IMG/VR virus record: IMGVR_UViG_3300046373_000123 | Location: 1-40,463 of that record | Length of the DNA stretch: 40,463 nucleotides | DNA from: a virus | Direction: 5' to 3' (one strand) | In this document: in pieces, positions 1 to 40,463 of the stretch | Numbering within the stretch: the first letter of the stretch is position 1 | Layout of the letters: each line of letters opens with the position of its first letter | The notes under the pieces: model-generated | The model's input: the letters and a program-made list of their open reading frames with translations, nothing else | Database searches by the model: none | Told to the model about the DNA's origin: nothing | Translations under genes and position numbers: made by a program

Positions 1-263
1 ACCGCTCCACGCTGACTGGCGGCGACGACTCCACGCTGACTGGCGGCGACCGCTCCACGCTGACTGGCGGCGACCGCTCCACGCTGACTGGCGGCTACCG
101 CTCCACGCTGACTGGCGGCTACCGCTCCACGCTGACTGGCGGCGACCGCTCCACGATGACTGGCGGCGATCGCTCCACGCTGACTGGCGGCGACGACTCC
201 ACGCTGACTGGCGGCGACGACTCCACGCTGACTGGCGGCGACCGCTCCACGCTGACTGGCGGC
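1..263 (+). repeat. 24-bp tandem repeat array (left part)
   Basis: Continuation of the coding 24-bp repeat. Bases 1-119 are the same DNA as 40345-40463; the new units after base 120 are YR, DR (with an ATG codon), DR, DD, DD, DR. With about 14 near-identical units on the joined circle, read length and k-mer size could easily have collapsed or misordered copies. Confidence 0.95.
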
Positions 264-404
264 GAGAAGGCAGAGCTGCGCGTGCGCAAATGGTGCGGAA
301 ATACTGACCGGTATCGCACCTACAACGCTTATGTTGGCGAGGATGGCATCGAGCCCTATGTTGCCTACCGCCTGGACGATAACAACAAATTCGTCAAAGT
401 CTAA
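1..404 (+). CDS. DUF7666-like protein with ice-nucleation-type octapeptide repeats (C-terminal part, continues from 39882)
   Basis: This is the 3' part of the gene that starts at 39882; the window is cut inside it. After removing the 119-base overlap, the joined protein is 288 residues. This part carries repeat units of the form GG(D/Y)(R/D)STLT up to base 263, then a non-repetitive 46-residue C-terminal cap with a GEDGIEPYVAYRL segment, ending at a TAA. The repeat is 24 bp, so every unit stays in frame. One unit has ATG for CTG (STMTGG), otherwise the variation is almost confined to the two codons after GG. The unit resembles the AGYGSTLT octapeptide of bacterial ice-nucleation proteins. Function is unknown; position in the PL operon suggests early expression. 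The copy number seen is only what the assembly could resolve. Confidence 0.85.
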   Translation, partial: RSTLTGGDDSTLTGGDRSTLTGGDRSTLTGGYRSTLTGGYRSTLTGGDRSTMTGGDRSTLTGGDDSTLTGGDDSTLTGGDRSTLTGGEKAELRVRKWCGNTDRYRTYNAYVGEDGIEPYVAYRLDDNNKFVKV

Positions 405-465
405 CGCTCCGTCGTCCGCCGTACGCAACGGCCCGATATCTCTCTGGGGAAACTCGTTTAGAGAG

Positions 466-578
466 ACTGCATCGGAATGTCGGCGCCCCATGAAAAAAGC
501 TGATCCAAGCCAACTGTTTGTATGCGAACGGGCGGACGTAGTTAGGCATCTTGGTCAGGACCGACATTCCAATGCAGT
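466..578. repeat. Long-range 18-bp inverted repeat
   Basis: Left arm 466-483 reads ACTGCATCGGAATGTCGG; the reverse complement of 561-578 reads ACTGCATTGGAATGTCGG, one mismatch in 18. As RNA this mismatch would be a G-U or A-C type change at one position, leaving a long stem closing a 77-base interior. Confidence 0.85.
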
Positions 579-675
579 TTCCTATTGCTTCAACTCAACG
601 CGGAGGATTTGCAGCCATGTAACAGACAGCCAGCGACCCGACCCCTCATGGGCCCGGCCGTTTCGTAGGGAAGGT

Positions 676-702
676 AAAGCCGGCTTTCGAGTCGGCTTTT
701 TT
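676..702 (+). terminator. Intrinsic terminator
   Basis: AAAGCCG (676-682) pairs with CGGCTTT (693-699) around a short loop, followed by a T run (697-702). It would stop PL transcripts after the repeat gene and the noncoding stretch unless antitermination occurs. Confidence 0.8.
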
Positions 703-725
703 ATTGCTCAAACGAGTAGCCAGCC

Positions 726-854
726 ATGAAACGCACAACCCCACCACTCCCCCGCAAGCCACGCCCCGACGTCCACCACTGCGCCAAGTGCGGCATGGAT
801 AACCCTGTGGCCAAGAAGGTCGTTGTCACTATGCCGGGCGGGTATATCGCCTAG
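726..854 (+). CDS. Small protein with one CxxC (42 aa)
   Basis: ATG at 726 to TAG at 854 gives 42 residues: a Pro/Arg-rich N-terminus, then a CAKCGMDNPVA motif resembling half of a zinc ribbon. The stop is followed by GGAG and the next gene ten bases on, so it fits the close packing of this operon. Only one Cys pair is present, so zinc binding would need a dimer or the nearby His residues. Not recognised as a named family. Confidence 0.5.
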   Translation: MKRTTPPLPRKPRPDVHHCAKCGMDNPVAKKVVVTMPGGYIA

Positions 855-863
855 GAGATTGCC

Positions 864-1211
864 ATGCGCGAATTCAAGCACACCCCCGGTCCTTGGGTTC
901 TAAGGCATATATCCGACAGCAATTTCGCCGTTCAACGGTTTGAAATTCGCTCCGGATCTAGCATGCCTCATCCGATTTTCAACAAGGACACCAGCACAAT
1001 CGACGGAGCTTCTGTTTTCATGTCGCCTGAAGACGCCAAGCTAGTTCATGCGGCGCCTGACTTACTCAAGGCGGCTGAGGAAGTCTGCGAAGCGTGGGGG
1101 AAATTCATTGATTCATTCAACTACGTTCCCGGCATCGGTGACACGGTTGAAGACATTGAATTTCAGGAAATGATGCGACTACGAGCGGCCATCAACAAAG
1201 CCATCGAATAA
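864..1211 (+). CDS. Conserved phage early protein of the HTPGPW type (115 aa)
   Basis: The N-terminus KHTPGPWVL and the central AKLVHAAPDLLKAAEE are hallmarks of a widespread but uncharacterised family of small phage and prophage proteins. GGAG lies at 853-857, giving a good ribosome site for the ATG at 864. The C-terminal half is predicted helical and ends AAINKAIE. Function unknown; expressed from the PL operon. Confidence 0.8.
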   Translation: MREFKHTPGPWVLRHISDSNFAVQRFEIRSGSSMPHPIFNKDTSTIDGASVFMSPEDAKLVHAAPDLLKAAEEVCEAWGKFIDSFNYVPGIGDTVEDIEFQEMMRLRAAINKAIE

Positions 1212-1233
1212 CCCCGCCATTCTGGAGGCGACC

Positions 1234-1662
1234 ATGAACGCAAGACTGAATATCTGTCAGGCCGCGCACGACGCGAAGTTGCCGCCTCCAGTGAGTGAGA
1301 CGCCGGAAGAGTTTGCGCGGGCTGATTGGCTTTATGAAGAGGCTGATGGGCTTGTTCTGTTCGGCCGTGACGTGAAATTCCAGCGCCGCATGTGTGCACC
1401 ACAAGGTGTGACCATGCAGCAGTTCGCGCTGGCCGTAGATGAGCATGTGAATAGCCGCCTGGCCAACTGCGAAGTCGACTCCCCGGCGCTGGGGAACCTG
1501 CTCATCTCCATTGGCTGGGCAAGTCCAGACAAGAACGCCATAGCCGAGCTTCTTGGCCATAGCGAGCATCCCCTCGGAATGCTCGGCGAAATCGCTGAAA
1601 AGCTGCTGCAGCCGCTCGTAGACGATGCGCTGATTGCTCAGGCAGAGGATGCGGATCTATGA
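1234..1662 (+). CDS. Hypothetical phage protein (142 aa)
   Basis: ATG at 1234 follows CTGGAGGCGACC. The protein is acidic and mostly helical, with an ADWLYEEADGLVLFG segment near residue 30. No motif is recognised. Its stop overlaps the next start (ATGA), so the two are translationally coupled. Confidence 0.7.
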   Translation: MNARLNICQAAHDAKLPPPVSETPEEFARADWLYEEADGLVLFGRDVKFQRRMCAPQGVTMQQFALAVDEHVNSRLANCEVDSPALGNLLISIGWASPDKNAIAELLGHSEHPLGMLGEIAEKLLQPLVDDALIAQAEDADL

Positions 1663-1895
1663 ACAACCACGCCATCGCCATTCAGGCCATCGAGTCAGCC
1701 ATCCGAACGATGCTGCTTCCAGGTCAAGGCGACATCGCCGAAGCCAAGGCCGAAACGATGATCGTGAGCTACTTCTCTGTTCACGCCATCGACTCAGACG
1801 AATTCAAACACTACTGCGAGCGCGTGCGGCGAATTGCTGTGCGTAACCGCGAGGGTAATCGCCATGAACAGCATGACTCTTGCTTTCACGCATAA
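1659..1895 (+). CDS. Hypothetical phage protein (78 aa)
   Basis: Starts in the ATGA overlap with the preceding gene. The first 55 residues look like a helical protein (AIQAIESAIRTMLLPGQGD, then a YFSVHAIDSDEF segment). The last residues overlap the next gene by 32 bases and are His-rich. No function assigned. Confidence 0.6.
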   Translation: MNNHAIAIQAIESAIRTMLLPGQGDIAEAKAETMIVSYFSVHAIDSDEFKHYCERVRRIAVRNREGNRHEQHDSCFHA

Positions 1896-2016
1896 ATCTT
1901 GGCTCGGCGCGCTGTCGCTGGCCTACGACGCTGGCATTGAAAACGTTCACGCATGGTCGCGCCGGGCCTGCCTGTGCGGTGAGTGGACTGTGGCGTACGA
2001 GGTGAAGACAACATGA
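1864..2016 (+). CDS. Small hypothetical protein (50 aa)
   Basis: The start chosen is ATG 1864, preceded by GAGGGTAATCGCC; the frame is open further upstream but without a better ribosome site. The product has a Cys pair (RRACLCGEW) and an aromatic-rich middle. It overlaps both neighbours, its stop being in ATGA with the next gene. Not recognised. Confidence 0.55.
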   Translation: MNSMTLAFTHKSWLGALSLAYDAGIENVHAWSRRACLCGEWTVAYEVKTT

Positions 2017-2150
2017 AAATCCACGCCACCCGCCACTACACCTTCCAAGAACTGCTCAACCGCATCGACCTCGAATACTGGCGCGTCGTTGAGCATGACG
2101 AGATGAACTACACCTTCATCCCAATCAAATACTGGGGAGGCAACCCATGA
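2013..2150 (+). CDS. Small hypothetical protein (45 aa)
   Basis: ATG 2013 overlaps the previous stop and TGA 2148-2150 overlaps the next ATG, a clear sign of a real gene in a coupled string. The peptide is rich in aromatic and charged residues (HYTFQELLNRIDLEYWRVVE) and looks like a compact alpha/beta microprotein. No family recognised. Confidence 0.6.
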   Translation: MKIHATRHYTFQELLNRIDLEYWRVVEHDEMNYTFIPIKYWGGNP

Positions 2151-2263
2151 AACCACTCTTCTGGATTCTCGCCTTCGGTCTTTGCGTCCTGATGCTTCAG
2201 TACAGCCTGTTCAAGGAGAGCGGCGAGCCTCGAAGCATACCAGTTATGGCGGTGACGAAATGA
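2147..2263 (+). CDS. Single-pass membrane microprotein (38 aa)
   Basis: ATG 2147 and TGA 2261-2263 both lie in four-base overlaps with neighbours. Residues 4-19 (LFWILAFGLCVLMLQY) form one likely membrane helix, followed by a short polar tail. Early-operon membrane microproteins can affect cell division, membrane potential or superinfection, but nothing here shows which. Confidence 0.6.
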   Translation: MKPLFWILAFGLCVLMLQYSLFKESGEPRSIPVMAVTK

Positions 2264-2772
2264 GCAAGCGCTTCGGACGAAACCAACGGCGCGCATTGCG
2301 GGAAGAGGTCAATAAGTACGTCACGGCCCATGAAATTGATAGGGCATTGCTTGGCAGACAGCGCCAGCAAATCGAAACGCTGACGGCTGCGATGCGGACG
2401 GTTGCAGGCGAGCTTGGAGAGCGCTTTTTCGGTCTTCCTCCAGTGCGCCGCGCTGTCGATCGAGTTTTCGACATCTACCGACTCCCAAAACCTATTGCCA
2501 CCGAAACGCTCATGTTCATCGATGGCGACGAGCTTTGCTCACTGGTCGAGCATGCCGTTTATAACCTCTCGATGGTGACTGCAAGTGTGGAGCGCGACCG
2601 TATCACAGGGAGAGTTCATATCATGCTGGATACGCCGGACGGGAAACGCTTCTACGCCGTTAGCGCATCAGCATGGGAAAGCCTGCGCCGAGACAAGAAC
2701 CGCATGGCTCAACAGTTCCTGCCAATGGTTGCAGCCGAGATGGCGAATTTCATTGCAAGGGGCGAGAGATGA
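2260..2772 (+). CDS. Hypothetical phage protein (170 aa)
   Basis: Start ATG 2260 is in the ATGA overlap; an earlier in-frame ATG would run through the previous gene. The basic N-terminus (MSKRFGRNQRRALREEVNKY) is followed by a helical region (to about residue 60) and an alpha/beta part with TPDGKRFYAVSASAW. No catalytic motif seen. A nucleic-acid-related role is possible from the basic start, but this is a guess. Confidence 0.7.
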   Translation: MSKRFGRNQRRALREEVNKYVTAHEIDRALLGRQRQQIETLTAAMRTVAGELGERFFGLPPVRRAVDRVFDIYRLPKPIATETLMFIDGDELCSLVEHAVYNLSMVTASVERDRITGRVHIMLDTPDGKRFYAVSASAWESLRRDKNRMAQQFLPMVAAEMANFIARGER

Positions 2773-2885
2773 CAAGCCACCAGCGCACCCGTCGCCTACT
2801 CCTCTGGCGCGGAAGCTTCCCAGTCCTCGCCATCTTCACCTTCTTCATGCTCGCCAGCGCACTCGCTGACCGAATCACGCAATAA
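2769..2885 (+). CDS. Single-pass membrane microprotein (38 aa)
   Basis: ATG 2769 overlaps the previous stop. The arginine-rich start (residues 5-14) is followed by a hydrophobic stretch (about 16-34, FPVLAIFTFFMLASALA), giving a positive-inside, single-helix membrane peptide. Function unknown. Confidence 0.6.
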   Translation: MTSHQRTRRLLLWRGSFPVLAIFTFFMLASALADRITQ

Positions 2886-2904
2886 ATCACCAAGGAGAAC
2901 AGCG

Positions 2905-3171
2905 ATGCTTGTGAGCAGCAGCAAGTACAAGAAGCTGGAAATGGAGTTTCTGACACTGCGCTTTCAATACGCGGCTCAGGTCGAGAAATGGAACGCCCTG
3001 GTAAAGCGCATCAACGCAAAGGGCGGCGAGGCGTTTCTTGAATCTACGACACAGCCGTCGCAATTCAGCGATGAAGAAATCAAGACCCTCCTACAGCTCT
3101 GCCACCCTGACAAGCACGGCGGCAAAGACAGCGCCACGCGCATGACGCAGAAGCTGCTCAGCCTGCGCTAA
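2905..3171 (+). CDS. J-domain-like protein with HPD motif (88 aa)
   Basis: The C-terminal third reads EEIKTLLQLCHPDKHGGKDS and then ATRMTQKLLSLR: a helix, the HPDKH signature of DnaJ J-domains, and a following helix. The HPD triad of J-domains stimulates the DnaK ATPase. The N-terminal 50 residues are a predicted coiled coil (KYKKLEMEFLTLRFQYAAQ). AAGGAG precedes the ATG. The J-like part is shorter than a full 70-residue J-domain, lacking a clear first helix. It sits just before Bet, so recruiting host DnaK to recombination or replication is plausible but inferred. Confidence 0.7.
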   Translation: MLVSSSKYKKLEMEFLTLRFQYAAQVEKWNALVKRINAKGGEAFLESTTQPSQFSDEEIKTLLQLCHPDKHGGKDSATRMTQKLLSLR

Positions 3172-3225
3172 ATCTCACTCAATAACCCGAACTCACACGC
3201 CGCCTGCATGGCGGGGAGAACCGTC

Positions 3226-3969
3226 ATGTCTGCACAAAACCAAGGCGTTGTACCGTTGAAACCGAAAAGCCTTTCCGCCCGCATGGCCGAGCGCTTCGGC
3301 GTTGACCCTGGCGAGATGCTGGCAACCCTCAAAGCCACCGCGTTCAAAGGAAACGTGACCGACGCGCAGATGCAAGCGCTGATGATTGTCGCCGATCAGT
3401 ACGGCCTGAACCCGTGGACGAAAGAGATCTACGCCTTCCCGGACAAGGGCGGAATCGTCCCAGTCGTAGGTGTTGACGGCTGGGCGCGGATCATCAACGA
3501 AAACCCGGCATTCGATGGCATGGAGTTCTCCATGGACAAGGACGGCACCGAGTGCACCTGCAAGATCTACCGGAAGGACCGTGGCCATGCCATCAGCGCT
3601 ACCGAGTACATGGCCGAATGCAAGCGCGGAACGCAGCCGTGGCAGTCGCACCCGCGCCGTATGCTGCGCCACAAAGCCATGATCCAGTGCGCGCGTCTGG
3701 CGTTCGGTTTCGCCGGCATCTACGACCAAGACGAGGCCGAGCGGATCGTCACCAATGATGCCACAGTGGCTTCTGCCGACTCGGCGCCGGCCCTTGAAGC
3801 CATCCGTAACGCCCAGTCGATGGAAGAGCTGCAAGCGGCGTTCACGGCGGCGTGGAAAGATCTTCCAACAGAGCGCGCCGCACTCACCAAGGCCAAGGAC
3901 GACCGCAAGAAGGAATTGTCCGAGCCGGTGGAGGCTGAATTCGAGGAAGTGGCAGATGACCAGAAATGA
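3226..3969 (+). CDS. bet: Bet/RecT-family single-strand annealing recombinase (247 aa)
   Basis: Phage recombination protein Bet anneals complementary single strands after exonuclease resection. The family signature is clear: TDAQMQALMIVADQYGLNPW, then KEIYAFPDKGGIVPVVGVDGW, and WQSHPRRMLRHKAMIQCARL. Length fits (lambda Bet is about 260 residues). ATG 3226 is preceded by GGGGAGAACCGTC; an in-frame ATG at 3208 has a poorer site. The C-terminus (about 185-247) is acidic and low-complexity, as often seen. It is separated from its partner exonuclease by an HNH gene that overlaps its end by 14 bases. Confidence 0.93.
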   Translation: MSAQNQGVVPLKPKSLSARMAERFGVDPGEMLATLKATAFKGNVTDAQMQALMIVADQYGLNPWTKEIYAFPDKGGIVPVVGVDGWARIINENPAFDGMEFSMDKDGTECTCKIYRKDRGHAISATEYMAECKRGTQPWQSHPRRMLRHKAMIQCARLAFGFAGIYDQDEAERIVTNDATVASADSAPALEAIRNAQSMEELQAAFTAAWKDLPTERAALTKAKDDRKKELSEPVEAEFEEVADDQK

Positions 3970-4465
3970 AGCTGCAGTTTTGGCGCGGATGGCCAGAGCC
4001 AAGAATGTACCACCACTGGATATTCGGTTCTGGTCAAAAGTGGAAAAAGGCGAAGATGGCGAGTGCTGGCCTTGGGTCGCATGTGTCAGGAATAAGCGAG
4101 AGGGGTATGGCGCATTCTGGTACCAGGGTCGGCATCATCCAGCGCCACGAATTGCCTATTTTCTCGGTACTGGCCAACTAGTGACTGACCTACAAATCTG
4201 CCATCGATGCGATAACCCAAGTTGTTGCAACCCGTCCCACCTGTTCCTCGGCACCGGCAAGCAAAACAACGACGACAAGGTCGAAAAGGGCCGTCATGTA
4301 TACGGGGAAAGATGTGCAAACTCGGTCTTGAACGAAGAGTCGGTCCGCAAGATTCGTTCTATGCGGGCCACGCACACAGCGTGTGCGATTGCCGAAATTT
4401 TCGGGGTTGATTACACGACCATCAGCGATGTTTGCCGGAGAAAGTCATGGAACCACGTAATCTGA
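3956..4465 (+). CDS. HNH homing-type endonuclease (169 aa)
   Basis: The centre holds an HNH core: GECWPWVACVRNKREGYG, then APRIAYFLGTG, QICHRCDNPSCCNPSHLFLGT and KQNNDDKVEKGR, typical of the HNH_3 type of free-standing phage endonucleases. The C-terminal part (about 125-165) looks like a helix-turn-helix that would read DNA (VRKIRSMRATHTACAIAEIF). Start ATG 3956 follows GAGGAAGTGGCAG and overlaps bet; the end overlaps the exonuclease by 19 bases. Such genes spread by cutting alleles that lack them; insertion between bet and the exonuclease splits an otherwise adjacent pair. Confidence 0.87.
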   Translation: MTRNEAAVLARMARAKNVPPLDIRFWSKVEKGEDGECWPWVACVRNKREGYGAFWYQGRHHPAPRIAYFLGTGQLVTDLQICHRCDNPSCCNPSHLFLGTGKQNNDDKVEKGRHVYGERCANSVLNEESVRKIRSMRATHTACAIAEIFGVDYTTISDVCRRKSWNHVI

Positions 4466-5091
4466 TTCAAGGTTCTGAAGAGTGGATTCGCGCGCGCTTG
4501 GGAAAAGTCACGGCCAGCAAAGTAAAAGACGTGATGACCAAGGGCCGAGGCAAGGAGCCATCGGCCACCCGGCGCAACTACATGATGGACCTGCTCTGTG
4601 AGCGCCTGACTGGGAACCAGAGCGGCCCCGACCTGTCGCGCAATCTTGCGGTTCAGCGCGGCACCGAACTGGAGCCAGTGGCGCGCTCAGCCTACGAAAT
4701 CGACAAGGGGCTGATGATTCAGGAAATCGGCCTGATCGACCATCCGGCCATCTCCGGGTTCGCGGCATCGCCTGATGGCGTTGTCTGCGCTGAAGGGTTG
4801 ATCGAGATTAAATGCCCACATACCGCAACCCATATCGCAGTGATCCAGGCCGGCCGACACGACAGTCAATACGAGTGGCAGATGCTGGCTCAGATGGCCT
4901 GTACCGGGCGTGCATGGGTCGATTTCGTCAGCTTCGACGACCGCATGCCAGAAGAACTGCAGTACGCCTGCTTCCGTTTCGAGCGCGACGACAAGCGCAT
5001 CGCCGAGATGGAAGCCGAGATAAAGGCCTTTCTGGAAGAGCTGGCCGAACTGGAACAGGAAATGCGGGGCCGAATGAGAGGTGCAGCATGA
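4447..5091 (+). CDS. YqaJ/lambda-exonuclease-type recombination nuclease (214 aa)
   Basis: A 5'-3' exonuclease partner for Bet. Motifs: QGSEEWIRARLGKVTASK (N-terminal YqaJ signature), RGTELEPVARSAYE, then the catalytic core GFAASPDGVV and LIEIKCPHT (D and ExK of the PD-(D/E)xK fold) and SQYEWQMLAQM. ATG 4447 is preceded by CGGAGAAAGTC. Length matches lambda Exo (226 residues). It overlaps the HNH gene and its stop overlaps the next ATG. Confidence 0.93.
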   Translation: MEPRNLIQGSEEWIRARLGKVTASKVKDVMTKGRGKEPSATRRNYMMDLLCERLTGNQSGPDLSRNLAVQRGTELEPVARSAYEIDKGLMIQEIGLIDHPAISGFAASPDGVVCAEGLIEIKCPHTATHIAVIQAGRHDSQYEWQMLAQMACTGRAWVDFVSFDDRMPEELQYACFRFERDDKRIAEMEAEIKAFLEELAELEQEMRGRMRGAA

Positions 5092-5726
5092 ACGCCTACA
5101 TCAGCAACGATCTGAACATGGTCAAGGAGCTAGACCCAATGCGTCATGAGCTGGCCCTGCTACAAGCAGAATGGCTCGAAAACGGAGGGACTATTGAGGT
5201 GCTGGCTGGGCCGAGTTTCAAGCCTAAAGATCCCAGGCATGAGCCTCCGCCACGGAAGAAAGTGGCCAAGCCGGTGCAGAAGCCAGTAGAACCATGGTTC
5301 GACAAGTTCGCACGCCGCGAAATCGAACGTGAGGAACGTGCCAAGGCACGCGCCGCCGAAAAGCAGGCAGAGATCGATCGGATTCGCGAAATCGCCTCGA
5401 CCTCCACCATGGCCGAAGCAATGGAGCGAACAGGAATCAACCGTGGAACACTGTTTCGTATCGCCAAGAAAGGCGGCTTCAAGTTCATCCCTGTCAGCAG
5501 CGCCGACTACAAGAACTTCAGGAGCCGCACGCCAGACGAGGCCCGTGATGCTAATGACGCCGAAAGCATTCTCGCATCCAAAAAGCGTGGCCTGACACGC
5601 AATCAGGCACGAGAGAAAATCGGCTCGACCTACCGAAACTTCATCCGCCTACTCGATAAGTTCAACATCGACTATCCAAAGGCTTTTTCGAAGCCGGCTT
5701 TCTTCCCGAAAGCGACGAAGCAGTAA
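5088..5726 (+). CDS. Hypothetical basic protein with helix-turn-helix-like segments (212 aa)
   Basis: Starts in ATGA overlap with the exonuclease. The middle (about 70-110) is a charged helix (FARREIEREERAKARAAEK), followed by a likely helix-turn-helix (TMAEAMERTGINRGTLFRIA, about 108-127) and a second one near the C-terminus (LTRNQAREKIGSTYRNFIRL). This suggests DNA binding. Not matched to a named family; its position after the recombinases is common for accessory DNA-binding proteins. Confidence 0.7.
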   Translation: MNAYISNDLNMVKELDPMRHELALLQAEWLENGGTIEVLAGPSFKPKDPRHEPPPRKKVAKPVQKPVEPWFDKFARREIEREERAKARAAEKQAEIDRIREIASTSTMAEAMERTGINRGTLFRIAKKGGFKFIPVSSADYKNFRSRTPDEARDANDAESILASKKRGLTRNQAREKIGSTYRNFIRLLDKFNIDYPKAFSKPAFFPKATKQ

Positions 5727-5783
5727 CCCCTTCCCACCTGCTGCATCCGGTCTTCGGAGGGCGGCGCCTGACTGGAATTCAAC

Positions 5784-5984
5784 ATGGCTCTAATCCGAAT
5801 CCGGCGGATCGATCTGTCACGAACGCGAATCCGCAAGCGCCGTCTGAGCGCGACCAAGAAAAGCTTCCGGCTCGATGGCGGGCCAATCTCTCGCGCATGG
5901 CTCTGCACCCCTGGGACCTTGGTGTTCAGGCTCGGGGAGTGGCGAGGCTTCTACAACGGCAAAAACGAATGGGTGGCGATATGA
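5784..5984 (+). CDS. Small conserved phage protein (66 aa)
   Basis: Very arginine-rich N-terminus (IRIRRIDLSRTRIRKRRLSA) then a compact C-terminus with SRAWLCTPG and FYNGKNEWVAI. It ends in ATGA overlap with the next gene. I recall similar short proteins in Pseudomonas phages but no function. Confidence 0.6.
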   Translation: MALIRIRRIDLSRTRIRKRRLSATKKSFRLDGGPISRAWLCTPGTLVFRLGEWRGFYNGKNEWVAI

Positions 5985-6172
5985 CTCCGTTTGAGTTCAT
6001 AGAAAAAAACGTTCACGACGAACTGCGCAAGCTGAAGTATCCAGAGGGCATTTGCTTCAGCGTAGCCCGGGACTCGATCGACTACTACAAGCAGCGCAGC
6101 GTGTTCAGCAAAAGCGCGGTGCTTGACGTGATTGCGTGGTCGAAGAGGCGCGCAAAAACCCTTTCCAAATAA
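5981..6172 (+). CDS. Small hypothetical protein (63 aa)
   Basis: ATG 5981 overlaps the preceding stop. The protein (FEFIEKNVHDELRKLKYPEG, then YYKQRSVFSKSAVLDVIAWS) is helical and basic at its end. Not recognised. Confidence 0.65.
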   Translation: MTPFEFIEKNVHDELRKLKYPEGICFSVARDSIDYYKQRSVFSKSAVLDVIAWSKRRAKTLSK

Positions 6173-6191
6173 TCCAATCCTAGGAGGCCTC

Positions 6192-6353
6192 ATGTCATCC
6201 AAAGGAAAGCTTAAGGCTGGCTATTTGGAATTGCACTTCGAGTGCGAGATCTGTCACCGCCCGCGCACCAAAGGCCGCCACGACAAGTGCAGCAAAGCCC
6301 GCCAACAAGAGCACGCTCGGAGGAATAGCCATGACAGCGAAACTGTCGCCTGA
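6192..6353 (+). CDS. Small zinc-ribbon-like protein (53 aa)
   Basis: ATG 6192 has a strong ribosome site, TAGGAGGCCTC. The product has FECEICHRPRTKGRHDKCSK: a CxxC with a following His and Cys, a possible zinc site. It overlaps the next gene by 23 bases. Function unknown. Confidence 0.65.
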   Translation: MSSKGKLKAGYLELHFECEICHRPRTKGRHDKCSKARQQEHARRNSHDSETVA

Positions 6354-6636
6354 CTCGATCGAGCTGATTTTCACGATGCACGCAGCAGGGCATGAGGTTT
6401 ACGCGATCGCCGATGCAGCAGGCTGCTCCGAGTCTACGGTCGTTCGATATCTGAACGCAGCCGGCGTGATCCTCGGCAATCACGGCGGCCGGCCAAGGCT
6501 GGTGACTGACGAATACATGAGCTTGGCGCTCGATATGCGCGCTCAGGGCCGGCGCTGGATCGACGTCGAGTACAAGACCGGCTTCCACCGCTCAACGTTT
6601 CAGGCGCGGCTCAGGGCCGAGAGGGCTTCGACATGA
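6331..6636 (+). CDS. Helix-turn-helix DNA-binding protein (101 aa)
   Basis: Residues about 6-40 (SIELIFTMHAAGHEVYAIAD, AAGCSESTVVRYLNAAG) are a resolvase/transposase-type helix-turn-helix, and a second such segment is at 65-98 (DVEYKTGFHRSTFQARL). The ATG follows GGAGGAATAGCC. Likely a small DNA-binding regulator or DNA-handling factor of the early operon; its target is unknown. Confidence 0.7.
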   Translation: MTAKLSPDSIELIFTMHAAGHEVYAIADAAGCSESTVVRYLNAAGVILGNHGGRPRLVTDEYMSLALDMRAQGRRWIDVEYKTGFHRSTFQARLRAERAST

Positions 6637-6791
6637 TCTCGGCAGTGTTGTTCCTGCTATCCATCGCTGCCCTTTTCTGGCTGACCGTAATTACCCTCGC
6701 CGTCATCGGCATCAGACTTTACGGCGCACACCTTGCCAAGCTTAGCGATCAGCGGGCGAAGGACGGGGTTAACTGGAGTATGACCGCATGA
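6633..6791 (+). CDS. Membrane microprotein (52 aa)
   Basis: ATG 6633 and TGA 6789-6791 lie in four-base overlaps with both neighbours. Residues 3-29 are strongly hydrophobic (SAVLFLLSIAALFWLTVITL), one long membrane helix, followed by a basic cytoplasmic-type tail. No family recognised. Confidence 0.65.
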   Translation: MISAVLFLLSIAALFWLTVITLAVIGIRLYGAHLAKLSDQRAKDGVNWSMTA

Positions 6792-7051
6792 GCAATACAT
6801 TCCCTTACTCGGCTTGGGTGCTTACCCCGAGCTTTTCACCGAAACAAGTTGTTTTCACTGAAAGTTCTAGCGGCGACTGGCTTATTACTGAAAAGCGCAA
6901 GTGGTATCACTGCACAAAGGTTTTCCCGACAAAGGAAGTCGCTATTGAACAGGGCAGGTTGCTGATTGAAACCCAGAAATCGGACCTGAATAAGCGCGCC
7001 GAGCAGATCAAAAAACGCGAGGCGGCGCTCGATAAGGCTGGATGCAAATGA
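6788..7051 (+). CDS. Hypothetical phage protein (87 aa)
   Basis: ATG 6788 in overlap. The N-terminal half is beta-rich (SGDWLITEKRKWYHCTKVFP), the C-terminal half is a charged coiled coil (KRAEQIKKREAALDKAG). Overlaps the next start. Function unknown. Confidence 0.65.
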   Translation: MSNTFPYSAWVLTPSFSPKQVVFTESSSGDWLITEKRKWYHCTKVFPTKEVAIEQGRLLIETQKSDLNKRAEQIKKREAALDKAGCK

Positions 7052-7137
7052 CCACCTACACCTACTGCCTTATCGCCCTGGCCTGCTCCGGCTGGCCGCA
7101 GCTTATTCAATGGGTTATTGAAAAATGGATGATGTGA
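7048..7137 (+). CDS. Tiny hydrophobic peptide (29 aa)
   Basis: ATG 7048 and TGA 7135-7137 give 29 residues (YTYCLIALACSGWPQLIQWV in the middle). It starts in ATGA overlap with the previous gene and overlaps the next by 13 bases. Size and coupling suggest a membrane peptide or a translational leader; evidence is positional only. Confidence 0.4.
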   Translation: MTTYTYCLIALACSGWPQLIQWVIEKWMM

Positions 7138-7565
7138 AATTACTGCCGTGCCCGTTCTGCGGCGAGCTGCCGACAATAACCAAGCATTTCAAGCACGAGA
7201 TATACAGCTTCGTGCATCGGTGCTCTGTCATTGGCCCTATCACCCGTGACTTTCGTGAGCGGGAGCAGGATCACGCCGATATGTGGAACACTCGCTGCGC
7301 TTCCGACCTCGACGCCCAACGCCTACGCGCCGATACGGCTGAGGCTGAAGTGACTCGGCTCGAAGATGAGTTCGATACGTTGGAAAGTACGAACACAACC
7401 ATGAAATTGAAACTTGCCGCCGCCGAGCAGCGCATTGCGGAGCTTTTGCAGATCTGCCGAGATATTCAGGACGATCCGCGTCTTTGGCTCATGGTCGGCG
7501 CAGAAATTTCAGGCCGCATCAGCACCGCCCTCAACCCCAAACCCGAGGCAGGAAGTCATGAGTGA
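7125..7565 (+). CDS. Lar-like zinc-ribbon protein with coiled-coil extension (146 aa)
   Basis: The N-terminus KLLPCPFCGELP, a later His/Cys (VHRCSV) and the DMWNTRCA ending match the Lar restriction-alleviation family, small proteins that modulate host type I restriction in the Rac prophage. Here the Lar-like part (1-65) is followed by a coiled coil (about 65-110, RLEDEFDTLESTNTTMKLKL) and a short C-terminal domain common to phage proteins. Anti-restriction activity is inferred from the family; many Lar-like phage proteins are untested. Confidence 0.72.
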   Translation: MDDVKLLPCPFCGELPTITKHFKHEIYSFVHRCSVIGPITRDFREREQDHADMWNTRCASDLDAQRLRADTAEAEVTRLEDEFDTLESTNTTMKLKLAAAEQRIAELLQICRDIQDDPRLWLMVGAEISGRISTALNPKPEAGSHE

Positions 7566-7728
7566 GCGCTCGAGATTCATGGCGACCATCAAACTGATGT
7601 GGGTGAACCTTGGTAGACCACCAGCCTGCTGGGATGCAGTTCATGACTGGGAACTTTATTTCTGCCTCGGAGGCCGGCGCGCAGATGCGGCAGTCGAATC
7701 ATTCAACGATGCATTGCAGTGTGAGTAA
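7558..7728 (+). CDS. Small hypothetical protein (56 aa)
   Basis: ATG 7558 overlaps the Lar-like gene by 8 bases, preceded by AGGAAGTC. Aromatic-rich (WVNLGRPPACWDAVHDWELY). No motif recognised. Confidence 0.55.
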   Translation: MSERSRFMATIKLMWVNLGRPPACWDAVHDWELYFCLGGRRADAAVESFNDALQCE

Positions 7729-7734
7729 TTGACC

Positions 7735-8178
7735 ATGACCAATAACCCAACGATTGACGGCGTGTCGCGGGAGTTGCGCAAGCGTTTGGATAATCTCACG
7801 GACAAGGCCGGAGGGGTATTCGTATCAGTTGAATATCTGCGCGCCCTGCTGGATGCCCCTGTCGTCGAGCGCCAGCCGGTTGGCGAAGTGAAGCTGATAA
7901 CAATGTTTGGCCCGCACCCGAGTGTTGATGTTGCGTGGGAAACACTTCCATCAGCTGGCGACAAACTTTACACCGCCCCGCCAGCGCCGGTCGCGGTGGT
8001 GCCTGGCGGTTGGAAACTGGTTCCAGTTGAACCAACTGACCAGATGGCCCTTGCTGCATTAAAAGTGTCACTGTCAGGATCAAGTCAAATCAATGGGGTA
8101 GGTATCTGGAAGGCTATGATTGATTCCTCCCCCGATTATCTCGACGCCACCGCTGCTCTGAATGGGTCAGCAAAATGA
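7735..8178 (+). CDS. Hypothetical phage protein (147 aa)
   Basis: Start ATG 7735; a TTG six bases earlier directly abuts the previous stop. The middle (GDKLYTAPPAPVAVVPGGWK, LVPVEPTDQMALAALKV) is a modular phrase found in many enteric and Pseudomonas phage early proteins of unknown role. Preceding residues 5-60 are helical. Confidence 0.7.
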   Translation: MTNNPTIDGVSRELRKRLDNLTDKAGGVFVSVEYLRALLDAPVVERQPVGEVKLITMFGPHPSVDVAWETLPSAGDKLYTAPPAPVAVVPGGWKLVPVEPTDQMALAALKVSLSGSSQINGVGIWKAMIDSSPDYLDATAALNGSAK

Positions 8179-8281
8179 TCGCCCTCGCCTAGTTCTATCT
8201 CGTCTACGTCCGCTGATTCATCCCTTCTGTTGTAACTCCCTGACTACTCACTGCTTGCCGCCCAGCGGCCGGAGCATCCCT

Positions 8282-8476
8282 ATGTCTCGCATTGAAGAAA
8301 GAGAAGGCTGGAACCACGCCGATCAATTGCTCAAGGACGGGCGTCAAGTAGACCCGATCTTCGGTGGCGTTGAACGGGTCATCGCCAATATCGAAAAGAC
8401 CGCCGCGCTCCGGCCTGAGGGGTATCGGTTGGGCATTCAGAAACGTATCGAGGTGGAACGCCATGGCAACTGCTGA
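8282..8476 (+). CDS. Small hypothetical protein (64 aa)
   Basis: ATG 8282 follows CCGGAGCATCCCT; the gap 8179-8281 upstream shows nothing coding. Charged helical peptide (EEREGWNHADQLLKDGRQVD). Overlaps the next gene by 14 bases. Confidence 0.6.
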   Translation: MSRIEEREGWNHADQLLKDGRQVDPIFGGVERVIANIEKTAALRPEGYRLGIQKRIEVERHGNC

Positions 8477-8651
8477 GCTGCACGGCCAGAAGATCAACCC
8501 GTTCGAACAGGGTTACGCGGCGTTCCTGCGCGGAGTCGATCTGAAGCAGAACCCGTTCGATGCCGAGAACGACCCTACCCCATATTCAAAGACACGCTGG
8601 GCCCAAGGCTGGAACAAGGCGCAGCGTGAAGCGCGGAGGAAGATGGTATGA
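8463..8651 (+). CDS. Rmf/CrpP-like small protein (62 aa)
   Basis: The spacing of NPFEQGYAAFLRGVDLKQNP and then KTRWAQGWNKAQREARR resembles the ribosome modulation factor fold, shared with CrpP-type small proteins: two helices, G-x-x-A-x3-G and a terminal W-x2-GW. Rmf dimerises ribosomes in stationary phase. Whether this phage copy binds ribosomes is unknown. The stop overlaps the next ATG. Confidence 0.6.
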   Translation: MATAELHGQKINPFEQGYAAFLRGVDLKQNPFDAENDPTPYSKTRWAQGWNKAQREARRKMV

Positions 8652-8956
8652 GCGACAAGATGCGGGAAGAGTTTGAGACGTGGGCCATCGCCTACGCCAC
8701 CAAACATAAATACGAATACATGACCATCCTGCTGGCGAAATGCCCGACTGACGACAACGTGTATCGTGTGAGCTGGGTCGATTGCGCCTGGATTGGCTGG
8801 AAAGCCTCCCGCGAATCGCTGGTGATTGAGTTGCCAGATCGTTACGACTGGACGGCAGAACAGGTTGGAATTTTCAAGGACGACGAAGGGACTCTTTTTG
8901 ATGCTGATGCTGTTGTGGAAGCTATCGAAGCCGCTGGGTTAAAGGTGAAGCCATGA
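8648..8956 (+). CDS. Conserved phage protein, paralogue of the 33922-34179 gene (102 aa)
   Basis: The phrase AWIGWKASRESLVIELPDR and the final AAGLKVKP recur in the - strand gene at 33922-34179 (AWDGWQASRETLVIKLPDR, QSGLKVKP). The opening EEFETWAIAYATKHK also matches FESWFYASKY. This is a widespread small family of Pseudomonas phages without known function. ATGA overlaps on both ends. Confidence 0.75.
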   Translation: MSDKMREEFETWAIAYATKHKYEYMTILLAKCPTDDNVYRVSWVDCAWIGWKASRESLVIELPDRYDWTAEQVGIFKDDEGTLFDADAVVEAIEAAGLKVKP

Positions 8957-9369
8957 ACCGGAAATACTGGAAGCAAATCTGCGCGATCCCTGCGTACATG
9001 TTCTTGCTGAGCCCGTCCGGCACCCGCATCCAGAAGCTGGAATGCGGGAACTGGATCGACCAACACGAAGCGCAAAAGGTGGTCGACGCGGCAGAGGATG
9101 AGTTGAGCGAACTGAGGGATCGGTGCGCCCAGCAGGCCGCAATGATCGAACACCTGCGCGGCGGCCCTACTCCGCTCTACACCGCCGTAGACATGGCCAA
9201 TGCGGCGCGGGACGGGTTCAGGGATGGGGCGGCGGCAAGTAAGTCCCTGGTCAATGAGTGCCGCTCATATCTTCAGTGCGTGGTTGATTGCAGCATGTCG
9301 CGCAACAACGCCGAAGCGCTGGCTGACGAGCTCATCGAGAAAATAGACGCTGCTCGCAAGGAGGGTTGA
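8953..9369 (+). CDS. Hypothetical coiled-coil protein (138 aa)
   Basis: ATG 8953 overlaps the previous stop. Residues 35-65 form a coiled coil (AQKVVDAAEDELSELRDRCA), followed by a helical domain. Not recognised. Confidence 0.65.
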   Translation: MNRKYWKQICAIPAYMFLLSPSGTRIQKLECGNWIDQHEAQKVVDAAEDELSELRDRCAQQAAMIEHLRGGPTPLYTAVDMANAARDGFRDGAAASKSLVNECRSYLQCVVDCSMSRNNAEALADELIEKIDAARKEG

Positions 9370-9370
9370 G

Positions 9371-9622
9371 ATGGGGGACGAATCCGAAATTATCTACATC
9401 GAGGGATTGGGGCGGATGCTCGGCCGTACAGAGGCCGCAGTGCGCCAGGGCCTGAGCCGTGGCGTTGATTGGTTGCCAAAAGGCTTCAAAATGGGAAGCC
9501 GGCATTGCTGGCTACGGGAGGACGTTCGGGAGTTCTTGCGTGGATGTCGAGATGGGCAGAACAAGGCTCAGAAGGTAGGCAGGAAGCGGCAGACGCCACC
9601 AACACTGCGAGGGGTCGCGTGA
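9371..9622 (+). CDS. Excisionase-like DNA-binding protein (83 aa)
   Basis: A short MerR/AlpA-type winged helix: IIYIEGLGRMLGRTEAAVRQ, GVDWLPKGFKMG and then HCWLREDVREFL, where a recognition helix is followed by a wing and a W-x-R-x-DV motif. It is the last + strand gene, two bases before the convergent integrase, the usual place for xis at the end of a PL operon. It would bend attP for excision. The basic tail (KAQKVGRKRQ) fits DNA binding. Identification rests on fold type, length and position. Confidence 0.68.
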   Translation: MGDESEIIYIEGLGRMLGRTEAAVRQGLSRGVDWLPKGFKMGSRHCWLREDVREFLRGCRDGQNKAQKVGRKRQTPPTLRGVA

Positions 9623-9624
9623 TG

Positions 9625-10602
9625 TTACCCCAGCTTCTCGGCGAGATTGTTCGGGCACAGGTGGGTATACCGCTTGAGCATTGCCAGGGTCTTGTGGCCG
9701 GTGATGCTCGCAACCTCCATGATGGACAGCCCGCGTTCGAAAAGGCGGCTGGTGGCTTCATGGCGCATGTCGTGAAGGCGGAGGTCTTTGATCTTCGCCG
9801 CCTCACACGCGAGCGCGAAATAGTTGCTCACGCTATCCAGCTTCAAGTGAAAGTATCTGCCGCCGTCGATCGGTGTCGGCAATCCCTCCAAGAGCTCCAT
9901 CGCCCGCTTCGATAGTGGGACAGATCGGCGCTCGCCGTTCTTCGTGTCTTCGAGGAACGCAACTTTCCCCCTGATTTGATCTTTTCTGAGCATGACCAGC
10001 TCAGACCGGCGCATCGCCGTCTCAACCGCCAGCTCAATGATCACTGGAAGCTCGGCATTGATGTCGCCTGCATGCTTGTACAGTGCCTTCAGCTCGGCGG
10101 TGGTTGGACGGCGCTCGCGCTGCTTGCTGCCCTTCGGCATACGGATGGCCGTACACGGGTTCTTCAGCCCCTGGATGCCCCAGTCCTTCGCCGCGACCGT
10201 ATAAAGGTGGCTGATCAGTGCCAGATTCAGCCTGACAGTCGCTGTAGACTTCCCGGCCTTCAGTTCTGTATCGCGATAAGCGGCCATGTCGCTGGAGCGG
10301 ATCGCGGCCAGAGACTTGGCGCCCCATTCCGACTTCTGCCACTTCTTGGCCCGGACCTTCTCTTGCGCTGACCCTTTCTTCGACTCGCTCACCTCGTTGA
10401 CGTACCTGGTCAGCGCCTCTTCAAGCGTGGTGCTTTCCGCCTCGCGTGTGTCAACGAATCGCTTGCGCGACATATCGCCCTCAATCTCGGCAGCCCATCG
10501 TTGGGCTTCTGCCTTGGTGTCGAAGGTTGCATTGAGGTGTGGGTATCCCTTTCGGCGGATTTGAGCCCGCCATGCGTTTCCGCGCTTTTCGTAAGAGGCC
10601 AT
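9625..10602 (-). CDS. int: Tyrosine integrase (325 aa)
   Basis: Site-specific recombinase for attP x attB. N-terminal arm-binding-type domain (MASYEKRGNAWRAQIRRKGY), SAM-like core-binding domain (about 55-145, TLEEALTRYVNEVSE), catalytic domain with Arg in ETAMRRSELVML, then HDMRHEATSRLF (H-x2-R), GHKTLAML and the nucleophile Tyr in LKRYTHL. Start chosen at ATG 10602, where the conserved N-terminus begins; the frame is open 27 codons further. Convergent with the xis-like gene, so PL readthrough would be antisense to int. The attP core lies about 120 bp upstream of the start. Confidence 0.95.
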   Translation of the reverse strand: MASYEKRGNAWRAQIRRKGYPHLNATFDTKAEAQRWAAEIEGDMSRKRFVDTREAESTTLEEALTRYVNEVSESKKGSAQEKVRAKKWQKSEWGAKSLAAIRSSDMAAYRDTELKAGKSTATVRLNLALISHLYTVAAKDWGIQGLKNPCTAIRMPKGSKQRERRPTTAELKALYKHAGDINAELPVIIELAVETAMRRSELVMLRKDQIRGKVAFLEDTKNGERRSVPLSKRAMELLEGLPTPIDGGRYFHLKLDSVSNYFALACEAAKIKDLRLHDMRHEATSRLFERGLSIMEVASITGHKTLAMLKRYTHLCPNNLAEKLG

Positions 10603-10622
10603 TCCGGAATATTGGCGGGTGC

Positions 10623-10666
10623 TTGGGGGAATCGCAAGAGAAGCAATTCCCCCCGATTTCCCCCAA
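10623..10666. promoter_or_regulatory. Candidate integrase arm-type sites, int side
   Basis: Three copies of a G5/C5 motif: TTGGGGGAAT at 10623-10632, ATTCCCCCC at 10646-10654 (reverse) and ATTTCCCCCAA at 10656-10666 (reverse). Two more copies are on the other side of the core. The arrangement is that of P and P' arm sites; binding is inferred. Confidence 0.6.
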
Positions 10667-10680
10667 TCTACAACCAAATG

Positions 10681-10720
10681 CAAAAAAGGCCACGAGGCAA
10701 AATGCGCTCGGGGCCTTTAA
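10681..10720 (-). terminator. Strong hairpin, terminator on the - strand (works both ways)
   Basis: AAAGGCC (10685-10691) pairs with GGCCTTT (10712-10718), with a nested CGAG/CTCG stem. On the - strand it ends in a run of six T. It sits directly 3' of the tRNA-Ser fragment, so it may be the host tRNA terminator carried along with the att core. Confidence 0.75.
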
Positions 10721-10723
10721 ATA

Positions 10724-10790
10724 TGGCGGAGAGATAGGGATTCGAACCCTAGGTACCGGTGAAGGTACAACGGATTTCGAATCCGTTTTC
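10724..10790 (-). other. attP: attP core: 3' part of a tRNA-Ser(CGA) gene
   Basis: Read on the - strand this is a tRNA-Ser from the anticodon stem to the CCA: anticodon stem ACGGA, loop TTCGAAA (anticodon CGA, complement of 10777-10779), stem TCCGT, long variable arm, T-loop GGTTCGAATCC and the end CTCCGCCA. The 5' half of the tRNA is absent, so this is not a gene but the identity block that restores the host tRNA on integration. It lies just upstream of int. Confidence 0.88.
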
Positions 10791-10861
10791 GTCCCTAATG
10801 ATCATTGGTAGCATTTCCTGAGGACCCCTTCAGGGCCTCGCTTTCGCTGCATCACCGCTCC

Positions 10862-10877
10862 ACATGATTAATCATGT
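10862..10877. repeat. 16-bp perfect AT-rich palindrome
   Basis: ACATGATTAATCATGT followed by TTTT, in the gap between the attP core and Rz. It could bind a dimeric protein such as an excision factor, or act as a weak terminator on the + strand. The rest of the 10803-10930 gap holds a GAGGACCC/GGGCCTC hairpin and the arm sites. Confidence 0.7.
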
Positions 10878-10878
10878 T

Positions 10879-10909
10879 TTGGGGGAATGATTGCACCAGA
10901 TTTCCCCCA
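10879..10909. promoter_or_regulatory. Candidate integrase arm-type sites, far side
   Basis: TTGGGGGAAT at 10879-10888 and, inverted, ATTTCCCCCA at 10900-10909. Same motif as the sites at 10623-10666, flanking the tRNA-derived core. Confidence 0.6.
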
Positions 10910-10930
10910 TCACCATCTCTGGCGTTCTGC

Positions 10931-11455
10931 CTACCTCACATCTCCTTTCGAAATTTCGTCATACGCCTGCTCGCAGGTCACTCCCCTGGCATGGCTGTCC
11001 TGAGCATATCCTGCCAGCTCGCCCGCTCTTGCATCAGCGCGCTTGAACACGTCGGCAAGCACCATGACGGCACGGGTAGCTGCCGCGCTTGTGGCGGCAG
11101 TGCAGGAATGGCCGCCGGCCTGACTGGCTGCGAGTCGAGCGGCAAGCCTGTCGGCTTCGTGCTGCACCCCGTTGCGAGAAGCGCGCTCAGCAGCAGCGTC
11201 AGCAGTGAGTTGATCGATCGTGCGTTGGCCATCTTGAACCGCCTTGTCGATTGCATGTTGGTAGGATTGCTCGCGCACCCTGGCGGCAGACTCGTTTGCG
11301 GCCAGGGCTGCCTCGTCGCGTGTGTCGCGCTTCGCCCACTCGGCCTGCCACTTGTCGTCGGTGACGCTCACGCCATGGTGGTAGGCGCCGAACAGGGCGC
11401 CGAGGGCCAGCAGCACCGCAGCTATATAAGGAAGGAGTCGCAGCCAGATGCTCAT
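10931..11455 (-). CDS. Rz: Rz-type i-spanin, DUF2514-like (174 aa)
   Basis: An inner-membrane spanin subunit: N-terminal membrane anchor (residues 6-25, RLLPYIAAVLLALGALFGAY) followed by a long periplasmic coiled coil rich in Ala, Arg and Glu. With its Rz1 partner it fuses inner and outer membrane in the last lysis step. It overlaps the end of the endolysin gene (ATGA) and encloses Rz1 in another frame. Two Cys near the C-terminus could form disulfides. Confidence 0.87.
   Translation of the reverse strand: MSIWLRLLPYIAAVLLALGALFGAYHHGVSVTDDKWQAEWAKRDTRDEAALAANESAARVREQSYQHAIDKAVQDGQRTIDQLTADAAAERASRNGVQHEADRLAARLAASQAGGHSCTAATSAAATRAVMVLADVFKRADARAGELAGYAQDSHARGVTCEQAYDEISKGDVR
10978..11232 (-). 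CDS. Rz1: Rz1-type outer-membrane lipoprotein spanin, nested in Rz (84 aa)
   Basis: Out of frame and wholly inside Rz. ATG 11232 begins MANARSINSLLTLLLSALLA followed by TGC, a signal peptide with lipobox (LATGC, Cys 23). The mature part starts STKPTGLPLDSQ and is proline-rich (PAAIPALPPQARQLPVP), as Rz1 proteins are. The nested arrangement is the classic Rz/Rz1 architecture and makes this much more than a chance frame. Confidence 0.85.
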   Translation of the reverse strand: MANARSINSLLTLLLSALLATGCSTKPTGLPLDSQPVRPAAIPALPPQARQLPVPSWCLPTCSSALMQERASWQDMLRTAMPGE

Positions 11456-12003
11456 GCCAGCACCCTCAGTGCGCGGTCGTAGAACTCCATTCGCTCAGCG
11501 AGCCCGTTGTAGCCGCCATTGATGCGACGGGTGATCTCTTTCATGTCGCCGGCATCTGCCAGGGCGTTCAGGTTCCGCGAATTCCAGAACCACGCAGCAG
11601 ACTTGCACGCCCATTCGGCCTGCTCGAGCAGTTCCGGGGTGCGCAACAGGCGGTCGTCGCCGAAGAGCGCCTTGCTGCAGGCAAGATAGTTGTCATGGCC
11701 AGTTACCTGAATCAGGCCGCGCCCTCGATATTTTTGCCCATCGCCATCAGCCTCTGGCGTATTGCCCAAGCGCTTGGCCAGTGGGCCGGTGTCGTACTTG
11801 CTCAGGTACTGATCGCCGCCGAGCTCCCGGACGTACCGGAACTGGCCAGACTCATGTCCGACCTGGGCGATGAACGCCGCCATGCGCAATGGCGTGTTGA
11901 TCAGGTACCGATCCATGGCCAAATTCAGCGCAGACGCAAAAACGCCGGCTTGCTTGCCGGCGTTCGGGAGGATTTGCAGTAATTGTTGTGCAGTGATTGG
12001 CAT
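11452..12003 (-). CDS. GH19-type endolysin (183 aa)
   Basis: Glycoside hydrolase family 19 (chitinase-like) lysozyme that cuts peptidoglycan. Motifs: MAAFIAQVGHESGQFRYVRE with the catalytic Glu in GHES, a second acidic site in RELGGDQYLSKYDTG, and YRGRGLIQVTGHDNYLACSK. ATG 12003 follows AGGAGAATCAT; no signal peptide, so it needs a holin. Holin candidates are far away at 30.8-31.4 kb, at the other end of the late operon. A terminator-like hairpin lies within its codons 14-22. Confidence 0.92.
   Translation of the reverse strand: MPITAQQLLQILPNAGKQAGVFASALNLAMDRYLINTPLRMAAFIAQVGHESGQFRYVRELGGDQYLSKYDTGPLAKRLGNTPEADGDGQKYRGRGLIQVTGHDNYLACSKALFGDDRLLRTPELLEQAEWACKSAAWFWNSRNLNALADAGDMKEITRRINGGYNGLAERMEFYDRALRVLA
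11938..11964 (-). terminator. Terminator-like hairpin inside the endolysin gene
   Basis: On the - strand AACGCCGGC pairs with GCCGGCGTT (9 bp, loop of six), followed by five T. It is within the early coding part of the endolysin. It could attenuate unmodified late transcripts; a coding coincidence is possible. Confidence 0.55.
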
Positions 12004-12045
12004 ATGATTCTCCTGTACAATCGCGCGCAAAATTGAGGGATGCTC

Positions 12046-13179
12046 ATGTTGAATTCAATGGATCGAACCGGCGCGATACCAGCATTGACTGGCGTGCGCT
12101 TCTTCGCCGCGCTCATGGTGTTCTTTTCACACTATGTGGTACCTGGATCGAGCGGCTTCCTGCTGACAGTCCAAAACTCAGGTTATGCGGGAGTTACATT
12201 CTTTTTCATTTTATCGGGTTTCATTCTTGCCTATAACTACCTTGAAAAGTTTGAGAAAAATCCGACATCGCAAATAGGCGCCTTTTATTTTGCGCGGTTC
12301 TCTCGCGTCTATCCACTGTATGCATTTATGCTGCTTTACTTCTGGCTTATCCTGCCAGCAGACAAAAGCGTTGTTCCGCATATATTTGCAATACAAGCAT
12401 GGTATGACGATTTATTTATGGCGATGGGGTACAACACAGTTTCCTGGAGCATCAGTGTTGAAGCATTTCTATATTTGATGTTCCCGCTGATTATTCCGAT
12501 TCTAACTCTATTGGGAATCACGGCTTCAGCGAAGAGGCTTATCGCTTTGATGATCATTCTAGCTGCAACGGCTTTCGCGATTGCCTTCTATTTCTGGGCG
12601 ACCGGGAAAGGCGCTCTGATGCCAGCAGAGCCGAGTTCGGCGCACCGGTGGCTGTACCGAACGCCGTTGTCACGGCTGATAGACTTCACCATCGGCATCT
12701 GTGCTGCGATCTACTACATGCGCTTTTGGAAGGACACGCAAAGAAGCTCAAGCACCTGGACCGTCATCACCCTTGTCTCAATCGCCGGGCTCATTGTGAT
12801 CATGGGCAGCGAAACAGTCTTTTACTCTCCGTTTAGCTGGGATGCCGCCTACATTATCCCATTCACGCTCATTATCTTCGGTGTTGCGGCAGTGCAATCC
12901 AGCGCTGTGAGTCGGTTCCTTTCGACGCCCTCAATGATATTGCTCGGCGAGGCTTCTTTCGCGTTTTACCTGATCCACCTGATCATGAAAACCATGAAGC
13001 TGCTAAGGCCTGACGCAAGCATGTTGGAAGCCCTCATTATGCAGGCCGTCATGCTGACGATAGTGGTCTGCACCTCTATTGGTCTGCATCTCGTGATCGA
13101 AAAGCCAGCGCAGAACTTCCTGAGATCGGCCTTTCGTTCGCGAGCCAACGCTTATGTTGGGGTTGGCAGAAAGCCTTGA
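12046..13179 (+). CDS. Acyltransferase 3-family membrane protein, likely O-antigen modifying (377 aa)
   Basis: A multi-pass membrane acyltransferase. The family opening is clear (IPALTGVRFFAALMVFFSHY, catalytic-type His in FSHY), then VTFFFILSGFILAY, FYFARFSRVYPLY (R-x-R-YPLY), and WSISVEAFLYLMFP. About ten membrane helices. Phage members O-acetylate host lipopolysaccharide and change serotype, blocking superinfection. ATG 12046 is spaced six bases from GAGGG. It is on the opposite strand from the late genes and AT-rich (47 G+C in 12181-12300), so it is a moron acquired by transfer. Its own promoter is probable: TACAAT at 12016-12021, with no clear -35. Confidence 0.9.
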   Translation: MLNSMDRTGAIPALTGVRFFAALMVFFSHYVVPGSSGFLLTVQNSGYAGVTFFFILSGFILAYNYLEKFEKNPTSQIGAFYFARFSRVYPLYAFMLLYFWLILPADKSVVPHIFAIQAWYDDLFMAMGYNTVSWSISVEAFLYLMFPLIIPILTLLGITASAKRLIALMIILAATAFAIAFYFWATGKGALMPAEPSSAHRWLYRTPLSRLIDFTIGICAAIYYMRFWKDTQRSSSTWTVITLVSIAGLIVIMGSETVFYSPFSWDAAYIIPFTLIIFGVAAVQSSAVSRFLSTPSMILLGEASFAFYLIHLIMKTMKLLRPDASMLEALIMQAVMLTIVVCTSIGLHLVIEKPAQNFLRSAFRSRANAYVGVGRKP

Positions 13180-13334
13180 ATGAATGGAGGCTGGGCATTA
13201 TAGAAAACGGCCCAGCGCGGATCGTCGGTTTCCACCAGCCCAGCATTGGGCCAATAGAATGGATCAGGCTCCGATGAAAAGTAGGCGTCTATGATTGTCC
13301 GTTCAAGATCCAAGAAGTTCACGTAAAAGGACAT
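13152..13334 (-). CDS. Small protein downstream of tail fibre, possible fibre-assembly partner (60 aa)
   Basis: Short acidic and aromatic protein (FYVNFLDLERTIIDAYFSSE, PFYWPNAGLVETDDPRWAVF). It follows the fibre gene by 11 bases and its 3' end overlaps the convergent acyltransferase by 28 bases. Position suggests a chaperone or receptor-related factor, but no family signature is certain. Confidence 0.6.
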   Translation of the reverse strand: MSFYVNFLDLERTIIDAYFSSEPDPFYWPNAGLVETDDPRWAVFYNAQPPFIQGFLPTPT

Positions 13335-13345
13335 TTTCGAATTTC

Positions 13346-14530
13346 CTATATGTAGTAAGAGGAAATAAACGGTGTAAAGGATTGGCCTGCGATAGATGAA
13401 GTATTTTTGAAATAAATAGTTTGCGCTGTAATTATCGTGAGATCATCGAACGGTTCGTTATACCCTGAGTTTGTTGCAACACTTCCGCCGCCAAGAACCT
13501 TCTCCCCTATTCCTGACGAGGCGCTGGCCAAAAAAGATGAAACAACAGATCCTGACGATGATGCACTATGAATTACATACCCACAGATCTTCCTAGCATT
13601 TTTTGGAACGCTTGCTGAAAGCGATTGCGCCGTATATGAGTTGTTGTTCGAGCCTTGCGTAGCAGTGATGACAGGGCCGAAAATGACCTTTGCCCCTTCA
13701 ACGGCTCCGACAATGAACTGGCTGGACGCATTCGTTGGATACACGGTGAGCAGTGCCGACAGCGTGTACCCGGACGGCATATTCGCCCCGCCATAAACAG
13801 CCGGCGCGGCGGCGGCAGTCGCATTGGTGGCGAGCAGTGCAGCTGTTGCAGTGCCTGGGTTGTAAATCGCATACAGCGCCACAAAGCCGCTGACGGGCGC
13901 GGTGCCTGTATCCATGCCGCCGGCACCGGTCGTGGCAAGGTTGATCGTCTTGTTGAAGTTGCTAATGGTCCTGGCATAACTGCCGAGGGCCGACTTTACT
14001 ACCACTTCATCAGCGGTCAACGTGCCTGAAGCGCTCGCTGCGGCGATGTTCATCCTGATATTCAGGCTCGAACCAACAATCGCCGGGGCCTGCTGGGGGA
14101 TGCCTGAGCTGTAAATCAGAATCCACGACCCGCCGCCAACGCTGGAGTTGTACTGAAGGCAGATTTCGCCATTGGCGACGATCTCGCCACCCTGGAGCGC
14201 GCCATGCCACAGATCGACAATTGGCTTGGCCGTCAGTCCGTTCGGGCTGAAAGTGGCGGCGCCAGTGTTCACTGCTGCGGCTTTGGCGAGCAGCACCGTA
14301 CTGTCGCTGAGCGTGGTGATCGCCGGGGAGTACGTCGCCGTGATCGCATTCGCCGAACCGCCGGCTGTTGCAAAGTTGAACGCATTGCTTTGCGCGCCGT
14401 CGCGCAGCTGTGCGATATATGATGCATAGGTGCGCAGATAGTCGTCGATGAGCGATGGCGATTCAGATCCGGCAGGGCTGTTGCTGCCAGCCGTGGTCGA
14501 AAGATCATTGATCGAGGAAGGAAGCGGCAT
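13346..14530 (-). CDS. Tail fibre protein (394 aa)
   Basis: The N-terminus has the common phage fibre phrase (SLIDDYLRTYASYIAQLRDG) and TATYSPAITTLSDSTVLLAK, a module of many tail fibres that mounts them on the tail. The rest is Ser/Thr/Ala/Gly-rich, beta-type, and ends FTPFISSYYI. Start chosen at ATG 14530 (GGGATGAAAAA ahead); the frame runs 21 codons further. A terminator hairpin lies just upstream. The C-terminal third is likely receptor binding. Confidence 0.85.
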   Translation of the reverse strand: MPLPSSINDLSTTAGSNSPAGSESPSLIDDYLRTYASYIAQLRDGAQSNAFNFATAGGSANAITATYSPAITTLSDSTVLLAKAAAVNTGAATFSPNGLTAKPIVDLWHGALQGGEIVANGEICLQYNSSVGGGSWILIYSSGIPQQAPAIVGSSLNIRMNIAAASASGTLTADEVVVKSALGSYARTISNFNKTINLATTGAGGMDTGTAPVSGFVALYAIYNPGTATAALLATNATAAAAPAVYGGANMPSGYTLSALLTVYPTNASSQFIVGAVEGAKVIFGPVITATQGSNNNSYTAQSLSASVPKNARKICGYVIHSASSSGSVVSSFLASASSGIGEKVLGGGSVATNSGYNEPFDDLTIITAQTIYFKNTSSIAGQSFTPFISSYYI

Positions 14531-14544
14531 TTTTTCATCCCAAT

Positions 14545-14568
14545 AAAAAGCCAGCGCCAGGCTGGCTT
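14545..14568 (-). terminator. Intrinsic terminator between the structural genes and the tail fibre
   Basis: On the - strand AAGCCAGC pairs with GCTGGCTT around CTGGC, followed by TTTATT. It lies immediately upstream of the fibre ribosome site; on the + strand its end touches the ribosome site of the small + gene. Confidence 0.75.
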
Positions 14569-14578
14569 GGAGGCGTTG

Positions 14579-14743
14579 ATGGTTGGCGATCATTTATTGC
14601 AGGCAGTGCAAATCGGTGCCGTATTAATCGGCGTGCGACTGCTGGTCAAACTGGAAGACTGGCTGACGATCCTTGCCAAAAAGTATCTGCCGAAGGGCAG
14701 CCTTATCAGGAAGATTGTCCTAACCAAGCCCGACGAAGACTAG
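14579..14743 (+). CDS. Small + strand protein inside the late operon (54 aa)
   Basis: ATG 14579 follows TTGGAGGCGTTG, an excellent ribosome site, and runs to TAG 14743, filling the gap between two - strand genes. The product has a hydrophobic amphipathic N-terminal half (LLQAVQIGAVLIGVRLLVKL) and a basic C-terminal half ending KPDED. No other gene is possible in this gap on the - strand. Its opposite orientation suggests an independent moron; function unknown. Confidence 0.6.
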   Translation: MVGDHLLQAVQIGAVLIGVRLLVKLEDWLTILAKKYLPKGSLIRKIVLTKPDED

Positions 14744-14746
14744 CTG

Positions 14747-16957
14747 TTACTGGTGGGAAATCCCCAACAACCCAGGCCCAGTCAGGAGAGGCAGCAAGCT
14801 TGATTGTGGTTGCTTCGGCACTGTCATGTTTAATGGCGGATTCAGCGCTGAGCCAACATCAGCCATTTGTTTCGCCTTGCCAGCTGCAGTCACTGTCATG
14901 TTGAGCAGGCCATTGATTCCTGGAATTTTTGGCATCGTTTGAATAAAGCGCAATGCATTGGACGCAGTAGTAGATCCTGCTGGCTTCATTGGTGGATTCA
15001 TAATGTTGCCACCAGCGCGCAATACCCTTTGGTATTCAGCCCATCCATCAGTTCCGAAAAGAGCTTTACCTTTTTCCGGACCGATATTGTCGAGCGCCTT
15101 GCGCAGCCCATTGATTGTGAATGACCCGCCCGTTTCCCCCTGAAGTGTTGCCGAGTCGCGGATATAAGCCCGGGCAGCATCCTGCAGCGAACTCATGATC
15201 GGTACACCACGCTCACGTTCGAGCTGTGATAAGCCTTTGAGCTGATCAACTTTCATCTTCCCGACGATGTCCGGCAGATCCTCGGGTGCGTAGCTGCCCT
15301 TCAAGACCTTCTCGATCAATGGGCTGGCTTCCTGGAATCGGAACCGATCTGCGGCGGCCGCGCGCGCAGAGCGGAACGCCTCTGCAATGCCCGGGATCGC
15401 TTGCTCGCCAGGCTGGCCGGAACCGACGGGGCCAACACCACCTTGGAAAGGAACTAGCCCGCCTTCGCTGGAGCCTTGCGCTGCACCTGGGAGCCTTGCC
15501 TGCCCGCCAATTTGCGCTGCAGTGAACGGTTGTCTCGAATCGCCAGGGACCGAACCGGGACTGCGCATACCTGGTGCTGGGTTGAATGCCGCCGACTCAC
15601 CATTGTCGATCGCGTTGATCAAATGCTTTTTGACGATCCCGAGCGCTACGGCTTCAGCGCGATCATTGGTGCTGTAAATCCGGCCGTTCAGCGCTTGCAG
15701 GCGCTGCATTGCGGTACCCATGTCAAATGGCTCTTTGCCAGTGGTCGCTTTCTGGAACCAGCTCAGAGTGTCCGCCGGCAGCTTCGAGCCCAGCATCTGC
15801 TGATCAAGCTCCACGGAGGTATCGTTGACGAACTTGTGAGGGTCGAGTGGGATATCTCGGCCGGCGGTGTTGCGCGCGGCTTGATAAAGATCGTCGGCCT
15901 TAGCCTTCAAGCCCGCGTCATAGTCGGTGACGGACTTTTGCAGTGCTTGCCCGCGCTGATAATCCGTAGCTTCGCCTGCGCCTTTTCTCACGCCATAGAG
16001 CAGTGATCGGTTTGCATCAACGAATCTTTTCTGTAGCTGATCATCAACAGTGTTAAGTGTATTTTCCATCCACCACTGTTTAGGATCTCGACTCAGCCAG
16101 CCTCGTGTAGGCTTAATCCCAAGCGCATTAAAGTCGGCCATTCTTCCTAACTGTAATCCGTCAAGCTTATCAATATCCTCTATTGATTTTTTCCCTACAT
16201 TAATTACCTGCTCTCGTACTGTTTCTGGCAGAGATTGAAAATCGATGCCTTTCTGAGCCAGTTTCGCCGACACCTCCATTTCTATAGGCCCCCTTGGCGT
16301 TATAAGAGCTTTTACTCCACCGATAACGCCATCAGCAACGCTTCCAACTCCTCGGCCAACTGCTAAACCGGCTCCTCCACCGATACCACCTGCAATGCCA
16401 TTCTGAGCCCTTTCTAACAAAGATCCGGGCTGCGACAAGACGCCCAATGCTGCCCCGGCTCCAGCAGCTTGCTTATAGCTTGTTGGGGCGATTATGGCAT
16501 TCCCAGCGCCCTCTAAAAGACCACCTGCGGCTTTCACCGCAGGCATGGCGCGGGCCGCGCTAGCAGCCTGAATGGCTTTGCCTCCTGCCTGAAGACCACG
16601 ACCGCCGAGATAGGCCAGTCCAATCTGGCCGCCAATATTGCCGCCAAGTCCGGCGGGGTCAGACATCAGATCGTCATCCGCTCCCGGCGCGCGCTGCCAT
16701 CCGCGAGGCCAGAGGACTCCACCAAGCCCAACGCCTTCCATCAGATCTGCGACAGCCTTGCCGGCTCCAAGCGTTCCTTTCTCAAGCCAGCCACGCCCTT
16801 TTAGCCTGTCCGGAGTAGCTGCCAAGACTTGGCTTGGCGCTTGAGCAGGAGCGGTTGCAAGCTGTGCAGCAGCCGGTGGTGTCTCATCCCAAGCGATGCC
16901 GGCCGGGTCGATCTGCGGCGCGTCATCCCACTGAATCGAGCTTGGATCAATTGCCAT
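14747..16957 (-). CDS. Large internal virion / ejection-type protein (736 aa)
   Basis: N-terminal part has repeated IDPSSIQWDD / IDPAGIAWDE phrases, then an Ala/Gly-rich hydrophobic region (about 75-220, with GGIGGGAGLAVGRGVGSVAD), then a charged helical body (about 230-430 and 520-680). Such a mix is typical of proteins that leave the virion into the cell envelope with the DNA. It is the last of three consecutive internal-type genes. No enzyme motif is seen. Overlaps the next upstream gene by 11 bases. Class assignment is by position and composition. Confidence 0.7.
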   Translation of the reverse strand: MAIDPSSIQWDDAPQIDPAGIAWDETPPAAAQLATAPAQAPSQVLAATPDRLKGRGWLEKGTLGAGKAVADLMEGVGLGGVLWPRGWQRAPGADDDLMSDPAGLGGNIGGQIGLAYLGGRGLQAGGKAIQAASAARAMPAVKAAGGLLEGAGNAIIAPTSYKQAAGAGAALGVLSQPGSLLERAQNGIAGGIGGGAGLAVGRGVGSVADGVIGGVKALITPRGPIEMEVSAKLAQKGIDFQSLPETVREQVINVGKKSIEDIDKLDGLQLGRMADFNALGIKPTRGWLSRDPKQWWMENTLNTVDDQLQKRFVDANRSLLYGVRKGAGEATDYQRGQALQKSVTDYDAGLKAKADDLYQAARNTAGRDIPLDPHKFVNDTSVELDQQMLGSKLPADTLSWFQKATTGKEPFDMGTAMQRLQALNGRIYSTNDRAEAVALGIVKKHLINAIDNGESAAFNPAPGMRSPGSVPGDSRQPFTAAQIGGQARLPGAAQGSSEGGLVPFQGGVGPVGSGQPGEQAIPGIAEAFRSARAAAADRFRFQEASPLIEKVLKGSYAPEDLPDIVGKMKVDQLKGLSQLERERGVPIMSSLQDAARAYIRDSATLQGETGGSFTINGLRKALDNIGPEKGKALFGTDGWAEYQRVLRAGGNIMNPPMKPAGSTTASNALRFIQTMPKIPGINGLLNMTVTAAGKAKQMADVGSALNPPLNMTVPKQPQSSLLPLLTGPGLLGISHQ

Positions 16958-18173
16958 ACTCGATTCTCCCGTCAGAATATTGGATCACTTTGCGGCCGGC
17001 GGCGTCTCTGCCGGTGCGTACAATGCTGGCCTTCGGGGCTGCCGAGACAGGCTGTTGTTGAGCCGGCGCCTGCCCCGTGTTGCGGGCGACTATTTCCTCG
17101 AGCGCATCCATGGCAGCCGAGCGCTCAGCAGCAGGAATGGTCGGATCGCCAATTTTGCCAACCATCAGCTTGTAGTTCTCAACGTCGCGGTCAGACTGAG
17201 GGCCTTCCATGCGCGGCATCATCATCAGCATGTTGCCGCCGATAGCGCTGAGCTTCGCGGCATTCTGCGCCTCTGGCGTGGTGCGACCAAAGAAGCGATT
17301 GGCCTCGTCGCGTTTGGCGCCAAGCCCGCTGGCCGTTGCATTAGGCAAAATCTCACGCGCCTGGGTGATCAGGTCACCAAGCTTGCCCATGTTTTTCTGG
17401 TTTTTGACCGTTGCCTCGGCGAGCGGACCAGACTGAACTGTTCCACCCCCCTGGATCTGCGCGGGTCTAGCCTGACCGGTGCCTTTGTCGACCAGATAGC
17501 TCTGACCGTCTGCGCCCTGCACGATTTGCACGCGGGCGGCTTCTTTGTTGATGTTGTTCGCATCGTTCATGATGCTGTTCTGTTGGCGCTGGTTGGCAAT
17601 GCCCGCCCAGCCGCGCGCATTGGCGGCCTGCTCGGCAGGCGACATGCTCACATCAAAGCTCTGGCCTGTGGTAGGCACGGCGAACTGTTTGGTTGCGCCG
17701 AGATCCACCAGTTGCGGAGCGACATATGAGTCGATGGCATTGCCAACAGGCCGCCCATATTCGTCGTACTGCATGGTCTGCTTGCTGCCGTTGGCGCCAG
17801 GGACTTCAACGGTGCGCGCCACCTTGCTCAGCGTCGAGTTTGGAAGCTGGGCGTATTTGGCGATCTCTTCTGGAGGTATGGCCAGCGCAGCGGCGGATTT
17901 CCAGTCAAATGTGTTGTTCCCATCCGCATCTTTTCCATAAAGGGTTGGGATGGTCTCGGCCTGGCGCTGGAGCAATTGGGCTTTTTGCTGCTTCAGTGCG
18001 TTCGAGCTGGCAGCAGAGTATCCGGCGATTCCAGAAAGACCTGCAGCACCGAGCGTATTCAGCGGGCCACGATCTGTGCGCGCACTCGCCAGTCCACCGA
18101 AAGCGGCGGCCAGCAGGCCTTGGCCGGCAGGAGTCTTGGCAAAGTCGAGAAGACCATTCAGTCCATCAGCCAT
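16947..18173 (-). CDS. Putative internal virion protein (408 aa)
   Basis: ATG 18173 has GGGAGGGTTTGAA ahead. N-terminal Gly/Ala-rich segment (DFAKTPAGQGLLAAAFGGLA), a Gln-rich helix (ALKQQKAQLLQRQAET), then a long helical and loop region; C-terminus SIVRTGRDAAGRKVIQYSDG reads like a small beta hairpin. Part of the internal-protein cluster. No enzyme motif. Confidence 0.65.
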   Translation of the reverse strand: MADGLNGLLDFAKTPAGQGLLAAAFGGLASARTDRGPLNTLGAAGLSGIAGYSAASSNALKQQKAQLLQRQAETIPTLYGKDADGNNTFDWKSAAALAIPPEEIAKYAQLPNSTLSKVARTVEVPGANGSKQTMQYDEYGRPVGNAIDSYVAPQLVDLGATKQFAVPTTGQSFDVSMSPAEQAANARGWAGIANQRQQNSIMNDANNINKEAARVQIVQGADGQSYLVDKGTGQARPAQIQGGGTVQSGPLAEATVKNQKNMGKLGDLITQAREILPNATASGLGAKRDEANRFFGRTTPEAQNAAKLSAIGGNMLMMMPRMEGPQSDRDVENYKLMVGKIGDPTIPAAERSAAMDALEEIVARNTGQAPAQQQPVSAAPKASIVRTGRDAAGRKVIQYSDGRIEYGN

Positions 18174-18174
18174 T

Positions 18175-18894
18175 TCAAACCCTCCCCATGCCGGCGCGGC
18201 GCTGCATTGCATACTGTTGACGTTGGGCGATCAGCGGGTTCGGCTGACCCTGGGCAATTTGGGCCAGAGTCTGTGGCCCGCTCATGTTCTGTTGCGCAGG
18301 GCCGCTTGCCATAGGCTGCTGCTGTTGACCCTGGGCCAGCAACCCGTACACCTTCTGGCCTGTGCTAGCAGCGTCCATGTAGGGCTTGGCCTGGGTATTG
18401 AAGTTCGACAGGCTGCTGCCCATGGAGCCGAGCAGGCCTGGAGATGATCCTCCGGCGTATGCGGCGCTTCCTGCCTGACCTGTCACCAGTGGCTGGCCAA
18501 GGCCATAGCCAGCAGTCGCGCCAGTGCTACCAGCGGTTCCAGCTGCGCCGGCCGCCCCTGCTCCACCAGATCCGCCACCGAGCAGGCCGCCGGCTGCACC
18601 ACCTGCGGCACCGCCGGCATAAATCGAGGCGATCGTTTTGGCGATAGTGTGCATGGTCTTGCCCGGACCGGTGTTGATCCCTGCGTCTTGGGCTTCTTCA
18701 TAGCGCTGCGGCGCTGCACCACCCCACTGATCCACCAGCGGCTTGTCATTGGTGCCAAGGACCTTGTTCCAGACATCGGTCGAGAACGGATCTGCCGATC
18801 CATAGAGCAGGCGCGCCGGGTTCTGGCCGACCTGTTTGCCCATGGCGCCAAGGTTGAACAGCTCGAAGCTGCCGACATCACCGAGGAAACTCAT
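18175..18894 (-). CDS. Gly/Ala-rich putative internal virion protein (239 aa)
   Basis: N-terminal segment (SFELFNLGAMGKQVGQNPAR, LLYGSADPFSTDVWNKVLG) then a long Gly/Ala region (about 85-150), hydrophobic and flexible, which could insert in membrane. The C-terminus is Gln-rich. Overlaps the upstream gene (ATGA). Assigned to the ejection group by position and composition. Confidence 0.65.
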   Translation of the reverse strand: MSFLGDVGSFELFNLGAMGKQVGQNPARLLYGSADPFSTDVWNKVLGTNDKPLVDQWGGAAPQRYEEAQDAGINTGPGKTMHTIAKTIASIYAGGAAGGAAGGLLGGGSGGAGAAGAAGTAGSTGATAGYGLGQPLVTGQAGSAAYAGGSSPGLLGSMGSSLSNFNTQAKPYMDAASTGQKVYGLLAQGQQQQPMASGPAQQNMSGPQTLAQIAQGQPNPLIAQRQQYAMQRRAGMGRV

Positions 18895-19862
18895 TTACCA
18901 CCCCCGCCAGATTGCTTGGTAGTCGTCGTGTTGCCGAGGCCAGACCCAAACACGCCAGACATGGCCGCCAACTTCTTGTATGGATCGTTTTGCATGTCGG
19001 ACCAGTTCTGATACAGGGCATCGAGCTGTTGCTGGCTATTGTCCTGATACATGTTGGCGGCGTTCATGAAGTTGTTGGCGACGTTAAGGCTCTGGCTCTC
19101 GTAACCCGGTGCGAGGCCCAACATCTGCCCCCTGAGCTGGTCGTTGCGGCTCGCGTAGTCCTGGCCAAGGCCAGCATTGAACTGATTGGTCTGCAGGTTT
19201 CGATTGAGCTGGTTCTCGGCCAAGCCTTGCTGCGCGGTGTAGTCCTGCATGCGCATGCTTGCCGCCGTGTTGCCGAGGTTCTTGGTCAGATCGTTGAGCG
19301 AGTTTTGAGTGGCCGTCTGATTTCCGGTGTTCCCGAACGATCCAGAGCCCACCATTTGCGTAGTGAGAGCAGGCGCCACGGCATCGTTGTAGTTTCGGGT
19401 GATATCGCCCATGGCGGCATCGATATTCTGCTGGAGGTACTGGTTCTGGCCGGCGTACTGGTTGGTGCCACCGTTGCCGATGTAGCCGTATGGGTTTTCA
19501 GTAGCGGCCTTGCCAGAATTCAAGGAGTTCGTGACGGTATTTCTGGCGGCGTTCATTGATGGATCGCCGTAGTTGAAGATCTGCCCAAGGCGCGTGGTGG
19601 CAGAGTTCTGGAAGTCGTTCATACCGGCAACTTGCTGACCGCCATACGACTGATATGGCGTATTCGAGAGGTCCATCGCCTTGCTGCTATACGCTGCAGC
19701 GAGCGGCTTCAGTTCGGTCGGGATTGACTGCGTCGTCGAGCTGTTCGAGCCACCACCACCTTTGTGCGGCCGCAGTACGTCGCCTGGGAACGCTGGCAAC
19801 GCACCAATGGCCGGGCCGCCAAATTCTGCGCTGAGCTGCGCATTCAGGGTTTCAATGTTCAC
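18891..19862 (-). CDS. Asn/Gln-rich structural protein, possible internal or tail component (323 aa)
   Basis: Very rich in Asn, Gln, Gly and Thr; helical repeats such as NQYAGQNQYLQQNIDAAMGD and MRMQDYTAQQGLAENQLNRN suggest a filamentous or coiled assembly. C-terminus ends in a Thr and Gly tail. It precedes the internal-protein genes and follows the acetyltransferase-like gene with overlap. Similar proteins occur in podovirus structural cassettes; exact role unknown. Confidence 0.65.
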   Translation of the reverse strand: MNIETLNAQLSAEFGGPAIGALPAFPGDVLRPHKGGGGSNSSTTQSIPTELKPLAAAYSSKAMDLSNTPYQSYGGQQVAGMNDFQNSATTRLGQIFNYGDPSMNAARNTVTNSLNSGKAATENPYGYIGNGGTNQYAGQNQYLQQNIDAAMGDITRNYNDAVAPALTTQMVGSGSFGNTGNQTATQNSLNDLTKNLGNTAASMRMQDYTAQQGLAENQLNRNLQTNQFNAGLGQDYASRNDQLRGQMLGLAPGYESQSLNVANNFMNAANMYQDNSQQQLDALYQNWSDMQNDPYKKLAAMSGVFGSGLGNTTTTKQSGGGGK

Positions 19863-20269
19863 AGTTCAACCTCCAGAGTTTGGTAGACCGGCGAAAAACC
19901 ACAACGCTGGCGATAGAGTCGCGCCTGAGCCGGGCGGGCGGCGCAGCGCAGCCTCAAGCATCCAAATGCATGCGCCATGGTCTTGATCTCGTCGAAGAAT
20001 TCTTCGAATCGCCCGTGCGGGGCATACATCTCGTAGACGTACAGGACGCGGAAGTTCGGCAACTGCTCAACACCGATGACGCCCCAGCCTGCGATCGAGT
20101 TGTCTCGATCAAGGCGGATCAATGTCCGATCGCCTCGGCTGAGCATCATCTTGAGCTGATCACCCGTTATTTCGCCGCCAGAGGTTGCGCAGGCGAGCGC
20201 GAGCTTGTCCGCGCCATCCCGCCAAGCCATGTCGATGTGCGTCGCTGGGACCACAATGATTTTGTTCAT
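19859..20269 (-). CDS. GNAT-like acetyltransferase in the structural operon (136 aa)
   Basis: The C-terminal RPAQARLYRQRCGFSPVYQT is the GNAT end motif (A-x-x-LY-x3-GF). The middle (FRVLYVYEMYAPHGRFEEFF) could be the acetyl-CoA strand-helix region; the classical Q/R-x-x-G-x-G/A loop is not clear. Start ATG 20269 overlaps the upstream stop. Such proteins are found among phage head and tail genes, substrate unknown. Confidence 0.65.
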   Translation of the reverse strand: MNKIIVVPATHIDMAWRDGADKLALACATSGGEITGDQLKMMLSRGDRTLIRLDRDNSIAGWGVIGVEQLPNFRVLYVYEMYAPHGRFEEFFDEIKTMAHAFGCLRLRCAARPAQARLYRQRCGFSPVYQTLEVEL

Positions 20270-20562
20270 CAGTTCCCCGTCAGGCAGCGTTTCTGTACCC
20301 AGGTCCCTGGGGTGCCAGAGGCCACACACTTCCAGCCGTCAATGAAGTATTTGGAGCCGGCCGTTCCAAGCTCTAATGGTGTCGAGTTCCTGACCTCATC
20401 GCCCTGAATCCAGTCACCACTGGTTGGGGCAGCCGTAAGGGCGGTGTAAAACCCCGCAATGCGCCCTTCTGAAATCAGGTTTACCTGCACGGCGTGTTCG
20501 CGCAGCTCGCGCTGCAGAACAGGATCATTCGTCGCAACTGTTGGAGTTGTTCTGAGCTTCAT
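20269..20562 (-). CDS. Small structural-operon protein (97 aa)
   Basis: Residues 10-38 read as beta or helix (LQRELREHAVQVNLISEGRI), C-terminal KYFIDGWKCVASGTPGTWVQ resembles an end motif of fibre or decoration proteins. It overlaps both neighbours by a base or four. Function unknown; probably a minor tail or fibre component. Confidence 0.6.
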   Translation of the reverse strand: MKLRTTPTVATNDPVLQRELREHAVQVNLISEGRIAGFYTALTAAPTSGDWIQGDEVRNSTPLELGTAGSKYFIDGWKCVASGTPGTWVQKRCLTGN

Positions 20563-22007
20563 CAGCGCCTCCCCGCCGGAGCGATGTCGGCATCCATGTG
20601 CGTGACCCGAACCGGCCCAGTGAAGGTAAAAGTCGCCTTGTGCCAGCGGGCCGACTGACGTACGTCAAATTTGCCGTCCAGCACCGAACCACTGTCGCCG
20701 GCCGTGAAACCGACACCGGAGTTCATCTGCACGAAGGTCTGTACCGATGCTGACTGTGGTGCCCGGGCATAGCGCAGGCGGATTTTGTTCAACGCCATGA
20801 CAGCATCATCATCGCCAACCTCGCCCGTGGTCATGGAGCTTGCAGTGGACGTTCCGGTCATGGCCTGGAGCTGGTGGGATGTGTTGAAAATCGACAGCGA
20901 TTTGCCGCCAGCCAGCCAGAACTGAGAATCAAAGGAGTACGACGACAGGCCGTCGATGGTCGGCGATATGGAAGACAGGCCATCGATAGTGACGCCGCCG
21001 GAGATGTAGTTGAGCGCAGCCTCAATGCTGCGATTGGCAATGCCCCATTTCCTGGCCGTGACGTGATAAACGAGCGCCGAGTTGGGCGACGTGGCATCCA
21101 GCGATGGGTAGAACACCCATACCAGATTCTTCTGCCGATCGAATACGCAGATCGTCTTGTAGCGATAGGACGGGTTCGAATTATCGAAGAAGAACTGCCG
21201 AACGAACCCGTCGGCGACCGGCACAGGACGCGTGCCGTCATAGATCCAGATGTTGTCGTCGCCGACGAAGAAATGCGCGCCGCCGATATCGCAGATCGCC
21301 TCTTTGCCAACGCATCCAGCCTCTCCGCCCGGAACCTGAATCCAGTTCCAAACCGTTGGTGCACCAACATACTGCCCCAGATACATCGACTTCATCTTGT
21401 AGGCGATGGCGTACTCACCAAGGCGCATGCCGGCGGTGAGCTTGCCCGCCGTCGCAACCAGACGACCCGACGTGGCCTGGGTCGCGATGCTGGGCGTCCA
21501 CGACGTATCATCAAACGCCGCGCAGCAGTGCCAGCCATCTGGCTTTTCCGAACCGTCATTCGTGTTCAGAGCCATGACGAACGCGCCAACACTGAACAGA
21601 ATCTCAGCCTTCGGCGCGGTTGCCACGTCAGCGAATGAGGCGCCGGTGGAGCGCTGGATTACGTCTGCCCGGTTCGCGCACAGCGTGGCATCGCCGAACT
21701 GAGTGATCGACCAGCGCGTGTCAATGCCGCCGTTATAGGCGGCGACACGCCCGATATCCGTCCAGCTCCCGGCAGAAAGCTCGTACAGCTTCGTGGTGGT
21801 GCCGGCAATGATGCGGCGCGTATCGTCCAGCTTGGTCACCACCGCCGCACCAATGCAGGCCGCTGCAATGGCAGGCGTTGAGGCTGGCGTGGCAGGTTCA
21901 GGCGCACCTTCCATTCCATTCAGGTATGGAATCAGGTTCGAGCAGCCAGAAATCAGCCCTGGGGTTGTGACGTCAGCATCTGGCGCAAAACCGGTCAGCG
22001 GGATCAT
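20562..22007 (-). CDS. Tail protein, likely nozzle or beta-propeller (481 aa)
   Basis: Beta-rich protein with blade-like phrases (TTKLYELSAGSWTDIGRVAA, RRIIAGTT, WIYDGTRPVPVADGFVRQFF, NLVWVFYPS). The opening (IPLTGFAPDADVTTPGLISG) is typical of podovirus stump proteins of the P22 gp10 / T7 gp12 class of tail nozzle. It follows the adaptor gene directly, in line with head-to-tail order. Specific fold is inferred. Confidence 0.72.
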   Translation of the reverse strand: MIPLTGFAPDADVTTPGLISGCSNLIPYLNGMEGAPEPATPASTPAIAAACIGAAVVTKLDDTRRIIAGTTTKLYELSAGSWTDIGRVAAYNGGIDTRWSITQFGDATLCANRADVIQRSTGASFADVATAPKAEILFSVGAFVMALNTNDGSEKPDGWHCCAAFDDTSWTPSIATQATSGRLVATAGKLTAGMRLGEYAIAYKMKSMYLGQYVGAPTVWNWIQVPGGEAGCVGKEAICDIGGAHFFVGDDNIWIYDGTRPVPVADGFVRQFFFDNSNPSYRYKTICVFDRQKNLVWVFYPSLDATSPNSALVYHVTARKWGIANRSIEAALNYISGGVTIDGLSSISPTIDGLSSYSFDSQFWLAGGKSLSIFNTSHQLQAMTGTSTASSMTTGEVGDDDAVMALNKIRLRYARAPQSASVQTFVQMNSGVGFTAGDSGSVLDGKFDVRQSARWHKATFTFTGPVRVTHMDADIAPAGRR

Positions 22008-22609
22008 CGCGAACGTACCTTCATGGTCGAACCGCTATACCAGTCAACCCCATTGATGCTGTCGATCGCCTTCTCGTATAGCGATGCCCACACAGGCAGG
22101 CGCTCGTCATTCATGATGAACGGCGTGGCAGCCAGCAGCGCGGCATAGAGGTAGGCATTCGGCCAGTTGTTCAGCAGCCAGTTGGTCTGGCTGGCGTCAG
22201 AGAGAGCAGGGATTCGTTGCTGATAGGTGAGCTCAAGCGAATATACGGCGTCGGGGATCGGCGCGAGCTCCACATTGCCGCCGACCACAGTGAACACAAC
22301 GGGTTGGCCTGATCCATTGGCCGCGTAGTCGATGCTCAGCTCATCTGGCGAGCGATAGGACAGCGGCTGGTTGTAAGTTCCGACCACCTGAATCCGGCGC
22401 ATTTCCAACATGTCGGTCGGCAGCGCGACTGTCTTGGTGCCTGCAACCGTCGAAAGCGTCACCTTGGCTTCCATGGATCGCGTCTTGAGGTCTGTGCTGA
22501 GCTGCGCCTCGGCCATGGTGATGAAGTCAGGGATGTTCGCCGATAGGTCGTTACGGTTGAGCCAGGACGCCACAGACGCCTGAAGCTCGGCGTAGTTGGT
22601 GATGCTCAT
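22004..22609 (-). CDS. Head-tail adaptor protein (201 aa)
   Basis: N-terminus NYAELQASVASWLNRNDLSA and IPDFITMAEAQLSTDLKTRS are the signature of podovirus adaptor proteins (P22 gp4 / SU10-type class) that ring the portal. The C-terminus (LNNWPNAYLYAALLAATPFI) closes the fold. ATG 22609 with AGGGCAGAGT ahead; overlaps upstream by four bases. Confidence 0.82.
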   Translation of the reverse strand: MSITNYAELQASVASWLNRNDLSANIPDFITMAEAQLSTDLKTRSMEAKVTLSTVAGTKTVALPTDMLEMRRIQVVGTYNQPLSYRSPDELSIDYAANGSGQPVVFTVVGGNVELAPIPDAVYSLELTYQQRIPALSDASQTNWLLNNWPNAYLYAALLAATPFIMNDERLPVWASLYEKAIDSINGVDWYSGSTMKVRSR

Positions 22610-22893
22610 ACTCTGCCCTTCCACACCCGGAATGCGGACAGGTCAGGGTCATTGAGCATCCGGCGCATGTGCTCCTTGTTGCTCATACACTCGTGGAAGG
22701 TGATGTTGTTCTTGTTGCAGTAGTCCTCGATGATCACGAATGGAATGCTGGCCGCGTGCTTCATTTCCGAGCTGCCATGGTGCCCGCCGTTGTGCAGAGC
22801 CTTCATGCGCTCAGCAATCGGCGTGCAGTCCTGGGTGCGCTGGACGGTCATCTTGTCGTCGTGGAAATGGAACTTCGTGTCGAGGTCGATCAT
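22606..22893 (-). CDS. Conserved His-rich head-region protein (95 aa)
   Basis: Carries the phrases TQDCTPIAERMKALHNGGHH, then EMKHAASIPFVIIEDYCNKN and FRVWKG, seen in many phage structural cassettes between capsid and adaptor. His and Cys residues could bind metal. Role unknown. Confidence 0.7.
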   Translation of the reverse strand: MIDLDTKFHFHDDKMTVQRTQDCTPIAERMKALHNGGHHGSSEMKHAASIPFVIIEDYCNKNNITFHECMSNKEHMRRMLNDPDLSAFRVWKGRV

Positions 22894-22895
22894 GG

Positions 22896-23207
22896 TTACA
22901 TGTTCTCCAGCGGAGAGACTTGCACGACGCCTGGCGCCGAGACTTGCAGGGCAGCGATCTTGGTCAGGCCGCAGACGGCCAGAATCACGGCGTCACCCGG
23001 CTGAACCATCATGTCGGTGTTGACGGCAACAGGCGTGCCGGTGGCCTGCAAGCGAACATAGGCACCGGTGCTGGCGGTGATGCGGATATACCGAGGCAGC
23101 TCGCCGCTCGACATATTCGGAATGGTGGCGTTTGCCGATGTGCCAGACGTAACAAGGTTGACGCCCGTGGCAACGACCGTTACCGCGCCTTCGAAAGTGT
23201 TGCTCAT
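22896..23207 (-). CDS. Small beta-rich virion protein (103 aa)
   Basis: Starts at ATG 23207 after GAGG-type spacing (GAAGCTCCCA). Beta-rich and Val/Thr-rich (FEGAVTVVATGVNLVTSGTS, PRYIRITASTGAYVRLQ); it lies two bases from the next gene. Could be a decoration or head-completion protein; not recognised. Confidence 0.65.
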   Translation of the reverse strand: MSNTFEGAVTVVATGVNLVTSGTSANATIPNMSSGELPRYIRITASTGAYVRLQATGTPVAVNTDMMVQPGDAVILAVCGLTKIAALQVSAPGVVQVSPLENM

Positions 23208-23224
23208 TGGGAGCTTCCTCAAGG

Positions 23225-23244
23225 AAAACGCCCCCGAAGGGGCG
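23225..23244 (-). terminator. Intrinsic terminator
   Basis: On the - strand CGCCCC, loop TTCG, GGGGCG and TTTT, a stable tetraloop hairpin, between the two small genes after the capsid. Confidence 0.75.
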
Positions 23245-23249
23245 ATTGG

Positions 23250-23672
23250 TCAGGCTGGGTTGAGCGTCACGCTGAGGTTTCCGACTGCCGAAGTGGCTGT
23301 GCCGGTCAGGTCGTAGGCGATCGAGTCGCCAGCGGCCAGCAGGAGGTCGCTCGCAGTGGTTGACAGGGTCAGCGCTTGCTGAGCGTTCGCGGTGCCGACG
23401 AGGTTGAAGCTGCCGGTGTGCAGCGCGGTGCCGGAAGTGATTGCGGTGCCACTCGGGACCTTGCGGATTACCGCAGTGCAGGCGCCTCCGGTGCCAGCCA
23501 CGTCAACGCGGCCACGAATGGCCTTGACGACATATGGGCGGTCAGCGGTGAAGATCGTGCAGTCAGTGGTCGCGGCCAGATAGTTCAGCGTCACAGGGAT
23601 GAAGCCGCCGTCACCGCCGGCAGCCCCTTCGATCCCGAACGAGCTATCGCCAAGCTGTTTGAGCATGGGCAT
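23250..23672 (-). CDS. Putative head decoration protein (140 aa)
   Basis: Beta-rich Gly/Thr/Ala protein (GGFIPVTLNYLAATTDCTIF, RPYVVKAIRGRVDVAG, ending VGNLSVTLNPA). It directly follows the capsid gene and is bounded by two terminators. Decoration or fibre-like surface protein by position; not proven. Confidence 0.65.
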   Translation of the reverse strand: MPMLKQLGDSSFGIEGAAGGDGGFIPVTLNYLAATTDCTIFTADRPYVVKAIRGRVDVAGTGGACTAVIRKVPSGTAITSGTALHTGSFNLVGTANAQQALTLSTTASDLLLAAGDSIAYDLTGTATSAVGNLSVTLNPA

Positions 23673-23690
23673 GTTGCTTACTCCAGAATG

Positions 23691-23713
23691 AAAAAGGGGA
23701 GCCTAAGCTCCCC
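23691..23713 (-). terminator. Intrinsic terminator after the major capsid gene
   Basis: On the - strand GGGGAGC, loop TTAG, GCTCCCC, followed by TTTTT. It lies 20 bases after the capsid stop. Confidence 0.8.
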
Positions 23714-23732
23714 AGGGTGATTGCCGTCAGGA

Positions 23733-24656
23733 TCAGGCGACGTCGTAGACTGCGCCGTTGGCCTTCGGTGCGCGGCTTTCCACGGTCCATTCCACGACCA
23801 GCTCACGCTGCATGGCATCGCCGGTTTGTGCCAGCTCGATGGTCTGGAATGGGCGCAGATAGCTGATTGCCCATTTGTCCGACTGCAGAACGAACACGTC
23901 GTTTGCATCCTGGAAGCGCGAAGGAATGGCCTTCAGCTCGCCGAAGTCGGACACGTACACATCGACCGACGCATACAGCTTGGCGTCTTCGGACTTGTCG
24001 AAGCGGGTGGCGTTACCGGTGAAGGTAGAGAAGGTTTGCTTCGCGGCAGGCGGCAGCAGGATCGAGTCTGCATCGCCGCCAGCGGTGAAGATCTTCTGCA
24101 GCACGGACTTCAGGCGCGCTTCGGTGAACGCCACAGCAGTGCCCTTGGTGCGCCCGGTGTTGCCGGTGTACGAAGCCAGGGTGCCGCCGTTGCGGTCCAC
24201 GTTGTCCACGACCCAGCCCACCAGTCCGCGAGATTGACGCGGAGCAGTTGCGGCAACGTCGAGCTGAGTGGCAGAGCTTTCCATGTCGCGGCGAAGCTCC
24301 AGGGCGGCCAGACTGAGCTGGTAGGCCAGCTCATCTTTACGGCCGGCCGGGTTTATCGCCTGCTGGGTGCCGGAAACGATCACGGTTTTGGTCGAGATCT
24401 GAGTGCGGTTGTTCAGGCGAACAGTCGGGGTGACGGTTTTGGCCGAGGCGTTGTCGCCTTCAGCCTGGGCGTTGCTGGTCACCGCAGCGGCCAGATCCTG
24501 GGTCTGCCATTCGTGCAGGGTGTTGGTCGCCTTGCCCTTGGCTGCCAGCGAAATGAACGGCGTGGCGGTCGGGGAAATGCGGTAGATGGTATCGGTCAGG
24601 TCTTCACGGTTGCCGATTGCGGCAGTGGTGAGGAAAGTATTGCTGGGTGCGGCCAT
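23733..24656 (-). CDS. Major capsid protein, DUF5309-type (307 aa)
   Basis: N-terminus FLTTAAIGNREDLTDTIYRI, PTATPFISLAAKGKATNTLH and EWQTQDLAAA match the HK97-fold capsid family of SU10 and related podoviruses. Length and place after the scaffold fit. It is followed by a terminator, which would favour extra capsid transcript ends here. Well supported. Confidence 0.9.
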   Translation of the reverse strand: MAAPSNTFLTTAAIGNREDLTDTIYRISPTATPFISLAAKGKATNTLHEWQTQDLAAAVTSNAQAEGDNASAKTVTPTVRLNNRTQISTKTVIVSGTQQAINPAGRKDELAYQLSLAALELRRDMESSATQLDVAATAPRQSRGLVGWVVDNVDRNGGTLASYTGNTGRTKGTAVAFTEARLKSVLQKIFTAGGDADSILLPPAAKQTFSTFTGNATRFDKSEDAKLYASVDVYVSDFGELKAIPSRFQDANDVFVLQSDKWAISYLRPFQTIELAQTGDAMQRELVVEWTVESRAPKANGAVYDVA

Positions 24657-24671
24657 GATGAATCTCCAGAA

Positions 24672-25658
24672 TCAAAGGAATTGGGCGAATACAGCGGCGG
24701 CATCCTCGACGCGCCCAGACTTCTCCAGCCGCTTCATGGCGGTGGTGCGTCCGTCTGGTGTGCCATTGGATGTGACGCCGGGCTTGACCACCCGCTGCGG
24801 CGCTTCCTGGACCTTCTTGGCTTGCACGTTGGCTTTGGCCATCAGTTGGTCGTAGAGCATCGCTTTGCGGGCCACGATGACGTGGCGGTGGTCGGCAATG
24901 GACGAAATGTCCTCATCCCCGAAGCCCTGCTCTTGCAGGAACTTCGAGATAGCGGTTTTTTCGGCTGCGGCCTTTGCATCGTCTTTCCAGTCCGGGAGCT
25001 TGGCGAGGAGGTCTTCCTGCTGCTTGGCCAGATAACTTTGGTGGGCTTGTGCCTGTTCGTTCTGGAAGTGCTGCGCGAGTTTTTGTTGTTCCTGCATGTT
25101 TTGCTGATACAGCGCTTGTCTCTGTTGAAAGAGTTGCTGCTGCTTCAGGTACTCCATCGGATCGGACTCAAGCAGAGCTTGCCAGTCGATTTGACCCTGT
25201 TGTTCCAACACGCCTTCGAGCTGGACGGCCATGCGCTGGAGTTCGCCGGCATATTGCTGGCGTTCCTGCTGGGCCTTCTGCACTTCGGCGTCTGCGGTCT
25301 TGCGTTGCTCGGCGGCTTCCATCGTCTTTTTTGTGTAGTCAGACTGACGTTGGTAGCCGTTCAGCAGCTCGCTGAGTGGAACCTGAACCTCCTTGCCGTC
25401 GATCTTGACGGTGAAGGTCTGCGGCTCTGCCTCTTGCTCGCTGGGTTCTTCTTCATGCTCCTGCTCAGCCTCGACTTCAGGCTCAGCAGCTTGCTCTTGG
25501 TGCTCTTCCGCGCCAGCTTCAGCCTCAGACTGGACAGGCGGGTCGAGCAGTGCAGCGAACGCCGCAGCGCCGCCGTCAACGGTCAGCGCCCCGCCACCAT
25601 CTCCAACGGATTCGTTCATCAGGAAATGGCCAAGTGCGCGGTGGATGAAGAGGCTCAT
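24672..25658 (-). CDS. Scaffolding protein (328 aa)
   Basis: Acidic N-terminal third (Glu-rich, about 45-80), then FTVKIDGKEVQVPLSELLNG, and a long Gln-rich coiled coil (about 110-220), the profile of phage scaffolds. C-terminus KRLEKSGRVEDAAAVFAQFL is the conserved capsid-binding end. Directly upstream of the capsid gene. Start ATG 25658 is in ATGA overlap; an in-frame ATG at 25619 is also possible. Confidence 0.85.
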   Translation of the reverse strand: MSLFIHRALGHFLMNESVGDGGGALTVDGGAAAFAALLDPPVQSEAEAGAEEHQEQAAEPEVEAEQEHEEEPSEQEAEPQTFTVKIDGKEVQVPLSELLNGYQRQSDYTKKTMEAAEQRKTADAEVQKAQQERQQYAGELQRMAVQLEGVLEQQGQIDWQALLESDPMEYLKQQQLFQQRQALYQQNMQEQQKLAQHFQNEQAQAHQSYLAKQQEDLLAKLPDWKDDAKAAAEKTAISKFLQEQGFGDEDISSIADHRHVIVARKAMLYDQLMAKANVQAKKVQEAPQRVVKPGVTSNGTPDGRTTAMKRLEKSGRVEDAAAVFAQFL

Positions 25659-25867
25659 GCTTCACCACCAAATGCCGCAATGCGCTCAGAAAGGACCGTG
25701 GCGTATTCGTGCATGGCGTTGACTTGCCGCTGCAAGCGATGCTGCTCAGCCTCTGGCAGTCCAGCAAAGAATGCAGAAGGGATGAACTCCTTGAGCTTTG
25801 TCAGCTTTTCGGCCAACTGCTCATGCTCATCAATAACGCGCTGCTGGAAAGGTGCGAATTGCTTCAT
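25655..25867 (-). CDS. Conserved small helical phage protein (70 aa)
   Basis: All-helical, QQRVIDEHEQLAEKLTKLKE and HRLQRQVNAMHEYATVLSER, of a small family common beside phage head genes. ATG 25867 after GGGGACAATCA; overlaps scaffold. Role unknown. Confidence 0.75.
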   Translation of the reverse strand: MKQFAPFQQRVIDEHEQLAEKLTKLKEFIPSAFFAGLPEAEQHRLQRQVNAMHEYATVLSERIAAFGGEA

Positions 25868-25927
25868 TGATTGTCCCCTATGGGATTCAGTTGCGAATGA
25901 TTACGGACTGGCCTGTGAGGAATGCCC

Positions 25928-26218
25928 TCAAAGCCGCAAGCTCTCTTTGGCGCGCTCCATGAGCGACTGCTGGTAGATCCGCTCCGCTTCCGCCAGCTGC
26001 CCCGACTCCAGGCTCGACGTGAGCGCTGCCTTCAACTTGGTCAGGAGCTGCAGCGTCAGGTAGATTTTTTCCCGCGCTTCCGCGTCCCTTGCCGGTGACT
26101 TTTGCCATGCCTCGGTCAACTCCTGCTTGATGCTGTCGAAGGCCCAGTTGAACTGCTCGTTTTCGAGGCATTCACGGGCGCGGTTGCCGTCATAGATCCG
26201 CTCTTCAAGCGTTGCCAT
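25928..26218 (-). CDS. Small helical head-region protein (96 aa)
   Basis: ATG 26218 overlaps the portal gene by 14 bases. Helical with acidic start (LEERIYDGNRARECLENEQF) and LTEAWQKSPARDAEAREKIY, a phrase of small phage proteins located after portal. The 60-base gap to the next gene holds nothing else. Role unknown. Confidence 0.7.
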   Translation of the reverse strand: MATLEERIYDGNRARECLENEQFNWAFDSIKQELTEAWQKSPARDAEAREKIYLTLQLLTKLKAALTSSLESGQLAEAERIYQQSLMERAKESLRL

Positions 26219-28490
26219 CAGATGGTCCTGTTTGTTCGAAGTCTTGCGACGCCTTCATCTGCGCCGAGCTCAACGTGGTCTGCTGGGCGATCTGCGCGAC
26301 GGCGATGCGTGTCTCTGCGTCGAGCTCGGCCTTCCAGCGGTCGAATTCGAGCTGCATTGCGAGCTGCTGGGTCTTCTGCTGGTCTTTCAGCGCGTCGAGT
26401 TCGGCCTGCTGCTGGCTCTGCAAGGTCTTCTGGTCGGCCTCGACCTGCTGGCGGTTCGCGTCGACCTGCGCCTGCATGTTCATCTTGGCCGTCTCAAGCT
26501 GGAGCTCGTGGTTGCGCTTGGCTTCGTCGAGCTGAGCGTTGTGCTGCAGCTCCATCTGCTTGATCTGCATGCTCGACTGAATCTTTGCCTGCTCGACTTG
26601 CATCTGGGCCTGAGCCTTCATCTGCTCCGGATCTGGCTTGTCCTGCTGCGGATTCTTCGATGGGTCGGTGAAGAACTTGTCGGCGTTCTTGAAGCCGAGC
26701 TGTTTGGTTAACTCGGTTGACGTGTGGTAAATGTTTTCTGGAGTGGCAATGCCGATCGCCAGCCCCTGAGCCTGCGCGCTGCCGAGCATAGTCAGGTGCT
26801 GGATCTTCTGGTCCTTGTTGCCCATGCCGATGCCGACGTTGATCGTCACGTCGAACTGGTTGCTCCATTCGCGCGGGTCGATCGGCACCCAGCCACCGGT
26901 GAGCTTCACGATCTGTTCTTTCTGCTGGTACTGGCAGACGAGCTTCAGGATCAGCTTGAACAGGTCGACGTAGCCCTCAGAGAAGTTCCGGGCGATCAGA
27001 TCAAGCCGCATGTCGGCGCGGTTGGTGATGACGTTCACGCCGGTCGCGGTGTCGTTCAGCGATCCACTGTCATTGCCCTGGCTGTAGCGCGTCCAGCCGG
27101 TCTTGTTCTCCAAGTCCTGCTGCATGTACTCCATCATCTGCATGGAGTTGCCAATGTCTGGTGCGCCCTGGTCGAGACGGCCAACCGCTCCCTGTTGCTT
27201 GATCCGCACGACGCCACCCGGGCGCGAGGTTAGAAGGTCATCAAGGTTGACTTGACCCTCCATTGCGAAGTACCGACCGTTGACGGCCAGATACATGTTG
27301 TCGAGCTGGGCGCGCAGGATGCTGGTCTTGGTCTTCTGGCTTTCCATGGCCAGATCCGCGAGGGATAGGCCGAAGAACTGGTGAGGCAGCGGAACAGGCG
27401 TGATCGACACGAAGGGAATGCAGTCGACCGGCTCGTTGTCCAGCAGCGTGTTACCTGCCATGGTGATCTTGCGCAGCTCTGCAATGCCGTCACCGTCGTA
27501 GTCGCACCGCATGTAGGCTTCCAGCACCCACACGTTGTTCTGGCTTTCGTCGTTCGACGCGTCGTTATCGATGTAGGCGTTTTCGTCGTTCCAGCTGATG
27601 CGCTGGATGCGCTCCGAGTTCATGGCCTGGCCAGAGTCTTCAGAACCGAGGTCGTCCACGTTCTTGTATCCCATGGACTTCAGCTCGGACTTGGTGCGCT
27701 GCACGCGGTGCGCGACGAACTTGGCCGTCTCGATGTCCTTTGCGTTGCGGGCAATCAGGAACTCTTCCGGTGGCACGTTCTCGATGCAGACCTTGCCATC
27801 GGCCTTGGTGCGCTTGCACACGACGTCATAGACCATCACAGGTGGCGTTGCTTCGATCTGCTGGATCTGCTGCATGACCTGAGGCGCCGATTGCGGCTGA
27901 GCTTGGGCTTGCTGCATCAATTGCATGATCGCCTGCTGGCGCTGCTCCTGATCATCCTCATCGACGCGGGTGTCCTGCTCGACGACTTCGATCTCGTCAT
28001 CAGCCATGAGCTGAGTGAGCTCGACCTCCGACAGGCCACGGTATTCCTCGCGGGTTTCTTCGTTGCGCGTGTCCCACCAGACCTTGACGATGCCGTTCTT
28101 CTGAAGTAGCGCGTCCTTCATCCACGTGTAAGCGATGCGGTGGCCGTTGTTCTTCTTGTAGAACAGGTAGTTTACGTATTCAGTCGCCTGCTCGGCCTTC
28201 ATCTCGTCGCCGGGCTTGGTCGCTTCGAACTCGGCCACGGTATCGGAGCCGACGAAGGTCACCATCAACTGAGGCAGCATTGACTCGATCGTGTCGCGCA
28301 CGTCGGTAGACACCACGGATGAGCGCCCATCCACCTCTGGCGGCGACAAGTCACCAACCGGCATACCGAGGTAGTAATACATCGACTTCTGACGCTGCAT
28401 GCTCAGCTTGGACGATGAATACCCAAGCGACTGGCGCATCTCGGCCCCGACCAGGGCTTTGAGTTCGTCCTCGGTCAGACCCTTTGTCAT
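26205..28490 (-). CDS. Portal protein (761 aa)
   Basis: Portal dodecamer subunit through which DNA enters and leaves. Clear portal features: N-terminal VDGRSSVVSTDVRDTIESML, wing and stem phrases (YVNYLFYKKNNGHRIAYTWM, IENVPPEEFLIARNA, LLDNEPVDCIPFVSITPVPL, ADLAMESQKTKTSILRAQLD, TGWTRYSQGNDSGSLNDTAT). C-terminal about 150 residues are a Gln-rich coiled coil, a P22-type barrel. Size matches P22-like portals. Next to terminase. Confidence 0.92.
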   Translation of the reverse strand: MTKGLTEDELKALVGAEMRQSLGYSSSKLSMQRQKSMYYYLGMPVGDLSPPEVDGRSSVVSTDVRDTIESMLPQLMVTFVGSDTVAEFEATKPGDEMKAEQATEYVNYLFYKKNNGHRIAYTWMKDALLQKNGIVKVWWDTRNEETREEYRGLSEVELTQLMADDEIEVVEQDTRVDEDDQEQRQQAIMQLMQQAQAQPQSAPQVMQQIQQIEATPPVMVYDVVCKRTKADGKVCIENVPPEEFLIARNAKDIETAKFVAHRVQRTKSELKSMGYKNVDDLGSEDSGQAMNSERIQRISWNDENAYIDNDASNDESQNNVWVLEAYMRCDYDGDGIAELRKITMAGNTLLDNEPVDCIPFVSITPVPLPHQFFGLSLADLAMESQKTKTSILRAQLDNMYLAVNGRYFAMEGQVNLDDLLTSRPGGVVRIKQQGAVGRLDQGAPDIGNSMQMMEYMQQDLENKTGWTRYSQGNDSGSLNDTATGVNVITNRADMRLDLIARNFSEGYVDLFKLILKLVCQYQQKEQIVKLTGGWVPIDPREWSNQFDVTINVGIGMGNKDQKIQHLTMLGSAQAQGLAIGIATPENIYHTSTELTKQLGFKNADKFFTDPSKNPQQDKPDPEQMKAQAQMQVEQAKIQSSMQIKQMELQHNAQLDEAKRNHELQLETAKMNMQAQVDANRQQVEADQKTLQSQQQAELDALKDQQKTQQLAMQLEFDRWKAELDAETRIAVAQIAQQTTLSSAQMKASQDFEQTGPSDGNA

Positions 28491-28499
28491 TTCGTGCCC

Positions 28500-29759
28500 T
28501 TATGCGTTGTTGAGCTTGCGATAGTTGAGCTGGCCGCCCCACTCGTCGTTGCTGAGCTGATCAGCGACAACGGCGAGGTAGCGCATCACGTCGGCGCCAT
28601 GGCTGTACTCGTCGTGCAGCGGCTGGCCCGGTTCGTTTGTCTGTTGGTTGATCTGCCGGCGGTAGCGCTTCAGGCACTCCACGAGGCGAGCCGTGCGCTC
28701 ACGGTTGAAGTAGGCGCGGGGGAAGACCTCGCGAACCCGGTTGATGCCCTGCTCGACATGCATGTTCGGCACGGGCATAACAGTCCACCCAAGCTGACCC
28801 ATTACCTCGGCGTCTGACTTACCGCTCTGGTGGCGCTTGGAGTACCCGTCGTGGGGCAGGTATACGTTGCCCCAGTTCATTGGCTGCCCATCAAGCTGCA
28901 AGCCCTTCAGCTCGGCGCTGTACTCGGCCAGCGTGCGATGATGGCCTTCGATGTAGTGGATGATGCGAATCTCGCCGGCCATCTTCTGGGCCAGGATGAT
29001 CGTCATCGCATCGTTCCAGCCAAGGTCGAAGATGACGTGCGTCTTCAGCAACCCATCGTGCGGCACGTTGGCAATGCGCGACTCGGCCTGACTCATCTGC
29101 TCGAAGTAGATGGCGCCTTCGACTGCCGGCATGCACTTGCCTTCCCAGATGTGGGCGTAGGTTTCAGGCTTCATGGTCGCCTTGGCGTGCAAGCGCTCTT
29201 GCTCCAGCACCGCCGGGAACCATGGGTTGTCGTTGTAGTTCATCAGCACTGACACGCAGTCGGGCGGAGGCTTGGTCACGAAGCGCTCGTGCGTCTCGTC
29301 AGACTCAAGCTGAGGGTTGTAGGTGACCCAGATCTCGGAGTTCGGCTTGCGGATCGTGGGGAGCAATACATCCCAGCTCTTCTTGACGACAGCGTGCGCT
29401 TCTTCAATCCAGACGATGTCGACGCCCTCGTAGGACTTGATCGAATCGACTGTATGCTGCTGCAGACCGGCGAAACTGAACTCAGTCCCGTTCTTGCCCT
29501 TGATGTAGGCCTGCTGAACCTCGTAGAAGGCACCCAGCTTGAGGCTGGCGATTTGATCGGCCAGAAGCTTGTGTACCGAGTCAGCAATACTCTTCTGTAT
29601 CTCACGAGTGCACAGGATGCGCATCGGCTTCTGCGCGCCCTGGATCAGCAGCGAACGTGCGAAGCTCCACGACTTGCCACTCCCGCGCCCGCCGTACGCC
29701 ACCTTGTACCGGTGCGGCTCGAACAGGAATGCGAGCTTGTCGGGGAACTCAATTGCCAT
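28500..29759 (-). CDS. terL: Terminase large subunit (419 aa)
   Basis: DNA packaging motor. Walker A GGRGSGKSWSFARSLL, Walker B VDIVWIEEAH, coupling TYNPQ; nuclease domain with DLGWNDAMTIILAQ, LPHDGYSKRHQSGKSD and HGADVMRYLA as likely RNase H-fold acidic residues. PBSX/Terminase_3-type length. It overlaps the small subunit by 11 bases. Confidence 0.95.
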   Translation of the reverse strand: MAIEFPDKLAFLFEPHRYKVAYGGRGSGKSWSFARSLLIQGAQKPMRILCTREIQKSIADSVHKLLADQIASLKLGAFYEVQQAYIKGKNGTEFSFAGLQQHTVDSIKSYEGVDIVWIEEAHAVVKKSWDVLLPTIRKPNSEIWVTYNPQLESDETHERFVTKPPPDCVSVLMNYNDNPWFPAVLEQERLHAKATMKPETYAHIWEGKCMPAVEGAIYFEQMSQAESRIANVPHDGLLKTHVIFDLGWNDAMTIILAQKMAGEIRIIHYIEGHHRTLAEYSAELKGLQLDGQPMNWGNVYLPHDGYSKRHQSGKSDAEVMGQLGWTVMPVPNMHVEQGINRVREVFPRAYFNRERTARLVECLKRYRRQINQQTNEPGQPLHDEYSHGADVMRYLAVVADQLSNDEWGGQLNYRKLNNA

Positions 29760-30372
29760 TGGATGGCTTGACGAACTGGATGGTCAGGCTTGCGTCTGCC
29801 GAGTCACCACCATCAGGCAGCGTGTCAAGGTTGTAGGCCTGACGCTCAAGCAGGATCAGCGTCTTCAGTGTCTCGCTCAGCTCTTTCAGCGTCTTGCTCC
29901 TCGACGGAAGCGCAGCGATCTTTCCTGTCAGCGACAGCATGTCAGCCATCGCGTCACCATCCTCGTAATCGCCTTCCTTCAGGTGCTGGATCAACTCCTT
30001 GATCGTGCCATGTTCATCCGTGAGAGACTCAAGCTCATCCAGCAGCTTGTTGGCGATGCGGCGTGAACGGCTGATGTCTGTGCGATGCCCAAGCCGAACG
30101 TTAACGATTGCCTGCGCATTGACATCAATGACGACGCGATCTGTTACGGCTCGGTCAGCTGTAACAGATTCTGTAACAAGCTGACGTGTAACAAGGTCTT
30201 CGGCCTTGGCCTTGATCTTGGCTGCTAGGTCTTGAGTCCATCCCAGCTTCTTAGCACGGCGAGCAATCGCCATGTGGTTGGAGCCAGGGCAAGCCGCTGC
30301 GATCTCCCTGAGCGAAAGCACACCAGCCCGGTAGAGCTGCTCGATGCGCTCCCAGTCAGGTTGGTCGGTCAT
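29749..30372 (-). CDS. terS: Terminase small subunit (207 aa)
   Basis: N-terminal helix-turn-helix (DWERIEQLYRAGVLSLREIA, then MAIARRAKKLGWTQDLA), helical middle, acidic C-terminus with GDSADAS. It recognises the packaging start site, here perhaps within its own gene (TGTAACA repeats). Directly before terL. Confidence 0.85.
   Translation of the reverse strand: MTDQPDWERIEQLYRAGVLSLREIAAACPGSNHMAIARRAKKLGWTQDLAAKIKAKAEDLVTRQLVTESVTADRAVTDRVVIDVNAQAIVNVRLGHRTDISRSRRIANKLLDELESLTDEHGTIKELIQHLKEGDYEDGDAMADMLSLTGKIAALPSRSKTLKELSETLKTLILLERQAYNLDTLPDGGDSADASLTIQFVKPSNGN
30142..30193. promoter_or_regulatory. Candidate pac site: repeated TGTAACA inside terS
   Basis: TGTAACA at 30160-30166, 30172-30178 and 30187-30193, with the inverse TGTTAC at 30142-30147; one more TGTTAC lies at 30386-30391. 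P22 pac is also inside its small terminase gene. The peptide encoded here is Val/Thr-rich, so codon bias could explain part. Confidence 0.4.
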
Positions 30373-30387
30373 GCTGTATTCCTTCTG

Positions 30388-30546
30388 TTACTCGATCTCG
30401 CGATAGCGCGTGACTTTCTTGGCCTGAGCCCGGATGACGTCTTTGTCGACTTCAAGGCCAGTCATGTAGGCGAATGCGTAGACTGCGTGAACGTACGCGC
30501 GGAACCACCATGGGAGATAGGCCCGGACGTTTATCTGGCGAGGCAT
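30388..30546 (-). CDS. Small basic aromatic protein (52 aa)
   Basis: ATG 30546 just after the upstream stop. NVRAYLPWWFRAYVHAVYAF resembles an amphipathic membrane-associated helix; the rest is basic. It lies between holin-type genes and terS, so a lysis or regulatory role is possible but unproven. Confidence 0.55.
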   Translation of the reverse strand: MPRQINVRAYLPWWFRAYVHAVYAFAYMTGLEVDKDVIRAQAKKVTRYREIE

Positions 30547-30548
30547 GG

Positions 30549-30818
30549 CTAGCAGATAACCTGAGTCTGACCCCAATACGGGTCGCGCGGTCCATAAGGC
30601 GTTGGCGCTCTCTGTTGCGATTCATTGAAGCGGCGCATTGCCTCTTCGATGGACATTGGGGCAACAGTTCTCGGCGCACTTCCAACTGGCGGAGTAACCT
30701 TCACGAATACCGTCTTCAGGTGCTCGGTGATCGATTTCCACTGATCAGGTGTTGGTTGCTGGCCGGCGGTCAGCTCTGTGTAGCCTTGGAGCCAGTAGGC
30801 GAACTGCTCTGGAGTCAT
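30549..30818 (-). CDS. Conserved phage protein before terminase (89 aa)
   Basis: N-terminus TPEQFAYWLQGYTELTAGQQ and WKSITEHLKTVFVKVTP are conserved in many phages upstream of small terminase or near holin. Function unknown. Overlaps the holin gene by four bases. Confidence 0.7.
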   Translation of the reverse strand: MTPEQFAYWLQGYTELTAGQQPTPDQWKSITEHLKTVFVKVTPPVGSAPRTVAPMSIEEAMRRFNESQQRAPTPYGPRDPYWGQTQVIC

Positions 30819-31027
30819 TTTGCTTCACCTGCCGGTTCTTGTTTGATGATGCGACCGAGAATGACCGCGGCACCGAGGAATGCGTTCACAGTGGAGAACA
30901 CGCCCGGGGATACGACACCTTGCAGTGCTGGCCAGTAGGTGGCGGCAGCGTTCAAGGCAACCAGCACTGCGGCGATCTGCACGCTGTACAGCTTCCAGAG
31001 CTGTGACCATTGAGGAATAAGGTTCAT
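30815..31027 (-). CDS. Holin candidate (70 aa)
   Basis: Two hydrophobic helices (SVQIAAVLVALNAAATYWPA and VFSTVNAFLGAAVILGRII) and a short polar tail (KQEPAGEAK); a small phage holin type. Holins open the inner membrane for the endolysin. The endolysin is 19 kb away at the far end of the operon. Confidence 0.72.
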   Translation of the reverse strand: MNLIPQWSQLWKLYSVQIAAVLVALNAAATYWPALQGVVSPGVFSTVNAFLGAAVILGRIIKQEPAGEAK

Positions 31028-31039
31028 GGCGAACTCCGG

Positions 31040-31441
31040 TTACTGGTGAGTGATGGTCTTTTTCAGTTCCGTGAGTTCCGTGGCGAGTTCTGCCAGATCC
31101 CTGTCCTTGCGCTTCTCGGCCCACTTGAACCAAGCCCGGACCAGTACCCATGCAGGCAGGCCGCAGACGAAGATGATGCCGCCAATGGCAATCAGGCCGA
31201 TGTCGTCGTTGGCCCAGGCGCCAAGATCGAACCAGCGCACGATGAAGGCGCCACCGCAAATGCTGGAGACGGTGGTGCTGATCATCGCTACAACGAACTC
31301 GCGCACCGTCTTGGGCAGCGTCATGGCCATAACCACAATGGCGGCCAGTACAGCAACGAAACCGAAGGCACCGAGCTTGTAGAGCGCGATCCCACCAAAT
31401 GCGGTCAACGGTCCAGGCTCTGACATGGCTTGCGATCTCAT
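31040..31441 (-). CDS. Second membrane protein, holin or antiholin candidate (133 aa)
   Basis: Three likely membrane helices (about 18-40, 52-75, 86-108) followed by a coiled-coil, charged C-terminus (EKRKDRDLAELATELTELKK). ATG 31441 follows GAGG with five-base spacing; MSEPG five codons later is weaker. First gene after the terminator at 31474. Pairs with the 70-residue holin candidate. Confidence 0.65.
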   Translation of the reverse strand: MRSQAMSEPGPLTAFGGIALYKLGAFGFVAVLAAIVVMAMTLPKTVREFVVAMISTTVSSICGGAFIVRWFDLGAWANDDIGLIAIGGIIFVCGLPAWVLVRAWFKWAEKRKDRDLAELATELTELKKTITHQ

Positions 31442-31473
31442 AAGCGCCTCGTTGGTCTCGGCGGTTGGGGAAT

Positions 31474-31498
31474 AAAAAAGGCGCCAGTGTGAGGCGCC
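31474..31498 (-). terminator. Intrinsic terminator before the holin genes
   Basis: On the - strand GGCGCC, loop of seven, GGCGCC, TTTTTTATT. Lies between the small leader gene and the first late gene, a second barrier for transcripts not modified by Q. Confidence 0.85.
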
Positions 31499-31585
31499 GA
31501 AGTCCGCTGGGGAGGCGGATGATGGAAATAAAGCCGCGTACGCGGTCACTTATCTGCTGGATCGCCCCGGCGTGGCGTTGGTCGT

Positions 31586-31816
31586 TTATTCGCAGCGTTT
31601 GCCGGAGATATATTCACCGAGCGACAACCCTTCGCGAAGCCGGATCGAATCGATGCCTTTCGACTTGTCGAGCGCCACCATGGTATCAGCTACCAAATCA
31701 GCATCTGTGCCGTTCTGGTATTCACCAACCTGCGTGCTGGATGCGCTGCTCCCGTCACTTTCGAACCGGGTAACGATGAAGCGCTTCACTGGGCGAACCT
31801 TGTATTCGATAGTCAT
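31586..31816 (-). CDS. Small conserved phage protein of the late leader (76 aa)
   Basis: ATG 31816 with GGAG seven bases ahead. TIEYKVRPVKRFIVTRFESD and RLREGLSLGEYISGKR are familiar from small Pseudomonas phage proteins without known role. It lies between the two terminators. 31499-31585 holds nothing. Confidence 0.7.
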   Translation of the reverse strand: MTIEYKVRPVKRFIVTRFESDGSSASSTQVGEYQNGTDADLVADTMVALDKSKGIDSIRLREGLSLGEYISGKRCE

Positions 31817-31854
31817 AACGTCTCCGGCCTGCGCACAGGCTGATTTGCGGGCAT

Positions 31855-31882
31855 AAAAAAGCCCCGCACAGTGGCGAGGCTC
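31855..31882 (-). terminator. Leader terminator (tR'-like) of the late operon
   Basis: On the - strand AGCCTCGC pairs with GCGGGGCT (loop CACTGT), then TTTTTTAT. It lies about 25 bases after the predicted start of the late transcript, the expected position of a Q-suppressible terminator. Confidence 0.82.
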
Positions 31883-31913
31883 TTCGAAGCGGTAAAACCG
31901 CATATTGGGACAC

Positions 31914-31943
31914 AATGTACCCCAAAACGTCCGGACGATACAA
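31914..31943 (-). promoter_or_regulatory. Late promoter PR' candidate with palindromic Q-site candidate
   Basis: On the - strand -35 TTGTAT (31938-31943), 18-base spacer, -10 TACATT (31914-31919). The spacer begins with the perfect palindrome CGTCCGGACG (31928-31937), between -35 and -10, where lambda has its Q-binding element. It is directly downstream of Q and upstream of the leader terminator. Confidence 0.6.
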
Positions 31944-31966
31944 GCAATATGCAAGCCATTTTTGCG

Positions 31967-32332
31967 CTATGCGGCAATCTTTTCGTCTAGCGCCCCGTCA
32001 ACCCACTGTTCTGCCGACTTTACGAGCGATTCAGCCCGCGTCTTCGGCATGTTCATCAGCCTGCCTAGGCTGGCGAAGCTGATATCGCGCCCGTAGTAGT
32101 AGATCAACGCCATGCCCATTTCTTCGTTGCGGTGGCGCAGACGGGCGGCGATCCCATCAATCAGCATGCATAGGTCGTCACTGATGCAGGCAACCGGCGC
32201 CGATGAATGCTGCTCGATGTTGTCCCGGATAAGCGCGAAGTGTGGCGACACGTAACGCGGAATCCCGGCGCCGTAGCGCAGCCAGATACCCCACTGGGTG
32301 AGTAGGTAATGCGTGTCGAGCTGCTTCTTCAT
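31967..32332 (-). CDS. Q-like late antiterminator (121 aa)
   Basis: N-terminus LLTQWGIWLRYGAGIPRYVS is the phage antitermination Q signature (W-G-x-W-x-R-x-G-x-G). C-terminal helix-turn-helix-like DISFASLGRLMNMPKTRAES. It would modify RNA polymerase at the late promoter just downstream. ATGA overlap with the metallophosphoesterase. Confidence 0.8.
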   Translation of the reverse strand: MKKQLDTHYLLTQWGIWLRYGAGIPRYVSPHFALIRDNIEQHSSAPVACISDDLCMLIDGIAARLRHRNEEMGMALIYYYGRDISFASLGRLMNMPKTRAESLVKSAEQWVDGALDEKIAA

Positions 32333-33468
32333 GCTGCACCTACCTTCAACATGTCGGAATTGATCGTCAGGCGCCCTACTTCGCCGTATGCCTTGTGGTA
32401 GGTAATGACCTTGGCGTCACGGCCACTGATCCACCCGCCACGGCTTGCATAGGCGTCTGGGGCGGCCAGGGTGCGGTGCTGCTCGACAATCATCAGGTTG
32501 TTCTCCTTGATGTCGACGTGGTGCAGGTGCCCAAGGTGCGCGTAGCTGTGCTGGGTACGGCCGAAGACATCGCGGAACTTCGCGACGAACACGTCCGATA
32601 CGGCGGCAGGCTTCTTCTTGTGGCCATGATGGAAGAACAGGCTCGTCTGGCCATGCTCGACGCAGTAGTACGGATCCGGGCTGCGATCAACGGTGATGCG
32701 CGGCTCGTTCTCGTAGATGGCTGAGAACCATTCGCGCAGCCATATGGAGCTGGCGGTGTCGTGGTTGCCCTCTGCCATCAGGACGTGAACCTTCTGGTGT
32801 TTGGTCAGCAGCATGTCGACGACGCGGCGGGTCACGCGGATCGCCACGCGCACAAGCTTCTGAAATCGGGTGTCGGCGTCGAGTAGGTGCTTGCTGGCCG
32901 GCGTCACGGCGTCGAGGCCGTCCCAGTGCAGATAGTCTCCGAGCTGTGCGAACACGCCGATCTCCGCATCTGGAGCCATGTGGATGGCCGTAGCGAACCA
33001 TGCGACCAGCTGCTGCTCAGCAATGGCGAGGTCATAGTCGGCGCCCGTCTCTTCGTGCCATGAGAGCATCCCGAGGTGGTAATCCGTGACGACGTAACAG
33101 TTCAGGAGGTCGCTGTTACATGCCTCCGGCGCCGGTGAAAGATCCAGGCGCGGGAGGTCTTCCCCCATGGCCTCGATGGCGGCCTGCATCAGCTCGCGCT
33201 GGCGCTGCTCGTCCGCTGTCGACTTCACCCACTGCAGCACCGGCGCCTTGACGCCCTCTTTGTACAGGCCCGACGTGCCCTTGAGCTTGAAGCCGTCCGG
33301 GACAATGTGGACCATGTCGTGCTCTGGGCTCCAGCCTTTGCGAACCATGCTCGCTTTGCGCCGCTCAATGCTGCGTCGGTCCATGCAGAAATGGGCCGCA
33401 ACCTTGTTCACGCTCATGGTCTTGAAGGCTTCGACCAACTGCTCGTCGGTAACTTTGCGCCGGGCCAT
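32329..33468 (-). CDS. Metallophosphoesterase with N-terminal helix-turn-helix (379 aa)
   Basis: N-terminal about 35 residues look like a DNA-reading helix-turn-helix (EQLVEAFKTMSVNKVAAHFC, DRRSIERRKAS). The rest is a calcineurin-like phosphoesterase: D-Y-H (VVTDYHLGML), GDYLHWDG, GNHDTASS, HHGHKK and LGHLHHVD, i.e. motifs I-V complete for a two-metal centre. Place in the nin-like region resembles lambda's nin phosphatase, but this one is longer and differs. Substrate unknown. Confidence 0.85.
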   Translation of the reverse strand: MARRKVTDEQLVEAFKTMSVNKVAAHFCMDRRSIERRKASMVRKGWSPEHDMVHIVPDGFKLKGTSGLYKEGVKAPVLQWVKSTADEQRQRELMQAAIEAMGEDLPRLDLSPAPEACNSDLLNCYVVTDYHLGMLSWHEETGADYDLAIAEQQLVAWFATAIHMAPDAEIGVFAQLGDYLHWDGLDAVTPASKHLLDADTRFQKLVRVAIRVTRRVVDMLLTKHQKVHVLMAEGNHDTASSIWLREWFSAIYENEPRITVDRSPDPYYCVEHGQTSLFFHHGHKKKPAAVSDVFVAKFRDVFGRTQHSYAHLGHLHHVDIKENNLMIVEQHRTLAAPDAYASRGGWISGRDAKVITYHKAYGEVGRLTINSDMLKVGAA

Positions 33469-33719
33469 TACTTCGCTCCCACAGGGCAGATCTGGCCAGG
33501 GCGCATGGCCTCAGATTTTGTTTCCAGTTCGATCAGCAGCTCCAGGAAGTGCTTGGCCTTCTCCAGGTCCTTGATGCCGCCCTTTGCCCGCCACCGACTG
33601 ACGTACTTGATAACGCTGCCCTCGGCGAAGGGGATACCGTTCGCATGGATGTACTCGATGGGCTGGATCTTCAGGTCCTTGTAATGGTCGCCGGATACTT
33701 GCTTGTCGAGTGCGCTCAT
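33468..33719 (-). CDS. DUF3310 protein (83 aa)
   Basis: The DUF3310 signature: GDHYKDLKIQPIEYIHANGI, VIKYVSRWRAKGGIKDLEKA and LLIELE. A phage family sometimes annotated as nucleotide kinase-like, role unproven. Overlaps both neighbours. Confidence 0.9.
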   Translation of the reverse strand: MSALDKQVSGDHYKDLKIQPIEYIHANGIPFAEGSVIKYVSRWRAKGGIKDLEKAKHFLELLIELETKSEAMRPGQICPVGAK

Positions 33720-33925
33720 GCTGCCTTCCCCTGTGCTGATTCAAGATGTGTGACGCATGCGGCCTTGGCTTGGGCCAGGTCGGTGCCAGAACTGAGGATC
33801 TTCGAGGCCGGCGCAGGAGTGCGCGCGACATATGCAAAGCCCTCCTGCATCGAATATTTGCTGATCAGATAGCCCTCTTCGGAGGATATGCAGCGCTTGC
33901 TTTCGCCTACTGGTGTCCAGTTCAT
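33716..33925 (-). CDS. Small hypothetical protein (69 aa)
   Basis: NWTPVGESKRCISSEEGYLI then YVARTP and a helical end (DLAQAKAACVTHLES). A frequent small Pseudomonas phage protein; ATGA overlap on both ends. Confidence 0.65.
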   Translation of the reverse strand: MNWTPVGESKRCISSEEGYLISKYSMQEGFAYVARTPAPASKILSSGTDLAQAKAACVTHLESAQGKAA

Positions 33926-34179
33926 GGCTTAACCTTCAGTCCGGATTGCTTAATGCTGATCGCACAGGAATCAATGCATTGGTTGTATCCGTTAGTGGCT
34001 CCGTCCCAGTAATCCCCTCGACCATCCTTTGGCAGCCGATCTGGCAACTTAATTACCAGCGTTTCGCGAGATGCCTGCCACCCATCCCACGCAGCCTGCT
34101 TAGCGCTTTCCGTAGGCGGCGCGACTTGGGCATATTTGCTGGCGTAAAACCATGATTCAAACTCTCCGCGCACGCTCAT
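33922..34179 (-). CDS. Conserved phage protein, paralogue of the 8648-8956 gene (85 aa)
   Basis: Shares AWDGWQASRETLVIKLPDR and SGLKVKP with the + strand early protein at 8648. Here the middle differs and contains KDGRGDYWDGATNGYNQC. Function unknown. Confidence 0.75.
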   Translation of the reverse strand: MSVRGEFESWFYASKYAQVAPPTESAKQAAWDGWQASRETLVIKLPDRLPKDGRGDYWDGATNGYNQCIDSCAISIKQSGLKVKP

Positions 34180-34286
34180 TTCACACCCCGCGCAATCCGA
34201 TCCCGGCGAACCAAGCGGCGAATACCTTCAAGGCAGCCGCCGGTGAGTAACAACATGAAGAGGATGTAGAGGACGACGAGATTCAT
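34176..34286 (-). CDS. Membrane microprotein (36 aa)
   Basis: ATG 34286 and TGA 34176-34178 lie in four-base overlaps with NinG and the next gene. Residues 2-18 (NLVVLYILFMLLLTGGC) form one membrane helix; the Cys after LLTGG could resemble a lipobox. Tail is Arg-rich. Confidence 0.6.
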   Translation of the reverse strand: MNLVVLYILFMLLLTGGCLEGIRRLVRRDRIARGVK

Positions 34287-34867
34287 GCTGCTGCTCTCCT
34301 GAGTTCACGGGTCTTGGCGCGGTATTCGGCGGTGATGGCCTTGAGGTCCTCGATCGTGTAGCGCTTGGGCTCATGAGGGCCTTCCAGCCACTCAACAGCC
34401 TCGACGCCGATGCGCTTCACCAGCTCGATGCGGTACTCAACGATTGCCCCAGACTTCCCCATGTTGCAGTTGCGATTGCATTGCAAGTGGACGTTCAGCG
34501 GCTCAAAGCGCAGCTCTGGACACGCCTTGACGGTGCGGTAGTGGCCGGCTGCGTACTGGACGTTTGCGGTCGTGCCACATGAGATGCAAGGCTTGCCAGC
34601 GTCTCTGGCGCGTATCCAGGCGTTGAAAGCGGTCTGGCAGTCATGCATGTACTGGCCCTTAGTCTTAACGCGCTCCTTGGCAGCTCTCAGCTCCTTGCGG
34701 CCCAACTCATCCAGTGCCTTGCGAGCCTTCTCCTGATTAACCGCCTTCATCGCCAGACCGCAGCGAGGACTGCAGACGTTCTGACCAGTGCGGAAAGGGA
34801 CGAATGATTCGCAGCACGCCGGGTTCTGGCACTTCTTGGGTTTGCGGGGTTTCGATGGGAGGCTCAT
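34283..34867 (-). CDS. ninG: NinG/Rap recombination nuclease (194 aa)
   Basis: NinG (Rap) resolves or cuts branched recombination intermediates. Two zinc-like Cys clusters: KKCQNPACCESFVPFRTGQN with VCSPRCGLAM, and PCISCGTTANVQYAAGHYRT with LNVHLQCNRNCNMGKSGA. Length matches the lambda family. Follows NinB with ATGA overlap. Confidence 0.92.
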   Translation of the reverse strand: MSLPSKPRKPKKCQNPACCESFVPFRTGQNVCSPRCGLAMKAVNQEKARKALDELGRKELRAAKERVKTKGQYMHDCQTAFNAWIRARDAGKPCISCGTTANVQYAAGHYRTVKACPELRFEPLNVHLQCNRNCNMGKSGAIVEYRIELVKRIGVEAVEWLEGPHEPKRYTIEDLKAITAEYRAKTRELRRAAA

Positions 34868-35304
34868 GCAGCCCTCCTCTCGCCGTAGATGGCGTACATC
34901 AGGTCGTCTGGGTGAGGCAGCAGCAGTTGCAGGTGCTCGGCGCAGTAGGCGTCCAGACGCTCCAGATATTCGGTCATCTCGGCGATGGTGAACTTGCGGG
35001 TCTTGGCGCGGCCGACGCGGTACTTTGTTCCGTCAGGCAGCTCAACCGGATGAACCTCCGCTGGCCACAGCTTCGATACCAGAATCTCGTGCCACTCTTC
35101 AGAGCTGGCGAGCTGGCCGAAGGATTCGCGAAGGTGAGCCTGGATCAGGCCATTCCACTGCCAGAGCAACCGGTTCTGCGCATCGCTGCGCTTGCTGCGG
35201 ACCTCGACGATGGTCAGCTTGCGCGGCTTGGAAAGATCCAGACCGGCCAGATAACCCATCAGCCGGTTGCGGTCGGATTCGTTGCGGAGCATGAGGTCAG
35301 TCAT
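34864..35304 (-). CDS. ninB: NinB-like recombination protein (146 aa)
   Basis: KLTIVEVRSKRSDAQNRLLW, WNGLIQAHL and the end LLPHPDDLMYAIYG are characteristic of NinB, a single-strand-binding recombination accessory factor. ATG 35304 overlaps the preceding TraR-type gene. Confidence 0.88.
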   Translation of the reverse strand: MTDLMLRNESDRNRLMGYLAGLDLSKPRKLTIVEVRSKRSDAQNRLLWQWNGLIQAHLRESFGQLASSEEWHEILVSKLWPAEVHPVELPDGTKYRVGRAKTRKFTIAEMTEYLERLDAYCAEHLQLLLPHPDDLMYAIYGERRAA

Positions 35305-35519
35305 AGCCGCCTGACTCCCTTGGCCTTCAGCTCCACCAACGCCCCACAAGGCGCGCAAAGCTTCACGCCATTCACCGCAGCGCGGCGATCCTCGGGAATA
35401 TCCTCTCCGCACTCCTCGCACTCTTTGGCGCTGATGCCGGTGTAACGGGGGATGTTCGATAGCGCATCTTCGAGTGTCTTCTCGATGAGGCCGTCTGCCA
35501 GATAGCAGATGTCAGACAT
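35301..35519 (-). CDS. TraR/DksA-type zinc finger protein (72 aa)
   Basis: The zinc site is CEECG...CAPCG, two CxxC pairs 17 residues apart, in a DksA C4-like finger (ECEECGEDIPEDRRAAVNG, VKLCAPCGALVE). Short TraR-like proteins bind RNA polymerase's secondary channel. ATG 35519 follows AAGGAGCTTCCCA and overlaps the previous gene. Confidence 0.85.
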   Translation of the reverse strand: MSDICYLADGLIEKTLEDALSNIPRYTGISAKECEECGEDIPEDRRAAVNGVKLCAPCGALVELKAKGVRRL

Positions 35520-36312
35520 TGGGAAGCTCCTTCTTAAGCGCAGCAATCGCGGCCCGGACTTGGCGTTTGCGCAGGTATGTGTCGACCCGTTTGGCTTGGG
35601 CCTGCTTGAGTTTTTCGCGGTCTTGGCGAGCCTTGGCGGCGGTGACGATAGAGCGGACTTCGGCGAGCTTTTCGCGCAACTTAGGCGATGGCTGGACGAC
35701 CTTCCCGGTTATCAGCCCGGCGATTGCTTGGCCGTCGCTGGTGATCGGAGCGATGCGCAGGTCTGACAGGTATTGAGCGCCAGCCTGCTGGCTGATGAGC
35801 TGCATCCGAACCGCCGACTCAATGGCGGTTACTCGACGATCAGGATCAAACCCGAGGGATACGCTCCACGTAGCTGGCAGAGCTTCAGACCGGGCAATGG
35901 TCACCAGACGCTCGTAGGCACTCATGAACGCCATGCGCGCGCCGATCTTGTCACCTTGATCGAGTATCGGCTGAGCAGCCTTCATGGCCTGAAGGATCTC
36001 AGCAGTCATGACGACCGTTGCGCTCTCGTCGCTGGCTTCCAGTGCGATCGACCACGCCTCATCCTTGCCTGGGCGGCCATCAGCGGCCTGGATGCGCTGA
36101 AGAATCGCAGCCAAAGTAAGCTTGCCAGTCAGCTCTCTGCGGCAAGCCTTGAGCGATGATCCGATAACATCAGCCGGATAGTCGGCAAGGTCGTCAGCCA
36201 TCATCTCAGCCGCGTCAGTGGTGATTGTCTGACCGAGAACTTCGGCTGTCGCCGCTATAGCCAAAGCAAGGCGTGCAATTTGGTCAGTGCTCATGCGGTC
36301 AGAGGAATTCAT
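35512..36312 (-). CDS. Replication-region protein, possible helicase-loader partner of O (266 aa)
   Basis: Helical protein after the O-like gene, with DGRPGKDEAWSIALEASDES and LADYPADVIGSSLKACRREL as conserved phrases, and a basic coiled C-terminus (AKARQDREKLKQAQAKRVDT). No ATPase motifs. Position equals that of lambda P, so helicase loading is possible, but identity is uncertain. Confidence 0.6.
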   Translation of the reverse strand: MNSSDRMSTDQIARLALAIAATAEVLGQTITTDAAEMMADDLADYPADVIGSSLKACRRELTGKLTLAAILQRIQAADGRPGKDEAWSIALEASDESATVVMTAEILQAMKAAQPILDQGDKIGARMAFMSAYERLVTIARSEALPATWSVSLGFDPDRRVTAIESAVRMQLISQQAGAQYLSDLRIAPITSDGQAIAGLITGKVVQPSPKLREKLAEVRSIVTAAKARQDREKLKQAQAKRVDTYLRKRQVRAAIAALKKELPNV

Positions 36313-37255
36313 TTTCCCTCCTCCCTTCGCGGCTCATGATCCGCTGAGCGGCTTCTTGCCCGGCCTGCAAATTCGCCTGCTTGCGTTCAATCTGCTGGGC
36401 AGTTGTGGCGTTCATCTGGCGGTTGGTAACCCACTGGGTACGATACGACTCGGCCTTGGCTAGTAGGGAGCCTAGGTCGTGGCAATTGCGGATCAGGTAG
36501 GAGTCGTTGATGCCAACGTAGAATTCGGCAACTACGGCAGCTTCTGAGCCGAGACGCTTCCAGAGATCAACCACGTTCCGGTTTACCTTGGCATTGCGGA
36601 CTGGAGCGGCTTGGTAGCGCGACTGGTATGCGGCGGAGTAGGAAGACCAGATTTCACGGCAAGCTTCTTGGCGATCCGCCTCTGCAGCATCGATCTTTTT
36701 CGCGGCGCGCTTCGGCGAAGCTGGAGCGAGCACCAATGTCGTAGTCTCTGCTGTAGTCTTCTGTGTAATCTCTGTAATAGTTGTGCCGTTAGGGTCGCAC
36801 TTGTCATGCTCTTCCGGCAGGACTTGTTGTGCCGCATCGGTAGAACCAGTTGTGCCCTTTGGGCAGGACTTGTTGTGCTCTTTGGGCAGGACTGGGATTG
36901 CCTTTTCGCCCGACAGATAGCCCAGTAGAAGCTCGGTATCTATCCGAAAATGCATCTTGGCAGGAACGCCCTTGCGTACCTCGGCCAAAAGCTGAATCTG
37001 AGCAAGGCAGCGGCGAGCTGTACGAACTTCTTTGTTCGATAGGCCGATCTCCTCCTCCCATTCCAACTCGGTCTTGTAGAACCAGCCGTCGTTGGTCTTC
37101 TCAGTCCAGTAGACAGCTTGGGACAGAAACTGAGCCACCGAAGCGCTCAGGCCCAATACGCGCCTGAATGCCGGATACACGGCAACGGCGCTTCCGGCTA
37201 ACTCAGTGAGTTGCATCCTCAATCGACCTTTGCTTATCGCATGTAGTGCTGCCAT
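36299..37255 (-). CDS. O-like replication initiation protein (318 aa)
   Basis: N-terminal winged helix of phage replication proteins (LSASVAQFLSQAVYWTEKTN, WFYKTELEWEEEIGLSNKEV, RTARRCLAQIQLL). C-terminal about 130 residues are helical and basic. An origin is likely within the gene, but I see no clean iterons; only the KEHN.SCPKGTT-type coding repeats at 36775-36900 (three similar PEEH/PKEH phrases). Start ATG 37255; ATG 37216 (MQLTEL) is also possible. Confidence 0.75.
   Translation of the reverse strand: MAALHAISKGRLRMQLTELAGSAVAVYPAFRRVLGLSASVAQFLSQAVYWTEKTNDGWFYKTELEWEEEIGLSNKEVRTARRCLAQIQLLAEVRKGVPAKMHFRIDTELLLGYLSGEKAIPVLPKEHNKSCPKGTTGSTDAAQQVLPEEHDKCDPNGTTITEITQKTTAETTTLVLAPASPKRAAKKIDAAEADRQEACREIWSSYSAAYQSRYQAAPVRNAKVNRNVVDLWKRLGSEAAVVAEFYVGINDSYLIRNCHDLGSLLAKAESYRTQWVTNRQMNATTAQQIERKQANLQAGQEAAQRIMSREGRRENEFL
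36780..36900. repeat. Imperfect direct repeats inside the O-like gene, origin candidate
   Basis: Three similar stretches (each with TTGTTGTGC or CAGTTGTGCC and GGCAGGACT) recur at about 36779, 36819-36831, 36847-36876, encoding LPKEHNKSC, CPKGTTGS and LPEEHDKC-type phrases. Lambda and relatives carry origin iterons at the same place in O. Confidence 0.5.
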
Positions 37256-37312
37256 AATTGATCTCGCTGAACTTTGCTGTAGGAAGAGCCACCCTTGCCC
37301 GGTGGCTTTTTT
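37230..37312 (+). ncRNA. OOP-like antisense RNA candidate
   Basis: A + strand promoter-like pair TTGCTT (37230-37235) and CATAAT (37253-37258), 17-base spacer, is followed within 55 bases by a strong terminator at 37288-37312 that has its T run only on the + strand. The transcript would be about 50 nt, running against the PR operon between the O-like and the preceding small gene. Lambda's OOP RNA has the same site and direction. Not proven. Confidence 0.45.
37288..37312 (+). terminator. Intrinsic terminator on the + strand within the - strand operon
   Basis: GCCACC (37288-37293), loop of seven, GGTGGC (37301-37306), then TTTTTT. No T run on the - strand. Confidence 0.82.
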
Positions 37313-37332
37313 GTGTCTGGAATTTGGTAGTG

Positions 37333-37554
37333 CTAATTCGGGTCAGTTGTGGCCCTTTTTTGGCCCAGTAGATTTGTCGCGCATTCGATCGCGACAATCT
37401 TTGCTTTGGGCCTAACCGCCAATGTCAAACCACCCATGGCGATCCCTTCGATAACCAGCTCCTCAACTGCCCTGTCGAGACTCCATCCGTTCTGTTGAGC
37501 TAATTCCTCGATCTTCTCTTTCGTGCCTGGACTCAGGTCTTGGTATTCGAGCAC
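37333..37554 (-). CDS. Small regulator-like protein with GTG start (73 aa)
   Basis: The GTG at 37554 follows AAAGGAGGGCCAA, a near-perfect ribosome site; the frame opens far upstream but over the next gene. LEYQDLSPGTKEKIEELAQQ and WSLDRAVEELVIEGIAMGGL suggest a ribbon-helix-helix-like DNA binder. Role unknown; lies where lambda has cII. Confidence 0.6.
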   Translation of the reverse strand: MLEYQDLSPGTKEKIEELAQQNGWSLDRAVEELVIEGIAMGGLTLAVRPKAKIVAIECATNLLGQKRATTDPN

Positions 37555-37573
37555 TTGGCCCTCCTTTGGCCCA

Positions 37574-37780
37574 TCAGGCCGCGCTAGACTCTTTCCTGTC
37601 CTTTGCCAGCGCTTCGATTGCGCCGTTCTCGACGGCCCATTCAACGAGCATGTAGAGGAGGGTTCCGTGTTGCTTTTCGGCTCGGATCGCAGCGCGCGCG
37701 GTGATCTTGTCGAGCGTGCTGTTGAGGCTGACCTTGTGGCGCTTGTCACGGCGGTGGTCGTTTGGGTTGGCGTATCCCAT
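37574..37780 (-). CDS. Small basic protein of the immunity region (68 aa)
   Basis: ATG 37780 follows AAAGGAGAAACACCC. Basic start (YANPNDHRRDKRHKVSLNS), then helical TLDKITARAAIRAEKQHGTL, YMLVEWAVENGAIEAL. Possibly a DNA-binding regulator in the cII position, not recognised as CII. Confidence 0.6.
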   Translation of the reverse strand: MGYANPNDHRRDKRHKVSLNSTLDKITARAAIRAEKQHGTLLYMLVEWAVENGAIEALAKDRKESSAA

Positions 37781-37814
37781 GGGTGTTTCTCCTTTGTGGC
37801 TGTGGAATGGTTAT

Positions 37815-38021
37815 TCAGGCTGCGGATTTTTTGGCTGGCGCTTGCGAGGGAAAGGGCCGAACTTCTTCGGCGGTATAACTGCCGTCTGGGTGCTGAGTGA
37901 CGTAGATGTCACGGCCAAGGCGGATTGCCTTGCTGAGGCCACCTTGAGTCAGGTCGAGCAGGCGAGCTGCTTCGGTCTGGCCCTTCTCCTGGGCGAACTG
38001 CGCGATGTGGATACGGGTCAT
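37815..38021 (-). CDS. cro: Cro-like repressor (68 aa)
   Basis: Cro binds the same operators as CI and favours lytic growth. FAQEKGQTEAARLLDLTQGG followed by LSKAIRLGRDIYVTQHPDG is the lambda-Cro-type helix-turn-helix and beta hairpin. Start ATG 38021 has GGAG seven bases ahead and lies about 23 bases from the PR start; an ATG at 38033 leaves only about 11. Confidence 0.87.
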   Translation of the reverse strand: MTRIHIAQFAQEKGQTEAARLLDLTQGGLSKAIRLGRDIYVTQHPDGSYTAEEVRPFPSQAPAKKSAA

Positions 38022-38050
38022 GGCTGACTCCATGGTTGTACATGGCTCAG

Positions 38051-38079
38051 ATATTACCTATGGCATTTACGAAACACAA
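38051..38079 (-). promoter_or_regulatory. PR promoter
   Basis: On the - strand -35 TTGTGT (38074-38079), 17-base spacer, -10 TAATAT (38051-38056), pointing at cro. Both elements are covered by operator sites. Confidence 0.75.
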
Positions 38080-38116
38080 TACCTATGGCATTTGCGGCAT
38101 TAATACCGGCAGGAAT
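38053..38116. promoter_or_regulatory. Operator region OR (two good sites and one degenerate)
   Basis: ATTACCTATGGCATT (38053-38067), AATACCTATGGCATT (38078-38092), spaced 25 bp, and a degenerate AATACCGGCAGGAAT (38102-38116) 24 bp on. Half-sites are AWTACC/GGYATT with a 3-bp centre. The third site covers the cI ribosome site. Same motif as OL. Confidence 0.75.
38066..38094 (+). promoter_or_regulatory. PRM candidate
   Basis: Weak + strand pair TTTACG (38066-38071) and CATTTG (38089-38094), spacer 17, expected start near 38101, about 20 bases from the cI start. Weak as maintenance promoters are; placement fits activation by repressor at the 38053 site. Confidence 0.35.
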
Positions 38117-38121
38117 AAGCT

Positions 38122-38904
38122 TTGGACATGAGCAAAAAACCACTACCCCCAGACAGGAAGGAAGAGTGTCTTCGCTTGAAGGCGATCTTTAATTCCAGGA
38201 AGTCTGACTTGGGCCTGACCCAAGAGAAATTGGCGCATGCTCTTGAGATGAATCAGAGTTCTGTCAGCCACTACCTAAACGGCGTAAACCCTCTTAACAC
38301 GAGCGTTGCAGCAGCTTTCGCACGCCTGCTAGGCGTTGAGGTCGCCGACTTCAGTACGCGCCTCGCCACCGAAATAGCCAACTTGACGACGGGCGGTACT
38401 GATCTACGTCATGAAATGTCGAACGCCATGTTATTCGGCCCGGTAGAAGTGTGGGACGATGAGACTCCGCTCGATGATGATGAGGTCTCTGTGCCATTCC
38501 TCAAGGAAGTAGAGTTATCAGCCGGAAGTGGTAGGACAGCAGTACAGGAATCGTCGAACAGGAAGTTGAGATTTGGGAAAATCAGCCTAAGGAATCAAGG
38601 CGTAGACCCCAACAGCGCGAAGTGCGTGACCGTCACCGGGAACAGCATGGAGCCAGTATTGCGTAATGGAACTACGGTAGCGATCGACACTGCCAATGTG
38701 CGGATCATCGATGGCGACATGTATGCCATAGACCACGCCGGCCAACTGCGCGTAAAACAAATATATAGAATGCCAGGTGGAGGAATGAGATTGCGAAGCT
38801 TCAACCGAGATGAGCACCCAGATGAGGAATACACCGCACAGCAGATCCGCGATCAGGATCTTGTCGTGCTAGGCCGCGTGTTTTGGTCTGGTGGATTTCA
38901 CTGA
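38122..38904 (+). CDS. cI: CI repressor, S24/LexA-type self-cleaving (260 aa)
   Basis: N-terminal HTH (LGLTQEKLAHALEMNQSSVS, YLNGVNPLNTSVAAAFARLL), middle linker with an Ala-Gly in ELSAGSGR as the likely cleavage site, and a C-terminal S24 peptidase domain with Ser in TVTGNSMEPVLRNG and Lys in QLRVKQIYR. Thus inducible by RecA. A TTG at 38122 is spaced seven bases from AGGA; the first ATG is at 38128 with 13-base spacing, two codons in. Divergent from cro. Confidence 0.93.
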   Translation: MDMSKKPLPPDRKEECLRLKAIFNSRKSDLGLTQEKLAHALEMNQSSVSHYLNGVNPLNTSVAAAFARLLGVEVADFSTRLATEIANLTTGGTDLRHEMSNAMLFGPVEVWDDETPLDDDEVSVPFLKEVELSAGSGRTAVQESSNRKLRFGKISLRNQGVDPNSAKCVTVTGNSMEPVLRNGTTVAIDTANVRIIDGDMYAIDHAGQLRVKQIYRMPGGGMRLRSFNRDEHPDEEYTAQQIRDQDLVVLGRVFWSGGFH

Positions 38905-38921
38905 CCGCAAGGAGGCTGCGA

Positions 38922-39164
38922 ATGAGCAAGGTTCCGTGGGCGGCAGTCGCTGCTCTTCTTATTGGCGTTATGGTGGGCCGTATGACGGCGCCGGGCGATC
39001 CGAACAGTTCTCCAACCTATGGCGACACTGGTCTACCAAAAAACTGCAGGGCCGTTGTCCAATCCAGTATTGATGCATGGCAGCTCAAGCAGTATTCAGC
39101 CGACGATATTTTTGCCTCGCTCAGCCGTAACTGCGGCGCCAACGGGTATTCATGGGGCAAGTGA
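38922..39164 (+). CDS. Membrane-anchored protein cotranscribed with cI (80 aa)
   Basis: ATG 38922 follows AAGGAGGCTGCG, 17 bases after cI. N-terminal membrane anchor (residues 5-21, PWAAVAALLIGVMVGRM), then a periplasmic-looking domain with two Cys (LPKNCRAVVQSSIDAWQLKQ, SLSRNCGANG). Followed by a terminator, so it forms a two-gene lysogenic operon. Expression in lysogens suggests superinfection exclusion or host modification; unproven. Confidence 0.72.
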   Translation: MSKVPWAAVAALLIGVMVGRMTAPGDPNSSPTYGDTGLPKNCRAVVQSSIDAWQLKQYSADDIFASLSRNCGANGYSWGK

Positions 39165-39195
39165 TTCCGTGATGTAGATCAAAGTCGTATTGAAT

Positions 39196-39219
39196 AGCCC
39201 GCCGATGTGCGGGCTTTTT
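39196..39219 (+). terminator. Intrinsic terminator of the repressor operon
   Basis: AGCCCGC (39196-39202), loop CGATGT, GCGGGCT (39209-39215), T run to 39219. Confidence 0.87.
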
Positions 39220-39238
39220 CTCGCCTTCGAAAAATAAT

Positions 39239-39278
39239 ATTGCCATCGGTATTGACGAGTAATAATGCCAGTGGTAAT
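39239..39278. promoter_or_regulatory. Operator region OL (two sites)
   Basis: ATTGCCATCGGTATT (39239-39253) and AATGCCAGTGGTAAT (39264-39278), 25 bp apart, same motif and spacing as OR. They overlap PL. Confidence 0.75.
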
Positions 39279-39280
39279 TT
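39252..39280 (+). promoter_or_regulatory. PL promoter
   Basis: -35 TTGACG (39252-39257), 17-base spacer, -10 TAATTT (39275-39280), covered by the OL sites. It reads into the + strand early operon through the cut of the circle. Confidence 0.75.
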
Positions 39281-39532
39281 TAATTCCAAGCCGAACGAAA
39301 CACCGGCCCGCAACAAGGCAGCGATGAACCGGCCTCAACGGTTCAGAGGGTTGGCAACTGACCCGGGTGTGCAGCGTAAAGCACCGTAATCAGTTTTCTG
39401 GCGGACAGGGTCGCGGCTGGAAGAACAATCTGAGATTCAAGCCGGTGGCCAGCCAGTAGCGGGTCACGGAAAACAGATTTCCTCGATGCGCTTGGCAACA
39501 GGCGCATCAGGGAAATCAAACAGGAGCAGCAC
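39281..39532 (+). other. PL leader, no clear gene
   Basis: 252 bases between PL and the first well-supported gene. A 21-codon frame (MNRPQRFRG start, 39324) is present but weak. I did not find a clean boxA/boxB antitermination signal. Confidence 0.4.
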
Positions 39533-39700
39533 ATGAAAATCGTTATCTGGCTTGGAATTGTTGTTTGGTTGCTGGCGTCGTGGGTCACGCATCTTGTTGT
39601 CTGCTTCAAGGCGGCAAGCTGGGGCTTTCTGATTGCCGGCGCGATCTTCTTCCCAGTGGCTGTAGTGCACGGCACAGGGGCATGGTTCGGCGCCTGGTAA
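39533..39700 (+). CDS. First PL gene: two-helix membrane protein (55 aa)
   Basis: ATG 39533 follows CAGGAGCAGCAC. Two hydrophobic segments (IVIWLGIVVWLLASWVTHLV and FLIAGAIFFPVAVVHG) flank FKAASWG. Small PL-proximal membrane proteins can protect the cell from other phages or act on division; role here unknown. Confidence 0.65.
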   Translation: MKIVIWLGIVVWLLASWVTHLVVCFKAASWGFLIAGAIFFPVAVVHGTGAWFGAW

Positions 39701-39826
39701 GCATCACTTCTGCGCATTCCCAGAGTGCGCAGCGGGATGCGGAAGACCAGCAACCTCCGCGCAACGCGGCCCCTGCATCACCTCTGATGGCCTCCTGCTG
39801 TTTCAGGATCGCCATCTGTCTTTACA

Positions 39827-39853
39827 AATGCCTCTCAAACCCCGGGAGGCATT
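39827..39853. repeat. Perfect inverted repeat before the DUF7666-like gene
   Basis: AATGCCTC (39827-39834) and GAGGCATT (39846-39853), 11-base loop rich in C and G. No T run follows, so not a typical terminator; may form an RNA hairpin upstream of the ribosome site. The rest of 39701-39881 holds no convincing gene. Confidence 0.6.
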
Positions 39854-39881
39854 CGAAAGCCAAACCGACAAGGAAACCCCA

Positions 39882-40463
39882 ATGAAAACTCCAAAGCCGG
39901 AAACGGCATTGATTCTGCGCACCTGCAATGCCGACTTGACCAGCCATGGCGGTTTTCAATGGCCCAGCGAGATCGGCGCCGTGGTTACCGCTCCAGACTG
40001 GCGCGATGACGACGAATGCGGTCATGGACTGCACGGATGGTTGTTCGGCCAGGGCGATTCCAGCGCAAGCAACAGCATCGGCAAGCCAAATGCAAAATGG
40101 CTTGTTGTCGAGGCCCTGATCAGCGACCTGAAATCGCTCGGCGGGAAAGTGAAATTCCCAACCTGTACCGTTCGCCACATCGGCGACAAACATAGCGCTA
40201 CCCAGTTTCTGCTGGAGAACGAACCTCGCGCCGCAAGCGTTGCTGTGATCGGTGTCACGCTGACTGGCGGCGACGACTCCACGCTGACTGGCGGCGACGA
40301 CTCCACGCTGACTGGCGGCGACGACTCCACGCTGACTGGCGGCGACCGCTCCACGCTGACTGGCGGCGACGACTCCACGCTGACTGGCGGCGACCGCTCC
40401 ACGCTGACTGGCGGCGACCGCTCCACGCTGACTGGCGGCTACCGCTCCACGCTGACTGGCGGC
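39882..40463 (+). CDS. DUF7666-like protein with ice-nucleation-type octapeptide repeats (N-terminal part, continues at base 1)
   Basis: Residues 1-125 form a globular domain with a Cys/His/Gly patch (ECGHGLHGW, about 45-53), recalled from phage proteins labelled DUF7666. From residue 126 to 242 the joined protein has one partial and 14 full copies of an 8-residue unit, GG(D/Y)(R/D)STLT. The second variable position is Arg or Asp; the first is Asp, with two consecutive Tyr. Each unit offers a T-L-T triplet, the TxT pattern of beta-solenoid antifreeze and ice-nucleation proteins. Start ATG follows AAGGAAACCCCA. It is the second clear gene after PL. Repeats are near identical at DNA level, a sign of recent expansion or homogenisation. 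A beta-solenoid fold is inferred; ice binding is only one possible role. Confidence 0.85.
   Translation, partial: MKTPKPETALILRTCNADLTSHGGFQWPSEIGAVVTAPDWRDDDECGHGLHGWLFGQGDSSASNSIGKPNAKWLVVEALISDLKSLGGKVKFPTCTVRHIGDKHSATQFLLENEPRAASVAVIGVTLTGGDDSTLTGGDDSTLTGGDDSTLTGGDRSTLTGGDDSTLTGGDRSTLTGGDRSTLTGGYRSTLTGG
40257..40463 (+). repeat. 24-bp tandem repeat array (right part)
   Basis: Tandem copies of a 24-bp unit (ACGCTGACTGGCGGCGACSR-type, then CTCC) fill this stretch after codon 125 of the gene. In order the variable dipeptides are DD, DD, DD, DR, DD, DR, DR, YR. The last 119 bases equal bases 1-119 of the window. The array continues at the window start. Confidence 0.97.

Follow-up and report, generated by a model that had tools for sequence, protein, structure and literature searches.

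The stretch of DNA analysed here, referred to as the window, comprises all 40,463 bases of the IMG/VR virus record IMGVR_UViG_3300046373_000123. Towards its right end lie a repressor gene of the lambda cI type and a cro gene, followed on the cI side by a small cargo gene and a terminator:

37815 to 38021, minus strand: cro, 68 amino acids
38128 to 38904, plus strand: cI repressor gene, 258 amino acids, with a lambda-type helix-turn-helix domain and an S24 peptidase domain
38922 to 39164, plus strand: 80-amino-acid open reading frame with no family match, occupying the cargo slot between cI and PL (the place of lambda rexAB)
39196 to 39219, plus strand: intrinsic terminator at the end of the cI transcript, immediately ahead of OL

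The first 86 residues of CI match the lambda repressor (best solved chain 1lli, E=3e-16) and the protein retains both the N-terminal KKPL arm and the lambda residues Q33, Q44, S45, N52 and N55. In lambda, these residues contact the operator. The C-terminal domain matches Peptidase_S24 (E=6e-22), GNSM, RVKQI and SAGSG motifs are present in the CI sequence and, judged by sequence, this is a predicted self-cleaving domain of the S24 (LexA-like) type. A lambda-like C-terminal domain was not detectable by sequence, the alignment to lambda covering the N-terminal domain only, and lambda-type cooperativity is therefore assumed. The cro product matches Pfam Cro (E=5e-19) and lambda Cro (E=3e-11). Its start is likely the ATG at 38021, which follows a GGAG, and less likely the longer ATG at 38033, since the cro starts of relatives lie 32-34 bp from the operator O1. 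The Cro type next to O1 was identical in 64/64 operator loci with searchable upstream DNA.

An O-like replication gene and a NinG gene are found on the PR side of the window, the former containing five 23-bp iteron-like repeats (36780-36893), as expected for a lambda-type origin. A Bet-like annealing protein is encoded on the plus strand and would follow PL if the contig were circular. Both window ends (1-265 and 40256-40463) fall within one 24-bp tandem repeat, and the termini overlap exactly over 119 bp. The genome is therefore probably circular or terminally redundant, with the break of the contig falling in a repeat-bearing DUF7666 gene. No cII or N gene was found among the open reading frames scanned in the window, nor any Rfam match within 37000-40463. 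At 12040-13176, on the plus strand, there is an O-antigen-acetylase-like gene (phrog_3333, phrog_6705), a possible seroconversion moron.

The cI gene is flanked by copies of a palindrome, AWTRCC-N3-GGYAWT (pattern AWTRCCNNNGGYAWT), which has four exact matches in the 40,463-base window and none beyond these. They form two pairs, OR and OL, each with a start-to-start spacing of 25 bp, and are accompanied by the proposed promoters PR, PRM and PL and by less perfect sites (no strand is assigned to the operators):

38051 to 38079, minus strand: PR, TTGTGT-17-TAATAT, reading into cro
38053 to 38067: operator O1R, ATTACCTATGGCATT, its last four bases (minus strand) overlapping the PR -10
38078 to 38092: operator O2R, AATACCTATGGCATT, overlapping the first two bases of the PR -35 and the first base of the PRM -35
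38092 to 38121, plus strand: PRM, TTGCGG-18-TAAGCT, with a start predicted on or beside the first base of the cI ATG
38102 to 38116: operator O3R, AATACCGGCAGGAAT, between the PRM -35 and -10, with two mismatches to the pattern
39220 to 39234: possible OL3 relic, CTCGCCTTCGAAAAA, with five mismatches, 19 bp from O2L
39239 to 39253: operator O2L, ATTGCCATCGGTATT, overlapping the first two bases of the PL -35
39252 to 39280, plus strand: PL, TTGACG-17-TAATTT, reading rightward, away from cI
39264 to 39278: operator O1L, AATGCCAGTGGTAAT, overlapping the first four bases of the PL -10

Across 300 first-order Markov sequences of window length, a mean of 0.03 sites was obtained and two sites 15-40 bp apart never occurred. 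The four sites, in two pairs of 25 bp each, had been reported in an initial annotation of this DNA, and both the exact matches and the Markov null agree with it. Its statement that OR and OL are separate and 1.2 kb apart is borne out by the O1R-O1L centre distance of 1211 bp. The same annotation placed each pair over the -35 and -10 of a promoter with a 17-bp spacer, which stands with the refinement that O2 reaches only the first two bases of the -35 and O1 only the first four of the -10.

Measured against the operator annotation of the lambda genome (NC_001416), the layout is closely similar. The centres of O3, O2 and O1 lie at -19/-43/-68 from the cI start here and at -19/-42/-66 in lambda, the CI DNA-binding domain and Cro are homologous, and the gene order is identical. 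In both, the PRM -10 lies just before the cI ATG, O2 and O1 overlap the same promoter bases and OL lies beyond the cargo slot. Lambda, too, is equally spaced at OR and OL, its OL1-OL2 and OR1-OR2 both being 24 bp. Among the differences is the code: lambda's own half-site, TATCACCGC, is not that of the window, whose half-site reads AWTRCC in contrast to ATCACC in lambda (position 4, C to T). A single exception apart, T occupies this position in the O1 and O2 halves throughout the dereplicated loci. Furthermore, spacing is 25/24 here as opposed to 24/23 in lambda, the non-consensus half of O3 is here the cI-proximal one, OL3 is a relic at most, and OL and OR are separated by 1.2 kb rather than lambda's 2.4 kb. 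Among Pseudomonas phages, the LKA5 group (LKA5, PA8, Epa33 and F_ET605sp) has a CI N-terminal domain 77% identical to that of the window, the same Cro type, OR sites at -75/-50/-26 and an OL pair 1.2 kb downstream; it differs in its 26-bp OL spacing and in an O3 closer to consensus, and in the LKA5 record the operators carry no annotation. Pseudomonas phage F116 likewise encodes a CI-like repressor and a Cro-type protein in the same order, but with the recognition helix TQSAASHYLTGKN and without such an operator pair. The Pfl 6 Cro of P. fluorescens Pf-5 (2pij), compared by protein alone, is related (E=1e-7). Correlations between Cro helices and half-sites have been published.

A generic sigma-70 scan detected none of PR, PL and PRM (0 matches, 1.4 expected in shuffles), so support for these promoters is positional and comparative rather than a matter of consensus strength. 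Ab initio promoters are annotated in the LKA5 record at places matching the proposed PR, PRM and PL, and the PR -10 TAATAT is conserved across dereplicated loci. Among 33 distinct loci, PRM has a TTG at the O2 edge in 32 (TAG in the remaining one), a spacer of 17 or 18, a TANNAT -10 in 32 (the sole exception being the window, with TAAGCT) and 6 nt between the -10 and the cI ATG in 30, the window having 6 nt as well. By position in these 33 loci, therefore, PRM has O2 at its -35 and a predicted transcript start at the cI ATG; given the distance of 6 nt between its -10 and the ATG, a leaderless cI message is probable, starting at or adjacent to the ATG as in lambda. The third site of OR, O3R, lies 24 bp from O2R and shares one base with the PRM -10, the last of the site being the first of the -10. 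A counterpart at -26 (within 3 bp), with a right half ending in GGAAT, is present in all relatives listed. This cI-proximal half invariably ends in GGAAT and never fits GGYAWT, which argues that the asymmetry of O3 is conserved rather than decayed; it may tune the binding of Cro versus CI, or serve PRM.

To place the locus among its relatives, CI homologues were collected by protein alone, blind to operators, and were combined with annotated phages and deduplicated; they are related by descent and the following counts are phylogenetically non-independent. The operator pair, with its start 71-75 bp upstream of cI (the O1R counterparts lying at -71 to -75) and a spacing of 25 bp, is present in all 23 of the 23 distinct relatives (window included) that share the recognition helix NQSSVSHY(L/M)NG(V/I)N, in contrast to 0/84 relatives with other recognition helices. 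These 84 include 72 whose C-terminal domain is 60% or more identical but whose N-terminus is different (0/72), whilst the pair was retained in 7/7 relatives with a C-terminal domain less than 40% identical. In 20 dereplicated OR regions, O1 and O2 hold 1.9 and 1.7 bits per column, respectively, versus 0.8-1.0 in flanks and gaps, and the O1R half-sites TATTACC and AAATGCC are near-invariant; the corresponding O3 figure, 1.07 bits per column, is an underestimate, since the O2-O3 distance varies between loci (23 or 24). A scan of 2.9 million viral contigs, with a free gap of 0-30 bp and the site letters fixed, and thus informative on spacing rather than on site sequence, returned OR pairs exclusively with a gap of 10, i.e. 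a 25 bp spacing (33/33), and the same was true of the OL pairs (19/19), each of which lies on an OR-carrying contig. The OL spacing is 26 bp, with promoter hexamers one base further apart, in LKA5, L019 and L090 (different OL sequence), whose OR spacing remains 25. This co-variation suggests that the 25-bp spacing is probably set by the locking of operator pairs to promoters with a 17-bp spacer, and its constancy with different CI C-terminal domains fits the same explanation. The sites themselves, their number, spacing, register and conservation, and their tie to the CI recognition helix are all direct observations.

Other features of the relatives vary. Four of them (L134, L142, L153 and L158) have the same operators and a CI of only 191 amino acids; in L134 (4001-5435) this protein lacks an S24 domain, and the gene of a 292-amino-acid HipA-like kinase (PF20613, E=6e-6, just below the cut-off), accompanied by a second open reading frame, overlaps that of the repressor. 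Induction in phages of the L134 type is possibly not RecA-based. The cargo in the cI-PL slot also differs (L090, L130, L137, L134 and others), and includes a RhuM-family protein (PADLOC PDC-S05), a weakly matching SIR2-like protein and several open reading frames without family. In L009 (PseuP_224), sites of another kind that resemble operators (ATTACCCGTAGGTAAT and similar, the spacer being even) form a series at approximately 1640-1710, preceding a repressor with a different N-terminal domain.

We are highly confident that a Pseudomonas-type lambdoid phage has its immunity region here, working as the CI/Cro switch proposed below. A lambda-like switch had been suggested in the initial annotation, and it draws strong support from the CI and Cro homologies, the lambda register of the sites and the association with the CI helix. 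We infer its operation, from CI and Cro binding through PRM activation and the filling order of O3 to induction, as follows. CI dimers would occupy O1 and O2 at both OR and OL and so turn off PR, which serves cro and the replication side, and PL. The dimer at O2R would contact RNA polymerase at PRM and activate its own gene, giving a message that is probably leaderless. O3R, inside PRM, would be filled by Cro first and then by CI at high level, in either case shutting PRM, and RecA-stimulated self-cleavage through the S24 domain would lead to phage induction.

Several alternative readings bear on this proposal. The motif was defined after the sites had been seen, as would suit a view of the operators as chance matches, or as shared ancestry without function. 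A chance origin is ruled out by the Markov null described above, which yielded no pairs, and a reversed-pattern control also gave zero (0 pairs in the viral contig scan). Ancestry alone sits poorly with sites that are near-invariant across 20 dereplicated loci whose flanks have diverged, and with an OL retained behind cargo genes differing in length; the combined probability of these two explanations is negligible. It could also be supposed that the sites serve mainly Cro or a host factor, CI acting elsewhere, as the Cro type is tied to them just as tightly as the CI helix. Nevertheless, their positions are those common to lambda CI and Cro, the lambda contact residues Q44, S45 and N55 are retained in CI, and the operators track the CI helix even when the remainder of CI is swapped, rendering this alternative extremely unlikely. 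For the third OR site, a conserved translation signal has to be weighed, in which GGAAT would act as the Shine-Dalgarno of a leadered cI message and the site would be no operator; the invariance of GGAAT and its departure from the GGYAWT consensus are in its favour. However, 11 nt separate the end of GGAAT from the ATG, and GGA lies further still, a distance too great for a normal Shine-Dalgarno. A TANNAT -10 that starts on the last base of GGAAT stands 6 nt before the ATG in 30/33 loci; the site also keeps its left half, ATTACC, and the offset of -19 seen for lambda OR3. We consider such a signal very unlikely, and the ribosome-site reading of O3 was rejected on geometry: with the PRM -10 only 6 nt from the ATG, O3R probably lies upstream of the transcript. 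The initial annotation had described a degenerate third site at OR, an unusual one lying over the cI ribosome site; the site and its two mismatches are upheld, whereas its unusual character and its placement are not, since it holds the lambda OR3 position inside PRM. By these sequence features it is an ordinary OR3.

Any interaction between OL and OR is a separate matter. Lambda forms a loop of about 2.3 kb between OL and OR, for which two sets with three operators each reportedly perform better than two sets with two (PMC5880393). The OL of the window has two sites, the third place keeping only CTCGCC, and no clear OL3 was found there beyond the five-mismatch relic. Of 22 dereplicated relatives, eight carry a full half-site 19-20 bp upstream of O2L, the only offsets within 14-31 at which one occurs, in agreement with the 20 bp of lambda OL2-OL3. 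A loop between OL and OR is, by analogy with lambda, plausible here. OR and OL may instead be two separate local switches without a loop, their equal spacing reflecting a shared promoter geometry: O1 and O2 are fixed on promoter hexamers, so that a 17-bp spacer yields 25 bp, and OL and OR differ (26 versus 25 bp) in LKA5-type phages and two other relatives. The OL-OR distance, moreover, ranges from 0.9 to 4.1 kb among relatives, making tight helical phasing unlikely, and the window is without a clear OL3. Against this stand the loop formed by lambda with the same layout and the retention of an OL3-like half-site at lambda spacing in several relatives. Independent local switches are a serious contender, to which we give somewhat less than half of our belief.

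By the sequence features tested, the arrangement belongs with the lambda-type switch; it is real, well conserved and basically familiar. Its operator code is distinct from that of lambda and common to the LKA5-type phages and many Pseudomonas prophages. No published description of these operators was found in a search that mostly excluded subscription papers, and this is not proof of novelty; the portions seen of two reports on CI and Cro of Pseudomonas lambdoid phages (PMC8508860, PMC7326022) give no operator sequences. With this locus, a lambda-type switch that is complete and open to testing is available outside the enterics; its recognition helix, which departs from that of lambda at few positions, would read a second operator code. 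It is tempting to propose that one operator code and geometry define one broad immunity class, in which the operators travel as one module with Cro and the CI DNA-binding domain, whilst the CI sensing domain is exchanged, including for a non-S24 form beside a HipA-like kinase, across otherwise unlike Pseudomonas phages. This proposal, which we hold tentatively and at just short of an even chance, would mean that the induction signal could change with the specificity of immunity remaining constant. The domain-swap pattern is a natural experiment that parts operator recognition from induction, and the shared code predicts which Pseudomonas phages should be mutually immune.

Follow-up and report, generated by a model that had tools for sequence, protein, structure and literature searches.

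A phage DUF7666 protein with a hypervariable octapeptide ladder and a predicted ADP-ribosyltransferase-like head

Introduction

The closest described relatives of the protein presented here are the Bbp36 proteins of the Bordetella phages BPP-1, BMP-1, and BIP-1. In BPP-1, Bbp36 carries an annotated "variable region 2" (VR2) and its gene is found near cI, while a diversity-generating retroelement is carried elsewhere in the same genome. Passages of PMC2884959 state that the 24-bp element of VR2 is present in 9-20 copies depending on the isolate and, citing Liu 2004, that this copy variation is apparently not tied to host tropism and that bbp36 was reported to be non-essential in BMP-1.

Two other systems resemble part of this architecture. 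The bacterial ice nucleation proteins InaZ and PbINP (PF00818) are composed of 8-residue half-repeats with STLT, forming a predicted solenoid with a C-terminal cap. According to passages of PMC9418140, PbINP needs 13-15 coils of 16 residues, and a version with 12 coils freezes at -38.3 °C, compared to -38.7 °C for buffer; a passage of PMC10727499 gives as features of these proteins a Tyr ladder at coil position 3 and a C-terminal block of R-coils. The second system is rIIB of phage T4, which has an HTH-like region at its N-terminus and a sequence free of solenoid repeats, and which is read as a transcription factor in a passage of PMC7824862.

Here, we analyze a window of 40,463 nucleotides, the whole of the IMG/VR virus record IMGVR_UViG_3300046373_000123, which encodes a new member of the Bbp36 family. 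The gene family is already known, and PHROGs assigns no function to it. What we add is a quantification of the hypervariability of residues 3 and 4 of its repeat unit, a predicted ADP-ribosyltransferase (ART)-like head with a possible link to rIIB, and a case against ice nucleation.

Results

The DUF7666-type ORF starts with an ATG at position 39882 and continues in frame off the right end of the window. Tandem Repeats Finder detects a 24-bp array at each end, at 40256-40463 (8.7 copies, 96% matches) and at 1-265 (11.0 copies, 94% matches). The region 39882-40463 contains only 8 full octapeptide units and the left end contains 10, some units being counted in both. Bases 1-119 are identical to the last 119 bases (40345-40463), with 0 mismatches, and both segments lie within the array, and the record therefore probably represents a circular contig, 40344 bases long, with its ends inside the array, rather than a linear molecule. 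A length of 119 is a common assembler k-mer. When the ends are joined at this overlap, one open frame of 288 residues is obtained, with 14 full units of the type GG[DY][DR]STLT followed by a cap (Table 1). Since the overlap sits within a tandem repeat, 14 could be an assembly minimum, and the true number of units may be higher.

A preliminary description of this DNA had placed 14 full units between a DUF7666-like domain and a C-terminal cap. This arrangement is confirmed for the domain, which matches Pfam DUF7666 with 33.4 bits (cut-off 27), and for the cap, which ends the joined frame; the unit count is right if the 119-base overlap is genuine. The description also had TLT in every unit, which is correct for 13 of the 14 joined units, the other one having TMT, and T-x-T is thus kept in 14/14. 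Residues 3-4 of these units are DD in 6 cases, DR in 6, and YR in 2.

Table 1 Features of the ladder gene and its surroundings in the window.
Feature	Position	Strand	Remarks
N-terminal domain (head), DUF7666	39882..40256	+	125 aa; predicted ADP-ribosyltransferase-like fold; profile similarity to T4 rIIB C-terminal domain
24-bp array, first part	40257..40463	+	8 full GG[DY][DR]STLT units, to window end
24-bp array, continuation	1..257	+	10 full units; new sequence beyond the overlap is 120-257
C-terminal cap and stop	258..404	+	Cap GGEKAELRVRKWCGNTDRYRTYNAYVGEDGIEPYVAYRLDDNNKFVKV (258-401)
cI-type repressor gene	38122..38904	+	phrog_4 E=4e-49; upstream; start codon uncertain
Terminator-like hairpin	39196..39215	+	Separates the cI side from the probable early operon
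Operator-like dyads, left-operator-like	39239..39278		39239-39253 and 39264-39278, 25 bp apart; upstream of the ladder gene
Matching operator-like dyads, right-operator-like	38053..38092		38053-38067 and 38078-38092, 25 bp apart; upstream of cI
Bet/RecT-like annealing protein	3208..3969	+	phrog_252 E=1.4e-90; downstream on the same strand if circular; possible source of recombination
Lar-like restriction alleviation protein	7125..7565	+	phrog_599 E=3e-9; downstream on the same strand if circular
Terminase gene	28503-29759		Away from the ladder gene
Five 23-bp repeats GTTGTGCCCTTTGGGCAGGACTT	36780-36893		68% matches; in replication O-like gene 36299-37252, minus strand; look like origin iterons
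O-antigen acetylase-like gene	12040-13176		phrog_3333, phrog_6705; likely lysogenic conversion gene

The window protein falls into PHROG 18079, with E=2e-76 for its right-hand part and 8.9e-29 for its left-hand part. A tblastn search with the head matched 8 phage records (Mica and BPP-1 twice), with identities of 70.7% for Pseudomonas phage D14O, 53.8% for Burkholderia phage Mica, and 50.8% for the Bordetella phages BPP-1, BMP-1, BIP-1, and vB_BbrP_003. Bbp36 shares with the window protein the DUF7666 head (52% identical for BPP-1 in alignment A1), the 24-bp octapeptide array, and the cap, but its unit is AGxxGTAT, compared to GGxxSTLT in the window. In both cases, the array consists of a constant core and a variable part of 5-6 bp that encodes residues 3-4, as described for Bbp36 in a passage of PMC2884959. 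We counted 13 canonical units in BPP-1, 19 in BMP-1, 19 in BIP-1, and 6 in vB_BbrP_003. Mica gp52 belongs to the same family and shows the same architecture, but has 3 canonical units of the GTAT type.

Profile searches extended the family to 57 viral and 11 bacterial loci, the latter including Tahibacter, Gluconacetobacter, Acinetobacter, Chitinophaga, and Hymenobacter. The preliminary description had proposed a search for homologues with different unit numbers, and these indeed exist: the arrays hold 1-33 units in the 40 complete ORFs with canonical units, a count in which the value for L019 is unreliable because of Ns and from which three complete ORFs without canonical units (L074, L076, L077) are omitted. 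Gap-free complete ORFs with just 1-4 units are among them (L033, L043, L029, L048, L072). DUF7666 was found in 8/10 host genomes searched, and phrog_18079 gave 7 matches in 369 sampled genomes of one class, of which 2 were strong, both in genomes already known here. Our literature search found no mention of DUF7666, and bbp36 was mentioned in PMC2884959 only, among the matches listed.

Several observations were made at the borders of the family. Distant DUF7666-like proteins (L008, L063, L064, L067, L076, L077) have nonapeptide units such as GASSATGxx, SSGxxSTAA, and GHASATGxx, and several of these likewise show two variable residues per unit. Replacement of the repeat by unrelated low complexity in homologues, which the preliminary description regarded as contrary to its proposal, is therefore partly observed, some distant relatives having nonapeptides without TxT. 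The cap type is common to the window protein, Bbp36, phage EL gp100, and phage U10, and is weakly present in E. coli YdhT. Phage EL gp100 (L090:2105-3088) and phage U10 (L091:2099-2665) show repeats and cap without a DUF7666 head in Pfam, from which the rod-cap module seems to be mobile. E. coli K-12 ydhT (L080:6748-7560) encodes degenerate octapeptide-like repeats and a similar cap; as for EL gp100, there is no Pfam DUF7666 row and, unlike in the window protein, the repeats are not homogenized. NCBIfam NF007410 gives weak matches to some of the phage proteins, far under its cut-off. Finally, 21/68 ORFs are truncated by a contig end, mostly within or just before the array (L014, L017, L018, L022, L025, L034, L035, L058, and others), suggesting that assemblies tend to break there and thereby hide this gene.

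We examined 71 sources for the variability of the unit; 52 of them have arrays of 3 or more canonical units, which add up to 614 units, and the other 19, with fewer than 3, were not counted. Left out of the 57 viral and 11 bacterial loci before the counts were L012, L013, L053, and L055, which are copies of L006, L007, L004, and L003, respectively, and the fragments L057 and L068. Variation is found at nucleotide 7 of the unit in 47 of the 52 arrays, at nucleotide 10 in 46, and at nucleotide 11 in 41; no base outside codons 3-4 is variable in more than 3. The unit pattern fixes the framework amino acids, so only the result for silent sites is free of this choice. The framework codons are fourfold degenerate, one ATG excepted, and their third positions are polymorphic in 6/312 cases, whereas positions 1 and 2 of codons 3-4 are polymorphic in 142/208. 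Restricting the count to a single array for each distinct core gives 6/126 and 61/84 (Fisher p about 2e-26, relatedness ignored). The 18-19-bp cores are identical within nearly all arrays. Across lineages, the core DNA takes 20 or 21 different forms, according to how its limits are set, and these encode two hexapeptides. As the core DNA differs where the peptide is the same, selection seems to act on the protein, and recombination seems to keep the DNA of each array uniform. Array turnover alone could give the variation in length, but would hardly account for replacements being in excess of silent changes.

The variable residues are not drawn from one alphabet. The set YR/ES/NY recurs with different codons in the Bordetella phages and in Tahibacter, and of the 37 GTAT arrays with at least 6 units, 23 hold all of Y+basic, x+aromatic, and x+S/E/D pairs, the three classes that cover most of the pairs in this branch. 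A three-letter alphabet for all arrays is nevertheless rejected, as it fails in the 14 other GTAT arrays and in the STLT branch, which includes the window protein, uses DD, DR, YR, YG, NR, and DG, and has Y+basic in 2/90 units of 7 arrays. Within the GTAT arrays, Tyr at position 3 is combined with Lys or Arg at position 4 in 177 units, compared to 100.9 expected (sd 4.9), a count inflated by related arrays. The units show neither local order nor 16-residue alternation at lags 1-8 (41 runs, |z|<=1.4 compared to shuffled arrays).

Among complete ORFs, 46 pairs have heads that agree in at least 98.5% of 255 bases, and in 31 of these pairs the agreement is 100%. After setting aside 11 pairs in which L019 or L041 contains Ns, 35 gap-free pairs remain, and none of the 35 shares one sequence beyond the head. 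Both members have at least 3 canonical units in 28 of these pairs (18 distinct sequences), among which the counts are equal in 2 and the series is the same in 0. Summed over the variable residues, the net charge is -10 in the window protein, -6 in BIP-1, +9 in BPP-1, and +11 in BMP-1. This change of sign between sister phages counts against the conserved charge-patterned scaffold that the preliminary description had offered as one option. No reverse transcriptase (PF00078) was found in this phage (1 record searched), in contrast to the retroelement carried by BPP-1, and mutagenesis by a retroelement in this phage is thus rejected. Taken from the sequences, the pattern is clearly a hypervariable one, in a phage without reverse transcriptase.

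The ladder is predicted to be a rigid β-solenoid. The complete homologue L007, whose head is 94% identical to that of the window protein, was modeled by AlphaFold2 with 24 relatives at a pLDDT of 95.1, and shows regular three-residue strands, one per octapeptide, that coincide with TLT. The β-solenoid guess of the preliminary description therefore holds in this model. Judging from the pattern only, the threonines would point outward and the central residue inward, and two octapeptides presumably form one coil, by analogy with ice nucleation proteins. The matches of the whole model in the PDB, up to Z 8.2, are mixed β-helices. A trimeric needle of the T4 gp5 type was rejected, given only weak matches (Gp5_C E=0.063, phrog_430 E=0.0039).

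The head of the window protein, modeled alone with 38 sequences, reached a pLDDT of 93.9. Foldseek gave no significant PDB match (best E=0.16, TreTu), while VIA-align on the 949 best Foldseek chains gave 12 entries with Z 3.5-4.7 over 75-89 residues, including TreTu, Tpt1, PARP16, TreX, Arr, and a CNFy domain, all 12/12 of which we take to be of the ART-type fold. The head thus likely has an ART-like fold in this model, the matches being weak (Z<=4.7). No conserved acidic residue is present between positions 86 and 101, where the catalytic Glu of the third motif is expected, in the 38 sequences, which makes an ADP-ribosylation activity doubtful. Basic residues, on the other hand, are strongly conserved, with R/K at position 13 in 38/38, H51 in 37/38, K89 in 38/38, and K91 in 38/38.

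A possible kinship with rIIB comes from structure and profile comparisons. In the viral structure library BFVD, the whole model has 50 listed rows, of which 9 carry the name rIIB or an equivalent, with E values from 1e-3 to 2e-2. Query ranges are not given in this table, but the match spans 101-126 columns and T4 rIIB is without repeats, from which we infer that the head is the matching part. With hhalign, the head matches 8 rIIB proteins, five of them partial, with a local E=1.5e-4 (probability 51.9, 52 columns) and a score of 30.7. The best of 100 column-shuffled decoys scored 20.3, and the reversed profile gave no match; in global mode, however, the match of the head is lost (probability 1.6 and 0.2). 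The alignment pairs the C-x-x-G-L-H of the head with an identical rIIB motif, and the K-x-K (K89/K91) with a K-x-R at a lowered alignment threshold only. By eye only, a basic position in the first strand also corresponds (R13 in the window protein, K215 in T4, R/K throughout). The rIIB residues H257, K295, and R297 are conserved in 8/8. Nevertheless, Pfam calls DUF7666 in 0/8 RIIB proteins (five partial), including T4 rIIB, which itself matches five RIIB PHROGs and HTH models, and the window protein matches no RIIB PHROG at E<=10. A limited literature search found no ART fold for rIIB among the matches listed, nor in the available passages of PMC7824862 and PMC9391042. A kinship of the head with the rIIB C-terminal domain is thus plausible from these profiles, not proven.

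Concerning gene context (Table 1), the left dyad pair is just 3' of the terminator-like hairpin. The dyad search pattern was built from this left pair and occurs 6 times in the window, with one site counted on both strands, compared to 3.65 expected by chance, so that only the clustering and the equal spacing of these putative operators are convincing. A scan of 37800-40200 found no sigma-70-type promoter. With cI upstream, paired dyads, and, if the record is circular, Bet and Lar downstream, the operon is probably early and repressed in the lysogen, under cI control, in agreement with the early position given in the preliminary description. PADLOC, which covers defense proteins and not counter-defense, had no match for the 4 proteins tested.

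Discussion

We read the window protein as an early and accessory member of the PHROG 18079/Bbp36 family that most probably does not nucleate ice. Tentatively, and with somewhat less than even confidence, we propose that it serves counter-defense or host takeover with a hypervariable binding rod. This role is suggested by the probable early expression, the neighbors, the reported non-essentiality, and the pattern of diversification. The head would bind a nucleotide-like or anionic ligand through the conserved basic residues R13, H51, K89, and K91, and the solenoid would be a binding arm with a fixed framework, in which the two variable residues of each rung contact the partner. Recombination between the identical cores, perhaps driven by the Bet-like recombinase of the phage itself, would keep changing the number and order of the rungs, and the rod could thereby follow a variable host target or avoid recognition. 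The protein would act just after induction or infection. Counted against this reading are the non-essentiality of bbp36 in BMP-1 and the variation without link to tropism, as stated in passages of PMC2884959.

The same report of non-essentiality (a passage of PMC2884959), the range of 1-33 units in the 40 complete ORFs with canonical units, and the apparently random unit order would all be expected if the rod was a passive spacer or assembly stalk, with the head doing the work and the variation being neutral repeat turnover. We consider this possible, though doubtful, because replacements are limited to codons 3-4 next to almost invariant silent framework sites, and because some diresidues recur with different codons across lineages. 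The pairing of Y3 with K/R4 above expectation in GTAT arrays points in the same direction, its count being inflated by kinship.

A more specific form of the binding rod is rather unlikely in our estimation. The ladder would be a modular recognition code that does without a retroelement, with two-residue "letters" from a small set displayed on the rungs of a β-solenoid that is joined to an rIIB-like head of the ART fold, letters and length being reshuffled by recombination between identical cores. Such a code could be aimed at variable host factors or at escape from host sensors, and would be a phage counterpart to the diresidues of TALEs and to lamprey VLRs.

Weak profile matches to tail spike repeats would fit an adhesin-like surface protein of lysogenic conversion or a virion part. 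This is improbable, given that operator-like dyads precede the gene close to cI, that Bet and Lar follow it, that the terminase gene is elsewhere, and that no signal peptide is seen by eye in the first 25 residues.

The net charge of -10 of the window ladder and a VIA alignment with the pentapeptide-repeat protein MfpA (Z 6.2 over 138 residues) are in line with an acidic rod that mimics DNA and blocks a DNA-binding host enzyme. A Z under 8 may, however, reflect only a common arrangement, and the charge is positive in BPP-1 and BMP-1 and negative in BIP-1, making DNA mimicry by charge very unlikely.

That threonine ladders on the solenoid template water, in an ice-nucleating or ice-binding protein, was one proposal of the preliminary description. 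The resemblance itself is borne out. The predicted solenoid has one TLT strand per unit, PF00818 matches the homologue L059 above its cut-off (32.6, cut-off 27), and the best PDB sequence match is the ice recrystallization inhibition protein 3ult (E=0.0009). The best Pfam row of the left part is the grass antifreeze family PF21300, below its cut-off (18.4 compared to 30 bits). Two of the 11 bacterial loci come from Hymenobacter, a genus with at least one Antarctic species, so that some relatives may occupy a cold niche. Mica gp52 is called an ice nucleation protein in the Mica paper, a label that rests on a BLAST match to a Pantoea ananas protein and is probably misleading. Since L059 passes the PF00818 threshold, the outward similarity is genuine and may lead to wrong annotations.

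For the window protein, however, PF00818 gives no row for either part at E<=10, and the other tested features are also missing. If the joined count is right, 14 octapeptides correspond to about 7 coils, compared to 65 in PbINP, whose 12-coil version already freezes near buffer. Tyr is found in 2/14 units, which is no fixed Tyr ladder, and all 14 units keep T-x-T, which leaves no R-coil block. The random order at lags 1-8 means that there is no 16-residue alternation, complete gap-free ORFs have as few as 1-4 units, and the hosts of the named phage relatives are P. aeruginosa, Bordetella, and Burkholderia. Unlike InaZ and PbINP, the window protein also has a DUF7666 N-terminal domain and is encoded by an early phage gene. 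A similarity of fold with the ice nucleation solenoid is thus likely, but not membership or function; with three tested features failing (PF00818, coil number, and Tyr ladder with R-coils), we regard ice nucleation as highly improbable. As the rod differs even between close relatives, a fast-changing binding rod that acts during infection is the more likely reading.

An array that is a DNA element (iterons, a packaging or a recombination site) translated by chance is scarcely credible in spite of the identical 18-19-bp cores in nearly all arrays, because the core DNA changes synonymously between lineages under a constant peptide (20-21 cores, two hexapeptides) and the frame is open through the arrays of the ORFs read.

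PHROGs lists no function for the family, and one of its members bears a probably misleading ice label. For this family, the pattern that matters is a nearly frozen silent framework with two codons per unit left free, in a phage without reverse transcriptase. If the head does share its origin with the rIIB C-terminal domain, it would also offer a testable structural lead for the poorly explained rII exclusion.
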